Shown in pieces: positions 1 to 64,000 of a stretch of 64,000 bases of DNA; within the stretch, counting starts at the first letter, position 1; the number at the start of each line of letters is the position of its first letter. The stretch spans positions 62,001 through 126,000 of the forward strand of contig NZ_MWIO01000014.1 in the NCBI RefSeq assembly GCF_004799035.1, in the 5' to 3' direction. Under the pieces are notes generated by a model. It saw only the letters and a list, made by a program, of their open reading frames with translations, did no database searches and had not been told where the DNA came from. A program made the translations under genes and the position numbers. This DNA comes from Rhodanobacter lindaniclasticus (lineage in GTDB: Bacteria > Pseudomonadota > Gammaproteobacteria > Xanthomonadales > Rhodanobacteraceae).

Positions 1-1
1 G

Positions 2-388
2 CTGTCCAGCGCCCTGCTCAACAAGCTGCACGCATCCGGTGTCAGCACACCCAGCGAACTGCGCTCCACTGCATGGCGTCGCGCGCGACTGACCGATGCC
101 CACTACGCGCTGGGCTGGCGCGTCTACCGCTACGCGGGCGAAACCCTGATCTATCACGCCGGTGCGGTAGCCGGCTACCGCACCATGATCGGCTTCTTTC
201 CGAAGTACAACGTGGGCGTGGTCACCCTGTGGAACTCCACAGGCCCGACGCCGAGCGGCCTGATGCCGATGGTGTTCGACGACCTGCTCGGCCTGCCGCA
301 CGTCGACTGGGCGCAGATCGAAAGCGCGCCGAAGAAGCCGGTGTCGCGCAAGAAGGTCCGCAAGGCGCGCCCGGCGCGACGTCGCTGA
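2..388 (+). CDS. Serine hydrolase, beta-lactamase/PBP fold (C-terminal part)
   Basis: This is the last 128 codons of a gene that begins outside the window; the frame is open from base 2 to a TGA at 386-388. A segment reading HAGAVAGYR followed by a hydrophobic strand with WNS resembles the HxG motif and final strands of class C beta-lactamase-like serine hydrolases and esterases (the KTG-equivalent). The end is rich in Lys and Arg. The catalytic SxxK and YxN motifs would lie upstream, so neither substrate nor activity can be judged. Family assignment is moderately sure; specific function is unknown. Confidence 0.6.
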   Translation: MSSALLNKLHASGVSTPSELRSTAWRRARLTDAHYALGWRVYRYAGETLIYHAGAVAGYRTMIGFFPKYNVGVVTLWNSTGPTPSGLMPMVFDDLLGLPHVDWAQIESAPKKPVSRKKVRKARPARRR

Positions 389-549
389 CGCCGATCCCGC
401 GCGGCAAGCGAGCCGATGGCCCATGCATCTGGCCGGCACCATATGCCCGCGCAACCGGGCGACGGACGATCCCTCACGGCCGACGCGAGGATCATCCTGC
501 CGCTTGATGGCCACGCCCTGCCTGTCGGCACGCCACCCCGGGCAGCAGA

Positions 550-575
550 ACGGCGCGTGCCGCAGCACGCGCCGT
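550..575 (-). terminator. Hairpin downstream of the TonB-domain gene
   Basis: A perfect 11-bp stem (550-560 with 565-575) and a 4-nt loop lies 28 bp after the stop of the minus-strand gene. There is no clear T-run behind it, so it may be a weak or Rho-assisted terminator, or only an RNA-stabilising hairpin. Confidence 0.45.
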
Positions 576-603
576 CCGGTTCACGCGACAGCCGGGTCGC
601 GCG

Positions 604-1617
604 TCAGAACTTGAACTCGATCCGCTGTTGCCGCGCACTGACCACGGGCACGCCATTGCGCACCGCCGGCTTGAACTCATAATTCTCGACCGCCTCGATC
701 GCGGCGCGATCGAAGATGCGGCGCGGCTGCGCATCGACCACCCGGACGTTGACGGGCTTGCCGTCGGTACCCACGGTGAACGAAACCACCACCCAACCCT
801 CCTGGCGCGAACGCACGGCGGCGGGCGGGTAGTGCGGTGCGGCCGCCTTGACCAGAACGGCATCGGCCGTCGGTCCGACCGGCGCGGGCGCGGCGACAGC
901 GGAGGCATTGCCGCCCGGCTGGGCGGCATTCTGCGCACCGGCCTGCGCCGACTGCGTCGGCTGTTGCTGTGCCGCCTGGGCTGCCTGCTGCTGTGCGAGC
1001 TGATCGGCGGCGGCCTTGTCGGCGGCGGCCTTCTGCGCCGCCAGCGCGGCAGCCTTCTGCTGATCCAGCGCTTGCTGCTGTTGCTGATCCAGCGTCTTGC
1101 GCTGGGCGTCGAGCTTGGAGCGCAGGATGGTCAGCGTGAAGTTGGTCGGATCGGCCTTGGAGAGCAGATCGATCTCGCGCTGCGCTTCGCCGAAGTCGCG
1201 CGAGTTGATCGCCTGCTCGGCCTGGTTGGCCGCGAACGGGAAGGTCTCGCGCAGCGCATCGGAGGCCACCTTGTTGCCCGGGTCCTTCTCCAGCACACGC
1301 AGGTAGAACTCGAATGCGTTGTTGCCGGCCGGCGCCAGATAACGCTGCTGGCCCATGGCCGAACGCGCTTCATCCACCAGCTGGTTGATGTCCATCCCCG
1401 CCACGTTGACCGGCGGCGGCGTCGCCCGCGTCACTGCGGTGACCGGCGTCGACGGATGCCCGCCCGAATCGGCCAGCATCAGTTCCTGATGCGGCTTGAG
1501 GATGAGAAACCACGCGCCGATGGCCAGCAGCACAAAGACGGCAATGATCGCGATGTAGGTCGGCCGGACGGCCCCACGCGCGCGCCGGCGCGTCTGAAGT
1601 GAATATCGGGTATCCAT
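604..1617 (-). CDS. Energy transducer TonB-family protein
   Basis: A 337-residue inner-membrane protein. It has a basic N-terminus, one membrane segment at about residues 21-42, a periplasmic part of about 90 residues that looks helical and TPR-like, a long Gln/Ala-rich stretch (about 165-230) and a C-terminal TonB domain (about 255-337) with the typical YPPAAVRSRQEG and GTDGKPVNVRVVDA strands. TonB proteins couple the proton gradient to outer-membrane receptors. Unlike classic TonB the linker is Gln/Ala-rich rather than Pro/Lys-rich, and no exbB/exbD lie nearby, so it may be an accessory TonB-like or envelope protein. The ATG at 1617 has a weak GAGAG ribosome site. Confidence 0.8.
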   Translation of the reverse strand: MDTRYSLQTRRRARGAVRPTYIAIIAVFVLLAIGAWFLILKPHQELMLADSGGHPSTPVTAVTRATPPPVNVAGMDINQLVDEARSAMGQQRYLAPAGNNAFEFYLRVLEKDPGNKVASDALRETFPFAANQAEQAINSRDFGEAQREIDLLSKADPTNFTLTILRSKLDAQRKTLDQQQQQALDQQKAAALAAQKAAADKAAADQLAQQQAAQAAQQQPTQSAQAGAQNAAQPGGNASAVAAPAPVGPTADAVLVKAAAPHYPPAAVRSRQEGWVVVSFTVGTDGKPVNVRVVDAQPRRIFDRAAIEAVENYEFKPAVRNGVPVVSARQQRIEFKF

Positions 1618-1948
1618 GGTCTCTCACTGAGTGTCGACAGATACCCGCGCTTTTTCCCCCTGTAGGAGCGGCGATCCCCCGGATACGCCGCGGCGCGGAT
1701 GTGCAGAAGGTAACTCCAATGGCGCAGCACGGCAATGCCGCGTCCCCGGGCGGGCGCGCGTCGGCGCGGCGAAGATGGCAGGGGCGGCGACACGGTCACC
1801 CGCCTCATTGCGTACCCCGGAAATGAAGCGTCCCGGCCTGGCCGGGACGAACTTTCTCGAAGTGCTCCCCCCGCGCTGGGCACCGCGGGGGGAGAAGTCG
1901 ATGGCATATCTTGTTGTGGGTGTCGCCTTGTTGCGTGTTGCGTGTAGC
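1618..1948. other. Gap between the TonB-family gene and metJ
   Basis: About 330 bp without a supportable gene. It holds a fragment like the head of a REP element (1661-1675, TGTAGGAGC...GCGAT, compare 16095) and the GC-rich hairpin at 1865-1894. The promoter of the TonB-family gene should lie here, but I see no convincing -35/-10 pair. Confidence 0.5.
1865..1894 (-). terminator. Strong hairpin after the metJ fusion gene
   Basis: A perfect 11-bp stem (1865-1875 with 1884-1894), almost all G:C, with an 8-nt loop, 54 bp after the metJ stop on the minus strand. No T-tract follows, so termination is inferred from stem strength and position only. Confidence 0.5.
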
Positions 1949-2500
1949 TTACTTCTTGGTCTTGGCCTTCGGCTTTGCGGTCTTGGTGGCCTTGACCACC
2001 TTCGCCGCCGCAGCCTTCTTCGGTGCAGCTTTCTTCGCCGGCTTCTTGGCGACCTTCTTTACCGCGACCTTCTTCACCGCGGCTTTCTTGGCAGCCGCCG
2101 GCTTGCGGACGGCCTTCTTCGCGGCAGCCTTCTTGGCGGCCGGCTTCTTCGCAGCCGGCTTCCGGGCTGCGGCTTTCTTGGCGGCCGGTTTCTTGGCAGC
2201 CGGTTTCTTGGCAGCGGCCTTCTTGGCAGCCGGTTTCTTTGCAGCGGATTTCTTGGCAGTGGCCATGGTTCGTCTCAGCTCCTCATCAGTTGGCAGTGGT
2301 TGCCCAGTAAAAGCATGCAGGAACGCTTCAACCAGCAAGTCGCTGTTCGTCGCGTGCCGAAGATTGTTCACCTGTCGGTGGGTGCGCAAATCAGAAAGCC
2401 GTCGCAGAACATGCAGCGGAATCGAGACCGTGATCTTGCGAACTGCATTGGCTTTTTCACCGTGCTCGACATAGGGCTTGATGAATTTCGTTGTCGCCAT
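1949..2500 (-). CDS. metJ: MetJ methionine repressor fused to H1-like Lys/Ala-rich tail
   Basis: A 183-residue protein in two parts. Residues 1-78 are a clear MetJ ribbon-helix-helix repressor: the DNA-contacting strand RKITVSIP at 21-28, then [12 protein letters not shown] (42-53) and [13 protein letters not shown], nearly the same as E. coli MetJ. MetJ with S-adenosylmethionine represses methionine genes at tandem 8-bp met boxes. After residue 78 the normal MetJ C-terminus is absent; instead there are about 105 residues of AAKKPAAKK-type repeats, like bacterial histone H1-like proteins, which bind DNA without sequence preference. The start at 2500 is chosen because GGGGA lies about 9 bases before it and the MetJ homology begins there; an ATG three codons earlier abuts the ribosome site. 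A tandem met-box operator lies 154 bp upstream. An internal ATG at 2266 could release the tail alone. Confidence 0.9.
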
Positions 2501-3068
2501 AAAACGCATTCCCCGTGATCTGCTGCGAAAGCTATCCCCGAAGATTTCAACTGTCAATTGATTTTCGCCATGTGTTTTCGCCCACCCGAATCACCACCAC
2601 CCCGCCAGCCCCGTGCCGACAAGGGCGTGCCGGCCACGGCCGGTTTTTCCATTGGACGTCTAGACGTCCATGCTTGAAACACGCCATTTGCCGAAACATG
2701 CCTTAAATCGCGTAAAACAGGCCAAATCCAGCAATCGCGGCAAACATCGGCGAATGCGCACCGTCGACGAACGCGTACCGCGAAAGAGCGTGCGCGACGG
2801 CGGATACGGGCGACTCCGGCAAATGAACGGAATGCGACCGGGAGGACGCGGATGACGACCCGGACAACCGCGACGGAAGCGGTTCCCGCGCCGAAGCGGA
2901 CCGCGACGACAACCAGACCGAGGACCGGCGACGCCGAATCCCGGTGACTCGCGGCGACGAAAATCAGCGCGACGATCGATCCGTTCCGTCGTGCAAGCGC
3001 ATGCTCGAGCCGCGTTTTGCAGCGCGCGGAAATGTGCCTGAAGGAAGCTGCCGCACGCCGATGCAAGC
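2501..3068. other. Upstream region of metJ, compositionally skewed, no gene supported
   Basis: About 570 bp between metJ and the gcvH terminator. It contains the met-box pair at 2654-2669. From 2761 to 2940 the plus strand is very poor in T (11 of 180 bases by my count) but not in A (45 of 180). Open frames exist on both strands but none has a ribosome site, a recognisable domain or normal codon use, so I call no gene. It may hold the metJ promoter and a long leader. Confidence 0.5.
2654..2669. promoter_or_regulatory. Tandem met-box operator (MetJ site)
   Basis: Two adjacent 8-mers, GGACGTCT and AGACGTCC, each 7/8 to the MetJ consensus AGACGTCT, together form a 16-bp perfect palindrome. Two or more tandem met boxes are the normal minimal MetJ operator. 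The position 154 bp upstream of the MetJ-coding start suggests autoregulation. Confidence 0.8.
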
Positions 3069-3102
3069 ATCAAAAATGAAACCGGCCGCACATGGCGGCC
3101 GG
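3069..3102 (-). terminator. Rho-independent terminator of gcvTH
   Basis: An 8-bp G:C stem (3082-3089 with 3095-3102) with a 5-nt loop, 35 bp after the gcvH stop. On the minus strand it is followed by a T-rich tract (complement of 3069-3081). Confidence 0.75.
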
Positions 3103-3137
3103 CAGCGTACTCGGGGAGATCGATTGACGCGATCGGA

Positions 3138-3533
3138 TCAGTGATCCTCGTTCTCGATCAGTTCCTGGTAGTCGTTGGCGTCGAGCAACTCATCCAGCTC
3201 GGCACGATCGCTGGGCCGCACGAGGAAGATCCAGCCATCGCCGAAGGCGTCCTCGTTGATCGTCTCGGGCTTGTCGTTGAGCAGCTCGTTGACCTCGACG
3301 ATCTCGCCCGACACCGGCGAATAGATGTCCGAGGCGGCCTTGACCGACTCCACCACGGCGGTGCCGGTGCCGGCCTTCACCGCGGCGCCGATTTCCGGCA
3401 ACTCCACGTAGACCAGGTCCCCCAGCTGGCCCTGGGCGTGGTCGGAAATGCCGACCCGCACCAGGCCGTCGTCTTCAACGCGGGCCCATTCGTGGGATTT
3501 GAGAAACTTCAGATCGCCGGGAATCTCGCTCAT
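3138..3533 (-). CDS. gcvH: Glycine cleavage system H protein
   Basis: A 131-residue lipoyl carrier protein that shuttles the aminomethyl group between the P, T and L proteins of the glycine cleavage system in the cytoplasm. The lipoyl-lysine motif VESVKAASD is present (Lys65), preceded by [12 protein letters not shown] as is usual for GcvH. Length matches the family (about 125-130). The start at 3533 is chosen over one 26 codons upstream because homology begins at [10 protein letters not shown]. It lies 85 bp downstream of gcvT on the same strand; gcvP is not in the window. Confidence 0.95.
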
Positions 3534-3618
3534 GGTCGGGTCCAGTCGTTGGGAGGGGAAGGCGGTTACGGATGGGAATTCTAGCGGCATTCGCCGTGAG
3601 GAAAAGGGCAAGGCACGA

Positions 3619-4719
3619 TCAGATGCCGTCGCAGGGCTTGCCGTCGCGCACGAAGGGATATTTCACCTGGCGCACCGCCACCTCGCGGCCGCGAATGTCC
3701 ACGCGCAGGGCGCCGGTGTCGCCGGCCGGCACGCGGGCGAACGCGATCGCCTTGTCCAGCGTGGGGGCGAAGCTGCCGGAGAGGATCTCGCCATCTCCGT
3801 TCGCCGTGAGCACCTTCTGGCCGTGGCGCAGCACACCCTTTTCGTCGAGTACCACGCCGATCATCACGCGCGCCACGCCGGCGGCTTTCTGCTGTTCAAG
3901 CACGGCGCGCCCGATGAAGTCGCGCCCCTCGTCCAGCGACACCGTCCAGCCCAGGTTCGCCTCCCACGGCGACACGTCCTCGTCCATGTCCTGTCCGTAC
4001 AGGTTCATGCCGGCCTCCAGACGCAAGGTGTCGCGCGCGCCCAGCCCGGCCGGCTTCACGCCGGCGGCGAGCAACGCCTCCCACAGCGCCACCGCGTGCT
4101 CTGCCGGCAGCATGATCTCGAAACCGTCCTCGCCGGTGTAGCCGGTGCGTGCCACGAACAGCGGCATGCCATGCGGGCCCTGCGCCGCGGCGGCGACGAA
4201 CTTGCCCAGCTTCTCGATGCGCGGGCGGTCGACGTCGTGCAGCAGGCCGAGCACCTTCGCCCGCGCCTGCGGCCCCTGCACCGCGATCATCGCGAAGTCG
4301 GGGCGCTCCTTCACCTGCACGTCGAACGCCTGCGCCTGGCGTTCGATCCAGGCCAGGTCCTTGGCCCGGGTGGCGGCGTTGACCACCAGCCGGAAAAACT
4401 CTTCGCCCAGGTAGTACACGATCAGGTCGTCGATCACCCCGCCGCGCTCGTTCAGCATGCACGAGTACAGCGCCTTGCCGTGCACCTTCAGCTTGTCGAT
4501 GTTGTTCGCCAGCAGGCGACGCAGGAATTCGCGCGTGCGGGCACCGTGCAGGTCGACCACGGTCATGTGCGAGACGTCGAACATGCCGGCGTCGCGGCGC
4601 ACGGCGTGATGCTCCTCGATCTGCGAGCCGTAGTTGATCGGCATGTCCCAGCCGCCAAAATCCACCATCCGCGCGCCGAGCGCGCGATGGGTGGCATTGA
4701 GTACGGTCTTCTCGGTCAT
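3619..4719 (-). CDS. gcvT: Glycine cleavage system T protein (aminomethyltransferase)
   Basis: A 366-residue tetrahydrofolate-dependent aminomethyltransferase that releases ammonia from the aminomethyl-lipoyl H protein and forms methylene-THF. The N-terminus ([12 protein letters not shown], then [18 protein letters not shown]) and the stretch [13 protein letters not shown] are characteristic of GcvT. Length is typical. The start at 4719 (MTEKTVL) fits family N-termini; an in-frame ATG 19 codons upstream adds an unconserved extension. Only 79 bp separate it from the cysNC stop, so read-through from the cys genes is possible. No glycine riboswitch fits in that gap. Confidence 0.95.
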
Positions 4720-4798
4720 CGCGGCGGCGCCCTGCTGATTGAGGAATGGGCCATTATCGCCGCCGGCACAGGGCAATCCAAGCTGTGCGGCAAAACGC

Positions 4799-6667
4799 TC
4801 AGTCGCCGGCGCTGCTGCGGTCGATCCCCGCCAGCAATTCCGCGGTCAGCTGCTCGGCCAGCTGCTCGGCGCGCTGGCCCCCGCTGAGCAGGTGCACGTC
4901 CGGCGACAACGGCCGCTCGTACGGCGCGTCGATGCCGGTGAAGTTGCGGATCTCGCCGGCGCGCGCCTTGCGATAGAGGCCCTTCGGATCGCGCCGCTCG
5001 CACTCCTCCAGCGGCGCGTCGACGAACACCTCGACAAACTCCCCGCTGCCGAACAGCTCGCGCGCCGAGCGCCGCTCGCTGCGGTACGGCGAGATCGCGC
5101 TGACCAGCACGATCAGCCCCGCATCCACCATCAGGTGGGCGACCTCGGCGATGCGGCGGATATTCTCCACGCGGTCGGCGGGGGTGAAGCCCAGATCCTT
5201 GTTGATGCCGTGGCGCACGTTGTCGCCGTCCAGCAGGTAGGTGTGGTAGCCCAGCGCGTGCAGCTTGCGCTCGACCAGGTTGGCGATGGTGGACTTGCCG
5301 GCACCGGACAGGCCGGTGAACCACAGGCACAGCGGATGCTGCCCCTTGCTGGCGCCGCGCACGCGCTTGTCGATGTCCACGTGCTGCCAGTGCACGTTGC
5401 TGGAGCGACCCAGCGCGAAGTCGAGCATGCCGCAGGCCACCGTGGCGTTGCTCTGGCGATCGATCAGGATGAAGCCGCCGAGGTCGCGATTGGTGGCGTA
5501 CGGCTCGAACGCGATCGCGTCGTCCAGGCCCACCGTGCAGTAGCCGACCTCGTTGAGCTCCAGGTGGCGCGCCGCAAGCTGCGCCTGGCTGTTGACGTCG
5601 ACCTTGTGCTTGATCGACATGATCCGCGCATTGACCGTGCGCGTGCCGATCTTCAGCCGGTAGGTGCGGTTGGGCAGCAGGTTGCCGTCGCCCATCCACA
5701 GCAGGTGGCAGGTGAACTGGTCGGCGACCGGCGCCGGGCGCAGCGCATCGGCGATGACGTCGCCGCGGCTGGCGTCGAGTTCGCGATCCAGGCACAGCGT
5801 CACCGCCTGGCCTTCGCCGGCGCGCTCCAGATCACCATCGAAGGTCACGATGCGTTCGACTCGGGCGCGCTGCACGCCCGGCTGCACCACGACCTCGTCG
5901 CCGCGCGCCACACTGCCGCCGCAGATGGTGCCGGCGTAGCCGCGGAACGACTGGTCCGGGCGGTTCACCCATTGCACCGGCATGCGGAAGTCGGTGGCAC
6001 GGAAGCGTGTTACCTCCGCCGTCTCCAACCGTTCCAGCAGACTGCCGCCGTCGTACCAGGGCATGCGCGGCGAGCGGCTGCCCACGTTGTCGCCGTTCAG
6101 CGCGGACACCGGCAGGCAATGCACGTGCTCGATGCCCAGGCTGCGGGCGAGCTCGCGGTACTCGGTGGCGATGGCCTCGTGCACGTCCTGGCGGTAGTCG
6201 ACCAGGTCCATCTTGTTGACCGCCAGCAGCACGTGGCGAATGCCGAGCAGGCCACATATATATGTGTGCCGGCGCGTCTGCGTCAGCACGCCCTTGCGCG
6301 CGTCGACCAGTACCACGGCCAGCTCCGCGTTGGAGGCACCGGTGGCCATGTTGCGGGTGTACTGCTCGTGGCCGGGGCAATCGGCCACGATGAAGCTGCG
6401 CCGCGCGGTGTGGAAATAGCGGTAGGCCACGTCGATGGTGATGCCCTGCTCGCGCTCGGCGTCCAGGCCATCGGTCAGCAGGGCGAAATCGAGCACGCCA
6501 TCGGCGGCATCGGCATGCAGCCGACGGCTCTCCCGCGCCAGCGCCTCCAGCTGGTCATCCGCCAGCATGCCGGCGTCGTACAACAGGCGGCCGAGCAAGG
6601 TGCTCTTGCCGTCGTCCACGCTGCCGCAGGTGATGAAACGAAGCAGGCCCTTCTCCGGCGCGGCCAT
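4799..6667 (-). CDS. cysNC: Bifunctional sulfate adenylyltransferase subunit 1 / APS kinase
   Basis: A 622-residue fusion of CysN and CysC for assimilatory sulfate activation. The N-terminal GTPase has the P-loop GSVDDGKST (15-23), [12 protein letters not shown] and NKMD; with CysD it drives adenylyl-sulfate (APS) formation. The C-terminal part from about residue 440 is an APS kinase with its own P-loop GLSGAGKST (about 451-459), the DGDNVRHG motif and ISPYRSER, producing PAPS. The ATG at 6667 overlaps the cysD stop (TGATG), indicating translational coupling. CysN-CysC fusions are common in xanthomonads and pseudomonads. Confidence 0.95.
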
Positions 6668-7578
6668 CAGAAGTAGCCCTCCTGCTTCTTGTGCTCCATC
6701 GACGCGGAGGGATCGTGGTCGATCACCCGGCCCTGGCGCTCGGAGGTGCGCGAGGCGGCCATCTCGTCGATGATCCTCTGCACGGTGGTGGCGGAGGACT
6801 CCACCGCGCCGGTCAGCGGGTAGCAGCCCAGCGTGCGAAAACGTACCTCGCGCATCTGCACGCTCTCGCCCTCGCGCAGGGTGAAGCGATCATCGTCGAC
6901 CATGATCAGCGCGCCGTCACGTTCCACCACCGGGCGCGGCTTGGCGAAGTACAGCGGCACCAGCGGGATGTTCTCGCGCTGGATGTACAGCCACACGTCC
7001 ATCTCGGTCCAGTTGGACAGCGGGAACACGCGCACGCTCTCACCCTGGCGCACGAAGGTGTTGTAGTTGCGCCACAGCTCCGGCCGCTGGTTCTTCGGGT
7101 CCCAGCGATGCTGCGCGTTGCGGAAGGAGAACACGCGCTCCTTCGCGCGCGACTTCTCCTCGTCGCGACGCGCGCCGCCGATGGCAGCGTCGAAACCGTG
7201 CTGGTCCAGCGCCTGCTTCAGCGCCTGGGTCTTCATCACGTCGGTGTGCACGGCCGCGCCGTGGGTCAGCGGCGAGATGCCCTGGCGCACGCCATCCTGG
7301 TTGGTGTGCACCAGCACCTCCACGTCACCTGCCGCAGCCACTTGCTCGCGGAAGGCGATCATCTCGCGAAACTTCCAGGTGGTATCGACGTGCAGCAGCG
7401 GCATCGGCGGCTTCGCCGGATGGAACGCCTTGCGCAGCAGGTGCAGCAGCACCGAGGAATCCTTGCCGATCGAATACAGCATCACCGGGTGACGAAACGC
7501 TGCCTGCACTTCGCGGAAGATGTGGATGCTCTCGGCCTCGAGGTCGTCGAGGTGGGAACGCGGTGCGGTAGCCGTCAT
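6667..7578 (-). CDS. cysD: Sulfate adenylyltransferase subunit 2
   Basis: A 303-residue catalytic subunit of ATP sulfurylase (PAPS-reductase-like PP-loop family), forming APS from ATP and sulfate with CysN. The PP-loop SIGKDSS is at about 36-42, and the C-terminus has the usual [13 protein letters not shown] and EHKKQEGYF. Length matches E. coli CysD (302). It is the first gene of the cysD-cysNC pair; a candidate -10 (TATACT on the minus strand) lies about 75 bp upstream. Confidence 0.95.
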
Positions 7579-7652
7579 GGGGTGGCGAACTCGATGGCAG
7601 GTGTGGCCGAAACGACGTCGCCCATCGGGCGAGCGTCATCCTGGAACCTCGC

Positions 7653-7658
7653 AGTATA
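7653..7658 (-). promoter_or_regulatory. Candidate -10 element for cysD
   Basis: On the minus strand the hexamer TATACT lies 75 bp before the cysD ATG. No good -35 is present at 16-18 bp, which would fit an activator-dependent promoter, as cys genes usually need CysB. Inference only. Confidence 0.35.
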
Positions 7659-7781
7659 GATCGCGCGAACGCCACTCCTCGAAAGAGGGGCCAAAGGAGT
7701 TCGCATATGGATATGGCCGTGGGCGATGGCGATGAGGTTGCAGCGCAGGGGTTCTGCGTGCGGCACGACGAATGAAGGTAG

Positions 7782-7798
7782 GGCGGGCACCGCCCGCC
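7782..7798. repeat. Short GC palindrome downstream of the amidase gene
   Basis: GGCGGGC-ACC-GCCCGCC, a 7-bp perfect stem with a 3-nt loop, 29 bp past the amidase stop. The same stem sequence with another 3-nt loop occurs after glmS (45386-45404). No T-run; it could be a weak terminator or REP-like. Confidence 0.4.
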
Positions 7799-7826
7799 AT
7801 TTGCCCATGCGACTACTCGCTGCGCG

Positions 7827-9227
7827 TCATTCCAGCACTGGGTAGGCGGGCTCGGCGTCCAGCGTCGAGGCGCAGGCCGCAGCCAGTTCCAGCAGGCGCA
7901 GGTCGGAGCCGCGCGGGCCGACCAGTTGCAGACCCACCGGCAGGCCGTCGGAGAGCTTGCCCATCGGCAGGCTCACCGCCGGGCAACCGGCGAGGCTGGC
8001 GAAACTGGTGAGGTCGGCCGCCGAATCCGGGGCCGGGCCATCCAGCGGAAACGCGCCTTGCGGCGTGGTCGGCAGCACCAGCACGTCGACCTGGGCGAAC
8101 AGCCGGCGCATCTTCAGCGTGGCGGCATCCAGCACGCGGTCCGCTGTAGCGTAGTCCGCGGCGCTCTTGCCGGCGGCGTAGCCGAGCATGCGCCGGAAGC
8201 GCTCGGACACGGGATGCTTCGCGTCAGGCGAAAGATCCTCGGCAAACGTGCCGAGCATTTCCGCCTCCATCAACAGCAGGCCGGCGCGGCGGGTGCGGGC
8301 AAAGTTCCAGTCGTCGAAGTCGACCGTGCGGCGATCGCTCAGCGCATGCGGCAGCCGGGCCAGCGCGGCCTCGAACACCTCGATCACCTCCGGCTGCACG
8401 CCGACGGCCGCCAGGTCCGGCAGCAGGCCCGCGCGCAGATGGCCGGGATCCCAGTCCGGCAGCGCGAACGCCACGCGCCGGCGGCGCGAGCGCGCGTCGT
8501 CGGCGTCGTAGCCAGCCAGCACCTGCAGCAGCACGGTGAGGTCCTCGACGCTGCGCGCCAGCAGGCCCACCGAATCGAGCCGACGCGCGGCCGGCACCAG
8601 GCCGCGCGCGGAAATCTCGCCATGCGTGGGCTTCAGCCCGTAGATGCCGCAGTAGCTCGCCGGAATGCGGATCGAGCCCAGGCTGTCCGAACCCACCGCC
8701 GCCACCGCCAGGCCCGCGGCCACCGCCGCGGCGGCGCCGCCGGAGGAGCCGCCCGCGCTGTAGCCGTGGCGGTGCGGGTTGTGGGTGGCACCGAAATGCG
8801 GATTGTCGGTGGCTGCGCCCAGCGCGCCCTCATCCATGTTGGTCTTGCCGATCACCACCGCGCCGGACGCGCGCAGACGCGCCACCACGTGGGCGTCGTT
8901 CGCCACCGGTTTGCCACGCCCGGGCAGGCCCACCCGCGTGGGCCAGCCGGCCATGTCGAGGTTGTCCTTCAACGCCAGCGGGATGCCGTCGAGCCGGCCG
9001 ATCACGCCGTCGCGGCGACGCCGGTCGGCCATGTGCGCCTGTTCCTGCATCAGCCCGGGACGCTGGTCGACGTAGCAGTTGAGCTGGGGATCGAGTCGCT
9101 CGATGGCCTGCTGGTAGACATCGGCCAGGGCTTCCGGCCGTACCCTGCCCGTGGCAAGCCAGTGCAGGAGTTGGCACAGCGATGCGCGGCGCAGGTCGAT
9201 ATCGGCGATCGGCGGCATCGAATTCAT
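7827..9227 (-). CDS. Amidase signature family amidohydrolase
   Basis: A 466-residue amidase of the amidase-signature (AS) family, which hydrolyses amide bonds with a Ser-cisSer-Lys triad. The lysine is in LALKDN (Lys87), the cis-serine in GGSSGG (159-164) and the nucleophile in DSLGSIRIPAS (Ser185; the family usually has DTGGSIR, so a Leu replaces one Gly). GatCAB partners are not nearby and the C-terminus differs from GatA, so it is more likely a stand-alone amidase; substrate unknown. The start at 9227 has a strong AAGGAG 5-7 bases upstream. Transcribed divergently from the ETF-QO gene. Confidence 0.85.
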   Translation of the reverse strand: MNSMPPIADIDLRRASLCQLLHWLATGRVRPEALADVYQQAIERLDPQLNCYVDQRPGLMQEQAHMADRRRRDGVIGRLDGIPLALKDNLDMAGWPTRVGLPGRGKPVANDAHVVARLRASGAVVIGKTNMDEGALGAATDNPHFGATHNPHRHGYSAGGSSGGAAAAVAAGLAVAAVGSDSLGSIRIPASYCGIYGLKPTHGEISARGLVPAARRLDSVGLLARSVEDLTVLLQVLAGYDADDARSRRRRVAFALPDWDPGHLRAGLLPDLAAVGVQPEVIEVFEAALARLPHALSDRRTVDFDDWNFARTRRAGLLLMEAEMLGTFAEDLSPDAKHPVSERFRRMLGYAAGKSAADYATADRVLDAATLKMRRLFAQVDVLVLPTTPQGAFPLDGPAPDSAADLTSFASLAGCPAVSLPMGKLSDGLPVGLQLVGPRGSDLRLLELAAACASTLDAEPAYPVLE

Positions 9228-9399
9228 GAACTCTCCTTAGCAATACGGTTGCGATTATCACCGCCCGACCCGCGACGATTGCAAGCGGTGGCGCAGCACG
9301 CGTTGCCCTGCATGGCTCGAATCCGGACAATGCGGCAGGGTATCGTGCGTCGATGACGCATCGAAGACGCCACCCTTTCCCGCACTGCAGGAGTTCGCC

Positions 9400-11010
9400 A
9401 TGAGCGAGCGCGAAACCATGGAATACGACGTCGTCGTGGTCGGCGCCGGCCCTGCCGGCCTGGCATTCGCGATCCGCCTGAAGCAGCTGAAGCCGGACAC
9501 GAGCGTGTGCGTGATCGAGAAGTCATCGACCATCGGCGCGCAGATCCTCTCCGGCGCGGTGATCGAGCCGCAGCCGCTGGATGCCCTGCTGCCCGGCTGG
9601 CGCGACAACCCGCCGCCGATCTGCGTGCCGGCCGGCAAGGACGAGTTCTGGCTGCTGTCGAAAACCGGCGGCACCCGGCTGCCGGTGCCGCCCGGCATGC
9701 GCAACCACGGCAACTTCATCGTCTCGCTGGGCGCGCTGTGCGCGTGGCTGGCGCCGCAGGCCGAGGCGCTGGGCGTGGACGTGTTCCCCGGCTTCGCTGC
9801 CGCCGACAACATCTACAACGAGGACGGTTCGGTCGCCGGCGTGCGCATCGGCGACATGGGCGTGGCCAAGGACGGCACGCACAAGCCCGGCTACACCGAA
9901 GGCATCGACATCAAGGCCAAGCTCACCGTGCTGGCCGAAGGCGCCCGCGGCAGCCTTACCAAGCAGCTGGTCAAGCGCTTCGGGCTCGATGCCGGCAGCG
10001 ATCCGCAAGGCTATTCGATCGGCATCAAGGAGCTGTGGCAGCTACCCGCCGGGCGCGTCACGCCCGGCAAGATCGCGCACAGCATCGGCTGGCCCGCCGA
10101 TACGCATACCTATGGCGGCAGCTTCCTCTACCACCTGGACAAGGATCGCATCGCGCTGGGCTACATCAGCGGGCTCGACTACAGCGACCCGAAGTACCAG
10201 CCGTGGGAAGCGTTTCAGCAATGGAAGAACCACCCGAGCGTGAAGTCGCTGCTGGAAGGCGGCACCATCCTCTCGGCCGGTGCACGCGCCATCGTCACTG
10301 GCGGCTGGCAGTCGCTGCCGAAGTGCGAGATGCCGGGCGCCATCCTGATCGGCGACACCGCCGGCCTGCTCAACGTGCCGAAGATCAAGGGCACCCACCA
10401 GGCGCTGAAGAGCGGCATGCTGGCCGCCGAACACCTCGCCGCCAGCGGTCTCGACGCCACCGGCTTCGACGCGAAGCTGCGCGGCTCCGAGGTGATGGCC
10501 GAGCTGAAGAAAGTGCGCAACGTCAAACCCGGCTTCAAGAAGGGCCTGTGGTTCGGCCTGCTCAACGCCGCCTGGGAAACCGTCACCGCCGGCCTGTCGC
10601 CGTGGACGCTGAAGAACAAGGCCGACTGGTCCACCCTGCACAAGCTGGGCGAATGCGAGGAGCCCAAGCGCGACTACGTGCAACGCACGCTGCCTCCGCG
10701 CGACCGCCTGGCCGGCGTCTACTTCGCCGCCACCGAGCACGACGAGGACCAGCCGGTCCATCTGCACGTGGCCGACACCGACATCTGCGCCACCCGTTGC
10801 GTCGAGGAATACGACAACCCCTGCACCCGCTTCTGCCCCGCCCAGGTCTACGAGATGGTGGCCGACGAAAGCCAGCCGCACGGCAAGCGCCTGCAGATCA
10901 ATTCCGCCAACTGCGTGCACTGCAAGACCTGCGACATCAAGGATCCGTACGAGATCATCACCTGGGTGACGCCGGAGGGTGGCTCGGGGCCGAATTACCA
11001 GAACCTCTGA
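9400..11010 (+). CDS. Electron transfer flavoprotein-ubiquinone oxidoreductase
   Basis: A 536-residue inner-membrane-associated flavo-iron-sulfur protein that passes electrons from reduced ETF (from acyl-CoA and related dehydrogenases) to ubiquinone. The FAD-binding GAGPAG is at about 15-20. The family-typical IGDTAGLLNVPKIKGTHQALKSGM block is in the middle, written here by its ends GDTAGLLNVP and KSGMLAAEHL. The 4Fe-4S domain near the end has CTRFCPAQVYE and CVHCKTCDIKDP, and the terminus ITWVTPEGG is almost invariant. Length fits the family. GGAG precedes the ATG at a good distance. Its partners etfB and etfA are 4.3 kb downstream on the same strand, separated by two polysaccharide genes. 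Confidence 0.95.
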   Translation: MSERETMEYDVVVVGAGPAGLAFAIRLKQLKPDTSVCVIEKSSTIGAQILSGAVIEPQPLDALLPGWRDNPPPICVPAGKDEFWLLSKTGGTRLPVPPGMRNHGNFIVSLGALCAWLAPQAEALGVDVFPGFAAADNIYNEDGSVAGVRIGDMGVAKDGTHKPGYTEGIDIKAKLTVLAEGARGSLTKQLVKRFGLDAGSDPQGYSIGIKELWQLPAGRVTPGKIAHSIGWPADTHTYGGSFLYHLDKDRIALGYISGLDYSDPKYQPWEAFQQWKNHPSVKSLLEGGTILSAGARAIVTGGWQSLPKCEMPGAILIGDTAGLLNVPKIKGTHQALKSGMLAAEHLAASGLDATGFDAKLRGSEVMAELKKVRNVKPGFKKGLWFGLLNAAWETVTAGLSPWTLKNKADWSTLHKLGECEEPKRDYVQRTLPPRDRLAGVYFAATEHDEDQPVHLHVADTDICATRCVEEYDNPCTRFCPAQVYEMVADESQPHGKRLQINSANCVHCKTCDIKDPYEIITWVTPEGGSGPNYQNL

Positions 11011-11028
11011 GCGACCGAGGGCAGTCCA

Positions 11029-13110
11029 CTGATCGGCAACCTGCACTGGCGACTCAAGCGCCTGGGCTACCTGTGGCAGCGCACGCGCGGCAGCCTCGCG
11101 TTGCGCGGCTGGCGCGGCACGCTGGCGCGCATGCGGCAGGAGTTCCAGTCACGTCCCGAGCAGGATGAAGCACTGGCACTGCTGCCGCTGGACGAACCGT
11201 TCGCACCGTTCGCGCTGCCGGCGAGCGAGCAGCCGCAGGTGTCGGTGATCATTCCGGTTCACGGCAAGCTCGCCTACACCCTCGCCTGCCTGCGCTCGCT
11301 GGCGCGCCACGGTGCGCACGCGCCGTTCGAGGTGATCGTGGTGGACGACGCGTCGCCGGACGCCAGCGCCGCCACGCTGGCGCAAGTCAACGGCCTGCGC
11401 CTGCTGCGCAACTCGGCCAATCTCGGCTTCATCGGCAGCTGCAACGCCGGTGCCCAGGCGGCACGCGGCGAGTTCCTGCTGTTCCTCAACAACGACACCC
11501 AGGTCACCTCCGACTGGCTGGATGCGCTGCTGCGCTGCTTCGCCGAGCGCGTCGACTGCGGCATCGCCGGCAGCCGGCTGGTCTATCCGGACGGCCGCCT
11601 GCAGGAAGCCGGCGGCCTGGTGTTCGCCGACGGCAGTTGCTGGACCATCGGCCGCTTCGAGCCGCGCGACCTGCCGCTGTATCGCTGCCGGCGCGAGGTC
11701 GACTACGTCTCCGGCGCCTCGCTGCTGATCCGTCGCGCAGTGTTCGGACGCGTCGGCGGCTTCGACGCGCGCTATGCGCCGGCCTACTACGAGGACGCCG
11801 ACCTCGCGTTCGCGGTGCGCCGGCTCGGCCTGCGCGTGTACTACGAGCCGGCCAGCACGGCGATCCACTGCGAGGGCATCAGCGCCGGCACCGACCTCGA
11901 CCGCGGCATGAAGCGCCACCAGCGGCCCAACCAGGCGAAGTTCGTCGACAAATGGACGACCGAACTCGCCGCCCAGCCGCCCGCCGGCACGCCGCTGGAG
12001 CGCGCGATCCACTGGAGTCGGCGCGGCCGCGTGCTGGTGGTGGACGCGATGACGCCGGAACCTGCGCGCGACTCCGGCTCGCTGCGCCTGTGCGCGATCC
12101 TGCGTCTGCTCGACGAGCAGGGCTGGAGTACTGCCTTTCTTCCCGACGACGGTCGCGCCAGCGCGGCAGAGATCGACGCGCTCGGCGCACTGGGCTGCGA
12201 GGTGCTGTGCAAGCCGTGGGTGGCGGACCTGCCGCGTTGGCTGCGCGAGCACGGCAGCGAACTGCACGCGGTGATCCTGTGCCGGCACACCGTCGCCGGC
12301 CAGTATGCCGCTCTGGTGCGTCAGCATGCGCCGCAGGCAAAGCTGTTGTTCGACACGGTGGATCTGCACTTCCTGCGCGAACGGCGCGCCGCCGAACTCG
12401 GCGGCAGCGCCACCATGGCCCGCCAGGCCGAAGCCGCACGGCGCAGCGAGCTGACCCTGATCGAACAGGCCGACGTCAGCTTCGTGGTCAGCCCGCATGA
12501 GCGGTCCTTGCTGGCGCGCCTGCTGCCGCAGGCGCGGGTGGAATTGCTGTCCAACATCCACGAGGTGCACGGCTGCCGGCAGCCGCATGCCGGGCGGCGC
12601 GACCTGGTCTTCATCGGCGGCTACGGCCACCCGCCGAACGGCGACGCGGTCCACTGGATCGCCGACGAGATCCTGCCGCGACTGCGCGAAGCGCTGCCCG
12701 GCATCCGCGTGCATGTGCTCGGCGACATGCCCGACGCGGTGCGACACGAGCTGGCCAGGCCGGGTCTCGAATTCCATGGCCGCGTGGCCGAACTGGCGCC
12801 GTGGCTGGACCGCTGCCTCGCCACGCTGGCGCCGCTGCGTTTCGGTGCGGGCGTGAAGGGCAAGATCAACATGTCGATGAGCCACGGCGTGCCGGTGATC
12901 GCCACCACGATCGCAGTGGAAGGCATGCAGCTTGCCGACGACGTGAACGTGCTGGTGGCCGACGACGCGGCCGCCTTCGTCGCTGCGGCATTGCGGTTGC
13001 AGGCCGACGAGGCGCTATGGGAGCGACTCTCCGCGAATGGCCTTGACAACGTGCAGCAACATTTTTCCGCCAAAGCCGCCGCTGCCGCCCTGCGGCGCGT
13101 ACTGGATTGA
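11029..13110 (+). CDS. Two-domain glycosyltransferase (GT2 + GT4-like), probable CTG start
   Basis: A cytoplasmic glycosyltransferase of about 693 residues for cell-surface polysaccharide. The N-terminal GT2 domain (about residues 70-290) has VSVIIPVHGK, the nucleotide-binding VVDDASPD, LFLNNDTQ and the acidic YYEDADLAF motif. The second half (about 330-690) is a GT4/GT1-like domain ending in APLRFGAGVKGKI and GVPVIATTIAVEG. The start is unclear: the first ATG is at 11131 and TTG at 11101, but the frame is open back to 11011 and encodes a natural-looking basic N-terminus (GNLHWRLKRLGYLWQRTRG). GAGGG at 11017-11021 sits 7 bases before a CTG at 11029 and no ATG or GTG is nearby, so I propose CTG initiation. 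The next gene, also a polysaccharide protein, follows after 50 bp. Confidence 0.8.
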   Translation: MIGNLHWRLKRLGYLWQRTRGSLALRGWRGTLARMRQEFQSRPEQDEALALLPLDEPFAPFALPASEQPQVSVIIPVHGKLAYTLACLRSLARHGAHAPFEVIVVDDASPDASAATLAQVNGLRLLRNSANLGFIGSCNAGAQAARGEFLLFLNNDTQVTSDWLDALLRCFAERVDCGIAGSRLVYPDGRLQEAGGLVFADGSCWTIGRFEPRDLPLYRCRREVDYVSGASLLIRRAVFGRVGGFDARYAPAYYEDADLAFAVRRLGLRVYYEPASTAIHCEGISAGTDLDRGMKRHQRPNQAKFVDKWTTELAAQPPAGTPLERAIHWSRRGRVLVVDAMTPEPARDSGSLRLCAILRLLDEQGWSTAFLPDDGRASAAEIDALGALGCEVLCKPWVADLPRWLREHGSELHAVILCRHTVAGQYAALVRQHAPQAKLLFDTVDLHFLRERRAAELGGSATMARQAEAARRSELTLIEQADVSFVVSPHERSLLARLLPQARVELLSNIHEVHGCRQPHAGRRDLVFIGGYGHPPNGDAVHWIADEILPRLREALPGIRVHVLGDMPDAVRHELARPGLEFHGRVAELAPWLDRCLATLAPLRFGAGVKGKINMSMSHGVPVIATTIAVEGMQLADDVNVLVADDAAAFVAAALRLQADEALWERLSANGLDNVQQHFSAKAAAAALRRVLD

Positions 13111-13160
13111 CCACGCTCGCGCCAGCGCCGATGCTTCCGCATCGTCACCGATAGGCCGCC

Positions 13161-15221
13161 ATGTCCGCCCGCGACTTCGCCAAACGCTGTCTGTTCACCG
13201 TGCTGCGCGCCGGCTTCCGGCTGACCCCGATCCCGGGCGCCACGCGTGACCGACTGCGCCAGCGTTTCCTGGACCGGCACGTGGACCTGCTGCCGCGTGG
13301 GCCGCGCGGCCAGTCGCCCGGAGCGTCGCACGCCGAGCATCGGCCGCGCATCCAGGCCGCCGCGCGTGCGATCGGTTTCGCCCCCTGGCGCAGTGGCACG
13401 TTGCCGACGCCGCTGCCCGCCACCGTGGTGGCGTTCTACCTGCCGCAGTTCCATCCGATTCCCGAGAACGACGCGTGGTGGGGCAAGGGCTTCACCGAGT
13501 GGCATAACGTTACACGCGCGCTGCCGCAGTTCGAGGGGCACGTGCAACCGCGCCTGCCCGGCGAGCTGGGCTTCTACGATCTGCGCCTGGTGGACGCGAT
13601 GCGCCGGCAGATGCAGCTGGCCCGCGACTACGGCGTCGGCGCGTTCTGCAGCTACTTCTACTGGTTTGCCGGCAAGACCCTGCTGGAAGCGCCACTGCAG
13701 CAGTGGTTGGCCGATCCCTCGCTGGACCTGCCGCTGTGCCTGTGCTGGGCCAACGAAAACTGGTCGCGTCGCTGGGACGGCCGCGCCGACGACATCCTGA
13801 TCGGTCAGCGGCACAGCCCGGCTGACGACCTGGCCTTCATCGAACACGCCGCACGTTACCTGACTGATTTGCGCTACCTGCGCGTCGACGGCAAACCGCT
13901 GCTGCTGGTCTACCGCCCCGGGCTGCTGCCGGACCCGAAGGCAACCGCGCAACGCTGGCGCGAGTGGTGCCGCGTCAACGGCATTGGCGAAATCCATCTG
14001 GCCTACGTGCAGAGCTTCGATCGGGTCGACCCCCGCACGATCGGCTTCGACGCCGCCGTGGAATTCCCGCCGAACAACACCACGCCCGCGCCAATCACCG
14101 CGCGGCAGCACCTGCTCAACCCGGATTACCGCGGCGACGTGCACGACTGGCGCGAGCTGGCCCGGCAGTCGATGGCGCAGCCCGAGCCCGCCTATCCGCG
14201 CTACCCCGGCGTCAATCCGGGCTGGGACAACGAACCGCGGCGCAGCGGTGGCGGTCGCGTGTTCGCGCATGCCTCGCCGCGCGGCTACCGCGACTGGCTG
14301 CGCCATGCGATCGGTGCCGCGCAGCGGCGTTTCCCGGCGCAGCCGCTGGTCTTCGTCAACGCCTGGAACGAATGGGCCGAAGGCGCCGTGCTGGAACCGG
14401 ATACCCGCCTGGGGTACGCCTGGCTGGACGCCACCCGCCAGGCACTGCAGCCGATGCCGCCCGCCGACCCACGGCCCTGCGCCGTCATGCACATCTGGTA
14501 CCCCGAACTGCTCGAAGAGCTAGCCGCGGCACTGCGTGCCAGCGGTATCGACTGGCGCATCGTCATCACCACTGCCGGAGAACGCGAGCAGGCCGTGCGC
14601 GAGCAGGTGGCCCGGCTCGGTCTGGATGCCCGCATCGACGTGTTCGAAAACCGTGGTCGCGACATTCTTCCGTTCCTGCACGTCGCCAACCGCCTGCTCG
14701 ACGAGGGTGTGACGACCGTGCTGAAGCTGCACGGCAAACGTTCCACCCACCGTCAGGATGGTGATACCTGGCGCCGCGAACTGCTCGACAAACTGCTTTC
14801 GCCGGAACGGGCGGGCCGTATCCTGGCGGCGTTCGGCAGTGATCACACATTGGGTCTGGTGCACGCAGAAGGCCACTTGCAACCACTGGACTACTACTGG
14901 GGTGCGAACGAAGCCAATGTCGACTACCTCACCCGCCGACTCGGCATCCCCGCACCGGAAGTCAGCCGCGACAACTTCATCGCCGGCACCATGTTCTGGG
15001 CGCGACCGGCCGCGCTGCGCGTGCTGCTGGACGCCCATCTCGGCGTGACGGATTTCGACGCCGAGGCCGGGCAGCTCGACGGTACCCTGGCGCACGCCAT
15101 CGAGCGCGTGTTCAGCCTCGCCGCCACGGCGGCCGGGTTCCGCACAACCGGCGTGCCCGCCTTGCTGGGGCTCGCCGAGACCGCTTCCACACCCTATCCG
15201 TACGCCAGGCGCAGCGGCTGA
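13161..15221 (+). CDS. WbsX-type glycosyltransferase / RgpF-like fusion protein
   Basis: A 686-residue protein with two polysaccharide-related parts. Residues about 85-430 match the WbsX (GH99-like) domain: VVAFYLPQFHPIPENDAWWG, GKGFTEW, ANENWSRRWDG, and FVNAWNEWAEGAVLEPD. Residues about 440-680 resemble RgpF, the rhamnan-synthesis protein family: AVMHIWYPELLEEL, FENRGRDILPFLHVAN, LKLHGKRSTH and NFIAGTMFWARP. Such proteins occur in O-antigen and rhamnan clusters, where they are thought to act as glycosyltransferases; the exact linkage is unknown. RgpF-type domains suit a rhamnose-containing polymer, and this window encodes two rhamnose precursors. It follows the GT2-GT4 gene by 50 bp and probably shares its transcript. 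Confidence 0.8.
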   Translation: MSARDFAKRCLFTVLRAGFRLTPIPGATRDRLRQRFLDRHVDLLPRGPRGQSPGASHAEHRPRIQAAARAIGFAPWRSGTLPTPLPATVVAFYLPQFHPIPENDAWWGKGFTEWHNVTRALPQFEGHVQPRLPGELGFYDLRLVDAMRRQMQLARDYGVGAFCSYFYWFAGKTLLEAPLQQWLADPSLDLPLCLCWANENWSRRWDGRADDILIGQRHSPADDLAFIEHAARYLTDLRYLRVDGKPLLLVYRPGLLPDPKATAQRWREWCRVNGIGEIHLAYVQSFDRVDPRTIGFDAAVEFPPNNTTPAPITARQHLLNPDYRGDVHDWRELARQSMAQPEPAYPRYPGVNPGWDNEPRRSGGGRVFAHASPRGYRDWLRHAIGAAQRRFPAQPLVFVNAWNEWAEGAVLEPDTRLGYAWLDATRQALQPMPPADPRPCAVMHIWYPELLEELAAALRASGIDWRIVITTAGEREQAVREQVARLGLDARIDVFENRGRDILPFLHVANRLLDEGVTTVLKLHGKRSTHRQDGDTWRRELLDKLLSPERAGRILAAFGSDHTLGLVHAEGHLQPLDYYWGANEANVDYLTRRLGIPAPEVSRDNFIAGTMFWARPAALRVLLDAHLGVTDFDAEAGQLDGTLAHAIERVFSLAATAAGFRTTGVPALLGLAETASTPYPYARRSG

Positions 15222-15278
15222 CTATAGGTGTCGCCATCGCGTGGGGCCGCGTATTTCGTACGATTGTTTGATGCCGGG

Positions 15279-15284
15279 TAGAAT
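15279..15284 (+). promoter_or_regulatory. Candidate -10 element of the etfBA operon
   Basis: TAGAAT at 15279-15284, with a poor -35-like TTCGTA (15255-15260) 18 bp upstream, 51 bp before the etfB ATG. Plausible by position only. Confidence 0.35.
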
Positions 15285-15334
15285 GGGCGTTCCCGCGCCC
15301 CGGGAGGGGCAGCCAACGAGGTAGGAATTCGCGA

Positions 15335-16081
15335 ATGAAAATTCTGGTCGGCTACAAGCGCGTCGTGGACTACAACGTGCGCATCCAGGTCAAGCCCGAC
15401 GGCAGCGGCGTGATCACCGACGGCGTGAAACTCTCCGCCAACCCGTTCGACGACATCGCGCTGGAAGAGGCGCTGCGCCTGCGCGAGAAGGGCGTGGCCG
15501 AGGAAGTGATCGTGGTCGGCATCGGCCCGGCCGACCTCACCGCCCATCTCCGCAACGGCTTGGCCATGGGCGCCAATCGCGCGATCCACGTGACCACGGC
15601 GGACGCCGTGCAGCCGCTGACCGCTGCCCGGATCTTCCTCAAGCTGATCGAGAAGGAACAGCCGGACCTGGTAATCCTGGGCAAGCAGGCGATCGACGAC
15701 GACGCCAACCAGACCGGCCAGATGCTCGCCGCGATCTGGGATCGCCCGCAGGCCACGTTCGCCAGCAAAGTCGAGATCGCCGACGGCAAGGCCACCGTGA
15801 CCCGCGAAGTCGACGCCGGCCTGGAAGTGATCGAGGCGGAACTCCCGGCCGTGATCACCACCGACCTGCGCCTCAACGAGCCGCGCTTCATCAAACTGCC
15901 GGACATCATGAAGGCAAAATCGAAGCCGATCGACGTGATCGAGTTCGGCTCGCTCGGCGTCGAGGCGAACGACCACCTGAAGACCACGCACTATGCCGCG
16001 CCGGCCAAGCGCAGCAAGGGCGTGATGGTAAAGGACGCGGCCGAACTGGTCGCGGCGCTGAAGCAGAAAGGCTTGCTGTAA
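15335..16081 (+). CDS. etfB: Electron transfer flavoprotein beta subunit
   Basis: A 248-residue ETF beta subunit. With EtfA it carries electrons from dehydrogenases to ETF-QO. The family pattern is clear: MKILVGYKRVVDYNVRIQV, SANPFDDIALEEALRLREKG, GIGPADLTAHLRNGLAMGA and LGKQAIDDDANQTGQML, with AMP-binding residues in the last region. Length is typical. AGGA lies a suitable distance before the ATG. etfA follows after 113 bp containing a REP-type inverted pair. Confidence 0.97.
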   Translation: MKILVGYKRVVDYNVRIQVKPDGSGVITDGVKLSANPFDDIALEEALRLREKGVAEEVIVVGIGPADLTAHLRNGLAMGANRAIHVTTADAVQPLTAARIFLKLIEKEQPDLVILGKQAIDDDANQTGQMLAAIWDRPQATFASKVEIADGKATVTREVDAGLEVIEAELPAVITTDLRLNEPRFIKLPDIMKAKSKPIDVIEFGSLGVEANDHLKTTHYAAPAKRSKGVMVKDAAELVAALKQKGLL

Positions 16082-16094
16082 ACCCTATTCCAGA

Positions 16095-16172
16095 TGTAGG
16101 AGCCCGCTTGCGGGCGATGCTCTTTCTTCGGAGATTCAGAGCAGAAGCATCGCCCGCAAGCGGGCTCCTACA
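16095..16172. repeat. REP-type inverted pair (BIME-like) between etfB and etfA
   Basis: Two perfect 26-bp inverted copies, 16095-16120 and 16147-16172, flank a 26-nt spacer. Each starts TGTAGGAGCCCGC and carries an inner palindrome GCCCGC-TT-GCGGGC. This is the layout of gammaproteobacterial REP/BIME elements. It sits in the transcript of an operon, where it could form a long hairpin that tunes etfA expression or mRNA stability. A related degraded element lies at 45244-45291 and a fragment at 1661-1675. Confidence 0.85.
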
Positions 16173-16194
16173 ACAAAGAGCTTTGGAGACACAC

Positions 16195-17139
16195 ATGAGC
16201 AAGATCCTGGTCATCGCCGAACATCTGGGCGGCAAACTGAATTCCTCCACCGCTCGCGCGGTAAGCGCCGCTGTCGCCGTGAAGGGCGAGGCGATCGACG
16301 TGCTGGTGCTCGCCGACAACGCCGAGGCGATCGCCGCCGAGGCGGCGAAGATCGAGGGCGTCAGCCGCGTGCTGACCATCGCCCGACCCGAGAACGCGCG
16401 CCCGCTGGCCGCCGTGCTGGCACCGCAAATCGCCAAGGCCGCCGCCGGCTACAGCCACGTGTTCGTGCCCTCCACCACCTTCGGCAAGGACGTCGCCCCG
16501 CGCGTGGCCGCCCTGCTCGGCGTGGCCCAGGTCAGCGACGTGATGAGCGTGGAGGCTGCGCACGCCTTCAAGCGCCCGATCTACGCGGGCAACGCGATCA
16601 TCACGGTCGAGGCCGACCCTGCGCACACCGTGGTCGCCACGATCCGCACGGCGTCGTGGTCCGCCGCTGCCAGCGGCAGCAACAGCGCGCCGGTCGAGGC
16701 GATCACCGTCGATGCCGCGCTGCCCACCCACACCCGCTTCGTCGAACTGCAGCAGGGGAAAAGCGACCGACCCGACCTGCAGAGTGCCAGCAAGGTCGTG
16801 TCCGGCGGCCGCGGCGTGGGCTCGAAGGAAAACTTCGACATCATCTACAAGTTTGCCGACAGGATCGGCGCCGCCGTGGGTGCCTCGCGCGCCGCCGTCG
16901 ACGCCGGCTACTGCCCCAACGAAATGCAGGTCGGCCAGACCGGCAAGATCATCGCCCCCGAGCTGTACATGGCCATCGGCATCTCCGGCGCCATCCAGCA
17001 CCTCACCGGCATCAAGGACGCCGGCACCATCGTGGCGATCAACAAGGATGCCGAGGCGCCGATCTTCGAGGTGGCCGATCTTGGCCTGGTGGGGGATTTG
17101 TTCAAGATCATTCCGGAGCTTGAAGCGGCACTGGGCTGA
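16195..17139 (+). CDS. etfA: Electron transfer flavoprotein alpha subunit
   Basis: A 314-residue ETF alpha subunit that binds FAD. The N-terminus [21 protein letters not shown] and the C-terminal FAD domain are typical: [52 protein letters not shown] and [20 protein letters not shown]. The start at 16195 is chosen because GGAG lies about 7 bases upstream and homology begins there; upstream in-frame codons come from the REP element. In Xanthomonas this gene marks one border of the LPS locus, and here too polysaccharide genes follow. Confidence 0.97.
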
Positions 17140-17311
17140 GCGCGCGGTCTAATCCACCCGTTGCGCTGAAGGCCTTGGCCCGCTGGCGCCAGCCGAACTT
17201 CTTGCAGCGCATGGTTCACGTTGCATCCCGATCCACACAGGCGGGGGAATTCCTCGATCTGGGTGATTCGTTTACCATGAACGGTCAGTTTGCTCAGGAA
17301 GGGGGAATTCA
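17140..17311. other. Gap at the etfA border of the polysaccharide locus
   Basis: No confident gene. A frame open from etfA to 17315 contains a 34-codon ATG frame (17211-17315) whose stop overlaps the ATG of the next small frame as ATGA; its product resembles nothing I know and it may be a remnant. Base composition falls in AT-richer direction toward 17300. Confidence 0.4.
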
Positions 17312-17413
17312 ATGAACCCGGAAGCTCCCACATCGCGAGAGTCGAAATTGAAACAGGTCGCTCCGCATGTGCGCAGATCGGATATCGAGCAAAATCGCTC
17401 GAAGGCAAACTGA
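17312..17413 (+). CDS. 33-codon small ORF with strong ribosome site (leader peptide or frameshifted N-terminus)
   Basis: An ATG at 17312 is preceded by AGGAAGGGGG, the best ribosome-binding sequence in this region, and encodes a 33-residue hydrophilic, basic peptide ([15 protein letters not shown]...NRSKAN). Its TGA at 17411-17413 is 2 bases before the methyltransferase ATG at 17416. Two readings are possible: a translated leader coupled to the methyltransferase, or the true N-terminus of that protein separated by a one-base frameshift. No homology was recognised. Confidence 0.4.
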
Positions 17414-17415
17414 CA

Positions 17416-18150
17416 ATGGGCATGATACGTGACTGCGCCCGACTGCTTCGGCGCACCCCCGTGCACCCGCAATGGCTGTTGGGACGACGCCAGGTCCCGG
17501 GAGGTCTCGCAAGTGCAACCGGTCTGATTCTCGACATCGGCGCAGCGGACCGATGGATAGCCGCCCACTTGCCGGAAGCAGCAAGCTACGTTGCTCTGGA
17601 CTATCCGGCAACCGGCAACGAGTTCTACAACGCAAGGCCAGACATTTTTGCCGACGCGTGCCGGTTGCCTGTAGCCGACGCCTGCGTCGATGGCGTGGTT
17701 TGCCTGGAAGTGATTGAGCACGTTCCGGATCCGGCACAGGCAGTCCGTGAAATAGCGCGCGTGTTGAAGCCCGGGGGGCGTGCCTGGATCTCCATGCCAT
17801 TCCTTTATCCGGTGCACAACGAACCTTACGACTTCCAGCGGTTCACCGAATTCGGCCTGCGAAGGGACATGGCCCGCGCCGAACTGGATGTCATCGATCT
17901 CCATCACTCGGGCCATGCGGTGCGCGCAGCCGGTCTGATCTTGTGTCTCGCAATCGCCGGTGGCGTGGACACGAGGCGCGGGGTCTTGAAGGGGCTTCTG
18001 CTGCCGGTGGCCATGATTGCGATACTCGCCACAAATGTAGCGACCTGGCTCTTGTCACTGGTCTGGCCCGACTGGGCGAATATTTCCACCGGACATTATC
18101 TGGAAGTGCGCAAGCCAGATGAATCGGTCTCCATCCCGGATGGAACATAG
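17416..18150 (+). CDS. SAM-dependent class I methyltransferase with C-terminal membrane segment
   Basis: A 244-residue methyltransferase (methyltransferase-11-like). The SAM-binding motif I is degenerate but clear ([12 protein letters not shown]), followed by VALDYP, the acidic [20 protein letters not shown] motif and the post-motif [21 protein letters not shown] hydrophobic stretch near residues 195-220 suggests membrane association. Such enzymes are common at the borders of O-antigen clusters, where they may methylate sugar or lipid-linked intermediates; substrate unknown. The ATG at 17416 is taken as start (AAGG 10 bases upstream); a TTG at 17290 gives an implausible extension. See the small ORF at 17312 for an alternative. 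Confidence 0.75.
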
Positions 18151-18361
18151 CGCTGCCGCAACAACCTGCTTCAAAGTGCGACTGCCCCGTGAAACCGCGC
18201 GCCATCGCCAAACACGGCGATCCGGCTGCCGGACATACCGATCCATACTCCACGCGTGAATCAACTCCCATGGAGTGCATGTTGAATACAAAACGGACGT
18301 CATCCATGCCCAACCCCATCCTCCGTTCTGCTGAGGCCAAAATCAACAACGGAACGAAGTG

Positions 18362-19483
18362 ATGCGCGTGTTCCTGGTGAGTACCATGTATCCACGCGAC
18401 GCGGCCGGTTGGCGCGGGGTGTTCATACGGAACATGGTTTTCGCGCTGGCGCGTGCCCCATCCATTGAACTCAACGTATGGGCACCGCCTGGCGAGCTGC
18501 CCGAACGGGCCGTCAAAAGCACTACTCCTGCGGAAGCCCGATGGCTCGGCAAGCTGGTCGACCTCGGCGGCATATCGCACATGATGCGGAGCGGCGGCAT
18601 CCGCGCGCTGTTTGCACCGATCAAGCTGTTGACCTTGCTTGCCAAGGCGTATCGGCGGCATCCGGAAACGGATATCTACCACGTCAACTGGCTGCAGTCT
18701 GCATTGCCGTTGCCGCGCGATGGAAAGCCTGCACTCATAACCGTACTGGGCAACGACCTGAAGCTGCTCCGGTTACCCCTCATGCGTCCGCTGCTGCGCA
18801 GCATGATGCGCGGGCGCAAAATCGCCATTTGCCCGAACGCGGAGTGGATGTGTGACTCGTTGCAACACGCGTTCGGCGACATAGCGGAAATCCGTCCGGT
18901 TTCCTTCGGCATTGATCCAGTCTGGTACGCGATAAATCGGATATGGGCCGCCGGTGAACCCCATCGCTGGATCGTGGTTGCACGCCTTACCGCAGACAAG
19001 CTCGGGCCACTGTTCGACTGGTCTTCCCGTCTCTTCAAAGACGGGTCCCGCGAACTTCACCTGTTCGGCCCAATGGAGCAGGAGATTGATGTGCCAGACT
19101 GGGTGCACTATCACGGCCCCGTCGCACCGGAACAACTGGCGAACGAGTGGTTTCCGCGTGCCTGCGGGCTGCTGACGCTGAGTCGTCACGCCGAAGGACG
19201 ACCGCAGGTGATGCTGGAAGCGATGGCCGCTGGTCTGCCTATCATCGCCTCCCGCATGCCGGCCCATGCCACCGTCGTGATCGACGGCGAGACGGGGTTG
19301 CTGTGCGATTCCCGTGAAACATACGGCGAGGCGCTGAACATGTTGGAGGACAAGGCCACCAATCGCCGTTTCGGGGAAACCGCCCGTCGTCGCGTAGCCG
19401 AGGATCTCGGCACGTGGGACGATTGCGCGAATCGCTATCGGCTCATATACATGGATCTTCTCGATGACAACCGCGATGACTGA
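18362..19483 (+). CDS. Glycosyltransferase family 4
   Basis: A 373-residue GT-B glycosyltransferase of family GT4. N-terminal MRVFLVSTMYPRD, a donor-site region with RWIVVARLTADKLGP, and the conserved RHAEGRPQVMLEAMAAGLPIIAS block (about 280-305, with the EGxxxxxLEAMA signature) support this. The donor cannot be predicted; GDP-mannose or GDP-rhamnose are available from neighbouring genes. GGAACGAA precedes the ATG at 18362. The gene overlaps the following epimerase gene by 20 bp, implying one operon. Confidence 0.85.
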   Translation: MRVFLVSTMYPRDAAGWRGVFIRNMVFALARAPSIELNVWAPPGELPERAVKSTTPAEARWLGKLVDLGGISHMMRSGGIRALFAPIKLLTLLAKAYRRHPETDIYHVNWLQSALPLPRDGKPALITVLGNDLKLLRLPLMRPLLRSMMRGRKIAICPNAEWMCDSLQHAFGDIAEIRPVSFGIDPVWYAINRIWAAGEPHRWIVVARLTADKLGPLFDWSSRLFKDGSRELHLFGPMEQEIDVPDWVHYHGPVAPEQLANEWFPRACGLLTLSRHAEGRPQVMLEAMAAGLPIIASRMPAHATVVIDGETGLLCDSRETYGEALNMLEDKATNRRFGETARRRVAEDLGTWDDCANRYRLIYMDLLDDNRDD

Positions 19484-20402
19484 GCCCGTGCTCATTCTCG
19501 GCGCAGGCGGCTTCGTCGGGCGAAGCCTCACCCGCGCCCTTGTCCTGAAGGACACACCGGTCATTGCCGTCAATCGCAGCGCACGCGGGTTCGAGCATCC
19601 CCTCGTCGAATCGATAGTGGACGAACTTCGGGCGCCGGAGGCATTTGCATCCCTGCTCGCGCGCAGTCGTGCCGTCGTGCATCTCGCCTCGACATCGACG
19701 CCCGGAACGTCGGCAGCCCGACCGTTGCAGGAAGTGAATGCCAACCTCCACACGACAGCCGCGCTGCTGGAGGCGCTTCAGGAGCACCCCGAAGTGGAAC
19801 TGTTGTACATGTCCTCCGGGGGTTCGCTTTATGCGGACACATCCGGTTTGCCATCCGATGAGAACGCACGCGTCCATCCACGCTCGTATCACGGCGCAGC
19901 CAAGCTCGCGTCGGAATATCTCATATCTGCCTGGTGCGACCAGTTCCACGGCAAGGCCACCATCCTGCGCCCCTCCAACATCTATGGACCGGGCCAGCCG
20001 GAACGTCCTGGCTTTGGCATCATCCCGGCAGCCTTCGGCAAAATCCGTCGCAACGAAACGCTCCACGTATGGGGCGACGGGTCGGTCCGTCGCGACTATG
20101 TCTACATCGACGACCTGGTTCGACTTTGCAACATGGTCCTCGACACTCCCATGCCCGAAGGCCCGAGTATCTTCAATGCTTGCAGCGGCATCAGCGTTAG
20201 CCTCAATGAACTCTTCGATGTCATGGAAGCGGCCACCGGCCAAACGTTGCATCGCAGCTACGATGCCGGCAGGGCCGTGGATGCATCGTGCATCGCGATG
20301 AGTGCCGCGCACGCGGCAAGCATTTACGGCTGGCATCATCTGACGCCCCTCAAGGAGGGTCTGGCCCAAACATGGGAGTGGACTGGTCGTGCCCAGTCCT
20401 GA
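19464..20402 (+). CDS. NAD-dependent epimerase/dehydratase (extended SDR)
   Basis: A 312-residue nucleotide-sugar epimerase/dehydratase-like protein. The Rossmann motif GAGGFVG is near residue 12, MSSGGSLY supplies the catalytic Ser region, and LRPSNIYGPGQ is a family motif. The catalytic motif reads SYHGAAK: four residues separate Tyr from Lys, where YxxxK is usual, so with Lys aligned the Tyr position holds His. It may be a shifted alignment in a subfamily or an altered active site. The product sugar is unknown. It starts inside the upstream GT4 gene; ATG 19476 is an alternative start. Confidence 0.8.
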   Translation: MTTAMTEPVLILGAGGFVGRSLTRALVLKDTPVIAVNRSARGFEHPLVESIVDELRAPEAFASLLARSRAVVHLASTSTPGTSAARPLQEVNANLHTTAALLEALQEHPEVELLYMSSGGSLYADTSGLPSDENARVHPRSYHGAAKLASEYLISAWCDQFHGKATILRPSNIYGPGQPERPGFGIIPAAFGKIRRNETLHVWGDGSVRRDYVYIDDLVRLCNMVLDTPMPEGPSIFNACSGISVSLNELFDVMEAATGQTLHRSYDAGRAVDASCIAMSAAHAASIYGWHHLTPLKEGLAQTWEWTGRAQS

Positions 20403-20449
20403 CTTCGCGCGCACTCCGCCCCGATGATCGCAAGAGGTCCAGGACGATC

Positions 20450-21403
20450 ATGAAACGAGCGCTGAAAGGCCTTGGCATCCTGCTGGCGCTCGTGGCCGGC
20501 ATCTATTTCGTGATCTACGCGCACCGCGCTCTGGCGGACAAGGATCTGACGGCGCTGCTCGACAGCAAGGTACTGCTCGCCACTACTTGCCTTACCGCGC
20601 TCTATACTCTTTCCATCCTGACGACTGCTCTCGCCTGGACCCGGTTGCTGCACGCCATGCGTCAGGCCGCCGCCTTCACGCGCCTACTTCCAATACTAGC
20701 CACCACCCAGTTCGGCAAGTACCTGCCGGGCAATGTGGCCCAGCACATAGGGCGGGTTGCGCTGGTGCGCAGCATGGGTGTGCAATTGTCGCCAGCGCTA
20801 CTTTCCGTCGCCTACGAGCTTCTGTTGGCGCTGGTCGCCAGCGCGCACATCGGCGCGCTCACGCTGTTGTGGGCCCCTCCTGAGGCTCTGTTGCAACTGC
20901 AGATAACCCAGTACCGCGTGCCGCTGCTGATCGTGGTGACCGCGGGTGCCCTGGGCGCGTTGCTGTTGGCGCCGCGCGTCGTGCTGTGGCTGAGTCGCCT
21001 GCGAAACCCGGTGCGCGAAACCGCCGGGATACCTGCGGCAAGGCTGCATCTCGATCCGGCAACAGTCACCGTCTGTTACGCGTTGTATGCAAGCAGTTTC
21101 GTCATGATCGGCTACGGCCTGTGGCTGGTGGCCGGCTCGCTGGCCCCCGCGAATGGATTGGTGCCAAGCCCGATATTCTTCATCGGCGCATTCGCCAGCA
21201 GCTGGATCCTCGGATTTATCGCCCCTGGCGCGCCGGCCGGCCTGGGCATCCGTGAAGCCGTATTGAGCGCCTGGCTCAGCGGCGTGCTTCCTTCCGTGGA
21301 AGTCGTCCTGCTTGTTATCGCATTGCGCATAGCCACCACACTGGGCGATCTGATCAACTTTGCCTGGGGGGGCGTAGTGATGTTTCGCCAACGCGAGGGC
21401 TAA
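20450..21403 (+). CDS. UPF0104-type polytopic membrane protein (flippase-like, LPG synthase TM region family)
   Basis: A 317-residue protein with about eight predicted membrane helices. It resembles the lysylphosphatidylglycerol synthase TM-region/UPF0104 family: the QFGKYLPGNVAQHIGR segment (conserved K-Y-LPG pattern) and the FIAPGAPAGLGIREAVL motif near the end. Members include AglD-linked and flippase-like proteins of polysaccharide and glycolipid clusters; whether this one flips a lipid-linked sugar is inference. The start at 20450 has AGGA 5 bases upstream and gives a good first helix. It lies 47 bp after the epimerase gene. Confidence 0.8.
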   Translation: MKRALKGLGILLALVAGIYFVIYAHRALADKDLTALLDSKVLLATTCLTALYTLSILTTALAWTRLLHAMRQAAAFTRLLPILATTQFGKYLPGNVAQHIGRVALVRSMGVQLSPALLSVAYELLLALVASAHIGALTLLWAPPEALLQLQITQYRVPLLIVVTAGALGALLLAPRVVLWLSRLRNPVRETAGIPAARLHLDPATVTVCYALYASSFVMIGYGLWLVAGSLAPANGLVPSPIFFIGAFASSWILGFIAPGAPAGLGIREAVLSAWLSGVLPSVEVVLLVIALRIATTLGDLINFAWGGVVMFRQREG

Positions 21404-21554
21404 CGCAGAAAAGCAGCCGAACTGCACCATGGAGGCCTAGTCCTGCAGATCCGGCGTCAGCAACCCGGATCCAGGCCATCTCAATGCTATCGTGCCATAG
21501 AGCTCCGACAGTCCCGCAAACAACCCACGCATGTGAACCGCTCCAAGGGCAACC

Positions 21555-22508
21555 ATGAAACTCATCATCCAGATCCCCTGCCTCAACGAATCCGAAACTC
21601 TGGCGATCGCCCTGGCGGACCTGCCCCGCGAAGTCGAAGGTTTCGACTCGGTTGAATGGTTGATCATCGATGATGGCTCCACGGACAACACCGCCGAGGT
21701 CGCGCGGCAGAACGGCGTTCATCATGTGATCCGCCACCCGGTCAACCGTGGTCTGGCGGTTGGCTTCATGTCCGGCCTCGATGCCTGCCTGCGGCTGGGG
21801 GCGGATGTCATCGTCAACACCGACGCGGACAACCAGTATTGCGGCGCGGACATCCCCAAGCTCACCGCGCCGATCCTGGCCCACGAGGCTGACATCGTCA
21901 TCGGTGCGCGTCCGATCGACGACACCGCGCACTTTTCCTGGGTGAAGAAAAAGCTGCAGCGGCTGGGCAGCTGGGCCGTGCGCATGGCCAGCAAGACCGA
22001 CGTGGCGGATGCGCCCAGCGGGTTCCGAGCGATCTCGCGCGAGGCCGCTATGCGGCTGAACGTGTTCAGTGCCTACACGTACACGCTGGAGACGATCATC
22101 CAGGCCGGGCAGAGCAACCTGTCCATCCTCTCCGTGCCGATCCGCACCAACGGCGACTTGCGCCCCTCGCGACTGGTCAAGAGCATCTCCAGCTATGTGC
22201 AGCGCTCGCTGGTCACCATCCTGCGCGTGTTCGTGATCTACCGCCCGCTGGCGCTGTTTTTCTATGTGGGCTCCGTGTTCTGGCTGATCGGACTGGTGGC
22301 GGGTGGCCGCTTCCTGTATTTCTATCTGAGTGGTGGTGGCGAAGGGCACATCCAATCGGTGATCCTTGCCTCGTTGTGCGTCACCCTCGGCATGCTGCTG
22401 TACATGATGGGGCTGATCGGCGACCTGGTCGCCACCAATCGCAAGCTGATGGAAAGCATCAATACGCGATTGAAGAAGCTGGGCTACGGGGACCACAAGC
22501 GGGACTGA
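21555..22508 (+). CDS. Membrane-anchored GT2 glycosyltransferase (GtrB/ArnC/DPM1-like)
   Basis: A 317-residue polyprenyl-phosphate-type glycosyltransferase. The GT-A domain (about 1-220) has IIQIPCLNESETL, WLIIDDGSTDNTA, NRGLAVGFMSGLD, VNTDADNQY and DAPSGFRAI. Two hydrophobic segments follow (about 230-255 and 270-290), the layout of GtrB and ArnC, which load a sugar onto undecaprenyl phosphate for later use on the periplasmic face. Together with the UPF0104 protein upstream and the GT-C protein at 26.3-28.4 kb this could form a lipid-linked sugar decoration module (inference). Sugar donor unknown. Confidence 0.85.
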   Translation: MKLIIQIPCLNESETLAIALADLPREVEGFDSVEWLIIDDGSTDNTAEVARQNGVHHVIRHPVNRGLAVGFMSGLDACLRLGADVIVNTDADNQYCGADIPKLTAPILAHEADIVIGARPIDDTAHFSWVKKKLQRLGSWAVRMASKTDVADAPSGFRAISREAAMRLNVFSAYTYTLETIIQAGQSNLSILSVPIRTNGDLRPSRLVKSISSYVQRSLVTILRVFVIYRPLALFFYVGSVFWLIGLVAGGRFLYFYLSGGGEGHIQSVILASLCVTLGMLLYMMGLIGDLVATNRKLMESINTRLKKLGYGDHKRD

Positions 22509-22739
22509 TTCGTCGTGGTGTTCACCACCGCGATCCCTCGCCTCTGCAATGTCCGCCACTGCCCGTATCGACTGGCGACGCCACCAGCTCCGCCGACGCA
22601 GTGCCCCTCCGGCAGGGCACCGGGTTCAAGGCGTCCTCAGATTTGACGCGCTAAACTGCGCTGTCCGGCGTTGCTTTTCCACCCGCCCAGCGGGTGAAGG
22701 CGCATCTTTCCCCACCCGAAGCGCGAAAGGGAGTGCTTC

Positions 22740-24152
22740 ATGTTGATCCCCGTCATCCTCAGTGGCGGCAGCGGCACACGGCTGTGGCCCCTGTCACGCA
22801 AGAACCTGCCCAAGCAGTTCCTGCCGCTGGCAGGCGAGCTGACCTTGTTCCAGCAGACCGTGGTTCGCGCCCGCGCGTTGCCGGATTCGGCGAGCCCGGT
22901 GGTGGTCTGCAGCGAGGAGCACCGCTTCCTGGTTGCCGAACAACTGCAGGCATTGGGCATCACCGACGCCTCGATCGTGCTGGAGCCGGTGCCGCGCAAC
23001 ACGGGCCCTGCGATCGCGCTGGCCGCGTTGCAGGCGCTGCAGCGGGATCCCGAGGCGACCCTGCTGGTGCTTCCCGCCGACCACCTGATCGGCGATGCCG
23101 GCAATTTCACCGATGCCGTGCACAAGGCCTTGCCGCTGGCTGCCGAAGGCTGGCTGGTCACGTTCGGGATCCGTCCCGATGCGCCGGAGACCGGCTTCGG
23201 CTACATCCGCCGTGGCGATGCCCTGGGCAGCGACGCCTTTCGCGTCGAAGCCTTCGTGGAGAAGCCGGACCGCGCCACGGCCGAAGGCTATCTGGCCGGC
23301 GGTGGCTACGACTGGAACTCGGGCATGTTCCTGTTCCAGGCCCGGCGCCTGCTCGACGAACTGGCGCAGCTGGCGCCCGCCATGCACGCCGCGGTGGCGG
23401 ATGCGTACCAGAGCGCGAAGACCGACCTCGACTTCGTGCGCATCGACCAGGACGCCTTTGCCCAGGTCGAGGCCGATTCGATCGACTACGCCGTGATGGA
23501 AAAGACCGCTCGCGCAGCCGTGGTCCCGGTGCATTGCGGCTGGAGCGACATCGGTTCGTGGGACGCGCTGTGGGCCGCTTCCGAACGCGACGCGGCAGAC
23601 AATCGCCTGGAGGGCGACGTGCTGGCGCTGGACAGCCACCATTGCTACGTGCGCGCTTCCGATCGCCGCATGGTCGCCGTGCTTGGCGTCGACGACTTGG
23701 TGATTGTCGACACCGCCGATGCGCTGCTGGTCACTCGCCGCGACCGGGCGCAGGACGTCAAGCAGATCGTCGAGCAGCTCAAGACCGGCGAGCGGCCGGA
23801 GCACCGGTTGCACCGCAAGGTCTACCGCCCGTGGGGCAGCTACGATTCGATCGACATGGGCGAGCGCTTCCAGGTCAAGCGCATCGTGGTGAAGGTCGGC
23901 GCGGCACTGAGCCTGCAGAAGCACCACCATCGCGCCGAACACTGGATCGTGGTGTCAGGCACCGCCGAGGTGACCCGCGACCAGGAGGTCTTCATGCTCA
24001 GCGAGAACGAAAGCACCTACCTGCCGCTGGGCAGCGTGCATCGCCTGCGCAACCTGGGCAAGGTGCCGCTGGAGCTGATCGAGGTGCAGTCCGGCAGCTA
24101 CCTCGGCGAAGACGACATCGTGCGGCTGGAGGATGTTTACGGTCGCGCGTGA
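22740..24152 (+). CDS. xanB: Mannose-1-phosphate guanylyltransferase / mannose-6-phosphate isomerase (copy 1)
   Basis: A 470-residue bifunctional enzyme of the ManC/AlgA/XanB type. It isomerises fructose-6-P to mannose-6-P and makes GDP-mannose from mannose-1-P. The pyrophosphorylase motif ILSGGSGTRLWPLSRKNLPK is at 5-24, FVEKPD supplies the donor-site lysine, and the C-terminal cupin isomerase has RPWGSYDSID and QKHHHRAEHWIVVSGTAEV with the metal-binding His. AAGGGAG lies before the ATG. A second copy of equal length, aligning without gaps, lies at 43807. XanA at 24950 supplies its substrate. Confidence 0.95.
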   Translation: MLIPVILSGGSGTRLWPLSRKNLPKQFLPLAGELTLFQQTVVRARALPDSASPVVVCSEEHRFLVAEQLQALGITDASIVLEPVPRNTGPAIALAALQALQRDPEATLLVLPADHLIGDAGNFTDAVHKALPLAAEGWLVTFGIRPDAPETGFGYIRRGDALGSDAFRVEAFVEKPDRATAEGYLAGGGYDWNSGMFLFQARRLLDELAQLAPAMHAAVADAYQSAKTDLDFVRIDQDAFAQVEADSIDYAVMEKTARAAVVPVHCGWSDIGSWDALWAASERDAADNRLEGDVLALDSHHCYVRASDRRMVAVLGVDDLVIVDTADALLVTRRDRAQDVKQIVEQLKTGERPEHRLHRKVYRPWGSYDSIDMGERFQVKRIVVKVGAALSLQKHHHRAEHWIVVSGTAEVTRDQEVFMLSENESTYLPLGSVHRLRNLGKVPLELIEVQSGSYLGEDDIVRLEDVYGRA

Positions 24153-24259
24153 TCGAGATTCGCAACGGTTTCCTCCCGATACAGTTAACGAGTCAGTTCG
24201 CTGCGTCTTCCAACGCGGCCCCGACAAAGCGAACCCTGAGGTAAGATCAGCGGGCTGTT

Positions 24260-24268
24260 TGCTATCCT
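24260..24268 (+). promoter_or_regulatory. Candidate extended -10 promoter
   Basis: TGCTATCCT fits an extended -10 (TGn + TATCCT). Transcription would begin about 24275, only some 6 bases before the ATG at 24281, which has no ribosome site: a leaderless-type arrangement. Inference. Confidence 0.3.
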
Positions 24269-24280
24269 AGGGTACCGAGC

Positions 24281-24823
24281 ATGGTCTATCACTTCGAGTA
24301 CGACTGGTTCAGCCCAAACATTGAAGTTTTCAAGAAACATCTTGCACACCTGGCAGGAACCCCTTGCGAGACACTTGAAATTGGCACCCATGAAGGCCGA
24401 TCGACCACGTGGATGCTGGAGAACATCCTTACCCACCCGGATGCGCGAATCGTCGCCATTGATCTTCTGCAGCAGCCCAACCTGTGGGACAACTTGGTAG
24501 AGAGCGGCCAACCGCTCAAGGTGGAGCTTCGTATCGGCGTTTCAAGCGAAGTCGTTCCAACACTGCAAACCAACGCGTTCGATTTCGCCTACATCGACGG
24601 CAGCCACTGGTCATGCGACGTGCTGGAGGATGCCATACTGACCTTCAAGCGCATGAAGGTTGGGGGCATCATGGCGTTCGATGACTACTTGTGGGATGAC
24701 CCGGCGTTCAATGAGCATGGCACCCCGAAAGTTGCTGTCGATGCCTTTCTGACCTGCTACGCACACAAGCTGGAACTGCTGGAAAAGGGCTATCAGGTCT
24801 GGGTCAGGAAAATCAGCGACTGA
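24281..24823 (+). CDS. Small class I SAM-dependent methyltransferase
   Basis: A 180-residue methyltransferase (methyltransferase-24-like). Motif I is LEIGTHEGRSTTWML (about 31-45), the acidic motif II lies in IVAIDLLQQ, and FDFAYIDGSHW followed by GGIMAFDDYLW is typical of small sugar or O-antigen methyltransferases. The gene is visibly AT-richer than its neighbours and lacks a ribosome site, suggesting a different origin from xanB upstream. Substrate unknown; it may methylate a sugar of the surface polymer. It is the last plus-strand gene of the locus and converges on xanA. Confidence 0.8.
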   Translation: MVYHFEYDWFSPNIEVFKKHLAHLAGTPCETLEIGTHEGRSTTWMLENILTHPDARIVAIDLLQQPNLWDNLVESGQPLKVELRIGVSSEVVPTLQTNAFDFAYIDGSHWSCDVLEDAILTFKRMKVGGIMAFDDYLWDDPAFNEHGTPKVAVDAFLTCYAHKLELLEKGYQVWVRKISD

Positions 24824-24949
24824 CCTGTCCATCAAGGAGCAAGGCAGTCTGGTAAACCACCACCGCCTGCTTCGCGCGCTTGACCTGAAGGCACCATTTC
24901 GAGCGAGCGCTTTTCATCTGAGTCCCCACCTGGGTGACAGTGAAACGGG

Positions 24950-26296
24950 TCAATCCTCGATCAGACGACGCAGCTCCTCCGTCTTGCCCACTAGCATGGC
25001 CTCGTCACCGCGCGTTTCGACGTTTAAACGCAACAGCGGCTCGGTGTTGGATGAGCGCAGGTTGAAGCGCCAGTCGTCAAAAGCGACGCTGAGGCCATCG
25101 GTACGATCCACCGTCCCTGCAGCTTCCGATACATAGCGTGCCTCCGCCCGCGCCACTACCGCGGCCACGTCAGCAACCCTGAAGTTGATCTCGCCGCTGC
25201 ACGGATAGGCGGCGATGCGTTGTTCCACCATCTGCGCCAGCGGAATGTCGGTCGTGCTGATGCGTTCGGCAATCAGCAACCAGGGAACCATGCCGGTATC
25301 GCAATAGGCGAAGTCGCGGAAGTAGTGATGCGCGCTCATTTCGCCGCCGTAGACCGCGTCCTCGGCACGCATCCGCTCCTTGATGAACGCGTGCCCGGTC
25401 TTGCTCATCACCGGCACGCCACCCGCAGCTTTCACCATGTCGATGGTGTTCCAGCACAGGCGCGGATCGTGAACGATCCGGCCTCCGGGATGCTTCTCCA
25501 GCAGCTGTGCAGCGAGCAGGCCAACGAGGTAATAGCCCTCGATGAAACGACCTTCGGCATCGAAGAAGAAGCAGCGGTCGAAGTCGCCATCCCACGCGAT
25601 GCCGAAATCCGCGCCGTGGGCGCGCACCGCATCCGCCGTAGCCGCGCGGTTTTCCGGCAGCAGCGGATTGGGTATGCCGTGCGGGAAACGGCCATCGGGT
25701 TCGTGATGGATGCGAATGAACTCGAACGGCAGGTGGGGTGCCAGCTGATCGATCACCAGGCCGGCACCGCCGTTGCCGGCGTTGACGACGATCCGCAATG
25801 GGCGCAGCGCGGCACGATCCACATAGCCGAGCAGGTGATCGATGTACGCCGACTTGTCCATGTCCACGCGCTGCGTCGCTGGACCACCCGGCGGCGGAAA
25901 CTCGCCGGCCTCGACCAGTGCCTCGATGTCGCGCAGGCCGGTATCGCCACTGATCGGTCGGGCATCCTGCCGCACCAGCTTCATGCCGTTGTAGTCCATC
26001 GGATTGTGGCTGGCAGTGACCATGATGCCGCCGCCGACGCCACGGTGCGCGGTCTGGAAATATACCTCCTCGGTACCGCACAAGCCGATGTCGATCACCG
26101 CGGCGCCGCCGTCATTCAAGCCCCGCGCCACCGCTGCGGCCAATGCAGGACTGTCCAGTCGCACATCGCGCCCGACCACCACCTCCGCTGGTTGCAGGAT
26201 CTGCGCAAACGCGCGGCCGATGCGGTAGGCGACGTCTTCGTTCAGCTCGTCAGGGACGCGACCGCGGATGTCGTAGGCTTTGAAACAACTGGGCAT
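24950..26296 (-). CDS. xanA: Phosphomannomutase / phosphoglucomutase (XanA type)
   Basis: A 448-residue alpha-D-phosphohexomutase that interconverts mannose-6-P and mannose-1-P (and glucose phosphates in XanA). All four functional loops are present: [17 protein letters not shown] at the start, the phosphoserine loop [11 protein letters not shown], the metal loop [10 protein letters not shown], the sugar loop [12 protein letters not shown] and the phosphate loop [12 protein letters not shown]. Sequence and length match Xanthomonas XanA closely. It is the last gene of the minus-strand block, 17 bp after the GT-C gene. It feeds XanB and, if it also acts on glucose, RmlA. Confidence 0.95.
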
Positions 26297-26313
26297 GTTC
26301 GTTCTTTGTGTGT

Positions 26314-28443
26314 TCAGTGGATCGACATGGGCATGGTGGCAATCGTCGACCAGTCATTGCCGTCGGGATAACCAACCACTACGTGGAAGGAATACTTCCC
26401 TGGTGGCAGCGGGTTGCCGTCATAACCGCGCACCGTGGCCTGCACCTTGATCAGGCCGCTGGCCTCGCCCGCAGGTACGAACAATCGCGCCGACCGCTCG
26501 CCGAGCCAGGCCGACTCCCCCGGCCGGGTCACAAACGCTTTCAGGTTGACGACAGTCGGGAATCCGGACCGGGTGGAATATCGCAAGGTGACGCGATGCG
26601 TCCCCAGATAAGGCCACAGCGTCCGCAGGTACGGAAGGGTCGATACGATGTAGTAGGCCTTAGCCCGCATGGAGGCATGCGGGAAGCTCAGCTGTTTGCG
26701 CGGGTCGCCCAAGCCGAGATGTACCTTCGCCTTGAACGCCTGAGCATCGATCTTCGTGCACTTGGCCGGCTCCGGTACCTTTGCCGCCTCGTTGAAATTG
26801 CAATACAGCTGCTCCAACCCCGCGCTGCTCTGGCGGAGGGCCAGATGATCCTCGAATTGCTGGCTCTGCCGCGCAGGGTCGCCGGGTCGGGAGATGACGA
26901 GGGTGGCATCCGGGTTGATCATTCTGGCCTGCGTGCGCAAGAACAGGGGATCACCATCATCGATATTGAGAATGATCTTTCCGCGGAAGGGCTGCCTCGG
27001 CTGATCGAGCCGGGAGCGCCATTGGAATGCATGGCTCGAACCGGCGGATTGATGGACACGTGTGATGCCTATCCCTCCCGTCAGCAAGATCCCGCACACC
27101 AGCATGCCAGCGAGGCGCGGCTGCCAGCGGAACGACAACACAAGCACTACGTTGACGAGGGCAAAACCCCACAGCAGGTGGCCGGTGTCCAGTTGCCATG
27201 AGGGCGTGCGATAAGTGAACAATCCCGCCACCAAGGTCCAATAGGTTGCCTGCGGGAGCCTCGCCACCAAGTGCATCGCCAGGGGAACGGCCAGCAGCGC
27301 CAGTACCAGCGAAATCACTGCAAACCTGGGGACCGCGCGTGGCCTTTCGATGCACCAAACCAGGCCGAACGCCAGGAAGGGCAGCACCAGTGGATCGCTG
27401 TAGCGGCCGTAGAACACGTGGTGCGGACCACTCGGCATGCTACCCATGGAAATCACGATCAGCGCATAACCGCCCAGCAGTGCCAGCAGCAGGAACATCA
27501 GCGCACTGGAGGCGTCCACTTCTCCCCGAGCGTGGCGTTGCCTGGCTTGGGTCAGCACGGCCCAGACACCAGGAACCAGCAGGCCCAGAGTAGCGATGAG
27601 CAGGTAGGCGAACTGCCCGGCGGCTGCCTCCAGCATGGTCAGCAGCGTCGATGGATGACGAAAGCGCCGAGCCAGTTCCAGCACCATCTTGGCGAGCGAA
27701 TCCTGCGCGCCATGGAGTTCACCGCGATAGACGTGTTCGATGAAATAATTCTTGAGCAGGTTGCCCAGAATCATGATCAACGCAAAGACGGCCACACATG
27801 CCAGTGCACGTACCTTGCGTCCATCCATCCGGACCTGGTAACCGAGCACCATCAGGCCCGCAATGCAGAGGACGATCAGTCGCGAGTGGATGTAGTAACA
27901 ACTTGCAAGCAGCACGGCGTAGAGCACCGCATCCAGATAACCGGAGTCGGCGCGCCCCATCCTGGCCACCTGGATCGCCACCAGCCAGGGCAACACGGCA
28001 ATCAGCGATTCCGACCAGGTGAAGTGCACGTAGAACACCAGCGACGGGTACAGCAGCACGGCCGCTACCGCGATGTAACGATTCACGCTGTTCGTGACGA
28101 ACTTTTTCAGAAACGCGTTGGCGAGGATCCCGGCAGCGATCACCAGAAACACGTTCAGGAACTGTGCGGCGTGATACCAGCTGGTCGGTTTGACCAGCAT
28201 GTAGATCGGTGTGAGGAACAGGGAGTACCCGTAGCTGTACCAGGGGAGGCCCTGTGCGACATTTGACCAATCGTGCCCGGCCAGGTAAGCGGCGATCACG
28301 GAGTACCCGAACTCGTCAGGCACCATCAAGGGCGCGGAATAACCCCGGAGCATCCTCACGTAGTAGGCAGCAATCACGATCAGCAGCAGCGCAAGTACGC
28401 CGCCGCGATTCTTTGCTCCGGCAAGCCATTCAGTCCACTTCAT
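26314..28443 (-). CDS. Polytopic membrane protein, GT-C (GT39-like) glycosyltransferase candidate
   Basis: A 709-residue protein with about 11-12 hydrophobic helices in the first 480 residues and a soluble C-terminal part of about 220 residues that ends in beta-rich sequence ([20 protein letters not shown]). The first periplasmic loop has an acidic motif (LMVPDEFGY), as in GT-C enzymes that use polyprenyl-phosphate sugars. I recognise the fold, not a specific family. It probably adds a sugar to a glycan on the periplasmic side. The ATG at 28443 (GGAG 5 bases upstream) is preferred to GTG at 28449. It lies between xanA and a GT4-GT2 gene on one strand. Confidence 0.65.
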
Positions 28444-28530
28444 GTCCACTCCACGCTTCGAGCAATGCAGCTCGTGATCGTCGTCCGGATGAGACCGCGC
28501 GACGAGAGAGCCCGCGAGCGATCAAGGCTT

Positions 28531-30570
28531 TCACTTCCCCGGCAGGAACGCCGCCATCCAGTCCGGCATGTTCACGCCATACACCTCCAGGCCGCGCCGC
28601 AGATTCAGCCCGAAACCATCGGTCTTGCGATAGTGTCCTTCCATGAAGAACAGTTGTCGGTACTTCTCGGGATGCTTCTTGAGCAGCAACGCGTCCTTCT
28701 CGAAGAAGCGGTTGCGCTCGGCCTGTGACTCGCGCTGGATGTCGCGGCGCTGTGCCGGGTGGAACACTTCCACGCCGGTCGCGTAGGGCACCTCGCCGAT
28801 GGCCTGCAGGCGCCAGCCGAAGTCGGTGTCTTCGCGGAAATGGGGGGTGTCGAAAGCGGGATCGAAACCATCGAGTTGCTGGAATGCAGTGCTGCGTACC
28901 ATCAGGTTCGCGGTCATGAAGCCGATGCCTTCGAAGCCGACATTGGTGACCGGCCGCCATTCCGGTTCGTCGATGTGATCGGAGCGGATCAGACCCTCCA
29001 CGCCAACGACGGTCGGTGACTCAAACCAAGCCCGCCCCTTCCTCAGCCAATCGGCCGCGGGCTCGCAGTCGTCGTCGGTGAAGGCGATGATCCGTCCCGT
29101 CGCGAGGCTGCCGCCCAGGTTGCGCGCGGCCACCGCACCCTTGATCTCGCTGTGCACATAGCGCAACGGGAATCGCCGCACGGCCTGCGCCGCCGGCCAA
29201 GGCGAGGCCGACTGGTCCACCACGATGACCTCGAAATCCCGCTCGGTCTGCGCGTCGAGTTTCAGCATCAACTGGTCGAGCAGATGGTGTCTTTCATAAG
29301 TGGGAATGACGACGGTGAAATGCGGCCTCGGCCCGGACTTCGCAGCGAGCCGGACGGAAAGCTGACGCCCCACCGCCGGCGAGATGCGCTCCCACGCATA
29401 GAAGCTCTCCACGTTCCTGCGTCCGAGCGTCGCGTACTCCCCGCGCCGGCCGGCATCCCCGAGCAAGCCATCCAGTGCCGTGCCAAAGCCGTCGAGTTCG
29501 GCGACGACGAAAGGCGGCACGCCGTGCGAGCAGATGCCGCGCGCGCCGATTCGCGTCGTGACAGTCGGCAGGCCGGCGGCCATGAAGTCGAACATCTTGA
29601 TGCTGGTGCCCGACCCGGCGGACAGCGGGTTCACTGCCACGTCGGCCGCGCGCATCCACGCGTGCTTGGCTTCCTCCTCCAACGTGCCAAGCAGGATGAC
29701 GTTCGAGGGCAGGCTTTTGTTCTGGAGCCGGTCGCAACAGCCGCCGATGAGGGCAAAGGCCACATCGGGGCGGTCACCGGCCAACTCGTCCGCGACGAAT
29801 GCCGCGGCATCGTTGTTGGGGCCGTAGTTCGAGCCAACGAAGATGACCAGCCGCGGCTTGCCCACGCGCAGCACCTTCTTCGCTGCCGCGCGCTGCTCGC
29901 TCGTGGGCAGCTCGTAGGTGAACGCAAAAATGCCATTGGGTGCCACACGCAACTTGTCCCAGCTCACGTCGTAGACGCGGGCGAAGATCTCGCGATCCTC
30001 CTGGGAACAGGCGAGGATCAGATCCGCCTCGCGGCACAGGCGATACTCGAGCGCCACCACGCCACGCACCAGCGGGTCGGCGGCGGGGATGTCGTCATGC
30101 AACGACATCCTGAGCAGGCCTTCCACGTTGTGCGATTCGTAGACGACGAGCTGATCGGCGCGCAGCACTTCGGCCACGGCCGCGTAAGCCCAGGGATGCG
30201 AGAACACCACCACGTCGGCTTCCATGGCGTGCTTGCGGGCCGTGGCAAGGTACTCTTCCGACAGATGCACCTGGTCGGCGAAGGCGATATCGATCACGGT
30301 GCGCCCGGCGGTGCGCCGCGAGAGGGCGGCGGCGGCCTCGTGATGTACGGGCGACAGCGGCACCACGATCTCGCGCAGTCCCGGCGTGAGTTGCTGGTCG
30401 CGGAGGGACTCGCCCGGCCAGTCGTAACTGCCGACATAGGTGCAGGCGATACCCGGGCCCAACGCGTGATACAAGCCCAGCAGGCGCTGCCGCCCGCCGC
30501 CCACCGCCGGCATGATCGGCTGCATGTCGATCACCGTCACCCGCAACTGTTTCCCTGTCACCGCAACCAT
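28531..30570 (-). CDS. Fused glycosyltransferase, GT4 + GT2
   Basis: A 679-residue protein with two catalytic modules. Residues about 10-395 are GT-B/GT4-like: VVYESHNVEGLL, LRVAPNGIF, LVIFVGSNYGPNNDAA and SAGSGTSIKMFDFMAAGLPTV pieces. Residues about 415-640 are GT2 (GT-A): FTVVIPTYERHHLL, FEVIVVDQS, IIAFTDDDCEP (DxD-type) and FREDTDFGWRL. Two domains in one chain suggest two consecutive additions to the repeat unit, as in some O-antigen polymerising transferases. The start at 30570 follows AGGGGG by 9 bases; an ATG 33 codons earlier lies within the upstream gene. Sugar donors unknown. Confidence 0.85.
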   Translation of the reverse strand: MVAVTGKQLRVTVIDMQPIMPAVGGGRQRLLGLYHALGPGIACTYVGSYDWPGESLRDQQLTPGLREIVVPLSPVHHEAAAALSRRTAGRTVIDIAFADQVHLSEEYLATARKHAMEADVVVFSHPWAYAAVAEVLRADQLVVYESHNVEGLLRMSLHDDIPAADPLVRGVVALEYRLCREADLILACSQEDREIFARVYDVSWDKLRVAPNGIFAFTYELPTSEQRAAAKKVLRVGKPRLVIFVGSNYGPNNDAAAFVADELAGDRPDVAFALIGGCCDRLQNKSLPSNVILLGTLEEEAKHAWMRAADVAVNPLSAGSGTSIKMFDFMAAGLPTVTTRIGARGICSHGVPPFVVAELDGFGTALDGLLGDAGRRGEYATLGRRNVESFYAWERISPAVGRQLSVRLAAKSGPRPHFTVVIPTYERHHLLDQLMLKLDAQTERDFEVIVVDQSASPWPAAQAVRRFPLRYVHSEIKGAVAARNLGGSLATGRIIAFTDDDCEPAADWLRKGRAWFESPTVVGVEGLIRSDHIDEPEWRPVTNVGFEGIGFMTANLMVRSTAFQQLDGFDPAFDTPHFREDTDFGWRLQAIGEVPYATGVEVFHPAQRRDIQRESQAERNRFFEKDALLLKKHPEKYRQLFFMEGHYRKTDGFGLNLRRGLEVYGVNMPDWMAAFLPGK

Positions 30571-30586
30571 CCCGCAAGACCCCCTG

Positions 30587-33491
<2,905 letters not shown>

Positions 33492-33495
33492 CGGA

Positions 33496-35388
33496 TCATG
33501 CCCCCTGCCCATGCGCGATCCCCGCCTGCGGCTTGCGCGCCACGATCGCGTAGTCCGGCGCGGCGGTCAGCAGGCCGACGATCCTGTTGATCTGGTTGGC
33601 AGCGGCAATGTCTTCATTCACCGGCTGGATGTCCATGACCCCTCGATTGAGGGTCAACCGGTCGATAACGGCGTGCTCGAAGCCGCGGGCCTCGACGACC
33701 CACTGGAGCAGGGGCGGCGGAATCGGGTTGCGGTGGGTGGGATCCATGTAGAACCAGTACGAGCCGACCGTCAGGTTCTCGGGATTGGGCGTTTCCAGGA
33801 TCAGCACGCCGCCCGGCCGCAGCACCCTCAACGCCTCGTCGACGAGCCGGATGAGCACTTCGTAGGGCAGGTGTTCGACCAGGTGCATCGAGGTGATGGC
33901 GGAAACGGAGTCGCTCTCGAGGCTACGCAGATGGGCGACGGCATCCTGCTCGACGGCGTCGAGACCGAGGGATTGCGCCTCGCCGACCATGACATTGTTC
34001 AAATCCACACCGCGCGAAGCAAAGCCATGCTCGGACAGCACTTCCAGCCATTCGCCACGACCGCAACCGAGATCCACGACCATGCCATCACCAGCCTCCA
34101 CGCCGGCCTCGCGAAATGCATCGAGATAATGCGCGGCGCGCGTCTTGATGTCTTCCCGGCTGCCCCGGAAGGTGTCCTCGAACGATACGTAGTGCGCGTC
34201 CAGCAGGCCGTCGCTCGCCGGCTCCTCGCCGGAACCGGCGGGCGCCGCCGGCGACGGCTCGACCAGCTGCTGATTCATGCGATCGGATAAGGCGACCAGC
34301 CGGCGTTCGACGGCATGCACGGTACGACGATCGCTGGCACCGTCCGTGATCGCCTTTGTCGTCGCCGACAGTGCGGCTTCGAGCTGCTGCTCCAGCCGGG
34401 AACGCGCGGCGGCCTGCTCGGCCAGCATGGATTCGAGCCGAGCGTATGCCTCCGCTTGATCCGCCAGCGCGGATTCGAGCCGAGCGGTCAGTGTCGCCTC
34501 GATCTGCGCCGTCAGCGATACCTGCTCGGCAAGCTGCCGATGCAATTGATCGACAGCGTTGGCAAGAGCGGGCATCTCTTCCGACAGCCGCGCATGCAAC
34601 CGGCGTTGCAATCCGGCGAGGGTATCCAGTTGGTCATCCAGCTGTGCCTGGCGCGTCTCCGTTGCCAAGGCCAGTTCGTTGAGCGCCTGCCCGACTTCGT
34701 GGATTTCCTGCGCCCCGACGGCTTCCATCCTCTGCAGGTGTCCAAACAGCCTGGGCAGGCGGAAGATGGCAATCCCAAGGGCGAGGAACCGACCCAGCAC
34801 CGGGATGTGCCGCCACTGGTGCAGCTTGTAGGGGACCAGAAGCCCATCCACATGCACACCGTGTTGCATGCCTTCATCCGAAAACCGGATGTGGCCAAGA
34901 ATCTCGACCTTGCTGCTGGTCCCGGCGCGCAGCGTGGCGAGATAGTGTGCCCTCTCGGTGGCCGCCGCCGATCGGCGAAGCAGGATCCGGAAGGCGTTGT
35001 CGACGAAGTCCCCGTCGGAGGGACGCATCATCTCGGCCAGCGTGTACTGCGGCTGCAGCGGCAGCGTGCCGGTGGACGACTGCCAGCGAGGCAGGCGGTC
35101 TTCCTCGGGGACCGGAGCGGTGGAAGCCGCGGCGGAAACGGACGTCCCGCCACGCCGCCGCTTCAGCTCGCGGCGCATCCGCTCAAGTACCTCATCGACG
35201 CTCAGGGCGTCGGCCGTCGGCTCGCCTGCCTCGGCGCGCGCCACGTGAGCAGGAGTTAGCAGGGGATCTTCCGCGCTGCCGGTCACTTCACGGCGAACGC
35301 GGGCCATCAGTTCCGCCAGGTCCGGTCCCTCGTGCGCCTGCGCCGGGACTTCGCGGTTGCCCGGTTGCGAAGGGTCAGGACGGTTCAT
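33496..35388 (-). CDS. Methyltransferase with DUF4214-like and coiled-coil regions; O-antigen chain terminator candidate
   Basis: A 630-residue protein. After an acidic, disordered N-terminus, residues about 115-175 look like a DUF4214 repeat (FVDNAFRILLRRSA ... ILGHIRFSDEG). A segment near 185-215 is hydrophobic/basic and may touch the membrane. Residues about 225-375 form a long coiled coil rich in Leu, Ala, Glu and Gln. The C-terminal part (about 395-600) is a class I methyltransferase: MVVDLGCGRGEWLEVLSEHG, GVDLNN, SMHLVEHL and RVLRPGGVLILETPNPENL. It sits directly after wzt, whose C-terminal domain should read a modified chain end, so by analogy with WbdD I infer that it caps O-antigen by methylation, with the coiled coil as a length ruler. 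The domain order is the reverse of WbdD and no kinase is seen. GAGG precedes the ATG. Confidence 0.75.
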   Translation of the reverse strand: MNRPDPSQPGNREVPAQAHEGPDLAELMARVRREVTGSAEDPLLTPAHVARAEAGEPTADALSVDEVLERMRRELKRRRGGTSVSAAASTAPVPEEDRLPRWQSSTGTLPLQPQYTLAEMMRPSDGDFVDNAFRILLRRSAAATERAHYLATLRAGTSSKVEILGHIRFSDEGMQHGVHVDGLLVPYKLHQWRHIPVLGRFLALGIAIFRLPRLFGHLQRMEAVGAQEIHEVGQALNELALATETRQAQLDDQLDTLAGLQRRLHARLSEEMPALANAVDQLHRQLAEQVSLTAQIEATLTARLESALADQAEAYARLESMLAEQAAARSRLEQQLEAALSATTKAITDGASDRRTVHAVERRLVALSDRMNQQLVEPSPAAPAGSGEEPASDGLLDAHYVSFEDTFRGSREDIKTRAAHYLDAFREAGVEAGDGMVVDLGCGRGEWLEVLSEHGFASRGVDLNNVMVGEAQSLGLDAVEQDAVAHLRSLESDSVSAITSMHLVEHLPYEVLIRLVDEALRVLRPGGVLILETPNPENLTVGSYWFYMDPTHRNPIPPPLLQWVVEARGFEHAVIDRLTLNRGVMDIQPVNEDIAAANQINRIVGLLTAAPDYAIVARKPQAGIAHGQGA

Positions 35389-35439
35389 GCGATTTCAACC
35401 TCGATGAATGAAGATCTGCGGCGGGCACGGGCAGCCAGG

Positions 35440-36741
35440 TCACGACGGGGATCGACCGTCCGGCACACGAGCCTCCTGGCCGGCACCGATCCGCGTTACC
35501 GACGCGTCAGCCCGACCGCACGGGGAGATGGTGATCTGCGGTTGTATCCAGGCCATCCCGACGAAGGTAGTACGTTGCGTGTTCGCGACGGTAAACACGA
35601 GCGCGAGATCGCGCCACTCGTAGTTGTTCACCAGGTGCGTTTCGGTGCTCGACAATGCCACAGAGAACGAATACGTCCCCACGCCGAGATTCACCGGGAA
35701 GCGGGCGCGAAACTCGAACTGGTCGCCGGTCTGCGCATTCTCGATGACTTGGTCGGTATAGAACGAATTGGTACCGAATACGGCCTGACCCAGCCGATCG
35801 CGAATCACGTAGCCGACCACCAGCCGAGCCAGCGCGGACTCGACACGAACCCGGATGACCAGGTCGACCGGATCGCCGACCCCCACGAACTCGACACGCT
35901 GGCCCGCGGCGTCCTCGAGCCAGATCGAATCGATCACGGCTTCGCCGGTACCCGACACCGTGACCGCCGCGCCGTCCTCCTGGCGGCTCTGCCGCACCGT
36001 GCTGTTCTCCTTCTCGGAGATCAGCGCATTGTAGAAATCCAGTACTTCCTGCGGCGAGCCGTCGGCGACCAGTCGACCCCGGTCGATCATGACGGCCCGG
36101 TCGCACAGCGCCTGCACGGCGGACTTGTCATGGGAGACGATCAGCAGGGTCGTCCCTTCGTCGCGGAACTCGCGGATCCGCTTGAAACATTTATGCACGA
36201 AATACGCATCGCCGACGGCAAGTGCCTCATCGACGATGAGCACATCGGGCCGCGAGGCGGTCGCCAGGCTGAAGGCGACGCGCATCTGCATGCCACTCGA
36301 GTATGTGCGCACAGGCTCGTCGAAATATGCCCCCACCTCGGCGAACGCCTCGATCCGGGGCAGCAAGGTGCGTATCTCCGCCCTCGAAAAGCCCATGAGC
36401 CCCGCGACGTGTTCGCTGTTCTGTCTGCCGGTCAGATCCGGATCGAAGCCCATGCCGAGCTCCAGGATGGCCGCCACGCGGCCACTCGCCCGCACGGTAC
36501 CCTCGGTGGCGCCCAGCGTACCGGTGATGATCTTGAGCAGCGTGCTCTTGCCCGCGCCGTTCTGGCCGACGATGCCCAATGCCTCGCCTGCGTGCACGGC
36601 AAAACTGATGTTCCGCAAGACCCAGTGGTCCTTGACGTTCGACGAGTGCATGCCGAACCAGCTGCCGAACCGGCGCCACTCGCTGCCGTAATCCCGGAAG
36701 GACTTGCCTACGTTCTGAACTTGCAGGACGACTGCCTTCAC
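35440..36741 (-). CDS. wzt: O-antigen ABC exporter, ATP-binding protein with Wzt C-terminal domain
   Basis: A 433-residue nucleotide-binding subunit of the ABC transporter that exports polyprenyl-linked O-antigen. Walker A GQNGAGKST (about 58-66), signature YSSGMQMRVAF and Walker B VLIVDEALAVGD are intact. Residues about 270-433 form a Wzt_C carbohydrate-binding domain (VGYVIRDRLGQAVFGTNSFY), which in O8/O9a systems recognises the terminal modification of the finished chain. The start is a GTG at 36741 that overlaps the wzm stop (GTGA); the frame is open much further upstream but that part lies inside wzm. Length equals the O9a-type Wzt. Confidence 0.95.
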   Translation of the reverse strand: MKAVVLQVQNVGKSFRDYGSEWRRFGSWFGMHSSNVKDHWVLRNISFAVHAGEALGIVGQNGAGKSTLLKIITGTLGATEGTVRASGRVAAILELGMGFDPDLTGRQNSEHVAGLMGFSRAEIRTLLPRIEAFAEVGAYFDEPVRTYSSGMQMRVAFSLATASRPDVLIVDEALAVGDAYFVHKCFKRIREFRDEGTTLLIVSHDKSAVQALCDRAVMIDRGRLVADGSPQEVLDFYNALISEKENSTVRQSRQEDGAAVTVSGTGEAVIDSIWLEDAAGQRVEFVGVGDPVDLVIRVRVESALARLVVGYVIRDRLGQAVFGTNSFYTDQVIENAQTGDQFEFRARFPVNLGVGTYSFSVALSSTETHLVNNYEWRDLALVFTVANTQRTTFVGMAWIQPQITISPCGRADASVTRIGAGQEARVPDGRSPS

Positions 36742-37532
36742 AGCACGTCCACCATGTCGGGAGCCGCCTTGCGGAACAGCAGCAGCGAACAAGCCAGCAG
36801 GATCAGGGCCGCTACCGTCACCCCCAGCAGGCCATCGGGCTCCGGCGCACGACCATAGACCAGCGTGTCCTGGTAGGCCGCGACGATCCAGTACATGGGA
36901 TTGAACTGCATCGCCGCGTGGAGCCTCTCTGGAATGATGGACGACATGTAGACCACCGGTGTCAGCCAGAACCACAGCTGCAACACCACCATCATGAACT
37001 GGGCTACATCGCGGACGAATACGTTGAGCACACCCATCAGCAGCCCCAGGCCAAGCGAGAATGCCGCGGTCACGAACGTCAGCAAGGGCACCCACAGCAG
37101 CGCGTAGATCGGAAAATGCCCGAGCAACGCGAACACGATCATCATCACGACAAACAACAGGACGTTGTTCACCAGCGCCGAACCCAGCGTGACGATGGGC
37201 AGGCATGCGCGCGGAAACACGATTTTCTTCAACATGCTGCCGTTCTCGACGAAGACCGTCAGCGACCGTGTCACCACCTCGCTGAACAACGACCAGGCCT
37301 GCATGCCAGCCAGCAGGTAGATCGAGTAGGCATAAGGGCTGTCGATACCCGGCAGCTTCGCCACCATGATGCGCGACAGCACCAGGGAGTAGATCAGCAC
37401 TTGGGCCAGCGGCTGCAGGATCATCCACACGGCACCCAGCTTGCTGCGGGCGAAACGCGAGCGCAGGTCGTTCCTGATCGAGGAGACAATGAAATGGCGA
37501 TAGCTCCAGATCGCTCTCGGCATGCCCTTCAT
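36738..37532 (-). CDS. wzm: O-antigen ABC exporter, permease
   Basis: A 264-residue ABC-2 type membrane subunit of the O-antigen exporter with about six helices. IRNDLRSRFARSKLGAVWMI pieces, LAGMQAWSLFSEVVTRS, MLKKIVFPRACLPIV and FVRDVAQFMMVVLQLWFWLTP are typical of Wzm. The ATG at 37532 is chosen because it overlaps the upstream stop (ATGA) and has GGGAGA 7-8 bases before it; earlier ATGs lie inside the GT4 gene. Its presence means chains are completed in the cytoplasm and exported by ABC transport rather than by Wzy polymerisation. Confidence 0.95.
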   Translation of the reverse strand: MKGMPRAIWSYRHFIVSSIRNDLRSRFARSKLGAVWMILQPLAQVLIYSLVLSRIMVAKLPGIDSPYAYSIYLLAGMQAWSLFSEVVTRSLTVFVENGSMLKKIVFPRACLPIVTLGSALVNNVLLFVVMMIVFALLGHFPIYALLWVPLLTFVTAAFSLGLGLLMGVLNVFVRDVAQFMMVVLQLWFWLTPVVYMSSIIPERLHAAMQFNPMYWIVAAYQDTLVYGRAPEPDGLLGVTVAALILLACSLLLFRKAAPDMVDVL

Positions 37533-38962
37533 GGTGCTGTCTCCCATCGACCCGCGCCGTCGGAATGTACTGCGGCCACCGGCGGAATGCCGGCCCGGGA
37601 CGACCGCGATTCGATTCGCCGGATGATTTCCTGCGCCGCCGCGTGCGGTGAAAGCCTGGTGCGGATGTCGTGCGCCGCCCGGGTACCGATGCGGCCCGCA
37701 AAGCCAGGATCCTCCACCAGCCGCCGCATCAGCTCGGCGGCCTGGTCGACGTTGGCTTCGGCCCAGCACTGACCTTCGGGGTGCGGGTACTCACCTTCGC
37801 CTACGGGCACCAGTTGGTAATCGACCAGGCAGCTGTTGTCGGCCGTCATGAACTCCATGTTCCCCGACCATGCGGTGGCGATAGCCGGCTTGCCGAGGCG
37901 CATGCACTCGGCCAGACCGAGACCGAACCCCTCCGCGCGATGCAACGACACGTATGCATCGACACAACGCTGCAACGCACCGAGATCTTCGCGATCAATG
38001 ACGTCATCGCGAAAAATGATTCGCTCATCGGCGCCGACGGCGTTCAGCAATACACGCAACTTTTCCGAATGACGATGGCCATTGCTGGACTTGACCAGCA
38101 ACTTGACGTTCGGTCGTCGGTCGGCGAAGGCACGTCGGAACGCATCGATTGCCGCGCGGGGATTCTTGCGCGCGAGGTAGGAGTTGAAATCGAAGCTGCA
38201 CAGGAAGATGAAGTCATCCTCGTCCAGTCCGAAGTCAGCGCGGGTCAGCCCGCTGTCCGGCGACTGGCCGATCGGCAGTGGGGCACTCCATACCGGCTTG
38301 TCGGTGACCGCGGCCACCGCATGGCGGATAAAGCCCGTCGATACCATCACTTCGTCCACGCGATCCAGCGCGTGACGCCATGCGTCGGGAAACTTCTCCA
38401 GCTCCCAGAACCAGCACGCGATGGTGTGCCGATCACCCAGGCGCTCGCGTCCGATGCTGGCCGTGGCCTGTTCCAGATAATCGGGATTGACGAAAATCAG
38501 GTTGACCCCATACGGCGTCTCGGCGCCGATATGCGGATCGAGGCTGCGATCGTCCATGCCATGCGGTATGTCGATGTCGATGTCGTGGATCGCCACTGGA
38601 TAGCCTTCCGCCAGCAAGGCCCGCGCATACTGCCGCGCGCCCTCGGCGAGGCCGAATTGGCCGCGGGCATAGGCGAAAATATTCACGCCGGAGGCGCCAG
38701 CATGAGCACCCCCGGCGATTGCCGCCACCGGCTCGGGCGGGCGAGGTTCACGAGCCCACCCTGCGGTTCGCGCGAACTTCAGTTGTTGGCCGGCACGCGC
38801 CACCAGCACCTCCGACGTGCGATTGCGCAACCGTGCCGGGAAATGGCGATACATAGCCTTGAGCCAGGGCTGCCGGCGTATCCATGCCGATAGGTTCAAG
38901 AGCGCGATGCCGATGGCCCTCCTTTGCTTGCTCACGGTGCTTACCTGCTGTGGTCTGTTCAT
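37529..38962 (-). CDS. Glycosyltransferase family 4
   Basis: A 477-residue GT4-type glycosyltransferase. An N-terminal extension of about 90 basic residues precedes the GT-B part: VNIFAYARGQFGLAEGARQY, IACWFWELEKFPDAW, LCSFDFNSYLARKNPRAAID and VSLHRAEGFGLGLAECMRLGKP with the E-x7-E signature. Such proteins are frequent next to wzm/wzt in O-antigen clusters. The start at 38962 (MNRPQQ) is chosen because upstream codons run into metB; a purine-rich GGCGGAA precedes it. First gene of the minus-strand block after metB. Acceptor and donor unknown. Confidence 0.85.
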   Translation of the reverse strand: MNRPQQVSTVSKQRRAIGIALLNLSAWIRRQPWLKAMYRHFPARLRNRTSEVLVARAGQQLKFARTAGWAREPRPPEPVAAIAGGAHAGASGVNIFAYARGQFGLAEGARQYARALLAEGYPVAIHDIDIDIPHGMDDRSLDPHIGAETPYGVNLIFVNPDYLEQATASIGRERLGDRHTIACWFWELEKFPDAWRHALDRVDEVMVSTGFIRHAVAAVTDKPVWSAPLPIGQSPDSGLTRADFGLDEDDFIFLCSFDFNSYLARKNPRAAIDAFRRAFADRRPNVKLLVKSSNGHRHSEKLRVLLNAVGADERIIFRDDVIDREDLGALQRCVDAYVSLHRAEGFGLGLAECMRLGKPAIATAWSGNMEFMTADNSCLVDYQLVPVGEGEYPHPEGQCWAEANVDQAAELMRRLVEDPGFAGRIGTRAAHDIRTRLSPHAAAQEIIRRIESRSSRAGIPPVAAVHSDGAGRWETAP

Positions 38963-39011
38963 GATGCGTTCCGCCCAGTCTCCCCACTGGGCACGCGACG
39001 TGTCGTAGTGT

Positions 39012-40259
39012 CTAACGGCCCAAGGCATCGGCCAGCTCGGCGCGGAGATCCGCCACATCCTCCACACCCACCGACAGACGCACCAGCCCATCACTGATAC
39101 CCAGCCGCTTGCGGTTGGCCGCGGGCACCGAGGCGTGGGTCATGATGGCGGGGTGCTCGATCAGGCTCTCGACGCCACCGAGCGACTCGGCCAGGGCAAA
39201 CAGCTCGCAACGCTCCAGCATGCGGCGGGCCTTTTTCAGGCCGCCCTTCACCTCGATGGTGACGATGCCGCCGAAGCCGTGCATCTGGCGCCTGGCCAGC
39301 GCGTGCTGGGGGTGGCTTTTCAGGCCGGGGTAGATCACGCGCTCGACGGCCGGGTGTTTCTGCAACCACGTGGCCAGTTCCAGCGCGCTGGTGCAGTGCT
39401 GGCGCATGCGCAGGTGCAGGGTCTTCAGGCCGCGCATGGCGAGGAAGGCGTCGAACGGGCCGGCCACGGCGCCCACCGAGTTCTGCAGGAAGGCCATCTG
39501 GGCGGCCAGTTCCTGATTGCCGGCAACCACGATGCCGCCGACCATGTCGGAGTGGCCGTTGATGTACTTGGTGGCCGAATGCAGCACCAGGTCGGCCCCG
39601 AATTCCAGCGGGCGCTGCACCATCGGCGAGCAGAACGTGTTGTCCACCACCAGGATCAGGCCGTGCTTCTTCGCGAACGCGGCGACCTTGGCCAGGTCGA
39701 CCAGCTTCAGCATCGGATTGGTCGGGGTTTCGGCCCAGATCATCCGCGTGTTCGGCTTCAGTGCCGCTTTCAGCGCCGCCGTGTCGTTCAGGTCGACGAA
39801 GCTGAAGTCCAGTCCGGCCGACCGCCGGCGCACCCGCTCGAACAGGCGGTAGGTGCCGCCGTAGAGGTCGTCCATCGCGATCACGTGGCTGCCCGAGTCG
39901 AGCAGATCCAGCACGGTCGCCGCCGCAGCCAGGCCGGAGCCGAACGCGAAACCGGCGACACCGCCTTCCAGATCTGCCACGCAGCGCTCATAAGCCATGC
40001 GGGTCGGGTTCTGCGTGCGCGAGTACTCGTAGCCCTTGTGCTTGCCCGGGCTTTCCTGCACGTAGGTGGAGGTAGCGTAGATCGGCGTCATGATGGCGCC
40101 GGTGCTGGGATCGGGATGCTGGCCAGCGTGGATCGCGCGTGTTCCGAGTCCGTGGGGGGCAACAGGCGTCTTCTTGGGCATGGCAGGCATCGCAGGCAGG
40201 GCGGCGCCGGCGAAGGCCGGTACCGCGTGAGGGATCGCGTATTGTAACCGCGCCGCCAT
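39012..40259 (-). CDS. metB: Cystathionine gamma-synthase/gamma-lyase family PLP enzyme
   Basis: A 415-residue Cys/Met-metabolism PLP enzyme. [19 protein letters not shown] opens the conserved core, [13 protein letters not shown] contributes PLP contacts and [16 protein letters not shown] carries the PLP lysine. Sequence alone does not separate cystathionine gamma-synthase (MetB) from gamma-lyase; with cystathionine beta-synthase at 47.3 kb the lyase of reverse transsulfuration is quite possible. The ATG at 40259 has AAGG 7 bases upstream, but gives 26 unconserved residues; MPKKTP at 40181 is an alternative with no ribosome site. In Xanthomonas this gene borders the LPS locus. Confidence 0.92.
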
Positions 40260-40266
40260 GGTTTGC

Positions 40267-40278
40267 CTTAACGTTAAG
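40267..40278. promoter_or_regulatory. 12-bp palindrome upstream of metB
   Basis: CTTAACGTTAAG is a perfect 12-bp palindrome 7 bases before the metB ATG, overlapping the ribosome site. Its ACGT core recalls a met box, but adjacent 8-mers match poorly, so the binding protein is unknown. Confidence 0.35.
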
Positions 40279-40369
40279 TGTTACCCGGCGGGTCGGCCCC
40301 GCGTCAGGTGCTGGCTGGCGCAATCCCCATGACACAATGATCACTTCCCTCCAAGGAAATGCATGCTTC

Positions 40370-41419
40370 ATGAAAACCCTGCTCGTCACCGGCGGCGCCG
40401 GCTTCATCGGCGCGAATTTCGTGCTGCAGGCGGTGGCCGACGGCTTGCGCGTGGTCAACCTGGACAAACTCACCTACGCCGGCAACCTCGACACGCTGGC
40501 CTCGTTGCATGGTGATGCGCATCACGTTTTCGTGCAGGGCGACATCGGCGACCGCGCCCTGGTGGCGCGGCTGCTGGCCGAACACCAGCCCGACGCCGTG
40601 GTGAACTTCGCCGCCGAATCGCATGTGGACCGCTCTATCGACGGCCCGGCCGAATTCGTGCAGACCAACGTGGTGGGCACGCTGGGCCTGCTGGAGTGCG
40701 CCCGCGACTACTGGCGCGGCCTCGACGGTGCCGTGCGCGACGGCTTCCGCTTCCTGCACGTCTCCACCGACGAGGTGTACGGCTCGCTCGGCGCCGAGGG
40801 CAGGTTCACCGAGTCCACACCGTACGCGCCGAACTCGCCGTATTCCGCCTCGAAGGCCGCCTCCGACCATCTGGTGCGCGCGTTCCACCATACCTACGGC
40901 CTGCCCACGCTCACCACCAACTGCTCGAACAACTACGGGCCGTACCAGTTCCCCGAGAAGCTCATTCCGCTGGTGATCGCCAAGGCGCTGGCCGGCGAGG
41001 TGCTGCCGGTCTACGGCGACGGCAGGAACATCCGCGACTGGCTGTTCGTGGGCGACCACTGCAGCGCGATCCGCCGCGTGCTCGACGCGGGCCGCATCGG
41101 CGAGACCTACAACGTGGGCGGCAACGCCGAGCGCGAGAACATCGCGGTGGTGAAGACGATCTGCGCCCTGCTCGACGCGCGCCGTCCGCTGGCCGATGGC
41201 CGCGCACGCGAATCGCTGATCACCTTCGTCAAGGATCGCCCCGGCCACGACCGCCGCTACGCGATCGATTCCTCCAAGCTGCAATGCGAGCTCGACTGGA
41301 AGCCGTCGCAGACCTTCGAAAGCGGCATCGCGCAGACGGTGGACTGGTACCTTGCCAACCAGTCGTGGGTGCAGCGCGTGCTGGACGGCAGCTACCGCAT
41401 GGAGAGGCTGGGCGCATGA
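40370..41419 (+). CDS. rmlB: dTDP-glucose 4,6-dehydratase
   Basis: A 349-residue extended SDR, second step of dTDP-L-rhamnose synthesis. [12 protein letters not shown] (8-19), [23 protein letters not shown], the catalytic [10 protein letters not shown] and [20 protein letters not shown] are all RmlB hallmarks. Length is typical. AAGGA lies about 11 bases before the ATG at 40370, a little far. It is first of a four-gene set with overlapping stops and starts (rmlB-A-C-D) followed by xanB. Divergent from metB, 110 bp between the starts. Confidence 0.97.
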
Positions 41420-42306
41420 GCAGTACGCAGAAAGGCATCATCCTCGCCGGCGGTTCCGGCACCCGGCTGCACCCGATCACCCGCGCGGTGAGCAAGCAGC
41501 TGCTGCCGGTGTACGACAAGCCGATGATCTACTACCCGCTGGCCACGCTGATGCTGGCCGGCATCCGCGAAGTGCTGGTGATCAACACCCCGCACGAGCA
41601 GGACATGTTCCGCCGCCTGCTCGGCGACGGCTCGCAGTGGGGGCTGGATATCCGCTACGCCGTGCAACCGTCTCCGGACGGCCTGGCGCAGGCCTTCACC
41701 ATCGGCCGCGACTTCGTCGACGGCAAGCCGAGCTGCCTGGTGCTGGGCGACAACATCTTCTACGGCCACGGCTTCACCGAGCGGCTCAAGCGCGCCGCCG
41801 CGCGCGAGCATGGCGCCACCGTGTTCGGCTACTGGGTGAAGGATCCCGAGCGCTACGGCGTGGCCGAGTTCGACGCGGCCGGCAAGGTAATCGGGCTGGA
41901 GGAAAAGCCGGCCCAACCTAAGTCACATTACGCCGTCACGGGCCTCTACTTCTACGATAACCGTGTGTGCGACTACGCCGCCTCGCTGAAACCCTCGCCG
42001 CGCGGCGAGCTGGAAATCACCGACCTCAACCGCTGCTATCTGGACGACGGCTCGCTGCACCTGGAGCAGCTCGGCCGCGGCTTCGCCTGGCTGGACACCG
42101 GCACACACGAGTCGTTGATGGAAGCGGGCAACTACATCGAGACGATCGAGAACCGCCAGGGCCTGAAGGTGTGTTGCCCGGAGGAGATTGCCTATCTCAA
42201 CGGCTGGATCAATGCCGAACAGTTGCTGGCGTTGGCCGCGCCACTGGCCAAGACCGGTTATGGCCAGTACCTGCAGCAGCTGACCCGACAAGGCCGCGTA
42301 CGATGA
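41416..42306 (+). CDS. rmlA: Glucose-1-phosphate thymidylyltransferase
   Basis: A 296-residue enzyme that makes dTDP-glucose from dTTP and glucose-1-P, first step to dTDP-L-rhamnose. [22 protein letters not shown] carries the pyrophosphorylase signature; here by pieces [11 protein letters not shown] (10-20) and [25 protein letters not shown] and GVAEFD are also typical. ATG at 41416 overlaps the rmlB stop (ATGA). Length matches E. coli RmlA (about 293). Confidence 0.97.
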
Positions 42307-42860
42307 AAGTGATCAAAACCGTGGTGTCAGGCGCGTTGATCATCGAACCGCAGGTATTCGGCGATGCGCGCGGTTTCTTCTACGAGAGCTACAACAAGGC
42401 CAAGTGGATCGAGGCCGGTATCGACGTCGATTTCGTGCAATCCAACGTGTCGCGCTCCGCGCGCGGCGTGCTGCGCGGCCTGCACTACCAGTGGCCGAAC
42501 CCGCAGGGCAAGCTGGTCAGCGTGCTGGAAGGCGAGGTCTACGACGTGGCGGTGGACATCCGCCGCGGCTCGCCCACCTTCGGGCAATCGGTGGGCGTGA
42601 TGCTCACCGCGGACAACCATCGCCACTTCTGGATACCGGAAGGCTTCGCCCACGGCTTCTGCGTGGTCTCCGACTTCGCCACCTTCACCTACCAGTGCAC
42701 CGCGCTGTACGACCCGAAGGCCGACGCCGGCATTCGCTGGAACGATGCGGCGCTGGCCATCGACTGGCCGGTCAGCGCGCCCTTGCTGTCGGACAAGGAC
42801 AGCAGGACACCGCTGCTCGCCGATGTACCGCCGGAACGGCTGCCGGTCTACACGCCGTGA
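42303..42860 (+). CDS. rmlC: dTDP-4-dehydrorhamnose 3,5-epimerase
   Basis: A 185-residue cupin epimerase, third step to dTDP-L-rhamnose. [18 protein letters not shown], the catalytic His in [34 protein letters not shown] and the Asp/Tyr region [20 protein letters not shown] are conserved. ATG overlaps the rmlA stop (ATGA). Length is as expected. Confidence 0.97.
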
Positions 42861-43792
42861 AGTTCCTGCTGCTCGGTGCCAACGGCCAGCTGGGTCGTAC
42901 CTTCCTCGACCAGGGTGGTTTGGCCGCGCGTGGCGAGCTGGCCGCGACGTGCCGTGATGGCGTGTTGACGGCTGGGGGCCTCGGTGAGATCGCCGACCTG
43001 TCGGACCCCGCATCGCTCCCCACCCTGCTCGACCGCCTGCAGCCGGACGTGATCGTCAACGCCGCCGCCTACACTGCAGTCGATCGCGCCGAGCAGGAAG
43101 AAGCGCTGGCTACCCGCGTCAACGGCGAGGCAGTGGGCGTGCTCGGCAGCTGGGCGGCGGCGCACGGTGCGCTGATGATCCACTACTCCACGGACTACGT
43201 GTTCGATGGCCGGCAATCGCGGCCCTACGCGGTCGACGCGCCCGCCAACCCGCTCGGTGCCTACGGTCGCAGCAAGCTGGCCGGCGAACGGGCGCTGCAT
43301 GACAGCGGCGCCGATCATTTCATCTTCCGCACCGCGTGGGTCTACGCCGCGCACGGGCACAATTTCCTGCGCACCATGCTGCGCCTGGGCGTGGAGCGCG
43401 ACGAACTGCGGGTGGTGGCCGACCAGCACGGCGCGCCGACCGATACCGGCCTGATCGTGGACGGCACGCTCGCCGCACTGGACCGCTGGCTGTCGTCGGA
43501 TCGCGCGCAACGCGAAGTGCTCGTCGGCACGCATCACCTGGTCGCCAGTGGCGCAACGACCTGGCACGGTTTCGCCAGTGCGATTTTTGAGCAAGCCTCC
43601 GCGCTGGGTCTGCTGCCGCGGCAGCCACGCGTGACATCGATCACCAGTGCCGAGTTTCCCACCCCGGCCGTACGCCCGGCGTACTCGTTGCTGGATAATG
43701 GCAACTTTCAGCAGCACTTCGGCTTCACCCTGCCCGACTGGCGGCATGGCTTGCAGGACGTGATGCGCCGGCTCGCCGCCTCCGGGCACTGA
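42857..43792 (+). CDS. rmlD: dTDP-4-dehydrorhamnose reductase
   Basis: A 311-residue SDR that completes dTDP-L-rhamnose using NAD(P)H. FLLLGANGQLGRTF at the start, NAAAYTAVDRAEQEE, YSTDYVFDG, the catalytic YGRSKLAGE and FRTAWVY are standard. It begins with GTG at 42857, overlapping the rmlC stop (GTGA). The last gene of the rml set; xanB copy 2 follows after 14 bp, so one transcript probably makes both rhamnose and mannose donors. Confidence 0.96.
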   Translation: MKFLLLGANGQLGRTFLDQGGLAARGELAATCRDGVLTAGGLGEIADLSDPASLPTLLDRLQPDVIVNAAAYTAVDRAEQEEALATRVNGEAVGVLGSWAAAHGALMIHYSTDYVFDGRQSRPYAVDAPANPLGAYGRSKLAGERALHDSGADHFIFRTAWVYAAHGHNFLRTMLRLGVERDELRVVADQHGAPTDTGLIVDGTLAALDRWLSSDRAQREVLVGTHHLVASGATTWHGFASAIFEQASALGLLPRQPRVTSITSAEFPTPAVRPAYSLLDNGNFQQHFGFTLPDWRHGLQDVMRRLAASGH

Positions 43793-43806
43793 ACAAGGCC
43801 CCTCCC

Positions 43807-45219
43807 ATGTTGATCCCCCTCATCCTCAGCGGTGGCAGCGGCACCCGGTTGTGGCCGGTATCGCGCAGGAACCTGCCCAAGCAGTTCCTCGAGCTGGCCG
43901 GCAAGGGCACGCTGTTCCAGCAGGCCATCGCGCGCACCCGGCAACTGCCCGATATTGCCGCACCGATCGTGGTGGCCAGCGAGGATCACCGCTTCCTCGC
44001 CGCCGACCAGCTGCTGGAAGCGGGCATCGAGCACGCCTCCATCGTGCTGGAGCCGCTGGCCCGCAACACCGCGCCAGCGATCGCACTGGGCGCGCTGCAG
44101 GCGTTGCAGCACGATCCCGACGCCATCCTGCTGGTGCTCCCTGCCGACCACCTCATCGGCGACACCAACGCCTTCGTCGACGCCGTGCAGCAGGCGCTGC
44201 CGCTGGTCGCACAGGGCTGGCTGGTGACCTTCGGCATCCGCCCGGATCGCCCCGAAACCGGCTTCGGTTACATCCGGCGTGCCGAGGCGCTCGACGGCCA
44301 CGGCTTCCGCGTCGGGCAGTTCGTCGAGAAGCCCGATCTGGCCACCGCCGGGTCCTACCTCGCCGACGGCAGCTATGACTGGAACTCCGGCATGTTCCTG
44401 TTCCAGGCCTCGCGCTACCTGGAAGAACTCGCCGAGCACGCGCCGGCGATGCTGGCCGCAGTGCGCGAGGCGCACGCCAGGGCCTCGACCGACCTCGACT
44501 TCGTGCGCATCGACAGGGACGCGTTTGCGCGCGTGCCGGACAAATCGATCGACTACGCGGTGATGGAGAAGACCACGCGCGCCGCGGTCATTCCGGTCAG
44601 TTGCGGCTGGAGCGACATCGGTTCGTGGTCGGCGCTGTGGCTGACCGGCGACAAGGACGCCGACGGCAACCTGCGCGAAGGCGACACCCTGGCGGTGGAC
44701 ACGCACCATTCCCTGCTGCGCTCGCACGACCGCCATCTGCTCGCCACCGTCGGCGTCGACGACCTGATCGTGGTGACCACGCCGGACGCCACCCTGGTGG
44801 CGCACCGCGACGCCGCGCAGGACGTGAAGCAGATCGTCGAGCAACTGAAGGCCGCCGGTCGCAGCGAGCACTCGCTGCATCGCGTGGTGCACCGTCCGTG
44901 GGGCAACTACGATTCACTGGAAGCCGGCGAGCGGTTCCAAGTCAAGCGCATCCAGGTCAAGCCCGGCGCCTCGCTGAGCCTGCAGAAACACCACCACCGC
45001 GCCGAGCACTGGATCGTGGTCTCCGGCACCGCCGAGGTCACCTGCGACGACAAGGTGTTCCTGCTCGGCGAGAACCAGAGCACCTACATCCCGCTGGGCA
45101 GCAAGCACCGCCTGCGCAACCCCGGCAAGGTGGTGCTGGAGCTGATCGAGGTGCAATCCGGCAGTTATCTCGGCGAAGACGACATCGTGCGCTACGACGA
45201 TGTGTACGGCCGCGCCTGA
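43807..45219 (+). CDS. xanB: Mannose-1-phosphate guanylyltransferase / mannose-6-phosphate isomerase (copy 2)
   Basis: A 470-residue bifunctional ManC/XanB enzyme, paralogue of the gene at 22740. Both have the same length and align end to end without gaps, differing by scattered substitutions. ILSGGSGTRLWPVSRRNLPK (6-25) is the pyrophosphorylase motif, QFVEKPD the catalytic lysine region, and QKHHHRAEHWIVVSGTAEV the cupin isomerase. Placement directly after rmlD (14 bp) differs from copy 1, which lies inside the etfA-metB locus. One may serve exopolysaccharide and the other LPS; that is inference. Confidence 0.95.
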   Translation: MLIPLILSGGSGTRLWPVSRRNLPKQFLELAGKGTLFQQAIARTRQLPDIAAPIVVASEDHRFLAADQLLEAGIEHASIVLEPLARNTAPAIALGALQALQHDPDAILLVLPADHLIGDTNAFVDAVQQALPLVAQGWLVTFGIRPDRPETGFGYIRRAEALDGHGFRVGQFVEKPDLATAGSYLADGSYDWNSGMFLFQASRYLEELAEHAPAMLAAVREAHARASTDLDFVRIDRDAFARVPDKSIDYAVMEKTTRAAVIPVSCGWSDIGSWSALWLTGDKDADGNLREGDTLAVDTHHSLLRSHDRHLLATVGVDDLIVVTTPDATLVAHRDAAQDVKQIVEQLKAAGRSEHSLHRVVHRPWGNYDSLEAGERFQVKRIQVKPGASLSLQKHHHRAEHWIVVSGTAEVTCDDKVFLLGENQSTYIPLGSKHRLRNPGKVVLELIEVQSGSYLGEDDIVRYDDVYGRA

Positions 45220-45243
45220 GGCCGGACCTCCCTCACCGCAGCA

Positions 45244-45291
45244 GCCCGCCGGCGGGCGATGCCTTTCGTCAGGTGACGAGGAGCATCGCGC
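45244..45291. repeat. Degenerate REP-type inverted pair
   Basis: 45244-45262 reads GCCCGC-CG-GCGGGCGATGC, matching the inner part of the REP at 16103-16120 except for the central two bases. After 20 nt, GCATCGCGC (45283-45291) is an imperfect opposite half. Same family as the element between etfB and etfA, partly decayed. It lies after xanB copy 2 and could also help end that transcript. Confidence 0.6.
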
Positions 45292-45385
45292 ACGACCAAA
45301 GGAAATCCCTTGTGGACAGAGGCGATCCCGCAAAGAGCAGCCCGGCAGTTCCGTAATGCGCGTTCAAGCGCAAGGCGCGGGGAAC

Positions 45386-45404
45386 CGGCGGGCCATGCCC
45401 GCCG
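45386..45404 (-). terminator. Hairpin after glmS
   Basis: CGGCGGGC-CAT-GCCCGCCG, an 8-bp perfect stem with 3-nt loop, 6 bp after the glmS stop. No T-run. The same stem occurs after the amidase gene (7782-7798). Confidence 0.45.
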
Positions 45405-45410
45405 TACGTG

Positions 45411-47240
<1,830 letters not shown>

Positions 47241-47309
47241 GGGGCGAGCTTCCTTGGGTCGTGGCCCGGGTCGCCCCGGGCGCATTTCGAAAGTGCATGA
47301 TGCAGCAGG

Positions 47310-48680
47310 TCAATTCACCTTGCGGCGCAGCCAGTTCAGCAGGTCGATGCGGGTGATCAGGCCGAGGAAATCGTCGCCGTCGACCACGATCGCCACGTGG
47401 CCGCGCTCGAACACCGGCAGCAGCGACTCGATCGGCGAGCGCACGTCGAGCCGATGCAGGTCGGCGATCATCGCGGTGGACACCGGGTCGCGAAAGCGCG
47501 TCTCGTCGGCATGCACGTGCAGCAGCACGTCGGATTCGTCGACGATGCCGACCAGCTTGCGGCCGTCCATCACCGGCAGCTGCGACACGTCGTACAGCTT
47601 CATGCGGTTGTAGGCGGTGATCAGCAGCTCGTTGGGGCCGACCACCACGGTGTCGCGCTGGGCGAACGGGCGCAGCAGCAGGTCGCGCAGGTCGCCGTGC
47701 TGCTCGCGTTCGATGAAGCCGTTGTCGAGCATCCAGTAGTCGTTGTAGAGCTTGGACAGGTACTTGTTGCCGGTATCGCAGACCAGGGTCACCACGCGCT
47801 TCGGGCTGCTCTGCTCGCGGCAGTAGCGCAGCGCGGCGGCGACCAGGGTGCCGGTGGACGAGCCGCCCAGGATGCCTTCCTTCGCCAGCAGTTCGCGTGC
47901 GGTGAGGAAGCTCTCCTTGTCGGAGATCGCGTAGGCCTTCTTCACCCGGGTGAAGTCGCTGATCGAAGGCAGGAAGTCCTCGCCGATGCCTTCGACCATC
48001 CAGCTCGCCGACTTGGTCGAGAGCGTGCCCTCGTTGATGTACTGCGCCAGGATCGAGCCGACCGGGTCGGCCAGGATCAGCTCGGTCTGCGGCGAATGCT
48101 CGGCGAAGAACTTCGACAGGCCGCTGAGCGTGCCGGACGAGCCGCAACCGACCACCACGGCATCCACCTTGCCGTCCATCTGTTCGAGGATTTCCGGACC
48201 GGTGCTGGCGATGTGCGCAGCCGGGTTGTCGGGGTTGCCGAACTGGTTGATGAAGTAGGCGCCGGGCGTCTCGCGGGCGATCCGCTCGGCCATGTCCTGG
48301 TAGTACTCCGGATGGCCCTTGGCCACGTCGGAACGGGTCAGCACGACCTCGGCGCCCATCGCCTTCAGGTTGAAGATCTTCTCGCGGCTCATCTTGTCCG
48401 GCACCACCAGGATCAGGCGGTAGCCCTTCTGCTGCGCGACCAGGGCCAGGCCCAGGCCGGTGTTGCCGGCGGTGCCCTCGACCAGGATGTCGCCCGGGCG
48501 GATGCGGCCGTCCTTTTCGGCGCCCTCGATCATCGACAAGCCGATGCGGTCCTTGATCGAGCCGCCGGGGTTGGCGCTCTCGAGTTTCAGGAACAACTCG
48601 CACGCACCTGTATCGAGGCGTCGCGCGCGAACCATCGGGGTGTGTCCGATCAGTTCGAGGACACTCTGGTGAACCGTCAT
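47310..48680 (-). CDS. cbs: Cystathionine beta-synthase with CBS domain pair
   Basis: A 456-residue PLP enzyme forming cystathionine from serine and homocysteine (reverse transsulfuration). The PLP lysine is in NPGGSIKDRIGLSMIEGA, the phosphate loop in EGTAGNTGLGLALVA and the pocket in GCGSSGTLSGLSKFF. Residues about 340-456 hold two CBS domains (LYDVSQLPVMDGRKLVGIVD and a second ending ITRIDLLNW), which bind adenosyl ligands in relatives. The start at 48680 (MTVHQSV) is where homology begins. It precedes glmS with 69 bp between. Functionally it pairs with the metB-family gene at 39-40 kb. Confidence 0.92.
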   Translation of the reverse strand: MTVHQSVLELIGHTPMVRARRLDTGACELFLKLESANPGGSIKDRIGLSMIEGAEKDGRIRPGDILVEGTAGNTGLGLALVAQQKGYRLILVVPDKMSREKIFNLKAMGAEVVLTRSDVAKGHPEYYQDMAERIARETPGAYFINQFGNPDNPAAHIASTGPEILEQMDGKVDAVVVGCGSSGTLSGLSKFFAEHSPQTELILADPVGSILAQYINEGTLSTKSASWMVEGIGEDFLPSISDFTRVKKAYAISDKESFLTARELLAKEGILGGSSTGTLVAAALRYCREQSSPKRVVTLVCDTGNKYLSKLYNDYWMLDNGFIEREQHGDLRDLLLRPFAQRDTVVVGPNELLITAYNRMKLYDVSQLPVMDGRKLVGIVDESDVLLHVHADETRFRDPVSTAMIADLHRLDVRSPIESLLPVFERGHVAIVVDGDDFLGLITRIDLLNWLRRKVN

Positions 48681-48831
48681 GGGGGCTCCGTCGCTGGCGT
48701 GGCGGCATCGACGCAAAGCCGTGGCCGCAGAACCGCCATGATAACCGAGCCGCCGGATACGCTGCGGCCCCGGCAATCTTCCCGATGACTGTTCAGGGAA
48801 GACCCGGGGCCGCGCCAGCGAACCGCAAGCG

Positions 48832-49059
48832 TCAGTGGATGAGGTGCGCCCTGTCCGCCCACATGCGTTCAAGCCGCGCCTTGGCCAGCAATTTCTCCTT
48901 CTTCATGCCGGCGAGGGTGGCGTCGTCGATGGGAAGTACGCCGATATCGGCGTCGTGCACCTTGCTGTCGAGCTCCCGATGGTGCTGGTAAAGCCGGCGG
49001 AACTCCGCGTCCGCTTTCATCAATGCCTCGACATCATCACGCTGCTGGTTTTCGAACAT
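48832..49059 (-). CDS. YdcH family (DUF465) small protein
   Basis: A 75-residue, mostly helical protein of the YdcH/DUF465 family: EFRRLYQHHRELDSKVHDAD followed by a helix with MKKEKLLAKARLERMW (the K-K-E-K-L-x-x-K core). Function is unknown for the family. The ATG at 49059 has a near-perfect AGGAGG about 7 bases upstream, so the gene is clearly translated. It lies alone, 151 bp before cbs. Confidence 0.87.
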   Translation of the reverse strand: MFENQQRDDVEALMKADAEFRRLYQHHRELDSKVHDADIGVLPIDDATLAGMKKEKLLAKARLERMWADRAHLIH

Positions 49060-49403
49060 GATCCGACCTCCTGCGAGTGAACGGACGGTTGCCGCCACGC
49101 TGACGGCCCGCCGACAGCTGAACCGGCGCACACCCACGACCCACGCCGGTCAACCGGAACGCAGGTGGGGATCTGAACGTGGAATTTGCGCATGATTCAG
49201 GTCAGTAACCCCGGTGGCCTGGATGCCTCCCGGGGCTTTGACCCTACTCCGCCGATCAGGCCCGTGCAAGCCGCAGCGACGGTACCGGATCACACTTCGG
49301 CACGGGTATTAAATACCTGTCAAAACAGTGTTTTGCAGGCATTGGCCGGCGACCGGCCGCAGCCCGTGGAAGGTGCTGCGGCAAAGCGCCGCCCGACGCC
49401 GTT
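49060..49403. other. Gap upstream of the YdcH-family gene, with AT-rich dyads
   Basis: About 340 bp without a gene I can support. It contains two adjacent dyads, GGTATT-A-AATACC (49305-49317) and CAAAAC-AGT-GTTTTG (49321-49335), in an AT-rich island. On the minus strand TTGACA (49319-49324) and TATTTAAT lie here. It may hold the promoter of the YdcH-family gene, or a regulator site or the 3' hairpin of the coiled-coil gene ending at 49404. Confidence 0.35.
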
Positions 49404-50063
49404 TCAGTGCGTCGCGGGGTGCTTGCGGGCGGGCTTTTTCTCCTCGACGGGGGCCGGCGGCGGGGTGTTGCCGTCGTCCATCTGCGCACGCATCGCCTTG
49501 GCTGCCTGCGCGGCCAGCGCCGCCTCGCGACGAGCCGCCCGCGCCACCTTGCTCTGCGCCGCGGCCAGCTTCTTCGCCCGCTCGGCTTCGGCCCGCGCCT
49601 GCTCGGCCTGCTGCGAGTATTCGACGCCCTGCTGCTGCAGGCGCGCGGCCTCTTCCTGCGCCAACTGGTTCTGCAGGCGCTGGCGGGCCAGCTCCAGTCG
49701 GGCCATGTCGGCTTCGCGGCGGCTGTTGGCCAGCAGGATCTGGTCGTGTTCGCGATCGAGCTGGTTCAACTTGACCTGGGCGTCCTGCAACTGCGCCGCG
49801 CTCTTGGCCAGGTCGACCCGGCGCTCGGCCAGGTACAAGGCATGCGGCCGGTCGCCGCGCCCAGCCTCCTCCAGCGTGCGGATCGCCTCGCGAGCTCGCG
49901 CCTGTTCGGACAGCGCGTAATGGCCGAGGCCGGGATCGTTGGCGAGCTGGTCCAGGCTGCCGCGCAGGCGGTTGATGTCGATGTCGTCTTGGCGTGCGTG
50001 GGCCGCACCGACCAGGGCCAGCGCCAGGCCGGCACCGGCGAGCACTTTGGCTAGGCGTTTCAT
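49404..50063 (-). CDS. Periplasmic coiled-coil protein (signal peptide, Ala/Gln/Arg-rich)
   Basis: A 219-residue secreted protein. Signal peptide at 1-23 (LAGAGLALALVGAAHA, cleavage after AHA), then helical sequence with conserved-looking RLRGSLDQLANDPGLGHYA and REAIRTLEEAG, a long Ala/Gln/Arg coiled coil (about 95-185) and a Pro/Lys tail. It resembles proteins that accompany DUF4398/OmpA-type lipoproteins in xanthomonads, perhaps acting in envelope anchoring. The ATG overlaps the stop of the upstream lipoprotein gene by 4 bp (ATGA), so the two are coupled and likely work together. No catalytic motif is seen. Confidence 0.75.
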   Translation of the reverse strand: MKRLAKVLAGAGLALALVGAAHARQDDIDINRLRGSLDQLANDPGLGHYALSEQARAREAIRTLEEAGRGDRPHALYLAERRVDLAKSAAQLQDAQVKLNQLDREHDQILLANSRREADMARLELARQRLQNQLAQEEAARLQQQGVEYSQQAEQARAEAERAKKLAAAQSKVARAARREAALAAQAAKAMRAQMDDGNTPPPAPVEEKKPARKHPATH

Positions 50064-50629
50064 GGCTGGCCTCCCGGAATGCCGCTGCTGGCGGCCGGCG
50101 CGGGGTTGTCGGTCGGCACGCCATCGACCGGCGCGGACAGCACCGAGGCCGAAGGTGCGGGCATGTCGCCCACCGGCAAGGGGGCGGACGAGTCGGCCGC
50201 CGGTGCCGGCACCGCCTGTTCCATCTGCTGCTGTCGGGCGGCCAGCTGCTCGCCTTCGTTGCGCAGGCGGGTGTTTTCCTGCAGCTTGCCCTGTATCTCT
50301 GCCCGGGCCGCGCCCAACCGCGCCTTGACCCGCGCCAGCTCAGCATCGGCGCCGGATTCCTCGGCCAGGTTCGCGGCATCGGCGAACTTGCGCGTCTCCA
50401 TGGCCGCCTGCGCCTGCTGGAACTTGTCCTGCGCGAAGCCCAGGTCGACCGGTGCGTAATCCGCGGCACCGGCGTCCCGGGCAGCCTGCAGCTGGTACTG
50501 GGCCAGGTTCATCGCGTCATTCGGGGGCGGCGCCGTGGCGCAACCGGCCACGGCCAGGGTCAGCGCCAGCGTCGCGACCGCCGCGCGCATGCGGCGTGCG
50601 GACACGGCCGGTGGGGAAAAGAAGTACAT
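50060..50629 (-). CDS. DUF4398-like lipoprotein
   Basis: A 189-residue lipoprotein. The lipobox LAVAGC follows a hydrophobic segment (TLALTL), so the mature protein begins at Cys. The next part (NDAMNLAQYQLQAARDAGA ... DLGFAQDKFQQAQAAMETRKF) matches the helical DUF4398 pattern, and a Pro/Ala/Ser-rich tail follows. The start at 50629 is chosen because AGGA lies 5 bases upstream; MRAAVAT at 50590 would also give a good signal peptide but has no ribosome site. It faces away from pilU, with 84 bp between the two starts. Confidence 0.75.
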   Translation of the reverse strand: MYFFSPPAVSARRMRAAVATLALTLAVAGCATAPPPNDAMNLAQYQLQAARDAGAADYAPVDLGFAQDKFQQAQAAMETRKFADAANLAEESGADAELARVKARLGAARAEIQGKLQENTRLRNEGEQLAARQQQMEQAVPAPAADSSAPLPVGDMPAPSASVLSAPVDGVPTDNPAPAASSGIPGGQP

Positions 50630-50713
50630 CACAGTCCTCATGGTGTGTTGCAGCGTATTGTGGGCAGGCATAATCGTGCAATGCAATGTACATCGGGAAC
50701 CCAGGGGTAAAAC

Positions 50714-51826
50714 GTGGACATCGGCTACTTCCTCAAGCTCATGGTAGACAAGGGCGCGTCGGACATGTTCCTGTCCACCGGCGCCCCGGTGAACATCAAG
50801 GTCGAGGGCAAGCTCTACCCGCTGGGCAACACCGGCCTTCCCAGCGGCATGGTCAAGAAGATCGCCTACTCGCTGATGGACGAAGGCCAGGTGCCGCAGT
50901 TCGAGCGCAATCTCGAACTGAACATGGCATTGGCGGTGAAGGAAGCCGGCCGCTTCCGCATCAACGTGTTCAAGCAGCGCGGCGAAGTGGGCATGGTGAT
51001 CCGCGCGATCAAGAGCGAGATCCCCTCGATCGAGCAGCTGCAGCTGCCGCCGATCTTCCGCGACCTGATCATGGAGCCGCGCGGCCTGATCCTGGTGGTG
51101 GGCGCCACCGGCTCGGGCAAGTCGACCACGCTGGCGGCGATGATCGACCAGCGCAATTCGCAGTCACCCGGACACATCCTCACCATCGAGGACCCGATCG
51201 AATACCTGCACCGGCACAAGCGCTCGATCGTCAACCAGCGCGAGGTGGGGCTGGACACGCACAGCTACCACGAGGCGCTGAAGAACGCGATGCGCGAGGC
51301 GCCGGACGTGATCATGATCGGCGAGATCCGCGACACCGACACCATGGAGGCGGCCATCGCCTTCTCCGAAACAGGCCACCTGTGCCTGGCCACCCTGCAT
51401 TCCAACAACGCGGACCAGACGCTGGAGCGCATCCTCAACTTCTTCCCCGAATCGGCGCACAAGAACGTGCTGATGAACCTGGCGCTGAACCTGCGCGCGG
51501 TGATCAGCCAGCGCCTGGTGATCGGCAAGGACGGTCGGCGCATCCCGGCGGCCGAAGTGCTGCTCAACACCCCGCTGATCCGCGACATGATCCGCCGCGG
51601 CCAGATCCACGAGATCAAGGACGCCATGGACCGCAGCCTGCAGGAAGGCATGCAGACCTTCGACCAGTCGCTGTACAAGCTGTACAAGGAGGGCCGGGTG
51701 GAGCTGGACGAGGCGCTCAGCAAGTCCGATTCGCGCGACGGCCTGGCGCTGAAGATCCGCCTCGCCGAAGGCGGCAACAGCAGCGCCGAACTGGCCGGCA
51801 ACGACCCGTACGGGATGGGCTTCTAG
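50714..51826 (+). CDS. pilU: Type IV pilus retraction ATPase PilU
   Basis: A 370-residue secretion ATPase of the PilT/PilU family, an accessory retraction motor for type IV pili (twitching, surface attachment). Walker A GATGSGKST is at 130-138; the Asp and His boxes (TIEDPIEYLHRHKRSIVNQRE, GEIRDTDTMEAA, TGHLCLATLHSNNA) follow. Overall sequence (MDIGYFLKLMVDKGASDMFL, FFPESAHKNVLMNLALNLRA) points to PilU rather than PilT. Start is GTG with AGGGG 7 bases upstream. pilT, usually next to pilU, is not adjacent here. Confidence 0.93.
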   Translation: MDIGYFLKLMVDKGASDMFLSTGAPVNIKVEGKLYPLGNTGLPSGMVKKIAYSLMDEGQVPQFERNLELNMALAVKEAGRFRINVFKQRGEVGMVIRAIKSEIPSIEQLQLPPIFRDLIMEPRGLILVVGATGSGKSTTLAAMIDQRNSQSPGHILTIEDPIEYLHRHKRSIVNQREVGLDTHSYHEALKNAMREAPDVIMIGEIRDTDTMEAAIAFSETGHLCLATLHSNNADQTLERILNFFPESAHKNVLMNLALNLRAVISQRLVIGKDGRRIPAAEVLLNTPLIRDMIRRGQIHEIKDAMDRSLQEGMQTFDQSLYKLYKEGRVELDEALSKSDSRDGLALKIRLAEGGNSSAELAGNDPYGMGF

Positions 51827-51965
51827 AAAAGCGGGCCATGGCCGCCGCAAAACCCCTTCTCCCCGCGGGCAGAAGGTGGCCCGAAGGGTCGGATGAGGGA
51901 TCACGGTTGCGGCAGATCCCCACCCCCGACAAAAGCGATCGCCCAAGGTGCGCTCCTGCACGTTC

Positions 51966-52628
51966 TCAGGGTGCGTCGGGCTGAGCCTCCGGTGCAGCGC
52001 GCTGGAACGCCTCCAGTTCGTTGCAGGCCTGGTAGATGCGCGCAATGATGGGGTAATCGTCCATCGGCAACTTCCAGCGCGCGGCGTTGTAGACCTGCGG
52101 CACCAGGCAGGCATCGGCCACGCTCGGGGTTTCGCCGTGGCAATAGCGGCCGGTGGCGGCGCTGTCGGCGAGCACCGCCTCGATCGCCCTGAACCCCACA
52201 TCCATCCAGTGCCGCGACCACGCCGCGCGTTGCTCTTCGCTGGCACCGAGCTGCGCCTCGAGCTGCTGCAGCACCCGCAGGTTGCCCAGCGGATGGATGT
52301 CGCAGCATATGGCCATGGCCAACGCCCTCACCTGGGCGCGGCCGCGGGCGTCGACCGGCAGCAGCGCGGTCTCGAGCTCCGGGTGCATCTCGTCCAGGTA
52401 TTCCATGATCGCCAGCGACTGGGTGATCACACGGTCGCCGTCGCGCAGGACAGGCACGGACTCCAGCGGGTTCAGGGCGCGATACTGTGCCGTGTGCTGC
52501 TGGCCCCCGTCGCGCAGCAGGTGCACCGGTTGCGTCTCGTAGCTCAACCCTTTCAGGTTCAGCGCGATGCGCACACGGTAGGCGGCACTGGAACGCCAGT
52601 AGCTGTAGAGCACCAAACCGGTCGTCAT
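51966..52628 (-). CDS. maiA: Maleylacetoacetate isomerase (zeta-class GST)
   Basis: A 220-residue glutathione transferase of the zeta class that isomerises maleylacetoacetate in tyrosine/homogentisate breakdown. The glutathione-site motif LYSYWRSSAAYRVRIALNLK (SSxAxRVRIAL) and ITQSLAIMEYLDE are diagnostic; the C-terminal helical domain has HPLGNLRVLQ and VADACLVPQVYNA. The start at 52628 follows AGGGGGAA by 7 bases. The other pathway genes (hmgA, fahA) are not in the window, so a general zeta-GST role remains possible. Confidence 0.92.
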   Translation of the reverse strand: MTTGLVLYSYWRSSAAYRVRIALNLKGLSYETQPVHLLRDGGQQHTAQYRALNPLESVPVLRDGDRVITQSLAIMEYLDEMHPELETALLPVDARGRAQVRALAMAICCDIHPLGNLRVLQQLEAQLGASEEQRAAWSRHWMDVGFRAIEAVLADSAATGRYCHGETPSVADACLVPQVYNAARWKLPMDDYPIIARIYQACNELEAFQRAAPEAQPDAP

Positions 52629-52807
52629 GAGCAGTTCCCCCTGCGCAGATTGCCCGCAGTTTAGCCACAAGTGCCGTCGATGCGGATTGCCCGGGTATCG
52701 CGGCCCGGCGCGGTGCGCCCACGGCGGTTTGCATCGGTACCCCGGCCACCGGACAATAAGCGGTTGCAGCCTGTTCTGGCTAGCCCCCACCTCACTGGAG
52801 TTGTGCC

Positions 52808-53992
52808 GTGTCCGTCATCCGCATGAGCGACCTCGAGCTGCGCGACCAGCGCGTGCTGATCCGCGAAGACCTGAACGTGCCGATCGACGAACAGGGCCGG
52901 ATCACCTCCACCCAGCGCCTCGACGCCGCGCTGCCCACGATCCGGGCCGCCCGCGATGCTGGCGCCAAGGTGATGGTGATGTCGCACCTGGGCCGGCCGA
53001 AGGAAGGCCAGTTCGACGCCGAATCCTCGCTGGCGCCGGTGGCACTGTGGCTGAGCAGCCAGCTGGACCAGCCGGTGCAGCTGGTGGCCGACTACCTGGT
53101 CAACGGCGTCGAGGTCGCGGCCGGCGACGTGGTGCTGCTGGAAAACTGCCGCATGAACATCGGCGAGGGCAAGGACGACGAGGCGCTGGCGAGGAAGTAC
53201 GCCGCGCTGTGCGACATCTTCGTGATGGACGCGTTCGGCACCGCGCACCGCGCGCAGGCCTCCACCCACGGCGTGATCAGGTTCGCCCCGGTCGCCGCCG
53301 CCGGCCCGCTGCTGTGCGCCGAGCTCGACGCGCTGGGCAAGGCCCTGGAGCATCCGGCCCACCCGCTGCTGGCGATCGTGGCCGGCTCCAAGGTATCGAC
53401 CAAGCTGACCCTGCTGGACAACCTGATCGGCAAGGTGGACCAGCTGATCGTCGGTGGCGGCATCGCCAACACCTTCATCGCGGCGATGGGCCACTCGGTC
53501 GGCAACTCGCTGGTGGAAATGGACCTGCTCGACGCGGCGAAGAAGGTGCTGGCCGACGCCAAACGACGCGGCGCCGAAGTGCCGATGCCGGTCGACGTGG
53601 TGGTGGCACCGACCTTCTCCGCGCAGGCACCGGCCACGGTGAAGGCGGTCGATCAGGTGGGCCCGGACGAGATGATTCTCGACATCGGCCCGCAGACCGC
53701 CCAACTGTATGCCGGACTGATCGCCAAGGCCGGCACCGTGGTATGGAACGGCCCGGTCGGCGTGTTCGAGTTCGACGCCTTCGGCAAGGGCACCGAAACG
53801 CTGGCGCGCGCGATCGCCGCGTCGAATGCCTTCTCGATCGCCGGCGGCGGTGACACCCTGGCCGCAGTCGACAAGTACGGCATCGCCGACGACGTTTCCT
53901 ACATCTCCACCGGTGGCGGTGCCTTCCTGGAATTCCTCGAAGGCAAGGAACTGCCGGCAGTCACTGCGTTGAAGGCGCGAGCCGCGAAATAA
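52808..53992 (+). CDS. pgk: Phosphoglycerate kinase
   Basis: A 394-residue glycolytic/gluconeogenic kinase (1,3-bisphosphoglycerate + ADP). Conserved pieces: [36 protein letters not shown] (family usually ENVRF), [23 protein letters not shown] and the nucleotide-site GGGDTLAAV. Length typical. Starts with GTG at 52808. Its stop overlaps the ATG of the HAD phosphatase (TAATG). Part of a central carbon group with tkt, fba and pyk; gapA is not in the window. Confidence 0.97.
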
Positions 53993-54642
53993 TGCTTTGC
54001 CTGTTCGACCTCGACGGCACCCTGATCGATTCCGAGCACGGCATCACCGCCTGCGTGAAACACGCGCTGGCGCGGCTGGACGTGACGGCGCCTCCGCACG
54101 AGGAGCTGCGGCGCTGGATCGGCCCGCCGCTGCGGCACAGTTTTGCGCCCCTGCTGGATCACGATGCCGGACGGATCGAGGCGGCGGTGGAGTATTACCA
54201 CGAGCGCTTCAACACGCTCGGCTGGCGCGAACACGAGATCTACCCGGGCATCGAGGCGCTGGTGGAGCAGTTGCTTGCCGCCGGCCACCGACTCGCGGTG
54301 GTCACCAGCAAGCCGCACCGCCACGCCGCACCGATCATCGCCCACCTGCCGTTCGGCGAGGCATTCCTGCGCCTGTACGGGCCGCATCCGGACAGCCCGC
54401 ACAGCGAGAAGGCCACGATGATCGCCGAGGCGCTGGCTGACTTCGACAGCGACCCGGCAGACGCGGTGATGATCGGCGACCGCCACTTCGACATCGACGG
54501 GGCGGTGGGCAACGGCATCCGCAGCATCGGCGTGTTGTGGGGCTTCGGCATGCGCCACGAACTACTGGCTGCCGGTGCCACGGCACTGGTGGACAGTCCG
54601 GAAGCCCTGCTCGCGTCCATCGAAGGATTCAGCCGGAACTGA
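53992..54642 (+). CDS. HAD-family phosphatase (phosphoglycolate phosphatase-like)
   Basis: A 216-residue haloacid-dehalogenase hydrolase. Motif I FDLDGTLIDSE (4-14), motif II VTSKP, and motif IV VMIGDRHFDIDGAVGNG are present, with a small helical cap (C1 type) between. Closest in pattern to Gph/PpaX-type phosphatases. The start overlaps the pgk stop (TAATG), so it is coupled to pgk; it could remove phosphoglycolate or repair damaged sugar phosphates. Exact substrate unknown. Confidence 0.88.
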   Translation: MLCLFDLDGTLIDSEHGITACVKHALARLDVTAPPHEELRRWIGPPLRHSFAPLLDHDAGRIEAAVEYYHERFNTLGWREHEIYPGIEALVEQLLAAGHRLAVVTSKPHRHAAPIIAHLPFGEAFLRLYGPHPDSPHSEKATMIAEALADFDSDPADAVMIGDRHFDIDGAVGNGIRSIGVLWGFGMRHELLAAGATALVDSPEALLASIEGFSRN

Positions 54643-54690
54643 CCGGCCGCGTCGGCCTTCTGCACGGCGACGGACCCCGCACGCCCGGCA

Positions 54691-56757
54691 TCAGGGTTTT
54701 CCGGCCACCGCCTGCGCGAACGAAGGCCACAGCAAACGGTTGGCGTAGCCACTGAGGTGATCGCCATCGAAGAACAGCGGATGGCCGTCCGCATAGGCAC
54801 CGCACTGACCATGATCGGGCGGGCAAAGTATCGGCAGCGGGTCCCATATCGACACGTGCGGGACTTCCGCGGCGAGCGACTGCAACGCCTGCAACGCGGG
54901 AGCACGCAGTCGCTCGACCTCCTTCCGGGGCTGCTGCGGCGATCCCTCGCAGATCGCGTTGCTGCGGTTGTAGCTTTCCGCGCAACGGAACGGCGGCTGC
55001 TTGAGGACCATCAGCGGGGCCTCGATCAGCACGCGCGCTCCTTTCGCCTGCAGCGACTGCAGCGTGGTCCTGGCTTTCGCAACGGCAGCAGCCCTTCCCC
55101 GCACGGCTCTGACACCGAAGATCTGGTCCTTCATGGCGGCATCGGGATAGCGTACCCATTCGTCGACGAATCGCGGCAGCCGCAGCGATGGAAGAAACAC
55201 GACGTCTCCCGGCTTGATGCGCGCCAGCAGGCTGTCCATCACCGTGCTGGCGCTGGCCTGGCAAACCGCACTGTCCTCGCGCCACGGCTGCAAGCTGACG
55301 AAGGGACAGCCACTGTTGTTGTACAGAGTGATCTCGCTGCCCGACGACAGCGCCTGAAGCGTGAACATCTTCAGGAACGCCATGGCGTGGGAGTCGCCGA
55401 CGACGAAAACATGTGGCGCGGTAACCGGCGTCGCGCAGCCCTGCCGCACGATCGTCAGTGAAAATCCGGTCCCCACGGGGGACGATTTCGAACTGACCGT
55501 GCAACCGGGAAAGGCTGCGTCATGCTTCAATGACTTCGGATACCAGTCGTCGGCGTGACGCGTCACCGAACTGAACGACAGATGCCTCGCCATTTTCTCG
55601 ACGCCCCTCGAAATCGAGGCGACCGCGACGATGCAGGCGAAACCGGTGAGCACGACACTCCAGTGCGGCAAACGGCGAACGGAATCCGCGCGCCGGAACG
55701 GGACTTCCACCGCGTGATACGAGGCCACCGCAAGGACGCCGGTCAGAGCCAGTGCGACAAGCCGCGCGGCGCTGCCATCGAGGCCCACGGTCCAGCGGAA
55801 CAAAACTAAAACAGGCCAGTGCCACAGGTAGAGCGAGTAGGAAATCCTTCCGACATACCTCGCCGGGACCGAGGCAAGCACGCGCACCAGCGGCTGCGTA
55901 CGCCTGCTTCCATGCAGGAAGAACAGCATCCCCAGCGTGCCGAGAACGGACAGGATGGCGCCTGGAAACGGAAACCGGTCCGGCTTGGCGATGACGAAAT
56001 TGACCGCGATGGCGAGCAGGGAAAGGCCGGCACCCCACGCGAACCAGCGTGGCGCATCCGGCTCTTCACCATCGAATCGACGACCGGCAAAAGCCATGGC
56101 CTGGTAAAGCAGCACCCCTGCGGCAAGCTCCCAGAAGCGGCTGCCGAGCATGTAGAACGCACGCGTGGCATCGCTCCTTCCCAGCATCGCGGAATACATC
56201 GCCGATCCGAGCAGCGCGACCGCAAGGAGCGCCGTGCTCAGCCGGCGCCCCGACCGGCCGTGACTCCAGCCGAGGAACAACGCGGGAAACAGCAGGTAGA
56301 ACTGCTCCTCGATGCCGAGCGACCAGGTATGCGTATACGGATTGAACGCCGTGATGGGCGAGAAATAGTCATTGCTCGTCCTGGCGAGAACCAGATTGCC
56401 CAGACCGAAAAATGCGTGGTGCCCGGTCTGTTCGTTCGCCTGGCTGAGCCAGGCGGACGGAATCAGCAAGGTACTGAACAATGAGGTGAGAAACAGGCAG
56501 ACCAGCAGCGCTGGCACGATGCGCCGCATGCGCCGCGCCAGGAAGAAGCCGGCGAACGCAGGCAAGCTGGAGCGTTCGCGTCCCCCGACGGACGCACTGA
56601 CCACGAAACCCGAGATGACGAAGAAGATGTCGACGCCCGAGAAGCCCCCCGGCAGCCATGCAGCCTGCATGTGATAGGCCACGACCGCCAGCACCGCGAT
56701 CGCGCGCATGCCATCGATGTGTGGAAAATAGGCTGTTCGTCCGGAACCGACTGTCAT
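54691..56757 (-). CDS. OafA/YrhL-type O-acyltransferase with SGNH domain
   Basis: A 688-residue membrane acyltransferase. Residues 1 to about 375 form the acyltransferase-3 domain with around ten helices: YFPHIDGMRAIAVLAVVAYH, FSGVDIFFVISGFV and YTHTWSLGIEEQFYLLFP. The periplasmic C-terminal part (about 400-688) is an SGNH hydrolase-like domain with VVGDSHAMAF and the catalytic-type DGDHLSGYA. Such fused proteins O-acetylate O-antigen or other surface sugars. It lies between the pgk-HAD pair and tkt, outside the polysaccharide locus but within reach of the same polymer. Acceptor unknown. Confidence 0.9.
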   Translation of the reverse strand: MTVGSGRTAYFPHIDGMRAIAVLAVVAYHMQAAWLPGGFSGVDIFFVISGFVVSASVGGRERSSLPAFAGFFLARRMRRIVPALLVCLFLTSLFSTLLIPSAWLSQANEQTGHHAFFGLGNLVLARTSNDYFSPITAFNPYTHTWSLGIEEQFYLLFPALFLGWSHGRSGRRLSTALLAVALLGSAMYSAMLGRSDATRAFYMLGSRFWELAAGVLLYQAMAFAGRRFDGEEPDAPRWFAWGAGLSLLAIAVNFVIAKPDRFPFPGAILSVLGTLGMLFFLHGSRRTQPLVRVLASVPARYVGRISYSLYLWHWPVLVLFRWTVGLDGSAARLVALALTGVLAVASYHAVEVPFRRADSVRRLPHWSVVLTGFACIVAVASISRGVEKMARHLSFSSVTRHADDWYPKSLKHDAAFPGCTVSSKSSPVGTGFSLTIVRQGCATPVTAPHVFVVGDSHAMAFLKMFTLQALSSGSEITLYNNSGCPFVSLQPWREDSAVCQASASTVMDSLLARIKPGDVVFLPSLRLPRFVDEWVRYPDAAMKDQIFGVRAVRGRAAAVAKARTTLQSLQAKGARVLIEAPLMVLKQPPFRCAESYNRSNAICEGSPQQPRKEVERLRAPALQALQSLAAEVPHVSIWDPLPILCPPDHGQCGAYADGHPLFFDGDHLSGYANRLLWPSFAQAVAGKP

Positions 56758-56838
56758 GCTGCAAGAACCATGGCTGGGGCCGGAAAGCCGACGCGTTGAC
56801 GAGTGCCGATGGGCAAGCGGCTCCGGTACCCCGTTGCG

Positions 56839-58848
56839 TCAGGCTGCGACGCGCTTCACCGCATCGATCACGTGAGCGACGGTGAAGCCGAAGTGCTCGA
56901 ACAGCTGCGGCGCCGGCGCGGAAGCACCGAACGTGGTCATGCCGATGACCTCGCCGTCCAGGCCCACGTACTTGCGCCAGAAGTCGGCGGTCGCCGCTTC
57001 CACCGCCACGCGGGCGCGGCACCAGCCGGGCAGCACGCCTTCGCGGTATTCCAGCGGCTGCGCATCGAACACTTCGGCGCACGGCATCGACACCACACGC
57101 ACGGCCATGCCCTGCTGGGCCAGCGCACGCGAGGCTTCCATGGCCAGCTCCACTTCCGAACCGGTGGCAATCAGGATCGCCTGGAATTTCGTGTCCAGCG
57201 GATCGGACAGCACGTAGCCGCCACGCTGGATGTCGGCAACCTGCTGCCCGCTGCGCTGCTGATGCTTGAGGTTCTGCCGCGAGAAGATCAGGCATGACGG
57301 CGCACCCTTGCGCTCGATCGCCGCTTTCCACGACGCCGCCGACTCCACCGCATCGCACGGGCGCCACAACTGGTTGTTCGGGATGTAGCGCAGGCTGGCC
57401 ATGTGCTCGACCGGCTGGTGGGTCGGGCCATCCTCGCCCAGGCCGATGGAGTCGTGCGTGTAGACGTGGATGGCGTGGGCGGGGATCAGCGCGCTCATGC
57501 GCACCGCATTGCGCGCGTAGTCGGAGAACACCAGGAAGGTGGCGTCGTACGGAATGAAGCCGCCGTGCAGGGCCAGGCCATTGGCGATCGCGGTCATGCC
57601 GAACTCGCGCACGCCGTAGTAGACGTAGTTGCCCTGGCCTTCGCTGCTGTTGCCGTTGCCGGCGTCCTTGCTGCCCTTCCACTTGGTCAGGTTGGAGCCG
57701 GCCAGGTCGGCCGAGCCGCCGATCAGCTCCGGCAGCAGCGGGCCGAACGCATCCAGCGTCATCTGCGAGGCCTTGCGCGAGGCCACTTCCGGGCCTTCGG
57801 CCTGCAGCTTCGCGATATACGCCTGCGACTTCTCCACCCAGTCGGCCGGCAACTCGCCGGCAAGGCGGCGCTTGAATTCGGCAGCCAGTTCCGGATGCGC
57901 CGCGGCATACGTCGCGAACGCCTCGTTCCAGGCCTGCTCCGCTTCGCTGCCCGCCTTCCGGTGATCCCAGCCGGCGTAGATCTCGGCCGGGATCTCGAAC
58001 GGCGCATGGTTCCAGCCGAGTTGCGCGCGGGCGGCGGCAATCTCGTCCTTGCCCAGCGCGGCGCCGTGGCTTTCCTCCTTGCCCTGCTTGTTCGGCGCGC
58101 CGAAGCCGATGATGGTCCTGGCGCAGATCAGGGTGGGCTTGTCGCCCTGCGCGGTGGCGGCGGCGATCGCTTTCTTGATGGCCTCGGCATCATGCCCGTC
58201 CACGCCACGAATCACGTTCCAACCGTAAGCCTCGAAACGCGCCGGGGTGTCGTCGGTGAACCAGCCATGCACCTCGCCGTCGATCGAGATGCCGTTGTCG
58301 TCGTAGATCACCACCAGCTTGCCGAGCTTCCACGTGCCGGCAAGCGAAGCGACTTCGTGCGAGATGCCTTCCATCAGGCAGCCATCGCCGAGGAACACGT
58401 AAGTATGGTGATCGACCACGCCGTGGCCCGGGCGGTTGAAGTGCGCCGCCAGCACCTTCTCCGCCAGCGCAAAGCCGACCGCGTTGGCCAGACCCTGGCC
58501 GAGCGGGCCGGTGGTGGTTTCCACTCCCGGCGTTTCGCTGGCTTCGGGGTGACCCGCGGTCTTCGAATGCAGCTGGCGGAAGCGCTTCAGCTGATCCATC
58601 GGCAGGTCGAAGCCGGTCAGGTGCAGCAAGGCGTACTGCAGCATCGAGCCGTGGCCGTTGGAGAGCACGAAGCGGTCGCGATTGAACCACTTGGGATTGG
58701 CCGGGTTGAACTTGAGGAAGTCGTTCCACAGCACCTCGGCGATGTCGGCCATGCCCATCGGCATGCCGGGATGACCTGATTTCGCCGCCTCGACGGCGTC
58801 CATGGCAAGGGCTCGCACGGCATTGGCGAGTTCGCGGCGGGTGGTCAT
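56839..58848 (-). CDS. tkt: Transketolase
   Basis: A 669-residue thiamine-diphosphate enzyme of the pentose phosphate pathway. [37 protein letters not shown], the TPP motif [18 protein letters not shown], and the pyrimidine domain pieces [15 protein letters not shown] and [18 protein letters not shown] are all canonical. Length matches E. coli TktA. The start at 58848 (MTTRREL) fits; the long in-frame upstream stretch has no family similarity. Divergent from the outer-membrane protein gene, 256 bp between starts. Confidence 0.97.
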
Positions 58849-58951
58849 CGGGCAGTCTCCGGAAGGTGCAAAAGCGCTCATTGTCGCTGATCCGGCGTCG
58901 TCCTGTCGCGCCCGCGCCGCCGGGGCGGGGATACCCCCGGAAGCGAGGCGG

Positions 58952-58968
58952 CTTAATCTCCGCTTAAT
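58952..58968 (+). promoter_or_regulatory. PmrA-box-like direct repeat (OmpR-family site)
   Basis: CTTAAT-CTCCG-CTTAAT, two perfect 6-bp repeats with a 5-bp spacer, exactly the known PmrA consensus YTTAAK-N5-YTTAAK. It lies 137 bp before the beta-barrel ATG at 59105 and 104 bp before tkt on the other strand. A dyad AATACT...AGTATT (58966-58986) overlaps its end. The regulator here is inferred, not known. Confidence 0.55.
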
Positions 58969-59104
58969 ACTGAACCAATGAGTATTGAATCTTTCCCGGC
59001 CCCACCCATCTAAGTCCCCGTGTCGCCGCCCACCTTGGGCGGGGCGCATTCGACAAGAGCCCATCCCCACATTGGGCCAACTGTCCCGACCATTGGAGCC
59101 ATCC

Positions 59105-59704
59105 ATGAAAACCAAGAAAACACTGCTCGCCCTCGCCCTCGTCTCCGCCGGCCTGGTGGCTGTCCCCGCAGCATTCGCGCAGAACGCGCCCGCCGACAAC
59201 GCCGGCTGGTTCATCAACGGCAACGTCGGTCGTACCGCGATCGATCACGGCCCGTACGACGGCCACGACACCGGTTATGCCTTGAACGGCGGCTACCGCT
59301 GGTCGCTGGCGCCGAACTTCGCGCTGGGTGCCGAGGTGGGCTACAACGACCTGGGCAACATCCACGCCAAGAACATCTTCAACAGCGACCCGGTCGTTGC
59401 CGACAACAAGTCGCAGCTGCACGGCTGGACGGTGGGCGCCAATGCCCGGCTGGACATGACCCCGAACTGGTACCTCAGCGGTCGCGCGGGCCTGTACAGC
59501 TGGACCGGACATGGCCTCAACAACGACGTGAACCCGATCCGCAAGGGCCTGGACGACAACAGCTGGTACGCCGGCGCGGGCATCGGCTACAACATCACCC
59601 CGCAGCTCAGCGTGGGCGTGAACTACGACTACTTCGACGCCAGCAAGAACAACGTCGACCTGAGCACGGACATGGTCTCGGCCAGCGCCGAGTACCGCTT
59701 CTGA
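59105..59704 (+). CDS. Outer-membrane beta-barrel protein (OmpA/OprF-like N-domain), paralogue 1
   Basis: A 199-residue outer-membrane protein. Signal peptide at about 1-27 ([20 protein letters not shown]), then alternating beta strands: [36 protein letters not shown] pieces, [12 protein letters not shown] and [20 protein letters not shown]. The C-terminal SAEYRF ends in Phe, the BAM recognition signal. About eight strands are expected. GGAG is 7 bases before the ATG. It is a tandem paralogue of the next gene, followed by its own terminator. Upstream is a PmrA-box-like site, so envelope-stress or Mg/Fe-responsive control is possible. Confidence 0.85.
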
Positions 59705-59754
59705 TCCAGCGGGACCCATTCCGACATCATGTCGGGATGTTCGCCTACAAGAAG

Positions 59755-59782
59755 AGGGCGCCTCAGGGCGCCCTTTTCTTTT
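59755..59782 (+). terminator. Rho-independent terminator
   Basis: AGGGCGCC (59755-59762), loop TCAG, GGCGCCCT (59767-59774), then TTTCTTTT. It separates the two beta-barrel genes. Confidence 0.9.
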
Positions 59783-59799
59783 GTGCGAACTGCGTCACA

Positions 59800-59807
59800 T
59801 ATAAAAT
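59800..59807 (+). promoter_or_regulatory. Candidate -10 for beta-barrel gene 2
   Basis: TATAAAAT in an AT-rich stretch directly after the terminator, 80 bp before the ATG at 59888; TTGTGC at 59781-59786 is a possible but closely spaced -35. It suggests separate transcription of the second paralogue. Confidence 0.4.
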
Positions 59808-59887
59808 ATGCGGTTGGCAACCTGCGTTCCGACGCGCAGGACTGCGACAGGAAAGTTCGGGAAACACTAACAACAGGGGATTTTCGA

Positions 59888-60466
59888 ATGAAGAACACAC
59901 TCTTGGCGCTGGCTGTGCTGGCCGGCGCGACGTTGGCCACGCCCAACGTGCAGGCAAAGGACCTCACCGGCGGCTTCGTCAACCTCGGCGCCGGCCGTGC
60001 GAGCTACCACGCCACGTTCGACAGCTATGACCTCGGCAGCGAACACGGCACGGCCGTCATTCTCAACGCCGGCTACCGCACCCAGTTCATCGGCTTCGAG
60101 GCGGGCTACACGGACCTCGGCAGCATCAGCAGCCGCGATGGCACCACCTACGCCAAGCTCTCGGGTGACGGCTGGACGGCAGGCATCAACGGTCACTTCA
60201 ACCCGACCGACGCGTGGTACATCTCCGCACGCGGTGGCGCCTTCATGTGGAAGTTGCACGGCACGGCGCAGTCCAGCGACCCGGCCAACTCCTTCAAGGA
60301 GAAGGCCAGCAGGCAATCGCTGGGCTGGTATGCCGGCGTCGGCACCGGCTACGACATCAACAAGAGCTGGAGCATCGGTGCCAATTTCGATTACTACAGC
60401 ATCTCCAAGCAGGGCCTGGATATCGGCAACCGCATCTATACGGTAAGCGCCGAGTACCGCTTCTGA
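59888..60466 (+). CDS. Outer-membrane beta-barrel protein, paralogue 2
   Basis: A 192-residue protein similar in design to its upstream neighbour: signal peptide about 1-23 (LLALAVLAGATLATPNVQAK), strands such as GFVNLGAGRASYHATFD, FIGFEAGYTDLGS, WYISARGGAFMWKL and WYAGVGTGYDINKSWSIGAN, and the same C-terminal SAEYRF. The shared end and the shared W-Y-AG-G-GY pattern mark a tandem duplication with strong divergence. GGGGA is before the ATG. It has its own promoter-like and terminator sequences. Function unknown; possibly a porin-like or structural barrel. Confidence 0.85.
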   Translation: MKNTLLALAVLAGATLATPNVQAKDLTGGFVNLGAGRASYHATFDSYDLGSEHGTAVILNAGYRTQFIGFEAGYTDLGSISSRDGTTYAKLSGDGWTAGINGHFNPTDAWYISARGGAFMWKLHGTAQSSDPANSFKEKASRQSLGWYAGVGTGYDINKSWSIGANFDYYSISKQGLDIGNRIYTVSAEYRF

Positions 60467-60481
60467 AGCCCCGCCACTCGG

Positions 60482-60517
60482 AAAAAAAATGGGCGCCTCG
60501 CGGCGCCCATTTTTTCT
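60482..60517. terminator. Bidirectional Rho-independent terminator
   Basis: A-run, GGGCGCC (60491-60497), loop TCGC, GGCGCCC (60502-60508), T-run. Symmetric, so it can end both the beta-barrel transcript (plus) and the fba transcript (minus). Confidence 0.92.
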
Positions 60518-60549
60518 TTACGCTTTTCCGAATTTCGAATTCCGGGCAA

Positions 60550-61554
60550 TCAGCCGTTCCACTGTCCCAGCGCCGCCAGGCCGTTGTCCTTGGCGCGGGC
60601 GTGAACGATCTTCTGCGCGTCAGCGACGTTGCCCTTCAGATCCTTCGACCACAACTGCAGCGCGGCCTGCTGCATCGCGCGGCCGTAGGAGAACGACAGC
60701 GGCCACGGGTGCGGACCGATCTGGTTCATCGCGTTGAGGTGTGCGGTGGACTGCTGGTCGGTCTGGCCGCCGGAGAGGAAAACGATGCCCGGCAGCGCCG
60801 CCGGCACGGTGGACTTGAGCACGCGCACGGTGGCCTCGGCCACTTCCCCGATCTCGGCCTGCTCCTCGCAATCCTTGCCGGGGATGACCATGCTGATCTT
60901 CAGGATGGTGCCTTCCAACATCACGTTCTGCTCGTACAGCGCGTTGAACAGGCTGCGCAGCACGGCCTCGTGCACCTCGTAGCTGACTTCGATGGTGTGA
61001 TCGCCGTCCATGATCACCTCGGGCTCGACCATCGGCACCAGGCCGGCCTCCTGGCACAGTGCGGCGTAGCGGGCCAGCACGTGGCAGTTCGCCTCGATCG
61101 CGGTGGAGCTGGGGTTTTCCTCGGAGATGTTGATCACCGCGCGCCACTTGGCGAACTGGGCACCCAGCCTGGCGTACTCCTCGAGCCGCGGACGCAGGCC
61201 GTCCAGACCCTCGGTGACCACATCGCCGGGGAAGCCGGCCAGCGGCACCGGGCCCTTGTCGACCTTGATGCCGGGGATGATGCCGGCCTTCTTCATCACC
61301 TGGGTGAACGGCACGCCATCCTTGGTGGACTGGCGGATCGTCTCGTCGAACAGGATCGCGCCGGAGATGTGCTCGGACAGGCCCGGCGTGGTCAGCAGCA
61401 ACTCGCGGTAGGCGCGCCGATTCTCCTCGGTGTTCTCGATGCCGACGGCCTCGAAGCGCTTGCGGATGGTGTTGGTCGACTCGTCGATCGCGATGATGCC
61501 CTTGCCGGGCGCGACCATCGCCAGGGCGACGCTTTCGAGATCTTCAATGCTCAT
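60550..61554 (-). CDS. fba: Class I fructose-bisphosphate aldolase
   Basis: A 334-residue Schiff-base aldolase of the animal-type class I family. GKGIIAIDESTNTIRKRF near the N-terminus, NISEENPSSTAIEANCHVLARYA, VEPEVIMDGDH and the Schiff-base lysine in LEGTILKISMVIPGKD (about 219) are clear; LSGGQTDQQSTAHLNAMN completes the phosphate site. No class II (zinc) motifs. The start at 61554 follows GGAG by 8 bases. Lies in the central carbon group with pyk, tkt and pgk. Confidence 0.96.
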   Translation of the reverse strand: MSIEDLESVALAMVAPGKGIIAIDESTNTIRKRFEAVGIENTEENRRAYRELLLTTPGLSEHISGAILFDETIRQSTKDGVPFTQVMKKAGIIPGIKVDKGPVPLAGFPGDVVTEGLDGLRPRLEEYARLGAQFAKWRAVINISEENPSSTAIEANCHVLARYAALCQEAGLVPMVEPEVIMDGDHTIEVSYEVHEAVLRSLFNALYEQNVMLEGTILKISMVIPGKDCEEQAEIGEVAEATVRVLKSTVPAALPGIVFLSGGQTDQQSTAHLNAMNQIGPHPWPLSFSYGRAMQQAALQLWSKDLKGNVADAQKIVHARAKDNGLAALGQWNG

Positions 61555-61704
61555 TGATGACTCCGCTGGCGGGGGCGATGCCCGGCCACACATGGTGGGC
61601 GCCGCCTCGCACGCGAAGCGGCATGGTGAAAAACGGCGATTATAGGCCAGATCGGGCCGGTGACGGGCCGAAACAACACCGCACCCTGCAGCCGGCCCGG
61701 TGGA

Positions 61705-62145
61705 TCAGCCAGGGTAGCCGGGCAGCTTGCAGGGGGCCATCAGCTGGTCGCGCGCGGCAGGATCCTTCGGCCCGTTGAAGACCACGATGTAATACGTGGA
61801 CACCGGCTGATGGACGTTGTTGCTCAGCGACGGGCCGTAGCGGAAGTTGGCCACCGCGCTGCGCGCCATCGGGCCGAGGTCGCTCTTGGGCTCCACCCTG
61901 GCCACCTGCACGTCCAGCGGCACGCCGTCGGAACCCACGGTGTAGGTCACCGCCACGCAGCCTGGCTTGTCCAGGTTCAGGCCACTGTTGGGAGCATCCA
62001 TCTGCACCTTTGTGTTGAGCAGGATCCAGTAGCGATACAGGTTCTGCTGGTCGACCTTGATCGCCTGCGCCAGCACCGGCGTGGCCGCGCCCAGCGCCAG
62101 CGCGAACAGCACGCCGCGGCATACGGAGGGAAACAGGGTTTTCAT
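61705..62145 (-). CDS. Secreted TonB-C-like small protein
   Basis: A 146-residue periplasmic protein. Signal peptide about 1-26 (VLFALALGAATPVLAQA), then a region whose pattern (VAVTYTVGSDGVPLDVQVARVEPKS ... SAVANFRYGP) follows the strands of a TonB C-terminal domain, though the protein has no membrane anchor or Pro-rich linker. Two Cys in the mature part may form a disulfide. Role unknown: possibly an accessory of TonB or envelope assembly. GGGAG is 7 bases before the ATG. Located between fba and pyk. Confidence 0.65.
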   Translation of the reverse strand: MKTLFPSVCRGVLFALALGAATPVLAQAIKVDQQNLYRYWILLNTKVQMDAPNSGLNLDKPGCVAVTYTVGSDGVPLDVQVARVEPKSDLGPMARSAVANFRYGPSLSNNVHQPVSTYYIVVFNGPKDPAARDQLMAPCKLPGYPG

Positions 62146-62239
62146 GGCGGGCTCCCGCAAGGCGTCGAGGGCCCCAGTGTAGCTGCCCGCGCGGTGCGCC
62201 ACAGCCGGCCAGCCGACGGCGGACAGCCGGCTTTCAGCG

Positions 62240-63712
62240 TCACAGCTCGCGCCGGCTTTCCACCGTGCCGTCGGGGCCTACCGCGAGCAGTTTCAGCGTG
62301 TTGGTGCCGCCCACGTGGCCGACTCGGTCGCCGTAGGTGATCACCACGCTGTCACCCTGGAGCAACTTGCCCTGTTCGAACAGCAACCGCACCGCGGCAC
62401 GGGTGGAGGCGGCCATGCTCTGCTTCTCGCCGTGGCTGAACTCCACCGGCTGCACGTCGCGCAGCAACTGCATGCGTCGACGTGCGGAGGCGGACGGCGA
62501 CATGCCGTAGATCGGCACCGCGCTGCGGTAGCGCGACAGCCACTGGGCGGTGGCGCCGGATTCGGTCAGCGCCACGATCGCGCGCACGCCGAGCTGCCCG
62601 GCCAGCACCATGGCGGCCAGCGCGATCGCCTGGTCGGTGCGGCTCAGCTGGTGGATGACGTTGGCCAGGTCCTCCTTCGGCTCGAACTGGCGCTCGGCGC
62701 CCAGGCAGATGCGCTGCATCGCCGCCACTGCCTTGTCCGGATGCGCGCCGGCGGCGGTCTCCTCCGACAGCATCACCGCATCGGTGCCGTCAATCACCGC
62801 GTTGGCCACGTCGAGCACTTCGGCGCGGGTGGGGATCGGCGCGCGCACCATCGACTGCAGCATCTGGGTGGCGGTGATCACGGCGCGGTTGCGCTGCACC
62901 GCCTCGCGGATGATCTTCTTCTGCAGGCCGGGCAGCTCGGCGTCGCCGATCTCCACGCCAAGATCGCCGCGCGCCACCATCACCACGTCGGAGGCGTCGA
63001 TGATCTCGCCCAGCACGGGGATGGCGTCGGCCCGCTCGATCTTCGCCACCAGCGCCGCGCGGCCACCTGCCAGCTTGAGCAGGTGGCGGGCCAGGTGCAT
63101 GTCGTCGGCCGAACGCACGAAGGACACGGCGAGGAAATCCGCGCCGATCTCCGCCGCCAGCCGGATGTCGGCCTTGTCCTTGTCCGACAGCGCGTCCACC
63201 GAGAGTCCGCCGCCCTGCCGGTTGAGTCCCTTGCGATTGGACAGCTTGCCGCCGACCAGCACCTCGCAGCGCACTTCGCTGCCGACCACCTCGTGCACGG
63301 TGAGCGCCACCAGTCCGTCGTCCAGCAGCAGCACATCGCCGGCGCGCACGTCGGACGGCAAACCGTAGTAGCTCACGCCCACGCGGGTGGCATCGCCCGG
63401 CGGCACGCCGGCGCGGCAGTCGAGCACGAAGCTGTCGCCCTCTGCCAGTTGCACCGGGCCGTCGGCGAAAGTCTCGATGCGGATCTTCGGCCCCTGCAGG
63501 TCGGCCAGCACGCCGACTTCGCGACCGGCCGCCTGGGCGGCTTCGCGCACCGCGATGGCGCGTGCACGATGATCGTCCGGCTCGCCGTGCGACAGATTGA
63601 GGCGCACCACATCCACGCCTGCGGCAATCAACCGGCCAAGCATGCCGGGCGCGTCGGTGGCAGGGCCCAGCGTGGCGACGATCTTGGTACGGCGAACTTT
63701 TTCCATGGTCAT
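62240..63712 (-). CDS. pyk: Pyruvate kinase
   Basis: A 490-residue pyruvate kinase (phosphoenolpyruvate + ADP to pyruvate + ATP). N-terminal RRTKIVATLGPATDAPGML and RLNLSHGE, the catalytic lysine in LVAKIERADA, metal site VMVARGDLGVEIG, and ATQMLQSMVRAPIPTRAEV with VMLSEETAAGAHPDKAV are conserved. The C-terminal allosteric domain is present, length nearest PykA-type enzymes. ATG at 63712 is followed by another two codons later; both plausible. Last of the central carbon genes here. Confidence 0.97.
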   Translation of the reverse strand: MTMEKVRRTKIVATLGPATDAPGMLGRLIAAGVDVVRLNLSHGEPDDHRARAIAVREAAQAAGREVGVLADLQGPKIRIETFADGPVQLAEGDSFVLDCRAGVPPGDATRVGVSYYGLPSDVRAGDVLLLDDGLVALTVHEVVGSEVRCEVLVGGKLSNRKGLNRQGGGLSVDALSDKDKADIRLAAEIGADFLAVSFVRSADDMHLARHLLKLAGGRAALVAKIERADAIPVLGEIIDASDVVMVARGDLGVEIGDAELPGLQKKIIREAVQRNRAVITATQMLQSMVRAPIPTRAEVLDVANAVIDGTDAVMLSEETAAGAHPDKAVAAMQRICLGAERQFEPKEDLANVIHQLSRTDQAIALAAMVLAGQLGVRAIVALTESGATAQWLSRYRSAVPIYGMSPSASARRRMQLLRDVQPVEFSHGEKQSMAASTRAAVRLLFEQGKLLQGDSVVITYGDRVGHVGGTNTLKLLAVGPDGTVESRREL

Positions 63713-63833
63713 CGAATGAGCCTAGCAGAATTGCGCCGATCCATTCGCGGCGCCATCGAGCCACGCGCTTGACAGCCTTGATGACCCCGTTCCACGCTTG
63801 GAAACCGGCGCAATGCCATGGGGGGATACAAGG

Positions 63834-64000
63834 ATGGGCAATACACACGGACTGCGGCCCTGGGCCGCGGCTTTGGTCTTGGGCGTGGGCAGCGTGTTGA
63901 CGGCGGTCGCCGCGGCGCCTGCGCCGACAGCGAAAGCCACTTCGCCGATTCCACTGCAGGACTTCATTCGTCCGGCCAACTTCTCGCAGGTGCGCATTTC
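63834..64000 (+). CDS. S9-type peptidase, N-terminal fragment
   Basis: The first 55 codons of a secreted protein that continues beyond the window. Signal peptide about 1-29 (AAALVLGVGSVLTAVAAA), then SPIPLQDFIRPANFSQVRIS, which resembles the N-terminus of xanthomonad prolyl-oligopeptidase (S9) family peptidases that usually read IPxxDFFRxPxFxxxxLSPDG. GGGGGA sits 8 bases before the ATG at 63834. The catalytic domain is not visible, so the family call is tentative. Divergent from pyk. Confidence 0.5.
   Translation, partial: MGNTHGLRPWAAALVLGVGSVLTAVAAAPAPTAKATSPIPLQDFIRPANFSQVRI

What the first reader, a model, noticed from the sequence alone, without database searches (positions are those of the whole stretch)
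1949..2500. MetJ repressor fused to a histone H1-like Lys/Ala tail
The sequence shows an intact 78-residue MetJ core running in frame, without a stop, into about 105 residues of AAKKPAAKK repeats that replace the normal MetJ C-terminus. Ribbon-helix-helix repressors normally bind only specific operators; an H1-like tail would add strong non-specific DNA binding, so methionine control could be coupled to nucleoid compaction, tighter repression or DNA looping. I do not recall such a fusion being characterised experimentally.
Basis: partly seen in the sequence, partly recalled or inferred. Interest (0 to 1): 0.8.

Follow-up and report, generated by a model that had tools for sequence, protein, structure and literature searches.

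The report
Methionine repressor with nested histone gene
A bacterial gene for a methionine repressor runs in frame into a histone-like DNA-packing tail, and the DNA at the join is kept so exactly across the bacterial family that it very probably also starts a separate copy of the histone-like protein.

Summary
In detail: on the minus strand, 1949-2500, a 78-residue MetJ core runs without a stop into a 105-residue Lys/Ala tail. It is no sequencing error: 227 of 233 family genomes held (Rhodanobacteraceae by named relatives; 26 of 26 genera) have MetJ, and all 110 complete distinct loci examined end in such a tail. The tail begins with ATG in 111 of 112 distinct loci, behind GAGGAG. The 48 nt before it encode the end of MetJ yet are nearly frozen at synonymous sites: 3.5 against 16.6 synonymous changes per codon, P = 5e-8. 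Tail-less MetJ genes of sister families choose codons freely there. Some genomes of families f2, f3, f4 and f6, which lack MetJ, carry a free histone-like gene near gcvH whose non-coding leader still resembles this block, clearly in f3 and f6. One genus shows the reverse: MetJ and tail fused, block and ATG lost. Best explanation: one gene, two products, a SAM-repressor/histone fusion and a free H1-like protein from an internal start. Neither product was shown by experiment. New variant of a known kind.

The parts
1949..2500 (-). full-length MetJ-H1 fusion ORF, 183 aa, 19.5 kDa, pI 11.4
2267..2500 (-). MetJ core, 78 codons
   Evidence: PF01340 2e-35, NCBIfam 125.6 bits against cut-off 110; PDB 1cma
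1949..2266 (-). nested ORF for a free H1-like protein (inferred), ATG 2264-2266, 105 aa, 10.6 kDa, pI 12.0
   Evidence: ATG kept in 111 of 112 distinct loci; composition
2267..2314 (-). conserved 48-nt leader of the nested gene, inside the MetJ coding sequence
   Evidence: position
2279..2284 (-). GAGGAG, Shine-Dalgarno sequence of the nested start
   Evidence: anti-SD duplex -11.5 kcal/mol against -5.7 for the metJ start
2654..2669 (.). MET-box pair GGACGTCTAGACGTCC upstream of metJ, candidate autoregulatory operator
   Evidence: 14 of 16 to the consensus; 80 of 112 distinct loci have at least 12 of 16 at 140-200 nt upstream of ATG
3138..3533 (-). gcvH, upstream syntenic neighbour
   Evidence: PF01597; synteny
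604..1617 (-). TonB-like protein, downstream neighbour
   Evidence: PF03544

Best explanation
One gene encodes two proteins. From the metJ start, ribosomes make MetJ with an H1-like tail. From an internal ATG (2264-2266) with its own Shine-Dalgarno sequence and leader, they (or ribosomes on an internally started mRNA) make the tail alone as a small nucleoid protein. Shown by sequence: the fusion, its family-wide conservation, the frozen leader at synonymous sites, the retained ATG, and leader-like sequence upstream of free H1 genes in genomes that lack MetJ. Inferred: actual internal initiation; DNA binding and compaction by the tail; tighter or longer-lived binding of the fused repressor; SAM-dependent repression of the whole unit through the upstream MET boxes; and an ancestral metJ-h1 overlap in which some families lost metJ and kept h1 with the leader.
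For: (1) Synonymous changes on the tree in the 15 codons before the junction: mean 3.5, against 16.6 in the other 57 core codons, P = 5e-8; GC3 0.36 against 0.70; AGA in 105 of 111 loci at codon -2, against 3.1% of Arg codons elsewhere in the core (L100 left out of the last two counts). (2) The tail-less MetJ of f9, f12 and f8 has nearly the same residues there with free codons (22 loci). (3) ATG in 111 of 112 distinct loci, also in the 10 loci where one codon before it is missing. (4) L100 (genome G151) lost GAGGAG, AGA and ATG (now GTG) but kept the fused tail; 10 of 15 block codons are off consensus, against a mean of 1.4 and a maximum of 7 in the other 111. (5) Free H1 genes near gcvH in genomes without MetJ carry leaders resembling the block: f3 scores 48-50 (three loci) and f6 39 (one locus), against shuffle maxima of 22-24; a metJ DNA profile finds these four at E 7.5e-5 to 7e-3, only at its 3' end; f4 scores 28-31 (one locus) against shuffle maxima of 20-21. 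(6) The anti-SD duplex is stronger at the internal than at the metJ start: -11.5 against -5.7 in the window, means -10.4 and -5.9 over 112 loci.
Against: No ribosome profiling or proteomics was available for this start. The spacing from GAGGAG to ATG is 12 nt in most loci (9 where the codon is missing), longer than the usual optimum (recalled). Predicted mean unpaired probability is only 0.38 for the SD and 0.45 for the ATG. Constraint reaches 48 nt upstream, more than an SD needs, so part of the block has no assigned role. The f2 leaders resemble the block only weakly (scores 25-36 against shuffle maxima of 19-26), and 20 of the 24 standalone loci were picked by me from matches to a leader-like pattern. 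No standalone H1 gene was seen beside gcvH in the other 11 of 16 genomes looked at outside the family. Only one lineage shows the reverse loss.
Confidence: 0.74

Rival explanations
1. The block is mainly an internal promoter (perhaps with the ribosome-binding site): free H1 comes from its own short mRNA begun inside metJ.
For: Constraint extends to -48, with CTGGGC kept far upstream in the fetched f2, f3 and f6 leaders at variable distance from GAGGA(G/A) (the pattern itself asked for these two words, except in L314, L315, L318 and L323, found first without it).
Against: No sigma-70-like promoter in 1900-2800 on either strand (other promoter types not covered). It would still need the SD and ATG, so it changes how free H1 is made, not whether.
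Confidence: 0.2
2. Only the fusion is made; the frozen codons serve a programmed pause (SD-like sequence plus rare codons) that lets the MetJ core fold before the tail is made.
For: Rare codons and an SD-like sequence at a domain border.
Against: It explains neither the retained ATG where a codon is missing, nor the leader before free H1 genes in genomes without MetJ, nor L100, which keeps the fused domain border without the block.
Confidence: 0.08
3. The block is a structured RNA element or an overlapping gene in another frame or on the other strand.
For: RNAalifold on the widest alignment window gave z -4.9 against 50 column shuffles. Two antisense frames are open over the 90-nt stretch in 75 and 97 of 111 loci.
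Against: z is -1.2 and +0.6 in narrower windows; single sequences fold no better than shuffles (z 0.19 to 0.95); no Rfam family near its gathering score; sense +1 and +2 frames fully open in only 3 and 1 of 111; leaders in f3 and f6 differ from the block by indels that would break other frames.
Confidence: 0.05
4. The fusion is a sequencing or assembly artefact (missing stop).
For: None found.
Against: 110 of 110 complete distinct loci are fused, some from single-contig genomes.
Confidence: 0.01

Closest known systems
MetJ methionine repressor (PDB 1cma/1mj2)
   Same: Core residues 6-78, beta-strand KITVSIP, MET-box operator upstream
   Different: No C-terminal part after residue 78; H1-like tail; DERTRR changed to DLRTHR in this genus. 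Leyn 2014 (PMC4239095, 12 passages seen) reports MetJ in six gamma-proteobacterial groups and SamR in Xanthomonadales; the words histone, fusion and C-terminal do not occur in it
Chlamydial Hc2 / bacterial histone H1-like proteins
   Same: Lys/Ala-rich, almost no acidic residues, repeat-driven length variation
   Different: Below curated cut-offs (Pfam HC2 33.4 of 40; NCBIfam 26.8 of 80 and 19.9 of 135); encoded inside a repressor gene
AlgP and PhaF of Pseudomonas
   Same: A protein domain carrying a KPAA-type H1-like tail thought to bind DNA (PMC9239181, passages seen)
   Different: There the tail hangs on a helical or granule-associated protein; no nested start is described in the passages seen
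In-frame internal starts / N-terminal proteoform pairs in bacteria
   Same: Two proteins of one frame (Salmonella census, PMC11005335, abstract read)
   Different: Here the short form would be a different functional unit, with a leader resembling that of free genes in sister families

Membership tests
MetJ | curated profile cut-off | tested here: met
   125.3 bits against 110
MetJ | MET-box operator at its own promoter | tested here: met
   14 of 16 at 2654-2669; at least 12 of 16 at 140-200 nt upstream in 80 of 112 distinct loci, at least 11 in 98; the 14 below 11 include all fetched g26 and g35 loci
MetJ | targets in methionine/sulfur genes | tested here: inconclusive
   own genome: 23 sites with up to 3 mismatches against 6 for the reversed control; contexts read for 15: metJ-h1 itself, metX (14 of 16) and between cysG and a CysB-like LysR gene below its cut-offs (13 of 16); in the other 12 I recognised no methionine gene and tested none by profile
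MetJ | E. coli-type C-terminal part (residues 79-104) | tested here: not met
   match ends at residue 78 of 104; also shortened in tail-less f12, f9 and f8 MetJ
MetJ | SAM as corepressor | not testable with these tools
   DERTRR is DLRTHR in this genus; its nearness to the SAM pocket is recalled
Histone H1-like (HC2) | curated profile cut-off | tested here: not met
   Pfam 33.4-34.5 of 40, NCBIfam 26.8-27 of 80; a six-frame genome search gave 40.5 bits on a stretch with one stop inside
Histone H1-like (HC2) | DNA binding | not testable with these tools
   composition only
Nested in-frame gene | conserved internal start with SD and synonymous constraint | tested here: met
Nested in-frame gene | short product observed | not testable with these tools
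   no ribosome profiling or proteomics data

The most novel reading that the evidence does not exclude
A single SAM-controlled gene supplies both a sequence-specific repressor armed with a DNA-condensing tail and a free bacterial histone, so that the methionine/SAM state sets the amount and placement of a nucleoid protein. The free histone genes near gcvH in sister families, perhaps including Xanthomonadaceae, are the remains of this gene after the repressor half was lost.
Probability: 0.35. Interest if true: 0.78.

Novelty: new variant of a known kind. Interest (0 to 1): 0.63.

Why it matters
It would join methionine regulation and chromosome packing in one gene. It shows a nested-gene leader frozen inside a protein domain, with natural losses in both directions (MetJ lost while a leader-like sequence stays, and the leader lost while MetJ stays), which makes the function of each half directly testable. 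A MetJ-H1 fusion, and such an origin for H1-like genes of the order, were not seen in the rows listed by the searches (open-licence papers only; several lists were capped).

Tried and rejected
Rfam search of 1900-2750: six matches, all far below gathering scores. Single-strand folds and RNAalifold: no consistent structure. A hammerhead-like or riboswitch reading of CTGATGAG...CGAA was considered and dropped, because those bases vary between genera. Sigma-70 promoter scan: none. A second copy of the block in the own genome: none with up to 3 mismatches. Other-frame genes: sense frames closed, two antisense frames mostly open, not pursued. Structure prediction of the 183-aa protein with a 31-row alignment: mean pLDDT 53, pTM 0.16, uninformative, so no fold search was made. 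Separate H1 gene in G151 to compensate for the lost start: G151 has another Lys/Ala-rich protein, but HC2 matches (fused tails included, E up to 10) occur in 22 of the 25 genomes searched, so this says nothing. Anti-SD energies of seven window starts: the gcvT start was first set one codon off; redone, it gives the same -3.9.

Papers; 348 papers held two of three terms, 20 listed, none on a MetJ-H1 fusion by title or abstract start; 69, 10 listed; 43, 12 listed; 71, 10 listed; 124, 40 listed, none of the listed holding the word MetJ. MetJ with Rhodanobacter gave one paper (PMC12146267); its passages report a proteomic change of MetJ in strain R12 but not its parts. PMC8578834 lists small 'Histone H1' genes in Xanthomonas campestris (passage). 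PMC3228920: term search only, no occurrence of Xanthomon or histone. on internal starts: listings; of these only the abstract and outline of PMC11005335 were read.

Full report
Check of the observation. The ORF is on the minus strand: ATG 2500, TAA 1949-1951, 183 aa. Residues 1-78 are MetJ: 125.3 bits against the NCBIfam cut-off of 110, Pfam E 3.2e-35, and alignment to residues 6-78 of the repressor of known structure. Residues 79-183 are 40 Lys and 41 Ala of 105, with weak HC2 similarity below the Pfam cut-off (33.4 of 40).

How widespread. In one search the own genome and 34 of 35 other genomes of the genus have MetJ. In one search, 227 of 233 genomes of the family have it, in 26 of 26 genera. 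I read 142 loci. 120 carry the family type and 22 (20 distinct) the tail-less type of families f8, f9 and f12. After removal of duplicates and of loci with under 60 nt after the core, 112 distinct family loci remained, from 25 of the 26 genera (g44 was not fetched). 110 of them are complete and 2 are cut by a contig end. All 110 end in a tail of 34-309 aa (median 99), with 27-47% Lys, at least 92% K/A/P/V/T/R/S and at most 1% acidic residues. Named relatives with the junction block are Rhodanobacter, Dyella, Luteibacter, Frateuria, Dokdonella, Tahibacter, Mizugakiibacter and Oleiagrimonas, among others, so the family is Rhodanobacteraceae. That the window itself is Rhodanobacter is inferred from sequence likeness.

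The junction. In 111 of 112 distinct loci the tail opens with ATG; one has GTG. In 10 loci (genera g43 and g30) the codon before the ATG is missing and the ATG remains. The 15 codons before the junction show a mean of 3.5 synonymous changes on the tree, against 16.6 for the other 57 codons of the core (Mann-Whitney P = 5e-8; against columns with conserved residues only, 17.4 in 38 columns, P = 1.4e-7). GAGGAG is unchanged in all but one locus. AGA, 3.1% of Arg codons elsewhere in the core, stands at codon -2 in 105 of 111 loci. The conserved stretch runs from -48 to about +5 around the ATG and falls off on both sides. The tail-less MetJ genes of f9, f12 and f8 encode nearly the same [11 protein letters not shown]-type end with free codon choice. 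The protein does not demand these bases.

Natural loss in one direction. Locus L100 (genome G151, the only g29 genome held) has GAC GAG for GAG GAG, AAG for AGA and GTG for ATG, and 10 of its 15 block codons are off consensus; the other 111 loci have a mean of 1.4 and a maximum of 7. In the rest of the core it is ordinary (24 of 57 off consensus, others mean 24.2). It keeps a long fused Lys/Ala tail. The fused protein can thus persist without the internal start.

Natural loss in the other direction. The 120 MetJ-positive genomes (348 searched in the order) belong to families f1, f8, f9 and f12. I looked beside gcvH in 16 genomes outside the family: stretches of about 3.4 kb for all 16 and 9-16 kb for 14 of them. 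Standalone Lys/Ala-rich genes lie downstream of gcvH in five: G036 and G047 (f2), G037 (f3), G040 (f6) and G049 (f4), found without any leader criterion. None was seen in the other 11. The leaders of the f3 and f6 genes align with the block over most of its length (scores 48-50 and 39, shuffle maxima 22-24, tail-less metJ ends at most 21). A metJ DNA profile finds them at E 7.5e-5 to 7e-3, only at its 3' end. The f4 leader keeps the upstream half (28-31, shuffle maxima 20-21). The f2 leaders keep CTGGGC and a GAGGAG-type SD, with scores of 25-36, close to shuffle maxima of 19-26, so f2 alone would not convince. A leader pattern across the order matched 173 of 346 genomes, the fused family and chance matches included. 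Of 20 leader-like matches that I picked from f2 (18) and f3 (2), plus the four standalone loci of f2, f3 and f6, 24 of 24 open a Lys/Ala-rich ORF at that ATG, and 22 of 24 have gcvH 383-1730 nt upstream on the same strand; in two no gcvH was found in the piece. The shared letters encode the ancient [11 protein letters not shown] end of MetJ, so the leader most likely descends from metJ: an overlapping metJ-h1 gene was ancestral, and some families lost metJ and kept h1 with its leader. This step is inference.

How it most likely works. The metJ promoter region carries a MET-box pair (14 of 16) at 2654-2669. At 140-200 nt before the start, 80 of 112 distinct loci have at least 12 of 16 and 98 at least 11; the fetched g26 and g35 loci do not (in shuffled 500-nt upstream stretches the best match reached 12 in 43 of 2840). 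In the own genome 23 sites with up to 3 mismatches were found, against 6 for the reversed pattern. Of 15 contexts read, one is metJ-h1 itself, one metX (14 of 16) and one lies between cysG and a CysB-like gene (13 of 16); in the other 12 I recognised no methionine gene. MetJ thus likely represses metX and itself; the wider regulon is open. The internal start has the strongest anti-SD pairing of the seven starts examined in the window (-11.5 kcal/mol; next -10.8; metJ -5.7). Two products follow: a 19.5 kDa repressor with a basic tail and a 10.6 kDa basic protein of pI 12. DNA binding by the tail is inferred from likeness to AlgP and Hc2. Against easy initiation: a spacing of 12 nt, and only moderate predicted accessibility (SD 0.38, ATG 0.45 unpaired). 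The function of the upstream half of the block is unknown; promoter activity is the main rival (no sigma-70 match).

Known and new. MetJ, H1-like tails (AlgP, PhaF; PMC9239181 passages) and in-frame internal starts (PMC11005335 abstract) are each known. Their combination, and the leader-like sequence before free H1 genes, were not seen in the rows listed; the library holds open-licence papers only, and most lists were capped. One paper reports MetJ abundance changes in a Rhodanobacter strain by proteomics without naming its parts (PMC12146267, passage). Verdict: by sequence evidence a real, deeply conserved gene that very probably makes two products; a new variant of a known kind, unproven at the bench.

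Noticed in passing
window 2267-2500: In this genus the MetJ motif DERTRR reads DLRTHR (DLRTYR or DLRTER in some related genera): two residues recalled to lie near the SAM pocket are changed, so corepressor use may differ.
   Followed up: no
L091-L095 (g26), L081, L082, L108-L110 (g35): These loci keep the fusion but have at most 10 of 16 MET-box matches at 140-200 nt upstream of metJ, so autoregulation may be lost there.
   Followed up: partly
L277, L278, L286, L291, L293: A second Lys/Ala-rich protein (open frames 243-432 aa) beginning MATTRK/MATTKK/MAMTRK and ending with a conserved HISxE(E/D)AVAxIQALLxAK motif; also proteins that look by eye like DNA topoisomerase I with Lys/Ala-rich stretches (L292, L294, L296).
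   Followed up: partly
L324 (G049, family f4), around 9752-9791: Standalone H1-like gene between gcvH and a TonB-like gene whose leader keeps TTTTAACCGGGCAAGCAACTGCCAAC, the upstream half of the metJ block, with a different SD (AGGAG).
   Followed up: yes
leaders in L359-L378: CTGGGC about 35-50 nt before the H1 ATG is kept at variable distance from GAGGAG (the search pattern asked for it); its role is unexplained.
   Followed up: partly
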